From NCBI GenBank assembly GCA_031263105.1, contig JAISGJ010000070.1, forward strand, positions 1-36,594: a DNA stretch of 36,594 nt, written 5' to 3'. Below, in pieces: positions 1 to 36,594 of this stretch (the first letter of the stretch is position 1; every line of letters begins with the position of its first letter). The position numbers were made by a program, and so were the translations under genes. This DNA comes from Coriobacteriales bacterium. Its GTDB lineage: Bacteria > Actinomycetota > Coriobacteriia > Coriobacteriales > UBA8131. The notes beneath the pieces are model-generated. The model saw nothing but the letters and a program-made list of their open reading frames with translations, did no database searches and was not told where the DNA came from.

Positions 1-5
1 GGACG

Positions 6-85
6 GATTGCCCCGGGTCAAGGCGGGAACAGGTGGCCCTACTTGTGGTAATGCCGCCTGTTCCCAACGCAGAGCCGGGGCAATC
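6..85. repeat. Two-stage inverted repeat near the 3' end of the LuxR gene (possible terminator or repeat element)
   Basis: gattgccccg (6-15) pairs with cggggcaatc (76-85); gggaacagg (25-33) pairs with cctgttccc (57-65). Confidence 0.5.
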
Positions 86-182
86 TGACCGCAGGATACG
101 TACAAGTTATTGCTTTACAGTTCCTAAAGGACAAACGTGGCAGCCCTTGTCAAAGCGTCGCGGTTGTCAGCCGCATTTTGCC

Positions 183-1685
183 TCATCCCCTGTTGTTGTG
201 CACCAGGTCCAGCAGTTCCTGCTTGGAGTGGACACCGGTCTTGGCGTAGATGCGCTTGGCATGGGTCTTGATGGTGTTGATGGAGACGAACTGCTGTTCG
301 GCGATGTAGGCGTAACTGCGGCCTTGTATCAGGTAGAAGAGCACTTCGGACTCACGCGCCGAGAACGCAAAGCGGGCAGTGAGGTCGCGGCAGACCTCGG
401 ATAGCACGATGTCTGCTGCCTTGCTCGCCAAGACGGGCTGGCGTTGGGTGAGTACGACCATCTGCACCGCCACCGCCACCAGGTAGATCACCTTGAAGCC
501 CAAGTCGGCGGAGCTTGCGCCGTCCGGGCCGAGCTGAGGCCAGATGCCGAACCAGACCAGGAAGACACCGGCGGCAAGGGCGATAAAGAGCCCGTAGACG
601 AACATGGGCGAGAGCCCGTTGCGTACCTCGCTGCTCAGCCGGGACAGGTGCAGGCAGCCGCAGACCGCCGCCGAGAACCCCATCGGCGCGAACGAGAACA
701 CACCGCTGGTCTCGCCCCAGCTGCGCATGAACCAGACCAGCACCATGCTGGCGACACAGACCAGAGGCAGCACGAGATAGAGGATGCGCACAGTCTCGTC
801 ACGCAGCAACCAGACGGCGACCAACAGCAGCACCGCCCCGAGCAAAAAGCCGATGACCGAATCCGAGGTGTCCGGCACGCCCCAGCCTGTTGCGCCCTGC
901 GCAAGCAACGGGTTCCAAACGCCTGCGGCAACGGTGACGCTGAGCAGAAAGCCGCAGACGATCACCCAGTTGCGACCGAGCATCCCTCTCGCCTGTTCCG
1001 GCAGCGGCTCTTTCCTGCCCTCAACTGCTGGCTCGTCGTCCGGCACTGCCAAAGCCGCAGCCGCCGCAGAATCCTTCTCTGCGGCTTCTGTGACGTCAGC
1101 CTCGGCAGTCTGCTGCGTCGGCGCAAAGGTGGAAACCAGCAATGCCAACGGCAGGATCGCCTGCACCGCCAGACCGGAAAACCGAGAGTCGGCGAACAAA
1201 GGCAAAAGCACAATGAGGACTTTGACCGCACCGGCCGCCATGCAGGCGACGGACAGCGACCGCAGAAGCAGCCGTTCCGGCAGGCGGGAGAGGGACAGGC
1301 ACCACGCCAGGCTGACGGCGGCGATGCCGAAGCCGCACGCCATACCACAGACGTCGGCGAGGACTCTGGGGAACCCGACATCAGACAGCGGCCAAGCGAC
1401 GGCAAATCCGACAGCTGCCAGCACCCCGCCAAAGCGCAGCCAGGCAGCCGAAGCTGGCCGACGTTGGCCTGTAAAGGCCCCATAGATGGTGTAGAGCAGG
1501 CAGAGGACGATGATGGACGCTACGGTCGCCACGAAGAAGCTGAGGGCAAAGCCACTGTCCGGCAGCAAGGGAAGCAGCACGTGCACGCCGTCCATGCAGA
1601 CCAGCAGCGCCGCCACCAAGCCACCAAGCGGCAGATATCTGATGATGCTTGCTCCCATTTTTTCCACCCGCTCATCCTTTTCCAC
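183..1685 (-). CDS. Multi-TM (about 12 hydrophobic segments) LuxR-family transcriptional regulator
   Basis: Long hydrophobic N-terminal region; C-terminal LuxR HTH (LTARFAFSARESEVLFYLIQGRSYAYIAEQQFVSINTIKTHAKRIYAKTGVHSKQELLDLV). Confidence 0.9.
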   Translation of the reverse strand: MEKDERVEKMGASIIRYLPLGGLVAALLVCMDGVHVLLPLLPDSGFALSFFVATVASIIVLCLLYTIYGAFTGQRRPASAAWLRFGGVLAAVGFAVAWPLSDVGFPRVLADVCGMACGFGIAAVSLAWCLSLSRLPERLLLRSLSVACMAAGAVKVLIVLLPLFADSRFSGLAVQAILPLALLVSTFAPTQQTAEADVTEAAEKDSAAAAALAVPDDEPAVEGRKEPLPEQARGMLGRNWVIVCGFLLSVTVAAGVWNPLLAQGATGWGVPDTSDSVIGFLLGAVLLLVAVWLLRDETVRILYLVLPLVCVASMVLVWFMRSWGETSGVFSFAPMGFSAAVCGCLHLSRLSSEVRNGLSPMFVYGLFIALAAGVFLVWFGIWPQLGPDGASSADLGFKVIYLVAVAVQMVVLTQRQPVLASKAADIVLSEVCRDLTARFAFSARESEVLFYLIQGRSYAYIAEQQFVSINTIKTHAKRIYAKTGVHSKQELLDLVHNNRG

Positions 1686-1871
1686 CCGTTCATCCTACCT
1701 CATCCGCCCTTTCTCGGCAGTGTGAACCCATGGGTTCGCCACAATCACCCGTTTTGGCGACTAGCCTTGACGCCTCTCGCCCGCACGGGCGACAGACCGC
1801 AGGTGCCTGTGGGCGTACATTGCAAGGAATCGGGAGCCGCATGGGCTTCCAGGGAATTGAAGGAGGAGACA

Positions 1872-3560
1872 ATGGAACTCGACCGAAGAATGTTCATCAA
1901 AAGCTCGCTGGCGGCGGGAGCGGCAGCGCTCGCCGGTGGGGCCGTGCTGGCTGGCTGCACGCCACAGTCCGGTGGCGACGGCACGGCGGGCGGCGATGCG
2001 GCAGGTGCAGGCACGGGAGCCGACCCGGGCGGCTCGACATCCACAGAGTACGTCCCCAGCTACATGCGGCGCGATCCTGTGGGCGAGCCAGAGGAGACCG
2101 TTACCGCAGATTTCGTTATCTGCGGCGGCGGCGGCTGTGGTGTGGCAGCCCTGCTGCAAGCCGACGACTTGGGCCTCAACGCCATCCTTCTGGAGAAGAA
2201 GCAGAGCCTGGGCGGCACCTTCGCCTTTGCGGCCGTGGGTTTCTTCCCAAACAACAAGTATGCCATAGAGGTCGGCAAGGAGGTTGACTACAACGACCTG
2301 ATCAAGACCATCATGACCTACAACCATTACATCCCCGACTACACATTGTTGAAGAACTTCATGAACGAATGCCCCGAGACCTTTGACTGGTGTGAAAGTC
2401 TTGGCGGCCAGTTCATGTATATGGCTCCGCAGGAAGGAGCGATGGGGCCCTTCGGCTTGGGCGTGAACGCAATGTATGCCGGCGAATCGGATGGAGCAGG
2501 CACAGGCGGCGGCGCAGCGCTCATCAAGGTCCTGATCGGCGAGGCCGAGAGGCGCGGGCTGGACGTTCGTTGCGACACCCCGGCCAAGGAGCTTGTCCAG
2601 GATGAGAGTGGCGCGGTCACCGGTGTTCTGGCAGTTGACGACAGCGGCAAGGTCATCAAGTTCGAAGCACCGGCAGTGCTGCTCTGCACCGGCGGCTGGG
2701 GCAACAACCCCGACTTCATCCGCGAGCTGGGCCGCGTCGATCCCGATCGCGTCATCTCGCCCGGGTACGACGGAAGGGACGGCGATGGCGTATACATGGC
2801 ACGCAAGGCCGGAGCAGCCTGGGCCCGAGGCGATGGAACCATGATGTTTTACGGCCCACACCTGCCCGGGCCCATATGGGGCGAGGCCGTGAGCAATGGC
2901 GTCTATCAGCCTACACTCTGGGTCAACGAGAAGGGCAGGCGTTTCATGAACGAGGGCTTGGGCAACTTCGCCGAGACCGGCAACGCCATCCGCGACGTCA
3001 AGCGGTTGTTCGTCATCCAGTCTGCTGCCGATATCGACATCATCACAGCCGACAACGGCATAGCCGGCTTCAACGGGCAGGGTGGCAGCGAGGGCCCGCA
3101 AGACAAGTACAAGACCTTGCTGGAGGAGGAGATCGCCCGCGGCAACGACCGCATCTACGTCGCAGACACCATCGAAGCCTTGGCGATGGCCGCTGGCATC
3201 GATGCGGCAAGCCTCCAGGCGACCGTCGATCGTTACAACGAGCTTGTGGCGAAGGGCGTCGACGAAGACTTCCAGAAAGGCCCACAGTACCTGACCGCCT
3301 GCGAGGAAGGGCCCTTCCACGCCTTTGAGTGCGACGACGGCTTCTTCACCACCATCGGCGGCGTGAAAATCGACGAGGATATCTGCGCAATCGATGACAA
3401 CGGCGACGTCATCGAGGGGCTGTATGTGGCTGGCTGCGACACCGGCGCCCTCTGCGGCGATATCTACGACTTCACCTCGGCCCCCGGCGAGCAAAGCTCC
3501 TGGGCCCTGGCCTCCGGCCGCCTGGTGGCAAAGCACGTCGCCGCCAAATTGAAAGGGTAG
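1872..3560 (+). CDS. Tat-exported, lipoprotein-like FAD-dependent oxidoreductase (fumarate reductase/flavocytochrome c-like flavoprotein family)
   Basis: RRMFIK twin-arginine motif plus LAGC lipobox; dinucleotide-binding motif DFVICGGGGCGVAALLQA; GGFFTTIGGVKID...GLYVAGCDTG. ATG at 1872 after an AGGAGG-like RBS. Confidence 0.9.
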   Translation: MELDRRMFIKSSLAAGAAALAGGAVLAGCTPQSGGDGTAGGDAAGAGTGADPGGSTSTEYVPSYMRRDPVGEPEETVTADFVICGGGGCGVAALLQADDLGLNAILLEKKQSLGGTFAFAAVGFFPNNKYAIEVGKEVDYNDLIKTIMTYNHYIPDYTLLKNFMNECPETFDWCESLGGQFMYMAPQEGAMGPFGLGVNAMYAGESDGAGTGGGAALIKVLIGEAERRGLDVRCDTPAKELVQDESGAVTGVLAVDDSGKVIKFEAPAVLLCTGGWGNNPDFIRELGRVDPDRVISPGYDGRDGDGVYMARKAGAAWARGDGTMMFYGPHLPGPIWGEAVSNGVYQPTLWVNEKGRRFMNEGLGNFAETGNAIRDVKRLFVIQSAADIDIITADNGIAGFNGQGGSEGPQDKYKTLLEEEIARGNDRIYVADTIEALAMAAGIDAASLQATVDRYNELVAKGVDEDFQKGPQYLTACEEGPFHAFECDDGFFTTIGGVKIDEDICAIDDNGDVIEGLYVAGCDTGALCGDIYDFTSAPGEQSSWALASGRLVAKHVAAKLKG

Positions 3561-3601
3561 CCTCCTCTCTGGCGTGACGCTGGGGCTGTCGGGCTGCCTT
3601 C

Positions 3602-5647
3602 CTAGGTCATCAGCTCGCTGACGGCCTGGGCGTAGGCGAGGGGGTCGTCGACGTCGAGGCCTTCGATGAGGAGGGCCTGGTTGTAGAGGATGGTCGCATA
3701 GCGCCCGATCTTCTCCGCATCGCCCTCCGCCTCGGCGGCTACGAGTGTGGAGAAGACCGGGTGCTCGGGGTTGAGTTCCAGCACACGGCTGGTGCGGGGG
3801 AACTGGCCTTCGGGCCCGGCGGAGAGCACCTTCTCCATCTCCAGCGAGAGAGGGCCCTCGGCGCTGATGCCGGCGGCGACGTCGGCCAGCCGTGTGGAGA
3901 CGGTGACTTTTGCGACCTTCTCGCCCAGCGCCTCCCTCAGGGCATCGAGCAGCTTCTCGTGCTCGCTGGCGAGGGTTTCCCGTTGCTGCCTCTCCTCCTC
4001 GGTCTCCAGCCCCAGGTCGCTTGACGCAACGCTCTTCAGCGGTTTCTCGTCGTAGGCGGCCATGACGCTCATGCAGAAGTCGTCGACGTCCTGCGTGCAG
4101 AGCAGCACGTCGTAGCCACGGTCCCGCACGCTCCTGACCATCGGCATCTTGGTCAGGAGCGCCTCGTTGTCGCCGACCGCGTAGTAGATGGCCTCCTGGC
4201 CCGAGGGCGCGGCGTCCAGATACTCGCGCAGCGTGACCATCTTCTCCTCTTTGGCCGAGTAGTACAGCAGCAGGTCTGCCAGCGTCGAGGCCAGTGCGCC
4301 GTAACTGGCGTAGATGCCGTATTTGATGCCGCGACCGAAGCACTCGAAGATGCCCTCGTAGCACTCGCGGTCCTCGCTGCAAAGCGTGCCCAGTTCGCTG
4401 ACGATCTTCTTCTCGATGCGTTTGGCGATGGCGCGCAGCTGGCTGTTGTGCTGAAGCGTCTCGCGCGAGATGTTGAGGTTGAGGTCGGCCGAGTCCACCA
4501 CGCCGCGCACGAAGTTGAAGTGGTCGCTGAGCAGGTCGCCGCACCTCTCCATGATGAGGACGTTCGAGCTGTAGAGCGCGAGGCCCTTCTCGAAATCCTT
4601 GTTGTAGAGGTCGTAGGGCGCGTGCGCCGGGACAAAGAGCAGCGCGTCATAGGACAGGGTGCCCTCGGCCCGCAGCGTGAAGGTCGCGGCCGGTGCCATG
4701 TAGTCGTGGAAGTCGCCCTTGTAGAACTCGGCGTACTCCTCGTCGCTCACGTCGGCCTTGGCGCGCTTCCAGATGGGCGTCATGGAGTTGAGCGTCTCTG
4801 TCTCCTGGTAGTCCTCGTATTCGACCTTGGCATCGGCGGGGGCGGCGGGGGCGGGGGCGCTCTCGTCTGCGGCCTCGACCCCGACCCCGGCCACCGACCG
4901 TGACTTGGTGACCTCCATGCGCACAGGGTAGCGCACGTAGTTGCTGTACTTCCTCACAAGGCGCCGCAGTTCATGCTCGCTCAAAAAGGCATCGTACTTC
5001 TCCTCCTCGGCATCCGGCTTGAGCGTGAGGATCACATCGGTGCCGTGCCCGTCGCGTGTGGCGGGAGCGATGGTGTAGCCCTCGACGCCGTCGCTTTCCC
5101 AGGCCCAGGCCTCGTCGCTGCCATAGGCGCGTGAGACCACGCGCACCTTGGAGGCGACCATGAAGCTGGAGTAGAAGCCCACGCCGAACTGGCCGATGAT
5201 GTCGATGGGGTCGCCTGCGGGAGCGGAGGCGCCTGCGGGGGCGGCAGGGTCGCCGGAGGCGGGCGAGGCGCTGCCGGTTGACGGGCCGCCCTTCTCCCCG
5301 TCCTTCTCCACGGCTGCGCCCGCCGCAGCGCCCGCAAGGCCCTCGCGGAACTCCAGGCTGCCGGAGTGCGCGATGGTGCCGAGGTTCTTGTCCAGCGCGT
5401 CCTTGCTCATGCCGATGCCGTTGTCGCTGACGGTGACGGTGCGCGCCTCGCGGTCGAAGGACAGCTCGATGCCCAGCTTTGAGCGCACGACCCCGATGGA
5501 GGAGTCGGTGAGGCTGGCGAGGTAGAGCTTGTCCGCCGCATCCGAGGCGTTTGAGATCAGCTCGCGCAGGAATATCTCATGATTGGTATAAATTGAATTG
5601 ATCATCAGGTCGAGCAGCCGACGGCTTTCCGTCTTGAACTTCTTCAT
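3602..5647 (-). CDS. htpG: Molecular chaperone HtpG (Hsp90)
   Basis: MKKFKTESRRLLDLMINSIYTNHEIFLRELISNASDAADK, DNGIGM, IGQFGVGFYSSF motifs. Confidence 0.96.
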   Translation of the reverse strand: MKKFKTESRRLLDLMINSIYTNHEIFLRELISNASDAADKLYLASLTDSSIGVVRSKLGIELSFDREARTVTVSDNGIGMSKDALDKNLGTIAHSGSLEFREGLAGAAAGAAVEKDGEKGGPSTGSASPASGDPAAPAGASAPAGDPIDIIGQFGVGFYSSFMVASKVRVVSRAYGSDEAWAWESDGVEGYTIAPATRDGHGTDVILTLKPDAEEEKYDAFLSEHELRRLVRKYSNYVRYPVRMEVTKSRSVAGVGVEAADESAPAPAAPADAKVEYEDYQETETLNSMTPIWKRAKADVSDEEYAEFYKGDFHDYMAPAATFTLRAEGTLSYDALLFVPAHAPYDLYNKDFEKGLALYSSNVLIMERCGDLLSDHFNFVRGVVDSADLNLNISRETLQHNSQLRAIAKRIEKKIVSELGTLCSEDRECYEGIFECFGRGIKYGIYASYGALASTLADLLLYYSAKEEKMVTLREYLDAAPSGQEAIYYAVGDNEALLTKMPMVRSVRDRGYDVLLCTQDVDDFCMSVMAAYDEKPLKSVASSDLGLETEEERQQRETLASEHEKLLDALREALGEKVAKVTVSTRLADVAAGISAEGPLSLEMEKVLSAGPEGQFPRTSRVLELNPEHPVFSTLVAAEAEGDAEKIGRYATILYNQALLIEGLDVDDPLAYAQAVSELMT

Positions 5648-5727
5648 AGGTGGTGCCCTTTCTCCTTTTCCGGACGCAGACGTGTCGATGCTTCACATGA
5701 GATTGTACGTTACTGTGGTCACACCCT

Positions 5728-6054
5728 CCACTGTCATTCCGAGCCCCACTGTCATTCCGAGCCCCACTGTCATTCCGAGCCCCACTGTCATTCCGAGCCC
5801 CGCTGCCGCCCCGGGCCCCGCTGCCATTCCGAGCCCCACTGTCATTCCGAGCCTCGCGAGGAATCTTCGGCTGCGAAGCAGCCGAGCGCGGACAGGTGCG
5901 CCTCCCGATCGCAGTTGATCGCTTCGCGATCAAAGATTCCTCGACAGGCTCGGAATGACAGCGGGGCCCGGGGCGGCAGCGGGGCCCGGGGCGGCAGCGG
6001 GGCCCGGGGCGGCAGCGGGGCCCGGGGCGGCAGCGGGGCCCGGGGCGGCAGCGG
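5728..6054. repeat. Inverted-repeat intergenic element with both termini expanded into 18-bp tandem arrays
   Basis: 7 units of ccactgtcattccgagcc-type (5728-5853); right arm ggctcggaatgacagcgg (5947-5964) plus 5 units of ggcccggggcggcagcgg (5965-6054); internal small palindromes. Confidence 0.9.
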
Positions 6055-6119
6055 GGTGTGACCTGTAACGATTGTATTCACCTTCGCCCCGCTGTCAACC
6101 TGGCGCCTGGCAGAATGAC

Positions 6120-6139
6120 GTTAGTTATGATAGACTAAC
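6120..6139. promoter_or_regulatory. GTTAGT-N8-ACTAAC palindrome upstream of the AraC gene (putative operator)
   Basis: gttagttatgatagactaac read directly; resembles but does not match a DtxR/IdeR-type box. Confidence 0.35.
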
Positions 6140-6141
6140 TT

Positions 6142-7104
6142 ATGGATACTTCCGGAGGCCGGAGGCCTCGCCAGCGTGAAGAGCGAAAAGGCACCGGTTG
6201 GGGACGTTGGAGAGTGAGTATGACCGTAGACACAGACGAGCTTGCTGAGTACTATGCCAGCACCCAGCCGTCTTTGTGCGACGCGTATGGAGGGGTCGTG
6301 CCGCCAAGGACGGATTTTTCTGACCCTATCACCAGTCCGGTGGGCAGTGGGCTTGTCATACCGCTGCTCGGCAGGGCGCACTATGTGCTCGATGGGGTGC
6401 CTTACGAGCTTAAGCCGGGGGTCGTCCTGCACGCTGGGGCTGCCATGAGCCTGGAGAAGCGGGTTGTGGGTGACGAGGCATGGGCCTGCGTCCTGGTGCA
6501 CTACCGCATCCCCACAGCCGACGAGGGCGGCTTTCCTCTCTACAACTCGCACTTCTGCATCGAGACCGGTCCTGCCATCCGCTTGCAGGAGAGGGCACGA
6601 TGCCTCCACACGAGCGAACGTGCCGACGGGCATCTGGCGTCGTTGCGGTCGCGGGCCCTGTTCGCCGATCTGATCGGGGAGGTGGTGTCGGCGGCGCAGC
6701 GTCACGGCCAGACCGACGAGAGGCTGCTCATGGACGATGCCCTCGCCTTCTTGGGCAGTCACTATGCGGAGGATATAAGCGTCCAGCGGCTCGCGGCCCT
6801 CTACGGGATGAGCGCCAGGCACTTCGGCTACCTGTTCTCCAAGCACGTCGGGGTGTCCCCGCTGCGCCATCTCACCGACCTGCGCATACGCCAGGCCAAG
6901 GAACTGCTCGCCACGGGCCTGTACAGCGTGGGGCAGGTCGCCCAAAGTGTCGGCATCAATGACAGCTACTATTTCAGCCGGCTGTTCAAAAAGCATACGG
7001 GCGAGCGGCCAAAGGCCTTCAAGGAGCTTCGGATGCGCACAGGGCACGGTGGAGATGCAAAGCACGGTGGGCACGGTGGGCACGCAGGGCACGGCGAGCG
7101 CTAA
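6142..7104 (+). CDS. AraC-family transcriptional regulator with Gly/His-rich C-terminal tail
   Basis: C-terminal double HTH (DISVQRLAALYGMSARHFGYLFSKHVGVSPLRHLTDLRIRQAKELLATG...VGINDSYYFSRLFKKHTGERPKAFKELR). Start may instead be ATG 6220. Confidence 0.9.
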   Translation: MDTSGGRRPRQREERKGTGWGRWRVSMTVDTDELAEYYASTQPSLCDAYGGVVPPRTDFSDPITSPVGSGLVIPLLGRAHYVLDGVPYELKPGVVLHAGAAMSLEKRVVGDEAWACVLVHYRIPTADEGGFPLYNSHFCIETGPAIRLQERARCLHTSERADGHLASLRSRALFADLIGEVVSAAQRHGQTDERLLMDDALAFLGSHYAEDISVQRLAALYGMSARHFGYLFSKHVGVSPLRHLTDLRIRQAKELLATGLYSVGQVAQSVGINDSYYFSRLFKKHTGERPKAFKELRMRTGHGGDAKHGGHGGHAGHGER

Positions 7105-7115
7105 GAACGCGAAAA

Positions 7116-7144
7116 CGTCCATTCTCTGCGGGAATCCGTCCATT
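7116..7144. promoter_or_regulatory. Direct repeat cgtccatt x2 with 21-bp periodicity (candidate AraC-type operator)
   Basis: cgtccatt at 7116-7123 and 7137-7144, between the AraC gene and the transporter operon. Confidence 0.35.
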
Positions 7145-7220
7145 TACATAACGCCAGCTTCTTACTACACTGCCCTTACCCCGACCCATAGTCATACAAA
7201 CGTGACTCTTGTGCCATAGG

Positions 7221-7236
7221 GTTAGATAACTCTAAC
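7221..7236. promoter_or_regulatory. GTTAGA-taac-TCTAAC palindrome upstream of the operon (putative operator)
   Basis: gttagataactctaac about 21 bp before the ATG at 7258; shares GTTAG...CTAAC half-sites with the palindrome at 6120. Confidence 0.4.
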
Positions 7237-7257
7237 AAAGGAAAGACGAGGGATCGA

Positions 7258-8295
7258 ATGAGTCGTTTTATCAGAGGTATGCTGGCTGCCCTGCTCGCGG
7301 CAGGGATGCTGGTGGGCTGCGCTGCGCCTTCGGAGCCTTCGGAGCAGGAGCCGCAGAAGCAAACGGCAGACGAGGGGCAGGCGACCGACCGGGCGGCGGC
7401 GCAAACGACGGCTGACGAGCAGACGCAGGAGGATGCGGCGGAGGATGCGACCGCCTGGCCACGCACCTATGTGGACGGGCTTGACAGAGAGGTTGTCATC
7501 GAGGCCAGACCCGAGCGCATCGTTGCGCTGCACTTCGGCTACTCGGAGTACCTGCTGGCACTCGGCATCACGCCCGTCGGCGTGGCGTCGCTGGCAAAGG
7601 CCCAGACCTTCAAGACCCTGGAGCCCTACAGCGCCGAGCTTGCGGCCGCCGTCGACGTGGGCGAGGTCACCGCCCCCGACCTGGAACGCATCCTGGCCCT
7701 GGAGCCCGACCTCATCATCGCGAGCCCGGGCGTGCACGACGATTCCGTAGAGGCGCTTTCGGAGATTGCGCCCACGGTCTTTAAGAAGAACTACACCGTT
7801 TGGAACGAGACCTTGGACGATTACGCACAGATGCTCGGACGCGAGAGCGAGGCGGAAAGCTACACCGAGAGCACCCAGGCAATCCTGGACACGGTTCGCG
7901 CCGACCTTGCCCCCCTCTCGGACAAGACCTTCCTCTTCCTGCGCCCGATGGGCAAATCCGTCTTCTATATCGCGGAATGGCCCGGCTACAGCTACCACTA
8001 CGACCGCGAAACGGGCTTTGGCCTGCTCGCGCCCGAGGGACTGCCGCAGGGCGGGGAACAGATAGCTCTTGAGGCCTTGGCCGCCCTTAACCCCGACTAC
8101 CTCTTCTTGCAGGACAGCGCCGAGAACGACCAGCAGGCCCTCACGGATCTGGAGTCCTCAAGCGTGTGGGCCTCCATCGCCGCCGTGCAGCAGGGCCACA
8201 TAGGCGAGTTGGATATCTCGGTGAACACCGAAAGCCCGCTGGCCGTCCGCCTGGCGGCCGAGCAGCTCACCGAGCAGGTCGAGGGCTGGGATTGA
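7258..8295 (+). CDS. Iron-chelate/tetrapyrrole-type ABC transporter substrate-binding lipoprotein (BtuF/FecB-like)
   Basis: Signal peptide with lipobox LVGC; TYVDGLDREVVIEARPERIVALHFGYSEYLLALGITPVGV; periplasmic binding protein fold motifs. Confidence 0.9.
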   Translation: MSRFIRGMLAALLAAGMLVGCAAPSEPSEQEPQKQTADEGQATDRAAAQTTADEQTQEDAAEDATAWPRTYVDGLDREVVIEARPERIVALHFGYSEYLLALGITPVGVASLAKAQTFKTLEPYSAELAAAVDVGEVTAPDLERILALEPDLIIASPGVHDDSVEALSEIAPTVFKKNYTVWNETLDDYAQMLGRESEAESYTESTQAILDTVRADLAPLSDKTFLFLRPMGKSVFYIAEWPGYSYHYDRETGFGLLAPEGLPQGGEQIALEALAALNPDYLFLQDSAENDQQALTDLESSSVWASIAAVQQGHIGELDISVNTESPLAVRLAAEQLTEQVEGWD

Positions 8296-10064
8296 GCGCT
8301 TCCGAGCACAACGAGTCCGACGGACGCGGCGGACGCGGCGGACTCCCCAAGCTTCTTAGGCGCTTCGTCCGCTGCTACCGTCCGTACAAGGGGCTGTTCT
8401 TCCTCGACCTGGGCTGCGCGGCAGCTGTCGCGTGCCTCAGCCTGCTGTTCCCCTTTACCGTAAGCGGCATCGTCGACAGCCTGCTGCCCCAGGGCGAATG
8501 GACGCTGATCCTGATGGCCTGTCTCGGCCTCGTCGGCGTCTACGCGCTCAACAGCCTGCTCAGTTTCGTCGTCGGCTACTGGGGCGAGCGGCTGGGGCTC
8601 AACATCGAGACCGACCTGCGCCTGGAGGCCTACAGCCACCTGCAGAAGCTCTCGTTTCGTTACTTCGACAACAACCGCACGGGCAAGCTCGCCTCGCGCA
8701 TCTCCAACGATCTGTTGGACGTAGGCAACATGGTGCACTACGGTCCCGAGCACCTCATCATCGCCGTCAGCACCATACTGGGGGCGACGGTGCTGATGAT
8801 GCGGGTGAACGTCGCCTTGGCGCTCGTGATGGTAGCGCTGACCGTGGCCGTCCTCACCATCAACATCTACTTCATGCGCAGGCTGGTGGCGGCGCGCAAG
8901 CAGCTGTTCAACGCCATCGGGGGCCTCATGGCGCGTCTTGAGGACGGCATCGGCGGCATCCGGGTGGTGCAGGCCTTTGCCAACGAGGACTACCAGCAGC
9001 ACCTGTTCGCCCAAGACAACAGGCGCTTCGGCGAGGCCAAGATATCCGGCTTCCGCGACTTTGCCTTAAGCGAATCGGTGACCTCCCTGCTCACCAACCT
9101 GTTGCCCATCGCCGCCCTGCTCGGCGGCAGCTGGCTTGCGCTGAACGGCACCATGAGCAACGGTGACCTCTTTGGCTTCATCCTGCTCGCCAATGCGGTG
9201 CTCGTGCCCATCAGGCTGCTGGCGGCCTTCTCGGTGCGCTTCCCCAATGGGCTGGCAGGGTTCAGGAACTTCTGCGAACTGATGGACAGAGAGCCGGAGA
9301 TACAGGATGGACCCACTGCCAGCGACATCCGTATTGAGCGCGGGGAGGTGCGCTTCGAACAGGTGAGCTTTTCCTACGACAGCCAAAAGCCCGTGCTGCA
9401 AGGCATCAGTCTCACCGCCGCACCCGGCCAGACCGTGGCCTTTGTGGGCAGCTCGGGCTGCGGCAAGACGACGCTCTGTAGCCTGCTGCCCCGCTTCTAC
9501 GAGCCGAGTTCCGGGCGCATCAGCATCGACGGCGTTGACATTCGCGAGATGACGCTGACCTCGCTGCGCCGGCAGATAGGCATCGTGCAGCAGGACGTGT
9601 TCCTCTTCGCGGGCAGCATACGCGACAACATCCGCTTCGGTCGTCTCGATGCCAGCGACGAGGAGATATGGGAGGCCGCACGGCTGGCGCAGCTGGACGA
9701 GTTCATCGTCCAGCAGGCAGATGGCCTTGACACCGCCATCGGAGAGCGCGGCGTCAAGCTCTCGGGCGGGCAGCGCCAGCGTCTGGCCATCGCGCGCATG
9801 TTCCTCAAGAACCCGCCCATCCTGATACTGGATGAGGCGACCTCATCGCTTGACACCCAGACGGAGGCCGCCATCCAACAGTCCCTGGCACGCCTGAGCG
9901 AGGGGCGCACCACCCTGGTGGTGGCACACCGCCTGCCCACTGTCCGCAACGCCGACCGCATCTTCGTCTTGAGCGAGGGGCGCGTCGCCGAGCAGGGCGA
10001 GCACGGCTCGCTTGTCGCCCTGGGAGGCATCTACCGGCGACTCCACGCATTGCAGGCGGGATGA
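8292..10064 (+). CDS. Exporter-fold ABC half-transporter (fused TMD-NBD)
   Basis: TM region then Walker A GSSGCGKTT, signature LSGGQRQRLAIARMFLKNP, Walker B ILILDEATSSLD. TTG start at 8292 overlapping the upstream stop. Confidence 0.9.
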   Translation: MSASEHNESDGRGGRGGLPKLLRRFVRCYRPYKGLFFLDLGCAAAVACLSLLFPFTVSGIVDSLLPQGEWTLILMACLGLVGVYALNSLLSFVVGYWGERLGLNIETDLRLEAYSHLQKLSFRYFDNNRTGKLASRISNDLLDVGNMVHYGPEHLIIAVSTILGATVLMMRVNVALALVMVALTVAVLTINIYFMRRLVAARKQLFNAIGGLMARLEDGIGGIRVVQAFANEDYQQHLFAQDNRRFGEAKISGFRDFALSESVTSLLTNLLPIAALLGGSWLALNGTMSNGDLFGFILLANAVLVPIRLLAAFSVRFPNGLAGFRNFCELMDREPEIQDGPTASDIRIERGEVRFEQVSFSYDSQKPVLQGISLTAAPGQTVAFVGSSGCGKTTLCSLLPRFYEPSSGRISIDGVDIREMTLTSLRRQIGIVQQDVFLFAGSIRDNIRFGRLDASDEEIWEAARLAQLDEFIVQQADGLDTAIGERGVKLSGGQRQRLAIARMFLKNPPILILDEATSSLDTQTEAAIQQSLARLSEGRTTLVVAHRLPTVRNADRIFVLSEGRVAEQGEHGSLVALGGIYRRLHALQAG

Positions 10065-11152
10065 TGAGGAAGGCGGGCGGGGCGGCTGCCTCCAGCGGCG
10101 GCGGCGCAGCAGAAAGCGTGGACAGCGGCATAAAGGCCGCTCGACCGCGTCTCAGCGGCCACCCCCGCATAGCCCTCGCGCTCATCGGCGGCGGGGCGGT
10201 CGTCCTTGTGGCGACGATGGCCTTCTCGCTTTCCCAAGGCTCCTCCAGCGTGCCCCTGCAAACGGTGCTCGACGCCGTGTTCTCCTTCGACCCTTCCCAG
10301 CTCCAGCATCAGGTCGTCATCGACCTGCGCCTGCCCCGCGTCCTGGCAAGCGCACTGGTGGGCGCCTCCTTTGCGGTGGCGGGGGCCATCATGCAAGGCA
10401 CGACGCGCAACCCTTTGGCGGACTCGGGCATCATGGGGCTCAACGCCGGCGCGGGCTTTGCCATCGCCGTCTGCTACGCCTTCTTCCCGGGCTTAAGCTA
10501 CCTGAGCTTGATACTGATGTCGTTCCTCGGGGCGGCGATGAGCACGGGGCTGGTGATGGGCATAGCCTCGCTGCGCGGCGGCGGCAACCATCCCATGCGG
10601 ATGGTGCTGGCAGGAGCAGCGGTCAGTGCGCTTTTGGCGGCTCTTGCCCAAGGCATCGCGCTGTACTTCGACGTGGCCCAAGACATCATGTTCTGGACGA
10701 CGGGCGGCGTGGCCGGCTCCAACTGGGAGCAACTGCGCATCATGGCCCCCTTCGTCCTGCTGGCCCTGCTTGCGGCCTTGGCCCTTTCGCGCTCGGTCTC
10801 CCTCCTGAGCCTGGGCGAGGATGTCGCCCGAGGCCTGGGGCTCAACACCCTGGCAGTGAGCGTGCTTTGCGCCGTGGTGGTGCTGGTGCTGGCGGGGGCC
10901 TCGGTGGCGGTGGTGGGCGCCGTGGGCTTTGTGGGCCTGGTCATCCCCCACCTCGCACGCTTTGCCGTAGGGATGGACTACCGTTGGATCATCCCTGTGT
11001 CGGCGGTGCTCGGCGCTCTGCTCGTGGTGCTGGCCGACCTGGGCGCGCGCATGCTCAACCCGCCCTTCGAGACCCCCATCGGCGCCCTGATCGCCCTGAT
11101 AGGCGTGCCCTTCTTCCTCTACCTGGCCCGCAAGCAGAAACGGGCGCTGTGA
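10061..11152 (+). CDS. FecCD-family ABC transporter permease
   Basis: DLRLPRVLASALVGASFAVAGAIMQGTTRNPLADSGIMGLNAGAGF; VGAVGFVGLVIPHLARF. ATGA overlap with upstream gene. Confidence 0.95.
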   Translation: MMRKAGGAAASSGGGAAESVDSGIKAARPRLSGHPRIALALIGGGAVVLVATMAFSLSQGSSSVPLQTVLDAVFSFDPSQLQHQVVIDLRLPRVLASALVGASFAVAGAIMQGTTRNPLADSGIMGLNAGAGFAIAVCYAFFPGLSYLSLILMSFLGAAMSTGLVMGIASLRGGGNHPMRMVLAGAAVSALLAALAQGIALYFDVAQDIMFWTTGGVAGSNWEQLRIMAPFVLLALLAALALSRSVSLLSLGEDVARGLGLNTLAVSVLCAVVVLVLAGASVAVVGAVGFVGLVIPHLARFAVGMDYRWIIPVSAVLGALLVVLADLGARMLNPPFETPIGALIALIGVPFFLYLARKQKRAL

Positions 11153-12204
11153 TGGGCGCTGTGGTGCCGTCGCCCCCGCACCAGGCGCAACGTTACAAGC
11201 GCAGGCTCCTCATCCGCAACACGGTCATAGTCGCGTCCTTTGCCCTGGTGCTGCTGGCAGCGCTTGCCCTGAGCATGAACTCCGGTTACACCCGCCTGCT
11301 GCCAGGCGACATCGTGCGGATACTGCTCGGCGGCGGCACGCGACAGGAGAACCTCGTCCTCCTTGACTTCAGGCTGCCACGCATCGTCCTGTCGTCCCTG
11401 GTCGGCATGGGGCTTGCCTGTTCGGGCTGCATCATCCAGGGCATCTCGCGCAACGGGCTGGCCGATCCCGGCATCCTGGGCATCAACGCCGGGGCCGGCC
11501 TGATGGTGATCCTGTACGTGCTGCTCTTTGGGACGACCTCCTTCCTCGCACTGTTCACCCTGCCGTTCCTGGCGCTTGTGGGGGCAGGGGCCGCAGCCGT
11601 CGTCATCTATCTCATCGCCTTCAAGCGCGGCGAGGGCGTGGCTCCCATACGCCTGATAATCTCCGGCCTGGCCATGCAGGCGGGCATCGTCGCGCTCACC
11701 ACCCTCCTCGTGGTCAAGCTCGACGAGACGCAGTTCGACTTTTGGGCGACCTGGGAGGCCGGCAGCATCTGGGGGTCCAATTGGAAGTTCGTTCTGACCC
11801 TCCTCCCCTGGCTGCTGGTGCTGCTGCCCTATGTGCTGAGCAAGGCGCGCACGCTCGACATCCTCAACATGGGCGACGACACGGCCTCGGGGCTGGGCGT
11901 GCCAGTGGAGCGGGAGCGCCGCAGGCTCCTCGCTGTCTCTGTGGCGCTTGCAGCCACCTGCGTGGCGGTGAGCGGCTCCATCAGTTTTGTGGGGCTCATC
12001 GCCCCGCACCTGGCACGGCGTCTGGTGGGACCACGTCACGCCATTCTGCTGCCCACCTGCGCCTTGGCTGGAGCCGTGCTGCTCACCGTGGCGGACACCA
12101 TCTCACGTGTCGCCTTCCAGCCGAGCGAGATACCTACCGGCATAGTGGTCGCGGTGGTAGGTGCCCCCTACTTCCTCTACTTGCTGGCGACGAGCAGGCA
12201 ATGA
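11152..12204 (+). CDS. FecCD-family ABC transporter permease (second subunit)
   Basis: DFRLPRIVLSSLVGMGLACSGCIIQGISRNGLADPGILGINAGAGL; ISFVGLIAPHLARRLVGPRH. TGATG overlap with upstream gene. Confidence 0.95.
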   Translation: MGAVVPSPPHQAQRYKRRLLIRNTVIVASFALVLLAALALSMNSGYTRLLPGDIVRILLGGGTRQENLVLLDFRLPRIVLSSLVGMGLACSGCIIQGISRNGLADPGILGINAGAGLMVILYVLLFGTTSFLALFTLPFLALVGAGAAAVVIYLIAFKRGEGVAPIRLIISGLAMQAGIVALTTLLVVKLDETQFDFWATWEAGSIWGSNWKFVLTLLPWLLVLLPYVLSKARTLDILNMGDDTASGLGVPVERERRRLLAVSVALAATCVAVSGSISFVGLIAPHLARRLVGPRHAILLPTCALAGAVLLTVADTISRVAFQPSEIPTGIVVAVVGAPYFLYLLATSRQ

Positions 12205-12255
12205 GCGCCGAGCCTGTCTCGCGCTCCGCGCCTCTGGCGTGGGATGCCCCGGGGC

Positions 12256-12299
12256 CCACCGCCCTCCGCATCCTGCCCCACCGCCCTCCGCATCCTGCC
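12256..12299. repeat. 22-bp perfect tandem duplication between permease and ATPase genes
   Basis: ccaccgccctccgcatcctgcc x2. Confidence 0.85.
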
Positions 12300-12331
12300 C
12301 GCCCCTGCCAGCCGACGAAAGGACAAACGCG

Positions 12332-13144
12332 ATGTCGTGCATCGTAACCGAGAGACTGTCCGTGGCCTACGACCGCCGCCTGGTGGTCGACACCCTTGAC
12401 ATGCGGGTGCCCAAAGGCCGGATAAGCGTCATCATCGGTCCCAACGGCTGCGGCAAATCCACGGTGCTCAAGGCGGTGGGACGGCTGCTCAGGCCGCGTG
12501 GCGGTGCGGTCTACCTCAACGGCGATGACATCAGCTCGCTGCCGACCCGCGAGGTCGCCCGTCGAATGGCCATACTGCCGCAGTCGCCCCAGGCCCCGCC
12601 GGGCCTCACGGTGGGCGAGCTGGTGGGCTACGGGCGCTTCCCTCATCGGAACGGCCTCAAGCGCAGCACGGCACAGGACAGGCATGCCGTCAGCTGGGCC
12701 TTGGAGGCGACACGCCTGACCGAGTTCGAGACGGTGGAGATAGACAGCCTCTCCGGTGGACAGCGCCAGCGCGTCTGGATAGCCATGGCACTGGCGCAAC
12801 AGACCGAGGTCATCCTCCTCGACGAGCCGACCACCTACCTCGACCTGGCCTATCAGCTCGAGATACTCGAGTTGCTGCACCACCTCAACCGCACACAAGG
12901 CTGCACCATCGTCATGGTGCTGCACGACCTCAACCTGGCGGCGCGCTTTGCTGACCACATGCTGGCAGTCCGCGACGGCAGCATCGTCTGTCACGGCAGC
13001 CCGCACGAGGTGATGACCCCGCAGACGCTGGGGGAGACCTTCGGCATCCACGCCCACATAGCCGACGACCCCTGTACCGGTCGCCCTTCCTGCATAAGCT
13101 ACAGCCTGCTCGCGCAGCGCGAATGCAAGGAGCAGGCGTGCTGA
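12332..13144 (+). CDS. FecE/FepC-like ABC transporter ATP-binding protein
   Basis: GPNGCGKSTVLKAVGRLLRPRGG, LSGGQRQRVWIAMALAQQTEVILLDEPTTYLDLAYQ, VLHDLNLAARFADHML. Confidence 0.95.
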   Translation: MSCIVTERLSVAYDRRLVVDTLDMRVPKGRISVIIGPNGCGKSTVLKAVGRLLRPRGGAVYLNGDDISSLPTREVARRMAILPQSPQAPPGLTVGELVGYGRFPHRNGLKRSTAQDRHAVSWALEATRLTEFETVEIDSLSGGQRQRVWIAMALAQQTEVILLDEPTTYLDLAYQLEILELLHHLNRTQGCTIVMVLHDLNLAARFADHMLAVRDGSIVCHGSPHEVMTPQTLGETFGIHAHIADDPCTGRPSCISYSLLAQRECKEQAC

Positions 13145-13833
13145 GGGGAGACGACAGAACGCCCGCCGCAGCGGCACAACCGGCCTTACGGCCGACGAAC
13201 CATTGTCCCCTGCACACCGCCTTGGCCCTTTCCGTGGCGGTCGAGGGGCTCTCCACGCTGGTGGTGGGCTCGGGCGAGTGCGGCTCCTATGGTCACAAGG
13301 TGGTGCAGGCGCACGGCAGCGCCTTGCAGGCAGAGGGCGGCGGTGGGACGGCGGGGCGGGGCAGGGCCCGTACAGCCCTGCGTACAGCCCTGCACTGGTT
13401 TTACGTGCTCGACGAGCAGGAGGTGGTGTTCGGCTGCCGGGAAGGAGTGACGGCCGCCCTCGAGGAGATGAGCGGGAGCGGGGCGGGCGCTATCCTCGTG
13501 ATAAGCACCTGTGTGGCCCACGTGGTGGGCGAGGACTTTGACGGCCTGCTCGGCGAACTCGAAGGGCGGCTCGACGCACGGCTGTTCCACGTGCCCCTGC
13601 CGCATTTTGAAGGGGACGGCCCCGAGGCCGGCTTCATCAAGAGCCTCGAGGTGCTGGTTCCCCATTGGACACGAAGCGAGCGCGGCAAGGATCTCATACG
13701 ACGCATCGAATCGGCGCCGTATGAAGAGATGAAGGCCGCCGCGCACGAGGTGACGGCCGCGCTTGCGGCCCACGGCAGCGCCTTTGAGACACCCGCAGCA
13801 GCGAAGGAGACACCGGATGCCCCTGTATCGTGA
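13138..13833 (+). CDS. Minimal nitrogenase component 1-like protein, NifD/BchN-like subunit (about 231 aa)
   Basis: Three Cys in NifD-like context: NHCPLH (codon 13204), GSGECGSYGH (13279, 25 residues later), ISTCVAHVVGEDFDGLL (13510). GTG start overlapping the ATPase stop. Confidence 0.75.
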   Translation: MLRGDDRTPAAAAQPALRPTNHCPLHTALALSVAVEGLSTLVVGSGECGSYGHKVVQAHGSALQAEGGGGTAGRGRARTALRTALHWFYVLDEQEVVFGCREGVTAALEEMSGSGAGAILVISTCVAHVVGEDFDGLLGELEGRLDARLFHVPLPHFEGDGPEAGFIKSLEVLVPHWTRSERGKDLIRRIESAPYEEMKAAAHEVTAALAAHGSAFETPAAAKETPDAPVS

Positions 13834-14619
13834 GATGCCCCCGCCGACCAGCCGCATGAAGATGCTCTGGGCACTCGCAGGCGTGCGAGGCGCCTTGGTC
13901 CTCGAATACGGCTGCGAGGGCCATATGCTGTACGCCCAGAGTTTCCATGAGCGCGTCGGGCTTGAGAGCGAGGCGCGGCGGCTGCGTTCCACCCATCTTG
14001 AGAATTCCGATATCGTCTTTGGCGGCAGCACGCGCCTCGAAGAGGCTTTGGCGGAGCTGGTCGAGGGCCCTGCGGACACAGGCACACAGGCCGTCTTTCT
14101 GCTGCCTTCCAGCGTGCCCATGGTGATCGGCTTCGACCTTCTTGCCGTTGCCGCCGAAGCACAGGAGCGCTGGCCCGAGCTGCCAATCATCGCACTGGAT
14201 GCCGGGGGCTTCGGCGCAGCGCCGGCCTACGGCACCGAGCAGGCCCTGCTTGCCCTGGCCCGTGGTCTGGCACACGACACGATGCGAACCGAGGGGCCGA
14301 GCGCCAACATCATCGGCATCTGCTCGGAGCCCTTCGGCCCCCGCACCGACACCACCGGGCTTATCGCCCGACTCCGCAGCTCCTTCGGCCTCGATGTGCT
14401 CAACGTGATGACGGCCGACTGTTCGGTGCAAAGCCTCAACGGCATGGGTGCGGCACACCTCAACCTTGCTGCAGGCACCGAGGCCCTCGCCTGTGCCCGC
14501 TACCTCGAACAGCGCTTTGGCACCCCTTGGGTATCGTGTTCCACCGAAGGCGCCCTGCATGAGGGCGTCTTCGAGAACAGAGATGACATCTATAAGGCAC
14601 TTGAGAGAAAGGTAGACCC

Positions 14620-14623
<4 letters not shown>
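13817..14623 (+). CDS. Minimal nitrogenase component 1-like protein, second subunit (about 268 aa)
   Basis: ALVLEYGCEGHMLY, STHLENSDIVFGGSTRLEEALAEL, SSVPMVIGFDLLAVAAE, NIIGICSEPFGPRTDTTGLIARLRSSFGLDVLNVMTAD: Oxidored_nitro-type pattern. Confidence 0.75.
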
Positions 14624-16619
<1,996 letters not shown>

Positions 16620-17045
16620 ATAAAAGGTTTGGGCGAAACCACACGGGAAGACGGCCCAGGCAGTGCGGTAAGGGAGCAAGAAATAAACACAGGGACGACA
16701 GAGAAGGGCACGTTGCCTCGCGCCATCAGGCGAGCGGGCAGAACTGCGCTGTCGCCCCTTGTGGCAGGCATGACGAATCTCCCGTCAGCTGCGCCAGCAG
16801 GCGCTCACATACAAATAGGAGGGAGGGGGGCGTTTTCGTGGAGAAAACGGCTGGTAATGTAACCACCCCCTCACCGGCTTCTGGCACTGACGTAAGATCT
16901 TATCCAAAACAGCAGAGCTCGAGCAGGGCCCCTCCGGTGCAGGAGCAACAGACGCCAACTCTTATCACAAACCGAAAGCTGCACGGAGACGGTCTGCAAA
17001 AGGCATGCCGCTCGCAGCCAACAGATTCACAGAACGGAGAACAGA

Positions 17046-17393
17046 ATGGATGGCAGGATCAACGACCTGCAACAGACCGCAGGCAAGATACAGAATACGT
17101 ACAGCAAGCTCATAGGGCCGATCATCTCGATCATAGTTCCTATCGCACTTCTCGCTATAGTGGTCTACATCACACTCGGCGGCGCCTTCGACGTCGGTGC
17201 CCTCGCTAACGAGAACGGCGTCGTGCGCATCCCTGTGGTGTTTCTTTTCATCGCCCTGCCCATCGGCTGGCTGATCGACGCCGTGGGCGTCACTGCGGGC
17301 CTGTCCATCATAAGCGCAGTGTTGGGACTCTGGCTCATAGGCGGTATCTTTGGTTTGAGAAAAGCGCTGAAGGGCCTGAAGTCAGCCAGGTAG
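17046..17393 (+). CDS. Small hypothetical membrane protein
   Basis: 115 aa with about three hydrophobic segments; ATG after AACGGAGAACAG. Confidence 0.65.
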   Translation: MDGRINDLQQTAGKIQNTYSKLIGPIISIIVPIALLAIVVYITLGGAFDVGALANENGVVRIPVVFLFIALPIGWLIDAVGVTAGLSIISAVLGLWLIGGIFGLRKALKGLKSAR

Positions 17394-17400
17394 CTACAGC

Positions 17401-17667
17401 TCACACCCCACTGTCATTTCGAGCCCCGCCGAGGAATCCTTGGGTCCGAGTGCCCGGAAAACGCACCGCGTTTTCAGCGAGGACGGCGCGACAGTCCAGT
17501 GGACTGTCGCGGGGCGAAGCTGCGAAGCAGCGGGTGAGCCCATGGAACCGACAGGCCCACGGATCACGCAGTGTCCAACGGCAGGTCGGGGGGCCCTTCG
17601 ACCTGCGGTCGACCGCTGGCGCGGTCGAAGATTCCTCGACAGGCTCGGAATGACAGTGGGGGTGTGA
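17401..17667. repeat. Dispersed intergenic palindromic element (copy 2)
   Basis: Starts tcacaccccactgtcatttcgagcc, ends ggctcggaatgacagtgggggtgtga; internal palindromes aaaacgcaccgcgtttt, acagtccagtggactgt, gctgcgaagcagc. Confidence 0.9.
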
Positions 17668-17850
17668 ACACATATGACCTGACGGCCCGGATCTGCCTGC
17701 GCGATCCCTTGCGTGCAATCTGCGGCGGATACCAGTACAATGGCTGTTGACAGGGAAGCGCGGGGCCAGAGGCGGTGCCATCGGCTCTGAGGGTCGGCGC
17801 TTCCAGAATAAAGGCGACACAACGCAGTTCAAACGTACACGGAGGTCTCC

Positions 17851-20800
17851 TTGAGCGCGCAGAAGGCATCTGGCTCGGCCAATCGGAAGAAACAGGCCGC
17901 GACGGGCAGGTCCGGTGCCGCCGCAGGCAGCGGCGGCAAGGGCACGGGCACGGGCGGCCGCAACGCTGCTGCGGGCAAGGCGGCCGCAGGCAAGGCGGCC
18001 GGTCGCAGCGCAGGAGGCGCCACGGGCGGCGGCAGGGCGGCGCAGGCGAGGCACGGGCAGGCGGCGGGCAAGGACACGGCGGGAGGGCGCACCGCCCTCC
18101 CCGACACGCGCCTTCGGCGCGAGATCGTCGGCGTGCTCGTCGCGGTGCTGGCGATCGCGCTGTTCATCGCCGTGGTCTCCCCGGGGACGGCCATCCTCTC
18201 CCGGGCGCTCTCCGATGTGATACTGCACGTCATCGGCTTGGGTGCCTATATCCTCCCCTTCCTCATGCTCGTCTGGGCCGCAAGCTTCTTCGTCGAGCGG
18301 GGCGTCGCGTCCGCTGCGGCACGCCTTGCCCTCGGCATGGCGCTCATCTTCGTGAGCGTCCTTGCGCTTGCAGGCCTCATGACCCCTGACGCGCCTTCGA
18401 GCCCCGACCTCGTCTTCGAGCCGGCGGCCTTGATGGCCCATGGCGGCTATGTCGGCGGCGCCGTTGCCTGGGCGCTGCTTCGGCTGGTGGGCCAGGGCAT
18501 CGCGCTCGTCATCCTCATCGGCCTCGTCCTTGTCGGCGCGGTGCTGGTGGGGTTCTCCATCACGGGGCTCGTCGCCCGCGTCAAGGCCCTGCTCGCCCGT
18601 CGCCGCGTCCCTGAGGCCGCTGACGAGGAGGGCCTGTCGGCGGGGCCCTACGACCTTGGGGGCGGCCCGTCCGGCCCCTATGGGGAGGGGGCGGGCAGGC
18701 GGCAGGCGGCAGGCAAGCTCATCGCGCCTACCGCGCATCTCAGCGTGGGGCTCGACCCCACCCATCGCTTCGACGACGCCCTCTTCGAGGGTGCGCAGGG
18801 ACGCATCCCCTTCGACGCCTTGTGCGACCCGGATGCCCCGGATGCCCCCGGCGCGTCGGGCGACCCGGATGCCCCCGGCATCTCCGGTGCCTCCGACGGC
18901 CTGGGCGACCTCGGCTCGACGCGCCGCAGCCTGGTCTTCGCGGACGCGGCGGCCAGGACGGAGCGCCTCGACCGCGCCGCTCTCGACGTGCGCACCTCCG
19001 ACGCCTTCGGCTCCGACCGCGACGCGCTTGGCGGCCCCGACGGCCCCAACGGCCCCGATGCCCTCCGCTCCGACGCGACGGTCGTCCTCGGGGGCACCGG
19101 CCCCGGCCCCGCCTCCGCCAAGAAGGGCGCCTCCGCAAAAAGAGGGGCGGCCGCGAAGAAGGGAGCCGCCGCACTTCTCCCGCCCGAACCTTCGTTCGAG
19201 CTGCCGGGCATGAGGCTCCTGAAGGCCTCCCGCGCAAAGGCCTCCACCCGGGCAGGCGAGGGCGAGCTGCGGCGCACCGCCGCCGAGCTCCAGGCGACGA
19301 TCGAGGAGTTCGGCGTGGACGCGCAGGTGGAAGGCTGGGTCGCCGGCCCCACGGTCACGCTCTTCAAGCTCTCGCTGGGGGAGGGCGTGCGCCTGAGCAA
19401 GATCAACTCGCTCGCCGACGACATCGCGCTGGCGCTCGCGGCCCCGGCGGTGCGCATCTTCTCCCCCATACCGGGCACCACGCTCGTGGGGATAGAGGTG
19501 CCCAACGCCAGCCGCAGCATGGTGCTGCTCGGCGACGTGCTGCCCGATGCGCCCGCAGGCCCGCTCCAGCTGGCGATAGGCAAGGACGTCGAGGGCGACT
19601 CCATCGTCGCCGACCTCGAGAAGATGCCCCATCTGCTCATCGGCGGCACGACCGGCTCCGGCAAGTCGGTCGCCATCAACGCCATGATCGTGAGCCTGCT
19701 CATGCGCGCCACGCCCGCCCAGGTGCGCATGATCCTCATCGACCCCAAGATGGTCGAGCTCTCGCTGTACAACGACATCCCGCACCTGTACGTGCCCGTC
19801 GTCACCGACGCCCAGAAGGCCGCCGCCGCGCTGGCCTGGGGCGTGCTCGAGATGGAGCGGCGCCTGAAGGTCTTCCAGCAGGCGGGCGTGAAGAACATCG
19901 CGCAGTACAACGCCTACGTGCAGAAGGAGCGGGAGAAGGTCGAGCGCGAGCGGGCAGAACGCGAGAGGGCCGAGCGCGAGGCCCAGGAGGCCCGTGCGGC
20001 CCAGGAGGCCGAGGGCGCGGCGGAGGGCGCGGCCGAGGGCGGCCAGGCCGACGATGCCGAAGGCGCCGGTGGGGGAGGAGGCGCAGGCGGCCCCTTCGGA
20101 CAGCGCCCCGGCGAGGACGGCCCGCGCGGCCCCGGCTTCGGCGAGGACGGCCTGACGGAGATGCCCCTCATCGTCATCGTCATCGACGAGCTCGCCGACC
20201 TCATGATGATAGCCGGCAAGGAGGTCGAGATATCCATCAGCCGCCTGGCCCAGCTCGCCCGTGCGGCGGGGCTCCACCTCATCATCGCCACGCAGCGCCC
20301 CTCGACGAACGTCATCACGGGCCTCATCAAGGCGAACATCGTCAACCGCATCGCCTTCAACGTCGCGTCGGGCATCGACTCGCGCGTCATCCTCGACGGG
20401 CCGGGGGCCGAGGACCTCATCGGCATCGGCGACCTGCTGTTCTCGCGTCCCGAGTACGGGAAGCCGCAGCGCATCCAGGGCTGCTACGTCTCCGAGCCCG
20501 AGATCGAGGCCGTCGTCGACTTCCTCAAGGCGCAGGGCGAGCCCGAGTACCACGAGGACATCCTCGCCACGGCGGTAGGGGGCCTCTCCGTGAGCATGCT
20601 CGGCACCGACGGCGAGGGCGGCGACGACGACCCCCTGGTCTGGGAGGCGGCCGACATCGTCGTCTCCAGCAACCTCGGCTCCACCTCCACGCTGCAACGG
20701 CGGCTGAAGGTGGGCTATGCCCGTGCGGGGCGCATCATGGACATGCTGGAGCACAAGGGCGTCGTCGGCCCGCCGAACGGCAGCAGGCCCCGCGAGGTCC

Positions 20801-20868
20801 TCATCGACGACGTCCTCGACCTCGAGTCCCTCAAGGCCCTCGAACAGGCGGACTCCGCAGACTGGTAG
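17851..20868 (+). CDS. ftsK: FtsK/SpoIIIE-family DNA translocase
   Basis: N-terminal TM segments; [91 protein letters not shown]; C-terminal gamma-like domain. TTG start. Confidence 0.96.
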   Translation: [1005 protein letters not shown]

Positions 20869-20934
20869 CCCGCTCCGTGGCCTCCGTGCACAAGATTGGG
20901 TCTGCGCGGCTGGCTCTTCTCTGCGAGCTACAGC

Positions 20935-21462
20935 TCACACCCCACTGTCATTCCGAGCCCCCACTGTCATTCCGAGCCCCCACTGTCATTCCGGGCCCCC
21001 ACTGTCATTCCGGGCCCCCACTGTCATTCCGAGCCCCCACTGTCATTCCGGGCCCCCACTGTCATTCCGAGCCCCCACTGTCATTCCGAGCCTGCCGAGG
21101 AATCCTCGACCGCGCCAGCGGTCGACCGCTGGTCGAAGGGCCCTCCGGCCTACCGTTGGCTGCTCCGCGTCCCGTGGGCCTGTCGGTTCCATGGGCTCAC
21201 CCGCTCAGGGGCTCACCCGCTGCTCCGCAGCTTCGCCCGGAAACAGCGCAACGCGCTGTTTCCCAACGCAGCCTCGCCCGGAAACAGCGCAGCGCGCTGT
21301 TTCCCAGTCCGCCGGACTGCCGCGCCGTCCTCGCTGAAAACAGACCCGCGGGTCCGCGCAGGTGCCTTACCCGTCCTTCGCTGACGGCGTGCCGCTGGCG
21401 ACCCGTCCGGGCGCTCGGATCCAAGGATCCCTCGACAGGCTCGGAATGACAGCGATGTGAAC
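20935..21462. repeat. Dispersed intergenic palindromic element (copy 3) with 8-unit 19-bp tandem array
   Basis: 8 x cccactgtcattccg(a/g)gcc at 20941-21092; right end ctcgacaggctcggaatgacagcgatgtgaac; interior related to copy 2 in reverse orientation. Confidence 0.9.
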
Positions 21463-21627
21463 AGTAACCTCAGTGGTGAGCGGGTTGCTCGTAGCATGGT
21501 GTGAGTTGCGGCTGAGCAAATGGCAACTTATACTACACAAAGTAGGTTATTTCTACTACAGGTATATTCTCGCATATATGTTTTTGCGGCAAGGGTTTGC
21601 AGGGAAATGGCGATAAGGGAGGCAAGG

Positions 21628-22680
21628 ATGGACAAGCGGCAAAAGCAGGGCATAGACGCGGACAAGCAGGCAGAGACGGGAAGCGAGAAAACGCAAGAAA
21701 GGCCAAGGGGCAAAGCCAAGAAGAGAAAGACGCTTCTGTTCACCGTAGCGGTGCTTGTCGTACTTGCCTGTGCTGTAGGCGTTGTGGTGTTTGTGATGCA
21801 AGGTGCTGGCGGCACCTTGGGGGCATCCTCCCAAGGCGCACAGGCAGCCGATGGCGCTGCAAGCCCGGCAAGCGATCAGAAAGACGGCTCGACCGTCACG
21901 CTTCCGCAAGGTGCTGGCAGCACCCCGGGGGCGTCCCCCCAAGGTGCGCAGACGGCCGATGGCGCCGCAAGCTTGGCCAACGACAAGAAAGGCGACTCGA
22001 TCGCCACGCCCTCAGACAGCACACAGGAGAGCTACTCGGTTGCGCCTAAAAGCAACCTTGACGCTTCTTATGACCTACAGCCGCAAGATGTCGCATCCTC
22101 GATATTCTTCTTCGTGGGCACGATAACAGATGTCAAGGCGGTGCAGGAGTTCACGCCGTCAGCATCCGGTGCCCCCATGTTCTCCGAAGGCTTCATCACG
22201 GTGCGTGTGGAACAGATATATCAAGGCAGCATCCATGAGGCGGGCGACACCGTGGTGCTGTATTGTGCCAAGGCAAACGAGACGGACGCACAGCTCGGGC
22301 CGATGATTGCCGCAGGGCAAAGCGATGCGTTCTTTGCCTTTGCGGTTGATGAGGCCGCCCGTATCCGCTGGGCAAAAGACAATGCGCAATACGCCAAGGA
22401 TTTCTCAAGATGCACACTTGCCCTGGAGAGCACGACAGGCTCAGTGTTTCCCATACGGGAGGGGCTCGTCTGTGCCCCGAAAGGCACCGATGAGACACTT
22501 GCCCCGTCGACAACACTGGAGGCAGATGAGGAGGCAGTCTTTACCAAAGGACTGCGCGCAGACGGCGGCTCATTTGCAAACAGGGTGTATTACACCATTG
22601 AGGACTTTGCTGACATCGCGGCCTTTAGCGCTACGGCCTTAAAGACAAAGGCAGACGAGTACTTGGCTGCACAGGGCTGA
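21628..22680 (+). CDS. Hypothetical membrane-anchored protein with internal 36-aa tandem duplication
   Basis: TM segment TLLFTVAVLVVLACAVGVVVFVM; duplicated low-complexity linker; extracellular domain. ATG 21628 preceded by GGAGGCAAGG. Confidence 0.75.
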   Translation: MDKRQKQGIDADKQAETGSEKTQERPRGKAKKRKTLLFTVAVLVVLACAVGVVVFVMQGAGGTLGASSQGAQAADGAASPASDQKDGSTVTLPQGAGSTPGASPQGAQTADGAASLANDKKGDSIATPSDSTQESYSVAPKSNLDASYDLQPQDVASSIFFFVGTITDVKAVQEFTPSASGAPMFSEGFITVRVEQIYQGSIHEAGDTVVLYCAKANETDAQLGPMIAAGQSDAFFAFAVDEAARIRWAKDNAQYAKDFSRCTLALESTTGSVFPIREGLVCAPKGTDETLAPSTTLEADEEAVFTKGLRADGGSFANRVYYTIEDFADIAAFSATALKTKADEYLAAQG

Positions 22681-22693
22681 GGGGAGGCAGAGA

Positions 22694-23596
22694 GTGGATG
22701 ATGAAGTAACAGGGCAAAAGGTTCAGGCGCAAGAGGCGACGGCACAAGAGGCAACGACGCAGGGGGCTATAGCACAAGGAGCTACGACTTTGAGGCCGCC
22801 CCGCCGCCGCCGACTCGCCATAGTGCTCAGCGTGCTTGCCGCCGTCTTGGCCTTGGGCGCACTGCTGCTCTATGTTGACAGTCAGCTCAGAGGGCCTCGC
22901 TACCCCGACCTGATGATAGAGTCGAGAGCAGTCTATGACGCAAGGATCTATGCCAACAGTAAATTCGTCTTCAAGGGCACGGTACTGGGGATGCGCGAGA
23001 TGCCTTCCGGAGAGGAGATCGAGTATGGCGGCTACGACGGCAACGCCCCCCTCTTCTTCCTTTTGGACATGAGGGTCGACGAGGTCTACGCAGGCGACCG
23101 TTTCCAGGAGGGGGACTCGGCCTCGCTGCTCTATCTGGTTGTCGGAAGCGTCACGAATGGCGGCGCGATAAGCCGACTGGGGCCTGTCGTGGAGGTCGGC
23201 AGGAGCTTCGCGCTTGCCTGCGGGATAAGCGCCGACGCGCAGGCGGGCATACGCTACTACGACCTCATAGCGCAAAGCGACCTGTGCGTGCTCGATGACT
23301 CCTTCTCCTTCCCCGTCAAAGACGGTCTTATCTATGTCTGGTCTGGGCGTGGTTGGAAAAACCTGTTCCCTCCTACCATTGAGCTGGATTTCTTCGAGAG
23401 CAAGGAATTCAATGCGGGACTGTTCTACGGCCTGCTGTTTGACGAAGAGATTCCGGCACCGATTGCCTACTACTACAGCGACGAGGACTTCGCCCGCGCA
23501 ATCGGGTTATTAAGGACGATGGAGCCACAGCCTGCCGTAACCTCTAAGTCTTATGATGCTGGCTATCTCCGCGAAGGTTACCTCATTGATGATTGA
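22694..23596 (+). CDS. Hypothetical membrane-anchored protein, possible paralogue of the upstream protein
   Basis: N-terminal TM (LAIVLSVLAAVLALGALLLYV); similar architecture (FKGTVLGMRE.../FVGTITDVKA...; VDEVYAGDRFQEGDSASLLYLV versus VEQIYQGSIHEAGDTVVLYC). GTG start. Confidence 0.7.
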   Translation: MDDEVTGQKVQAQEATAQEATTQGAIAQGATTLRPPRRRRLAIVLSVLAAVLALGALLLYVDSQLRGPRYPDLMIESRAVYDARIYANSKFVFKGTVLGMREMPSGEEIEYGGYDGNAPLFFLLDMRVDEVYAGDRFQEGDSASLLYLVVGSVTNGGAISRLGPVVEVGRSFALACGISADAQAGIRYYDLIAQSDLCVLDDSFSFPVKDGLIYVWSGRGWKNLFPPTIELDFFESKEFNAGLFYGLLFDEEIPAPIAYYYSDEDFARAIGLLRTMEPQPAVTSKSYDAGYLREGYLIDD

Positions 23597-23662
23597 TGCC
23601 TCTCAAAGAAAGGCTTTGCGTCATCAAATGAACCTGTCGGCATCACCACGTAAGGAGTACCA

Positions 23663-24109
23663 ATGTTAAGACTGAGTAACGAGTCCGGAACCTGCCCTCC
23701 AAAGATATTCGCACTGCTGCTTGCCTGCTTGCTGTTCATATCCTCGCTTACCATCGCAACACCTCCGGCTGCTTATGCCGTTGAGGAGAATGCTCTTTTA
23801 GAGTGGGGGCAGTATTTTGAGAGAACCTACGAGAAGGTCGACGCCTACCACTTCGCGCTCCTTCGCAGAAATGTAAGAGAAAACGGTGAAATAGTAGGGC
23901 AGGTCGTGCCGCACCTTGAGGGTACAATCGTTACCTATGCAATAGAGGACACATCTGGGTGGTCCGACCCGGATGCCCTCAACAGCACGGTGAATCGCCC
24001 CGGGTCTCGTGGAGAGTTTTGCTTCCCTCTTCATGAGACCTTGCGCCTCTTGCGCAGGTCTGCTCCCTCACTATACCATTTCTCCTCGATATATGATGGC
24101 GCCCTGTAG
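23663..24109 (+). pseudogene. Secreted hypothetical protein, probably truncated at the 3' end by transposase-derived sequence
   Basis: Signal peptide FALLLACLLFISSLTIATPPAAYA; the C-terminal part of the ORF is antisense to a transposase-like fragment (24031-24178). Confidence 0.5.
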
Positions 24110-24178
24110 CTGTTGTACTCTGAGATACGGCAGTTGTTGTACCAGTACACCCATTCTGCGGTCTGCCAGCCCTTCAAC
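24031..24178 (-). mobile_element. IS3-family-like transposase C-terminal remnant
   Basis: Minus-strand translation LKGWQTAEWVYWYNNCRISEYNSYRAPSYIEEKWYSEGADLRKRRKVS* resembles the C-terminal rve integrase region (WYNxxRI). Confidence 0.55.
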
Positions 24179-24204
24179 TAAGGCAGTGCCGATTCGAACC
24201 CAAA

Positions 24205-24340
24205 GATTCCTCGACAGGCTCGGAATGACAGTGGGGTGCGAACGGCAGGCGCGTGCGAACGGCAGGGAGTTCCCCGACGGGACGAGGATATAAGGAGGCC
24301 GTGCGAACGGCAGGCGCGTGCGAACGGCAGGCATTTCCCC
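24205..24340. repeat. Solo right-end fragment of the dispersed element plus gtgcgaacggcagg direct repeats
   Basis: attcctcgacaggctcggaatgacagtggggtg without a matching left end; gtgcgaacggcaggcgcgtgcgaacggcagg occurs at 24236 and 24301. Confidence 0.8.
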
Positions 24341-24400
24341 GTATAGCGCTTGCGGGGCGATTGTGAGATACTGGGAGGGTGCTTCTACAGAGGAGAATCT

Positions 24401-25531
24401 TTGGCACAACAGACCTTCGGTAACAGATTGGCTGAGGCACGGAGAAGACGCGGCCTTTCGCTTGAACAGGTCCATGCCCAGTTGCGCATAAGTCCTGCCA
24501 TTCTCGAGGCTTTGGAGACGGAGGACTTCCGTCATATGCCGCTGAAAGGCCATGCGCGCAACATGGTGAGTTCCTATGCGCGCTATCTCGGGCTCGCCCC
24601 CCAGGAGCTCACCGAGCAGTTCCTCGGCGAGTACCACGACTACGAGAACCGCGAGGCCCGCAGGGGCTCGTCCTCCTCCTTCGACATCGACCCTCTCATC
24701 GACCCCGCATCCCCCATCGACCCCCGTATCGACCCCGGGCGGACAGGGAAGTCGCCGAAGGGGCGGGAGGACCATTCGATGTGGAACAAGCCCATCCCTC
24801 CCTCCGAGCTCAATGACCTCCGACGCTCGCCGTACACCCCTGCGGACCCGCGCCGTCCCTCGACCCGGGGAGGGCGAGGGGGCAGCAGGCCCCACGGCGG
24901 CCCGTCGAACGGCAGCAGGCCCCCCAGCAACAGCTACACGACCCCTCCGAGCCTGCCGATGCGGGTGTTCGGCGTCCTGTCCGGGAGCCGGGCGGCGCTC
25001 GTCGTCGTGCTCATCGTCGTGCTCGTCGGCCTGCTCGTGGTCTGGGCACTGGTGTCGAACAGCTGCAAGAAGCAGCAGGACGAGATCATCCCCGTCAACA
25101 CCGGGGCCGTCGTCGAGGTCGACGTGCCGGACGGCACGGCCCCTGAGGACGAGGGTTCCGGCGAGGGCACTGCCGACGGCGACGGCCAGGCCCAGGTCGA
25201 TCCCGACACCCTGCCCTTCGAGCTGGCGGTCGATGTCGCCCCGGGCACCGCGCCATGGACGGAGGTCACCGTCGACGGCGAGTCCGTGCTTGCGGAGACG
25301 CTTGCCGAGCGGAAGACCTGGCAGGTCGCCGAGAGCTGCGTGGTGACGACGGCCCAGCCGGACAACCTCAGCGTGACCCGCAACGGTGCGGCGGTCGAGC
25401 TCACGGTGGACACGGCGACCGGCCTCGCCTCGGTGGAGCTCGAGGTCAAGGCCGCCCCACAGGGCGAGCAGGGCCAACAGGCCCAGCAGAACCAGCAGGT
25501 CGAGCAGGACCAGGAACAGCAAGGGCAATAG
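24401..25531 (+). CDS. RodZ-like HTH-Xre/TM protein (DUF4115-like C-terminus)
   Basis: FGNRLAEARRRRGLSLEQVHAQLRISPAILEALETEDFRHMPLKGHARNMVSSYARYLGL; single TM; extracytoplasmic domain. TTG start after GAGGAGAATCT. Confidence 0.85.
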   Translation: MAQQTFGNRLAEARRRRGLSLEQVHAQLRISPAILEALETEDFRHMPLKGHARNMVSSYARYLGLAPQELTEQFLGEYHDYENREARRGSSSSFDIDPLIDPASPIDPRIDPGRTGKSPKGREDHSMWNKPIPPSELNDLRRSPYTPADPRRPSTRGGRGGSRPHGGPSNGSRPPSNSYTTPPSLPMRVFGVLSGSRAALVVVLIVVLVGLLVVWALVSNSCKKQQDEIIPVNTGAVVEVDVPDGTAPEDEGSGEGTADGDGQAQVDPDTLPFELAVDVAPGTAPWTEVTVDGESVLAETLAERKTWQVAESCVVTTAQPDNLSVTRNGAAVELTVDTATGLASVELEVKAAPQGEQGQQAQQNQQVEQDQEQQGQ

Positions 25532-25633
25532 GGCCGGCAGGGCTGTCCGGCAGGGCCGCCCGCCAGGGCCGACAGGAACAACGACGGGCCCGGCAGGGCC
25601 CAGCAGGCCCATGGGGCCGGAAGGAAGGACGCA

Positions 25634-26134
25634 ATGGCCAAGGACGAGAGCTTCGACGTGGTCTCAGAGGTCGATCTCCAGGAGGTCGATAACGCCTACC
25701 AGCAGACGCGCAAGGAGCTCGTGCAGCGCTACGACCTCAAGGACAGCAAGGCCACGATCGACTTTGACAAGGGCTCGCAGCGCTTCACGCTCGTCGCGCC
25801 GAGCGAGTTCGTCGCCCAGCAGGTCATCGACGTGCTCAACACCAAGCTCGTGCGGCGCAAGGTCGATCTGAAGAGCGTCAGATGGAGCAAGCCGGAGGCC
25901 GCCTCGGGAATGACGGTGCGCCTCGTCGGCACCCTCGTCCAGGGCATCGACAAGGACACGGCGGGCGCCATCGGCAAAGACATCCGCGCACTCAAGCTCA
26001 AGAACGTGAAAGTGCAGGTAGAGGGCGACAAGCTCCGCATATTCTCGCCGAAGCGCGACCTGTTGCAGGAGGTCATCACCTTTCTCAAGGAGCAGGACTA
26101 CGGTCAGCCCCTGCAATTCGTGAACTACCGTTGA
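25634..26134 (+). CDS. yajQ: YajQ family nucleotide-binding protein (UPF0234)
   Basis: MAKDESFDVVSEVDLQEVDNAYQQTRKELVQRYDLKDSKATI ... IRALKLKNVKVQVEGDKLRIFSPKRDLLQEVI. Confidence 0.95.
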   Translation: MAKDESFDVVSEVDLQEVDNAYQQTRKELVQRYDLKDSKATIDFDKGSQRFTLVAPSEFVAQQVIDVLNTKLVRRKVDLKSVRWSKPEAASGMTVRLVGTLVQGIDKDTAGAIGKDIRALKLKNVKVQVEGDKLRIFSPKRDLLQEVITFLKEQDYGQPLQFVNYR

Positions 26135-27478
26135 GGCCTGCCGTCGCCTTCATAACCCTCGGCTGTGCGAAGAACGAGGTCGATTCCGACAAGATGTGCG
26201 CACGGGCGCTGGCTGCGGGCTACCGCGAGGCCCGAGGCCCCGCCGAGGCCGACGTGGTCGTCGTGAACACCTGCTCCTTCATCACCGAGGCGACCGACGA
26301 GTCCATCGCTGCGATATTCGAGGCGCTTGCGCTCGAGCGCCTGGCTGCGGGCCGGGCCCATCTGGTGGTTGCGGGTTGCATGCCCTCGCGCTACGGCGAG
26401 GCGCTCTCCGCAGGGCTCCCCGAGGCCGCCGCCTTCGTCCCCTGTGCCGACGAGCACGACATCGTCACGGTCCTCGACTCCCTGCCGCCGCTTTGGGCAG
26501 AAGACGGGGGAGAAGGACGGGGCCGTCCCTCCGCCACCCGTCCCCCTGTGTCCTTGGGCCTATGTCAAGATCGCCGACGGCTGCGACCGCCGCTGCACCT
26601 TCTGCACGATCCCGCACATCCGGGGCCGCTATCGCAGCGTGCCGGCCGCCGAGGTCGCCGCCGAGGTCGCGGAGCTGGTGGCCGGCGGCGTGCGTGAGGT
26701 GGTGCTCGTCGCGCAGGACACCGGCATCTGGGGCCGCGACCTCGCCCGCGACGACGACGACGGCGACGGCGCCCGTGGCGCCCGTGACCTCGCCTCGTTG
26801 CTCGACCTTCTCGCCATGCGGTTTCCCACGACGTGGATCAGGGTCATGTACCTCCAGCCGCAGGGCATCACCGACGGGCTGCTCGCCGTCATGGCGCGTC
26901 ATGCGAACATCTGCAACTACCTCGATATCCCGCTGCAACATGCCGATGCGCGCGTGCTGCGGGAGATGGGGCGCACGGGGAGCGCACAGGAGAGCCTGGC
27001 GCTGCTTGCACGATGCCGCGCGGCGCTGCCGGACGTCGCGTTGCGGACGACCGTCATCGCGGGATTTCCCGGGGAGGGGCGCAGCGAGGCCCACAGGCTC
27101 GAGCGCTTCATCGAGGACGCGGCCTTCGACTACGTGGGGGTCTTCCCCTACTCGCAGGAGGAGGGCACCGTCGCAGGGCAGCGCCCCGACCAGGTGCCCC
27201 TGCGCACCCGTCGTGCGCGGGCGCAGCGCCTGCGCGACATCGCGGACGCATGCGGCGCCGCCCGCATCGCCGCACGGGTGGGCACAACCGAGGACGTCCT
27301 TGTCGTCGAGGACGACGCCCAGGAGGGCCTGCTCGGGAGGACGCAGCGCCAGGCCCCCGAGGTCGACGGCATGGTGCATCTCGACAGGGGCGACATCGGC
27401 GAGGTGGTTTCTGCTACGATGTTCGATGCCTGTTGCTACGAGCTGGACGGAAGGGTCACGGACTGTCCCCATGCCTGA
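26131..27478 (+). pseudogene. rimO: Ribosomal protein S12 methylthiotransferase RimO, reading frame interrupted by an apparent +1 frameshift
   Basis: Frame 1: AFITLGCAKNEVDSDKM...VVNTCSFI...VVAGCMPSRYG; frame 2: WAYVKIADGCDRRCTFCTIPHIRGRYRS (radical SAM CxxxCxxC)...TVAGQRPDQVPLRTRRARAQRL. Junction near 26506-26560. Confidence 0.9.
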
Positions 27479-28223
27479 CGAAGGACGCTATCGGGAGCTG
27501 ATGACGCCTGCGAACATCGTCACGACGGTGCGCATCGTCCTCATCCCGGTGTTCGTCTTCCTGCTGCTTGCCCCTTGGCCGCAGTGGGTGCCCGATCCGC
27601 TCGTCGCGCAGATGGTCAAGCCCTTGGTCGCGGCGGCCGTCTTCGCCCTGCTTGCGCTCACCGACGGGCTCGACGGCTACCTGGCGCGCTCGCGCAACGA
27701 GGTGACGAACCTCGGGAAGTTCCTCGACCCGCTTGCCGACAAGATACTCGTCACTGCGGCGCTGCTCGCCCTCATCGAGCTCGGTGCGCTGCCTGCGTGG
27801 GTGGCGCTCGTCATCATAGGGCGCGACTTCCTCGTTTCGGGGATACGCATGGTCGCCTCGGTGGAGCGCCAGGTCATCGCGGCGAGCCCCCTCGGCAAGG
27901 CCAAGACCGTGCTGCAGATCGTCGCGGTGATCCTGTTCATCGTCAAAGGAGGCCCTCTCGTCCAAGGCCTGGGTCCCTCGTTCGTGCTGGCGGGCGAGCT
28001 GCTCGCGTGGGGCGTCATGGTCGCTGCGCTGGTGCTCACCCTGCTCTCGATGGCCGAGTACCTCTGGAAGTCCGCATCGCTGCTCGGCCTGCCGCTGAGC
28101 GTCGGCAAGGGGCGCGCCGACAGGGGCACGGGAGGCGGCAGCACGGAAGGCGGCGGTCGGCGCGACGGCGGTCGGCGCGACGGCGGCAAGGGCGCAGGAA
28201 GCGCCGACCGGGAAAAGGAATGA
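27471..28223 (+). CDS. pgsA: CDP-diacylglycerol--glycerol-3-phosphate 3-phosphatidyltransferase
   Basis: CDP-alcohol phosphatidyltransferase motif [27 protein letters not shown]. Confidence 0.93.
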
Positions 28224-28735
28224 GTGCGATGGCAAAACGCGACATGGATGCCCTGACGGGCCTTGCACGGGAGATAGTCGGCCTTGCCGATGCGAAGAAC
28301 GTCTCGCTCGGCACTGCCGAGTCCTGCACGGGCGGCATGGTCTCCGCCGTGCTGACCTCGGTGCCCGGCGCCTCGGAGGTGTTCAAGGGGGCGGTCGTGA
28401 GCTATGCGAACGAGGTCAAGGTCTCCCTGCTCGGGGTGAGGAGCGAGTCTTTGCTGAAGGAGGGGGCGGTCAGCGAGAGGGTCGCCTTGGAGATGGTGCA
28501 GGGCGCGCGCAAGGCGCTCTTTGCCGACTACGCGGTGAGCATCACCGGCGTCGCCGGGCCGGGCGGCGGCAGCGCGCGCAAGCCGGTGGGCACCGTCTGG
28601 ATAGCCGTCGCGAACAAGCGCGAGGAGCGGGCCCTGCTGCACCGCTTCACGGGGACACGCGAGCAGATACGCCTAGGGGCGACCGAGGCGGCGCTGCAGA
28701 AGCTGCTGCTCTTCGTTCAGGACACGGTCAGGTAG
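28220..28735 (+). CDS. CinA C-terminal domain (nicotinamide-nucleotide amidohydrolase family) protein
   Basis: [66 protein letters not shown]. Confidence 0.93.
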
Positions 28736-28872
28736 CGTTCAGGTTCGTGGGAGGCCCGGGTCAGGTCTGCGGCAGCCCTGCGGCAGCCTTGTGGCAGTTC
28801 GGGCCGAAGGCCGCCCCCTGCGGCCGTTTTCTGCCGGGTTCTCCCCCGTGTGCCTCCCGATTCGATTGACAC

Positions 28873-28886
28873 CGAACACATGTTCG
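28873..28886. promoter_or_regulatory. LexA/SOS box upstream of recA
   Basis: cgaacacatgttcg matches the Gram-positive CGAACN4GTTCG consensus; a TTGACA -35-like hexamer lies at 28866-28871. Confidence 0.85.
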
Positions 28887-29015
28887 TATACGCTATAGGG
28901 AGAGGACGAGAAAGGCTTGCAGGGGAGTCGCGCCCATACGTGCGCCTCGGGAGGTTTCCCTCGGCATCGTGGGCAGGCGTTTTCCAAAAGAGCGACGGAC
29001 AGGATTGGAGATCCG

Positions 29016-30044
29016 ATGGAACAGGACAAGGGCAAGGCGCTCGAGCTCACGACCGAGCAGATAGAGAAGAAGTTCGGCAAGGGCTCGATCATGCGCTACG
29101 GCGAGGGCGGCCCCTCCTTGGAGATAGAGGTCATCCCGACAGGGGCCCTTGCGCTCGATGCCGCCCTCGGCATCGGGGGCGTGCCCCGTGGGCGCATCGT
29201 GGAGATATACGGGCCGGAGTCGAGCGGCAAGACCACGCTTGCGCTCCAGATACTCGCGGAGGCCCAGGCGCTGGGCGGCATCGTCGCCTTCATCGACGCC
29301 GAGCATGCGCTCGACCCGGGATATGCCGCCCGCCTCGGGGTGGACATCGACGAGGTCCTCATATCCCAGCCGGACACCGGCGAGCAGGGGCTCGAGATAT
29401 GCGACATGCTGGTGCATTCCAACGCCATCGACGCCATCGTCATCGACTCGGTTGCGGCGCTTGTGCCTCGCGCCGAGATAGAAGGGGAGATAGGGGACAC
29501 GAACGTCGGCCTCCAGGCGCGCCTCATGAGCCAGGCGCTCCGCAAGCTCGCCGGCTCGCTCGCCCGCTCGAACACCACCTGCATCTTCATCAACCAGCTC
29601 CGCGAGAAGATAGGCGTCTCGTTCGGCAACCCTGAGACGACGACAGGGGGGCGTGCGCTCAAGTTCTTCTCCTCGGTGCGTATAGACATACGCAAGATCG
29701 ATCTCATCAAGAAGGGGACGGATCCCATCGGCAACCGCGTGCGTGCGAAGGTCGTCAAGAACAAGGTCGCCCCGCCCTTCCGTCAGGCCGAGTTCGACCT
29801 CATGTACGGCGAGGGCATCTCCAAGGAAGGCTGCATCATCGACCTCGGCGTCGAGGAGGGCATCGTCAAGAAGTCCGGCGCATGGTTCACCTATGGCGAG
29901 GAACGGCTCGGCCAGGGGCGCGAGGCGGCCAAGGAGCTGCTGCGCACCACCCCCGCGCTCCGCGACGAGATCGAGCACAAGGTGCGCGTGGCCCTCGGCT
30001 TGGTCGCCCAGGACGATGCAGAAGCAGAGAAGCTCTCGTCCTGA
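29016..30044 (+). CDS. recA: Recombinase RecA
   Basis: [56 protein letters not shown]. Confidence 0.98.
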
Positions 30045-30063
30045 CGCGAGGGCGGCGCACGGC

Positions 30064-30633
30064 ATGGAGTCGGCGTCCGGCGTGGGCCCTGTGCCAGCTC
30101 CGGTTCCGGCGCACGGCGTGGAGTCGGCACTCGGTGTGGCCCCTGTGCCAGCCTCAGCCTCGCCTCCGGCATCCCCCTCCGCCGCCTCCGGCCCCACGCC
30201 CGAGGAGCGGCTTCGTGCCGCACGGAGGAAGGCCGAGCGTCTCATAGGCGTGAGGGAGCGCTCCGTAGCGGAGCTGGGGCTCCGCCTCGCGCAGGCGGGC
30301 TTCGAGGAGGCGCTCGTTGCGCAGGTGGTCGGCGAGGCGCAGGCGGCAGGCCTCGTCGACGACGGGCGCTTCGCCCGCCTCTACATCGAGGGGAAGAAGC
30401 GGAGCGGCTGGGGCCGCTCCCGTATCGAGCAGGGGCTTGAGCGCTTCGGCATCGAGCCGGGCTGCCACGAGGGCTGCCCGGCGGCCTCCTTCAGCGACGA
30501 CGACGAGCTCGAGCGGGCACGCGCCTGCCTTGAGCGCTTCCGCTCGCGAGCGAAGGACCCCCAGGCAGCCCGCTACCGCCACCTCCTCTCCAAGGGATTC
30601 TCCCCCCAGATCGCCCGCCGGGCAGTCCTGTAA
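30064..30633 (+). CDS. recX: Regulatory protein RecX
   Basis: Downstream of recA; RSVAELGLRLAQAGFEEALVAQVVGEAQAAGLVDDGRFARLYIEGKKRSGWGRSRIEQGLERFGI; C-terminal RYRHLLSKGFSPQIARRAV. Confidence 0.9.
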   Translation: MESASGVGPVPAPVPAHGVESALGVAPVPASASPPASPSAASGPTPEERLRAARRKAERLIGVRERSVAELGLRLAQAGFEEALVAQVVGEAQAAGLVDDGRFARLYIEGKKRSGWGRSRIEQGLERFGIEPGCHEGCPAASFSDDDELERARACLERFRSRAKDPQAARYRHLLSKGFSPQIARRAVL

Positions 30634-30688
30634 AGCGCCCGCACGCAGCGCGAGGCTGCGCCCAGGGAGCGCGTTGCTGCCCGCGCCC

Positions 30689-30947
30689 CACTGTCATCCC
30701 GAGCCTGCCGAGGGATCCTTGAACCCGAGCGCCCGGAAAACGCACCGCGTTTTCAGCGAGGACGGGCCGACAGGCCCACGGGACCCGAGCGCCCGGAAAA
30801 CGCACCGCGTTCTCAGCGAGGACGGGCCGACAGGCCCACGGAACCCGCAGTGTCCAACCGCAGGTCGGGAGGCCCTTCGACCTGCGGTCGACCGCTGGCG
30901 CGGTCGAGGATTCCTCGGCGGGCCTCGGAATGACAATAGGGTGTGAA
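30689..30947. repeat. Dispersed intergenic palindromic element (copy 5) with internal 60-bp tandem duplication
   Basis: ccactgtcatcccgagcctgccgaggg ... gcctcggaatgacaatagggtgtgaac; 60-bp unit repeated at 30721-30780 and 30781-30840 with two mismatches. Confidence 0.9.
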
Positions 30948-31064
30948 CGGCAACTACGGAGGTGGCGTGAGTGCACTAATTCTCAATTTCCAGTAGACCT
31001 CGGCGCAAAAACAGTGATAATGGGGAACCTGCAAAGTCTCACTGTGAAAGGATGTGGTATCGAC

Positions 31065-32633
31065 ATGGTCATCGGTATTCCCCTGGAATCTGAGCCGAGG
31101 GAGACGAGGGTCGCCGCAACGCCGAAGTCGGTTGCGCAGCTTGTCAAGCTCGGTTATGAGGTGCGCATCGAGGCCGGGGCAGGGGCGAAGGCGGCCTTTC
31201 CCGACGATGCCTATGTCGCTGCCGGGGCCGAGGTCGCAGACCGGGCAACGACATGGGCCAGCGACGTCGTGGCGAAGATAAACCCGCCATCCGACGAGGA
31301 GCTTGCCGCCATGAAGGCAGGCGCCTTCCTTGTCAGCCTCATCGCCGCGCCGCGCTCGCCGGAGCTTCTGGAGAAACTGGCGGCCGCGAGGCTGACCGTC
31401 CTTGCGATGGACTCCGTCCCCCGTATCTCGCGGGCCCAGTCCCTCGACGTGATCTCCTCGATGGCGAACATCGGCGGGTACCGGGCCATCATCGAGGCCG
31501 CCCATGAGTTCGGCTCCTTCTTCACGGGCCAGGTCACGGCGGCGGGCAAAGTGCCTCCCGCCAAGGTCTTCGTCTCCGGGGCCGGCGTCGCCGGCCTCGC
31601 CGCCATCGGCACGGCGCGCGCCCTCGGGGCCATCGTGCGCGCCACGGACATCCGCATCGAGGCGGCCGAGCAGGTGGAGTCGATGGGCGCCGAGTTCGTC
31701 GCCGTCCAGTCAGCCGACCAGCAGCGGTCCACCGACGGCTATGCCAAGGAGGCATCCGAGGACTACGCCGCCGCCGCCGCCCTCATGTATGCCGAACAGG
31801 CACAGGACGTCGACATCATCGTGACGACCGCCCTCATCCCCGGCAGGCCCGCACCCCGCCTCGTCACCGAGGAGATGGTCGCCTCGATGAAGCCGGGTTC
31901 CGTCATCGTCGATATGGCGGCCGCCGCAGGCGGGAACGTCGCCGGCTCCAAGCCCGACGAGATCGTGGTGACCAAGAACGACGTGAGGATAATCGGCTAC
32001 ACGGACCTGCCGGGGCGTCTGCCCACGCAGTCCTCGCAGCTGTTCGCCACGAACATCGTCAACCTCATGAAGCTGCTCACGCCTGCCAAGGACGGCAGCC
32101 TCGTGCTCGACTTCGAGGACGCCGTGCAGCGCGGCATGACCGTCGTGCGCGACGGGGAGGTGACCTGGCCGCCCCCGCAGGTCGCGGTCTCGGCCGCCCC
32201 CGCGCAGGCGCAGGCGCAGGAGGCCCCCGTGCCCGCGAAGAAGGAGAAGAAGCCGCCTGACCCCAAGGCCACCTATGGCCTCCTGGCCCTTGCCGCCGCC
32301 GCCCTGCTGGCACTGTTCTTCTTCTCGCCCGCAGGGCTGCTCGGCCACTTCATGGTGTTCATGCTGTCGGTCGTCATCGGTTTCTATGTCATCGGCAACG
32401 TCTCCCATTCGCTGCACACGCCGCTGATGAGCGTCACGAACGCCATTTCCGGCATCATCGTCGTCGGCTGCCTTGTGGGCCTGACGATGGTCGATAAGGG
32501 CGGGTCCGTGACGGACGGCATGAACCTCCCCATCGTCGTCCTGTCGGTTGCGGGCATCCTGCTCGCCTCCATCAACGTCTTCGGCGGCTTCACCGTGACC
32601 GACCGCATGCTCAAGATGTTCAGGAAGGGGTGA
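31065..32633 (+). CDS. pntA: NAD(P) transhydrogenase subunit alpha
   Basis: [63 protein letters not shown]-terminal TM region. Confidence 0.96.
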
Positions 32634-32637
32634 GAAC

Positions 32638-34065
32638 ATGAGCGTCTCTTTGATAAACGGCTCCTTCATCGTCGCGGGCCTGCTCTTCATCCTCGCGCTG
32701 GCCGGCCTCTCGAAGCATGAGACCTCCAAGCGGGGCAACATCCTCGGCGCCCTCGGCATGGCGCTCGCGCTCGTCTTCACCGTACTCGGTGTCGTCTTCG
32801 GCACTGCCTCCGGCGCATTCCCTGTGGCGCCGGCCGCTCCCCCGTGGGCGATCGGTGCCATCCTTGTCGCGGTGGCCGTCGGCGGCGTCATCGGCGTGAT
32901 GCGCGCCCTGCGCGTCGAGATGACAGGGATGCCCGAGCTCATCGCCCTGTTCCATAGCTTCGTCGGCCTGGCGGCCGTGCTCGTCGGCTGGACGACCTAT
33001 GCTGCGGCCTTTGCCAAGGGGCACTTCGACCCGCTGCACTCGGGCGAGCTCTTCATAGGGGTGTTCATCGGCGCGGTCACGTTCACCGGCTCGATCATCG
33101 CCTATCTCAAGCTGTCGGCCAAGATGAGGTCCGCCCCCCTGATGCTGCCCGCCCATAACCTGCTGAACCTCGGCGCCCTCGTGGCCTTTGTCGTCCTGAC
33201 GGTGCTGTTCGTGCTGTACCCCGCAGGGACGGGCGGCCTCGTCCTTTTGTCCGTCATGACGCTCCTCGCGTTGCTTCTGGGCCTTCACCTGGTCGCCTCC
33301 ATCGGCGGTGGCGACATGCCCGTGGTCGTCTCGATGCTCAACTCCTATTCCGGTTGGGCCGCCGCCGCCGCCGGCTTCACGCTGGACAACGACCTGCTCA
33401 TCATCACGGGGGCCCTGGTCGGCTCGTCGGGCGCCTACCTGTCCTACATCATGTGCAAGGCGATGAACCGCTCCTTCATCTCCGTCATAGCGGGCGGCTT
33501 CGGCTCCGACGGCGCGGTCGTCGGCGAGCAGAAGGACTATGGGGAGCACCGCGAGATCAGTGCCGCCGATGCCGCCGACCTGCTCAAGGGCGCCTCGTCG
33601 GTCATCATCGCGCCGGGCTACGGCATGGCGGTCGCCCAGGCCCAGGGGACGGTCGCCGACCTGACGAGCAGGCTGCAGGCGCAGGGCGTCAACGTCCGCT
33701 TCGGCATCCATCCGGTGGCGGGGCGCCTGCCCGGCCACATGAACGTGCTGCTCGCCGAGGCCAAGGTGCCCTATGACATTGTGCTGGAGATGGACGAGAT
33801 AAACGAGGACTTCGCCGAGACCGACGTCGTGCTCGTCATCGGCGCCAACGACACGGTCAACCCTGCAGCCTCCGAGGACCCCGCCTCGCCCATCGCCGGG
33901 ATGCCCGTCCTCGAGGTATGGAAGGCCGCCCAGGTCATCGTGTTCAAGCGCTCGATGGCCACAGGCTATGCCGGTGTGCAGAACCCCCTGTTCTTCAAGG
34001 AGAACACCACCATGCTCTTCGGCGATGCCAAGGAGCGGGTCGCGGACATCGTCAGCGCGTTGTAG
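32638..34065 (+). CDS. pntB: NAD(P) transhydrogenase subunit beta
   Basis: [75 protein letters not shown]. Confidence 0.97.
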
Positions 34066-34124
34066 CCGGGGCGCAACCTGTCCCGTCGCCCCGACAGGCC
34101 GCCCCAGCTTGCAAGGAGCCTCGT

Positions 34125-36434
34125 TTGCCCATACGCACGGTACAGTCAAACTGCCACTACTGCGGCTACCTTTGCGGCTTCTGGGCCACGGTCGAGGACG
34201 GGCCTTCCGGCCAGCGGCTTGTCGGCCTTGCCCCGGACCCCTCGCGCTACCCGTACAGTGAGCGCATCACGAACGGCTGCCTGCGCTGGCGCATGAACCT
34301 CGAGCAGATAGACGCGCCCGAGCGTGTGAACCACCCGTTGCGCCGGGCAGGGGAGCGCGGCGGCGGCCAATGGGAGCGTGTCGGCTGGGACGAGGCCCTC
34401 GACGACATCGCGGCCCGTCTCCAGGACCTGGCCCGCAGGCACGGCCCCCAGACGCTCGCCTCCGCCATCGGCGGGCCGCACGCGACGTACTGGCCTCTGC
34501 ACCGCTTCCTCAACCTCTTCGGCACGCCCAACAACATGGGCATCGGCCAGATATGCTGGAACACCCGCATCTGGATGGACTGCCTCGCCTACGGCTGGCC
34601 CATCGAGGTCGCCTTCGACCCTGCGGTGACCGGTGCGCTCTTTTTGTGGGGCACCAACCCTGCCGAGAGCGACAACCTGCTGTTCTGGCGCACCCTGCTG
34701 ACGATGGACAAGGAGCGGACCCCCCTCGTCGTCATCGACCCGCGCACGACGCGCACCGCCCGCATCGCCACGCTGCACCTCGCACCGCGCCCCGGCACGG
34801 ACTGCACGCTGGCCCTGGCGCTCATCCGCCAGATCGTCGCGACGGGCCGCACCGACCGCGCCTTCGTCGAGCGCTGGTGCCACGGCTACGACGAGCTCGT
34901 CGAGCACGTGGACCCCTACACCCTGGAGCGCGCCGAGGAGGTGACGGGCGTTGCCGCCGCAGACGTCGCCGAGGCCGCGCGCCTGTTCTCCGAGCCCGCC
35001 CCCACGGCCCTGCTCTCCGGGCGCGGCATCGACCAGCTCGGGCCGAACACCGCGCCCACGCACCGTGCGCTCTCCATCCTGCGCGCCGTCACCGGCGACG
35101 TCGACCGTGCGGGGGCCTGCCTCGTCGAGGGCATGAGCGACTTCGTCCCCGAGATAGACCTGGAGATGAGCGCGTGGCTTGCCCCCGAGCAGCGTGCCGC
35201 CCAGCTCAACATCGGGCATAGCGCGTTGCAGAGCTATCCCGGCTACGAGGGGGCCTCGCTGCTCACGGGGCGCTTCGGTAAGCGCCTCCCGATGCGCTAC
35301 CTCACCTCCGCCCATCCCAACCTGGTCTGGCGGGCGATGCTCACGGGCGAGCCCTATCCCGTGCGCGCCCTCATCTGCATGGCGGCGAACCCGCTCGTCA
35401 CCTATGCCGACGCCCATCTCGTCCACGAGGCGCTGGCCTCGCTCGATCTGCTCGTCGTGCTCGAGTACTACCTCACGCCCACCGCCCAGATGGCGGACTA
35501 CGTGCTGCCGAGCGCCGGTGCCTTCGAACGGCCGCTCATCCAGGCGCACGGAGGGGTCGCGAACTTCTGCTACGGCGGGGCGGCGGCCGTGGAGCCCTAC
35601 CACGAGCGCAAGGCGGACTACGACGTCTTCCGGGCCCTCGGCATCCGCCTGGGGCAGGAGGAGCACTGGCCGGACGAGACCCTGCAACAGGCTATCGAGC
35701 GCACCCTGGCCCCCGCCGGAATCACTTGGGAGCAATGGCGCACACGCGGCATCTACGTCCCTTCGCCCCACTTCGCCAAACACGAGTTCCCCAGTGAGCC
35801 CCCGATTCGCCCCGCCCTGCGCGAGCAGCACCCCGTAGGGGACGGCGTCCTCGACGTCCCGCCACAAGCCAATCAAGGAAACGGAACCAATGCGGGCGCT
35901 CCCGGCACCCTCCGAGGCTTCTCGACCACGACAGGCAAATTGGAGCTTGCCTGCGAGTACCTCGATTCCCTCGGCGGCGGAAGGCTGCCCTCACCCGTTC
36001 CCCTCCCCTCCGACGCCCGGCGCCCCTACACGATGATAACCGGCGCACGCACACAGCCCTACTGGGCCTCCTCGTACTTCAACAACCCGCACTTCCGCGC
36101 CCTGCACCCCGAGCCCACCGTCCAAATGAGCGCAGCGACACTCGCCGCCGCCGGCCTCGCAGAGGGCCAGTGGGTCGAGCTCTCCACCGAGCGCGGATGC
36201 GCCCGCTTCAAAGCCGAGCCCGCCGAAATCCTCGACAACGTCCTCAGCGTCGAGTACGGCTGGTGGTACCCCGAACACCCACAAGGCGAGCCCCACCTCT
36301 CAGGCCTCTGGCACTCGAACATAAACGCCCTCACAAACGCCGACATCGAACACTGCGAGCCCCTCATCGGCTCCTGGTCCTACAACGCCATCCCCTGCGC
36401 CATGGCCCCCGCAGCCTCTCCCCAAGGCGCGTAG
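34125..36434 (+). CDS. Molybdopterin-dependent oxidoreductase (DMSO reductase superfamily), cytoplasmic, acetylene hydratase/catechol dehydroxylase-like
   Basis: N-terminal 4Fe-4S motif CHYCGYLC...NGCLRW; VNHPLRRAGERGGGQWERVGWDEALDDIAARLQ; LWGTNPAESDNLLFWRTL; VIDPRTTRTA; C-terminal molydopterin-dinucleotide-binding region. No Tat signal. TTG start. Confidence 0.92.
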   Translation: MPIRTVQSNCHYCGYLCGFWATVEDGPSGQRLVGLAPDPSRYPYSERITNGCLRWRMNLEQIDAPERVNHPLRRAGERGGGQWERVGWDEALDDIAARLQDLARRHGPQTLASAIGGPHATYWPLHRFLNLFGTPNNMGIGQICWNTRIWMDCLAYGWPIEVAFDPAVTGALFLWGTNPAESDNLLFWRTLLTMDKERTPLVVIDPRTTRTARIATLHLAPRPGTDCTLALALIRQIVATGRTDRAFVERWCHGYDELVEHVDPYTLERAEEVTGVAAADVAEAARLFSEPAPTALLSGRGIDQLGPNTAPTHRALSILRAVTGDVDRAGACLVEGMSDFVPEIDLEMSAWLAPEQRAAQLNIGHSALQSYPGYEGASLLTGRFGKRLPMRYLTSAHPNLVWRAMLTGEPYPVRALICMAANPLVTYADAHLVHEALASLDLLVVLEYYLTPTAQMADYVLPSAGAFERPLIQAHGGVANFCYGGAAAVEPYHERKADYDVFRALGIRLGQEEHWPDETLQQAIERTLAPAGITWEQWRTRGIYVPSPHFAKHEFPSEPPIRPALREQHPVGDGVLDVPPQANQGNGTNAGAPGTLRGFSTTTGKLELACEYLDSLGGGRLPSPVPLPSDARRPYTMITGARTQPYWASSYFNNPHFRALHPEPTVQMSAATLAAAGLAEGQWVELSTERGCARFKAEPAEILDNVLSVEYGWWYPEHPQGEPHLSGLWHSNINALTNADIEHCEPLIGSWSYNAIPCAMAPAASPQGA

Positions 36435-36494
36435 CGCCGCCCTCCTACGACCTCCATACCCGCCACGACCAAGGCGCCTAGTAGTCTGATTCAA

Positions 36495-36593
36495 CTAAGT
36501 ATCAGGATATAGTCTATGGAGATGCACCCTCGCATCCTCTGCGGTGAACTGCCACTTGACCGCGCCCTTGGCATTGTTGCGGTCATCCTGCCA
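36495..36593 (-). mobile_element. C-terminal end of an IS630-like transposase, running off the window
   Basis: Minus-strand translation WQDDRNNAKGAVKWQFTAEDARVHLHRLYPDT*; the WxFTxEDARxxLxxLYP ending is typical of IS630-type transposases. Confidence 0.6.
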
Positions 36594-36594
36594 G

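Follow-up and report, generated by a model that had tools for sequence, protein, structure and literature searches.

A palindromic element in a 36,594-nucleotide stretch of DNA from a Coriobacteriales bacterium, a stretch referred to here in its entirety as the window, raises the question of how its two arms came to carry tandem arrays of 18-bp units in opposite orientation with the same GC-rich variant in both, and of what moves an element of this kind. The element sits between divergent genes identified by Pfam, htpG (3602-5647, minus strand) and the gene of an AraC-type regulator (6142-7104, plus strand). Its left array (5728-5853, plus strand) consists of seven tandem units of 18 bp: five canonical units CCACTGTCATTCCGAGCC starting at 5728, 5746, 5764, 5782 and 5836 (the last, 5836-5853, being the innermost), one GC-rich unit CCGCTGCCGCCCCGGGCC starting at 5800 and one hybrid unit CCGCTGCCATTCCGAGCC starting at 5818, a unit-by-unit reading that agrees with an earlier, sequence-only reading of the window. 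The right array (5947-6054, minus strand) had been described as one canonical inner unit followed by five GC-rich copies; the five identical copies (GGCCCGGGGCGGCAGCGG, 5965-6054) are present and, when reverse-complemented, match the left GC-rich unit exactly, which confirms that the variant occurs in both arms in opposite orientation, but the inner unit (5947-5964) reads CCGCTGTCATTCCGAGCC and is only near-canonical, with one mismatch. Chance is excluded for both arrays by their Tandem Repeats Finder score of 196 each. Overlapping the innermost units are two REP-like palindromes, CATTCCGAGCCTCGCGAGGAATC in the left arm (5843-5865, plus strand), with an ATTCC/GGAAT stem that is reflected in covariation within the arm, and an inverted copy of CATTCCGAGCCTGTCGAGGAATC in the right arm (5935-5957, minus strand); further inward, sequence and predicted fold agree on two internal hairpins, TCGGCTGCGAAGCAGCCGA (5867-5885) and TTGATCGCTTCGCGATCAA (5915-5933).

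The span from 5728 to 6054 that was originally delimited encloses both arrays but is too narrow. The whole copy measures 361 bp (5709-6069), runs from GTTAC to GGTCACACC (GTTAC...GTAAC) and is flanked by an 8-bp direct repeat that matches at 7 of 8 positions (gattgtaC at 5701-5708, gattgtaT at 6070-6077) and is read as an imperfect target-site duplication (TSD) on the strength of a family-wide test. In that test, 23 of 45 copies matched at seven or more of the eight positions next to their GTTAC ends, compared to 0.1% of shuffled pairs, and a register scan of the same 45 copies placed the signal at 8 bp; in a larger sample, at least 7 of the 8 bp are preserved in 44 of 78 scorable copies, compared to a null of 0.7%. 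The left terminal inverted repeat GTTACTGTGGTCACACCC (5709-5726, plus strand) matches the end motif of the family, GTTAC(W)G(K)TCACACC, which is found in inverted orientation at both ends of the elements, as well as the ends of an IS66-family transposon described below; the right one (6053-6069), read on the minus strand as GTTACAGGTCACACCCC, is identical to the left end of that transposon in 17 of 17 bases. The GTTAC ends together with the TSD of constant length (8 bp) mark the element as a transposed MITE; its small copies are short and numerous and have no transposase gene, and an autonomous partner with the same ends exists in a relative (genome G008), not in the host MAG. The reading that best accommodates the data, and that is held with considerable confidence, is that the element is a non-autonomous IS66-type MITE whose arrays most likely grow after insertion by slippage, with units perhaps sometimes copied from arm to arm.

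The candidate source of the transposase emerged when 101 genomes of the order were searched for IS66 transposases, with a match at a locus (L142) in G008, a genome of the same family. At L142:211-2512 lies an intact single-ORF IS66-family transposon of 2302 bp, the 575-amino-acid protein of which matches PF03050 (DDE_Tnp_IS66, E 8.5e-20) and, above the curated cut-off, NCBIfam NF033517 (IS66 family). This transposon has ends GTTACAGGTCACACC on both sides and an 8-bp TSD (CAAAACGG/TAAAACGG), and is likely to be an autonomous relative of the mover of the MITEs; the end motif is absent from 1.09 Mb of background sequence. Duplications of 8 bp are known from the IS66 elements ISPpa5a and ISPpa7 (PMC3281130), and the MITE family resembles the IS66 family both in this respect and in that an IS66 transposase lies between the same ends in a relative. 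The differences are that the ends begin with GTTAC and not with the typical GTAAGCG, as exemplified by L139, a typical IS66 element of the same bacterial family with GTAAGCGTC ends, that the L142 element has a single ORF and that the MITEs encode no transposase. Thus, the mover would be a divergent IS66-related subgroup, not a classical IS66. The host MAG, 86% complete, has no detected transposase of the IS66, ISL3 or IS256 type, and a search of 868 kb of it for a full-length autonomous copy with paired ends and TSD returned one spurious match only. Multicopy IS genes are commonly missing from MAGs. Judging from the shared ends, a transposase of the IS66 type, with its source inferred from the relative, is the likely mover of the family. 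A separate MITE family in G001 (L162-L170) has ends GTTACTGTTCACGCCCC, 8-bp duplications and a palindromic REP-like interior of the GTCATCC(T) type, with no 18-mer arrays among its members, and a very small element, GTTACTTTTCACACCCC...GTCATTGCGAGCGCG..., is located near 1000-1070 of L172 (genome G020). The widespread bacterial repeats of the GTCATT(C/G)CGAGC type may be IS66-type MITEs in general.

The window is contig C232 of a MAG of 2.9 Mb in 250 contigs (86% complete, 6.5% contaminated), the nearest named HtpG relatives of which, with a best identity of 77%, are Coriobacteriales MAGs; several of these are, as we read their isolate names, from termite guts, and the host bacterium of the family probably shares this habitat. 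Within the MAG, the 18-mer unit allowing up to two mismatches has 612 and 546 matches on the two strands (1,158 altogether), compared to 6 and 2 for a reversed-pattern control; the end motif has 174 and 178, compared to none on either strand in its control; and a 29-mer core has 105 and 99 and is absent from 32 other genomes of the host's family. From 1.68 Mb of sampled stretches, 294 elements (approximately 175 per Mb), 170 of them with both arms, were obtained by a parser that takes recognisable arms only and misses decayed copies. A simple copy of approximately 162 bp consists of GTTACTGTTCACACC, one unit, the palindrome CTGTCGAGGAATC, two internal hairpins and the inverted repeat of the same order, and a further short hairpin appears in its predicted fold. 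The exact tandem 36-mer was not found in 84,980 species genomes, possibly not including the window's own; a plasmid collection gave no match to the repeat, and a literature search with its letters returned unrelated papers only.

Expansion affects 117 of 464 arms (approximately 25%), which carry from 2 to 11 units. The arrays occupy the segment bounded on one side by the transposon end repeat and on the other by the innermost unit, which stays near canonical across the family. The end motif is present no more than 45 bp beyond the outermost unit in a similar share of scorable array arms (80 of 104) and single arms (237 of 332). The period is 17-20 bp, mainly 18 or 19, and is constant in 21 of the 28 arrays of at least four units in the first sample. 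Among 62 arrays of at least four units, 60 are distinct, and the TSDs of array-bearing copies are weaker (a mean of 4.7 matching positions, compared to 6.0 in copies without arrays; p = 0.02). Because nearly all arrays are unique and the TSDs of the copies that bear them are more decayed, growth by slippage after insertion is most likely. The proposed pathway would begin with an IS66 transposase that acts in trans to insert the element, by cut and paste or by copying, into intergenic sites, preferentially those of divergent promoters. Replication slippage between the short C-runs on either side of the unit (CACACCCC...GAGCC), which would provide the initial microhomology, could then first duplicate the unit, after which recombination or further slippage would enlarge the array. 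The outer units, unpaired with GGAAT, would be free to change and would move from A/T to G/C. The inverted arrays could fold together, and a template switch of the polymerase or gene conversion would sometimes copy units from arm to arm, from which rare variants common to both arms, and hybrid units like the one at 5818, would result.

Exchange between arms, as opposed to independent mutation, had been proposed for the window copy from its shared variant; the family as a whole shows excess sharing, and across the family exchange has somewhat better than even odds. Arrays occur in both arms of 16 elements where approximately 9.6 are expected (Fisher p = 0.011); 3 of these 16 have a rare unit variant (non-canonical and not T10C) common to both arms, compared to 0.57 with shuffled arms (p = 0.012); and the periods of the two arms are concordant in 11 of 16, compared to 6.7 expected (p = 0.017). 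The p values of these arm-exchange tests range from 0.011 to 0.027, come from 16 elements and several overlapping tests and are uncorrected for multiplicity. The best case is an element at L211 164-291, in which two unusual variants (CACTGCCGCTCCGCCC/CGC) occur in both arms and nowhere else in the sample; other striking cases are the element at L030 19194 and the window copy, in which the hybrids in the left array (start 5818) and at the innermost position of the right array look like boundaries of copied tracts. The overall arm-similarity test was not significant in the first sample (p = 0.064), and the mean partner percentile across the family is only 0.64.

The strongest competing explanation, which is given a little less than an even chance, is that recurrent mutation or biased repair produced the GC-rich variant separately in the two arms, which would then have converged without exchange. 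A directional change of the required kind is visible in the outer units, where, with position 10 excluded and the canonical unit assumed to be ancestral, the change from A/T to G/C amounts to 0.204 per site and the reverse change to 0.027 (ratio 7.5), compared to 0.012 and 0.014 (ratio 0.9) in single units; the ratio in the core interior, all positions included, is 2.1. Counting every distinct variant a single time leaves the bias in place (162:49 compared to 20:21, p = 0.0005), and biased repair or conversion is one candidate for its source. The GC-rich variant of the window is found not only in both arms of the L030 19194 element but also in one arm in L241, where an otherwise unrelated element carries the same GC-rich 16-mer, and the arm-to-arm similarity of the window element reaches only the 66th percentile. 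Given these other occurrences, the general drift from A/T to G/C and the unexceptional similarity, recurrent mutation is a possible origin of the variant shared by the arms of the window copy. Shuffling of arms preserves the bias, yet the observed variant sharing and period concordance exceed the shuffled expectation, and the L211 variants are confined, among the elements sampled, to the two arms of one element; both observations count against independent origin across the family.

At position 10 of the unit, the base covaries with its partner in GG[A/G]AT of the same arm (215 T-A pairs, 104 C-G pairs and 12 mismatched) and has no association with the opposite arm. Since the covariation is within the arm only, pairing at this position is maintained in the small palindrome of each arm and not in a long cruciform. 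Part of the covariation could come from the inheritance of two arm types.

Whether selection instead maintains the arrays, for instance because they give the transposase or a host protein additional sites to bind, as proposed for tandem repeats in the ends of Galileo (PMC3573991), can be judged from the same data. The constant position of the arrays beside the end repeat, the limited variation of the unit at CACTG and at some of its C positions, and the precedent in eukaryotic transposons count in favour of such selection, but array-bearing copies appear to be older by their weaker TSDs and not more mobile, single units prevail among the copies that are most intact, and array sequence decays outward. 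Selection for arrays is therefore considered improbable. Greater doubt still attaches to the idea that short-read assembly collapsed or expanded the arrays, which is very unlikely: the MAG is in 250 contigs, and a unit is found within 120 bp of the start of 31% and of the end of 41% of contigs, compared to 3.8% of random places, but the 36.6-kb contig encloses both arrays of the window copy (126 and 108 bp), their variants can be told apart, and more than 100 arms show the same anatomy. Because assembly breaks at these elements, long arrays are under-represented, and true array lengths elsewhere are probably longer, not shorter. Orthologous strain-level copies for comparison of arrays were not found; the long similar contigs are 74-88% identical and apparently represent a related contaminant or paralogues. 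One such pair in a single bin, C138 (L204 9622-18325) and C133 (L235 14131-5302), has long collinear homology at 81-87% identity, apparently a gene cluster from two species, by which the MAG would be mildly contaminated with a related organism.

The same low probability is assigned to retention of the element for a host function, as a bidirectional terminator of transcription or as a structure that stabilises mRNA. The predicted fold of the window copy is indeed strong (-280 kcal/mol), but no Rfam family was matched at threshold (sub-threshold hits being chance matches to microRNAs), and the gene context is the reverse of the pattern of terminators. Among 110 flanked elements, with genes called by a rough in-house gene caller, 49 lie between divergent genes, which account for 27% of intergenic bases, 9 between convergent genes (20%) and 52 between co-directional genes (53%). 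The divergent enrichment and convergent depletion disfavour a terminator and fit insertion into promoter regions.

The least probable reading, with hardly any weight left to it, is that of a REPIN- or BIME-type element moved by a RAYT (REP-associated tyrosine transposase), the gene that the sequence-only reading had suggested looking for: each arm does have a REP-like palindrome, the arms are inverted, the copies are intergenic and abundant, and the MAG has Y1-transposase genes (two of IS200 size, two of 250-290 amino acids), but the elements have 8-bp target duplications and ends in common with an IS66 transposon, no canonical unit is found in the 3.3-kb loci (approximately 1.5 kb on each side) around the two RAYT-size genes, neither of which is flanked by the element, and inspection by eye found no GTAG/CGTC tag at the element boundary. 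REPINs are not known to leave a target duplication. All four Y1_Tnp matches in the host MAG were considered as movers and rejected, none being near fully canonical elements. In contig C191 (L011:800-1115 and 1935-2180), another kind of tandem repeat (GTGACAAAG-type, GTGACAAAGCGTGACAAAG...) flanks a RAYT-size Y1 transposase gene and is probably the repeat family of that gene itself. With an IS66-type mover preferred, an abundant REP-like repeat family of Coriobacteriales is assigned to a source other than the RAYT that a first reading would name.

Among known systems, prokaryotic MITEs such as Correia, Chunjie and QMITE2 (PMC10969869) are alike in their short length, inverted ends, target duplications, lack of genes, mostly intergenic location, many copies and richness in hairpins; the present family departs from them in the tandem arrays of 18-bp units that both of its arms carry in subterminal position and whose length varies. 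Searching the text of that review for tandem arrays and for IS66 found neither. REPINs and BIMEs (PMC3116915, PMC2817692) resemble it as intergenic inverted pairs of REP-like palindromes, and some REPINs form tandem clusters, but here there are target duplications and IS66 ends, and what is repeated is part of one arm and not an entire REPIN. Homogenisation of inverted-repeat arms by template switching (PMC8604942, PMC8794818) is the mechanism proposed here for shared variants, and has been described for short single palindromes, whereas here there are paired tandem arrays. There is also a likeness to the Foldback/Galileo elements of Drosophila (PMC3573991), which likewise have inverted arms with tandem sub-repeats that change in number independently in each arm, and for which exchange of sequence among copies has been inferred. 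Those are eukaryotic elements of the P superfamily with kilobase arms and sub-repeats of approximately 210 bp; these are bacterial and IS66-type, with 18-bp units. The present elements have the long inverted arms of short direct repeats in variable number that characterize Foldback transposons, and their IS66-type partner places them outside descent from the eukaryotic Foldback/P/MULE superfamilies, so that by analogy the element can be said to work like a Foldback transposon and not to be a member. The family is accordingly best described, again by analogy, as a new, unusually dynamic IS66-type MITE and a bacterial counterpart of Foldback/Galileo elements, in a style more familiar in fruit flies than in bacteria. 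The hundreds of independent copies, each with its own array history, constitute a natural experiment for bacterial DNA, in which slippage, copying between arms and the bias from A/T to G/C could be followed. A bolder version, in which the element is a prokaryotic Foldback-type transposon with inverted arrays that co-evolve by hairpin-mediated template switching and directional, G/C-biased conversion or repair, is offered tentatively and is rather doubtful; if true, it would provide hundreds of natural replicates within a single genome for measurement of arm exchange and GC-biased conversion in bacteria.

Other copies of the family in the window differ in their degree of expansion. A second array-bearing copy (20927-21468), with no clear TSD, has a left array of eight 19-bp units (20942-21092), a single unit in the right arm and an enlarged interior. 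Two copies have no arrays, at 17408-17659 (from the outer edge of the left unit to the outer edge of the right unit) and at 30688-30939, the latter with an interior enlarged by a 60-bp duplication. A half element with one arm only (24205-24234, minus strand) lies beside a degenerate tandem of GTGCGAACGGCAGGC at 24236-24332, which has a 17-bp period and is made of another portion of the element end. Interiors also grow, by tandem duplications of 41 bp (21226-21306) in the second array-bearing copy and of 60 bp (30721-30847) in the copy at 30688-30939.
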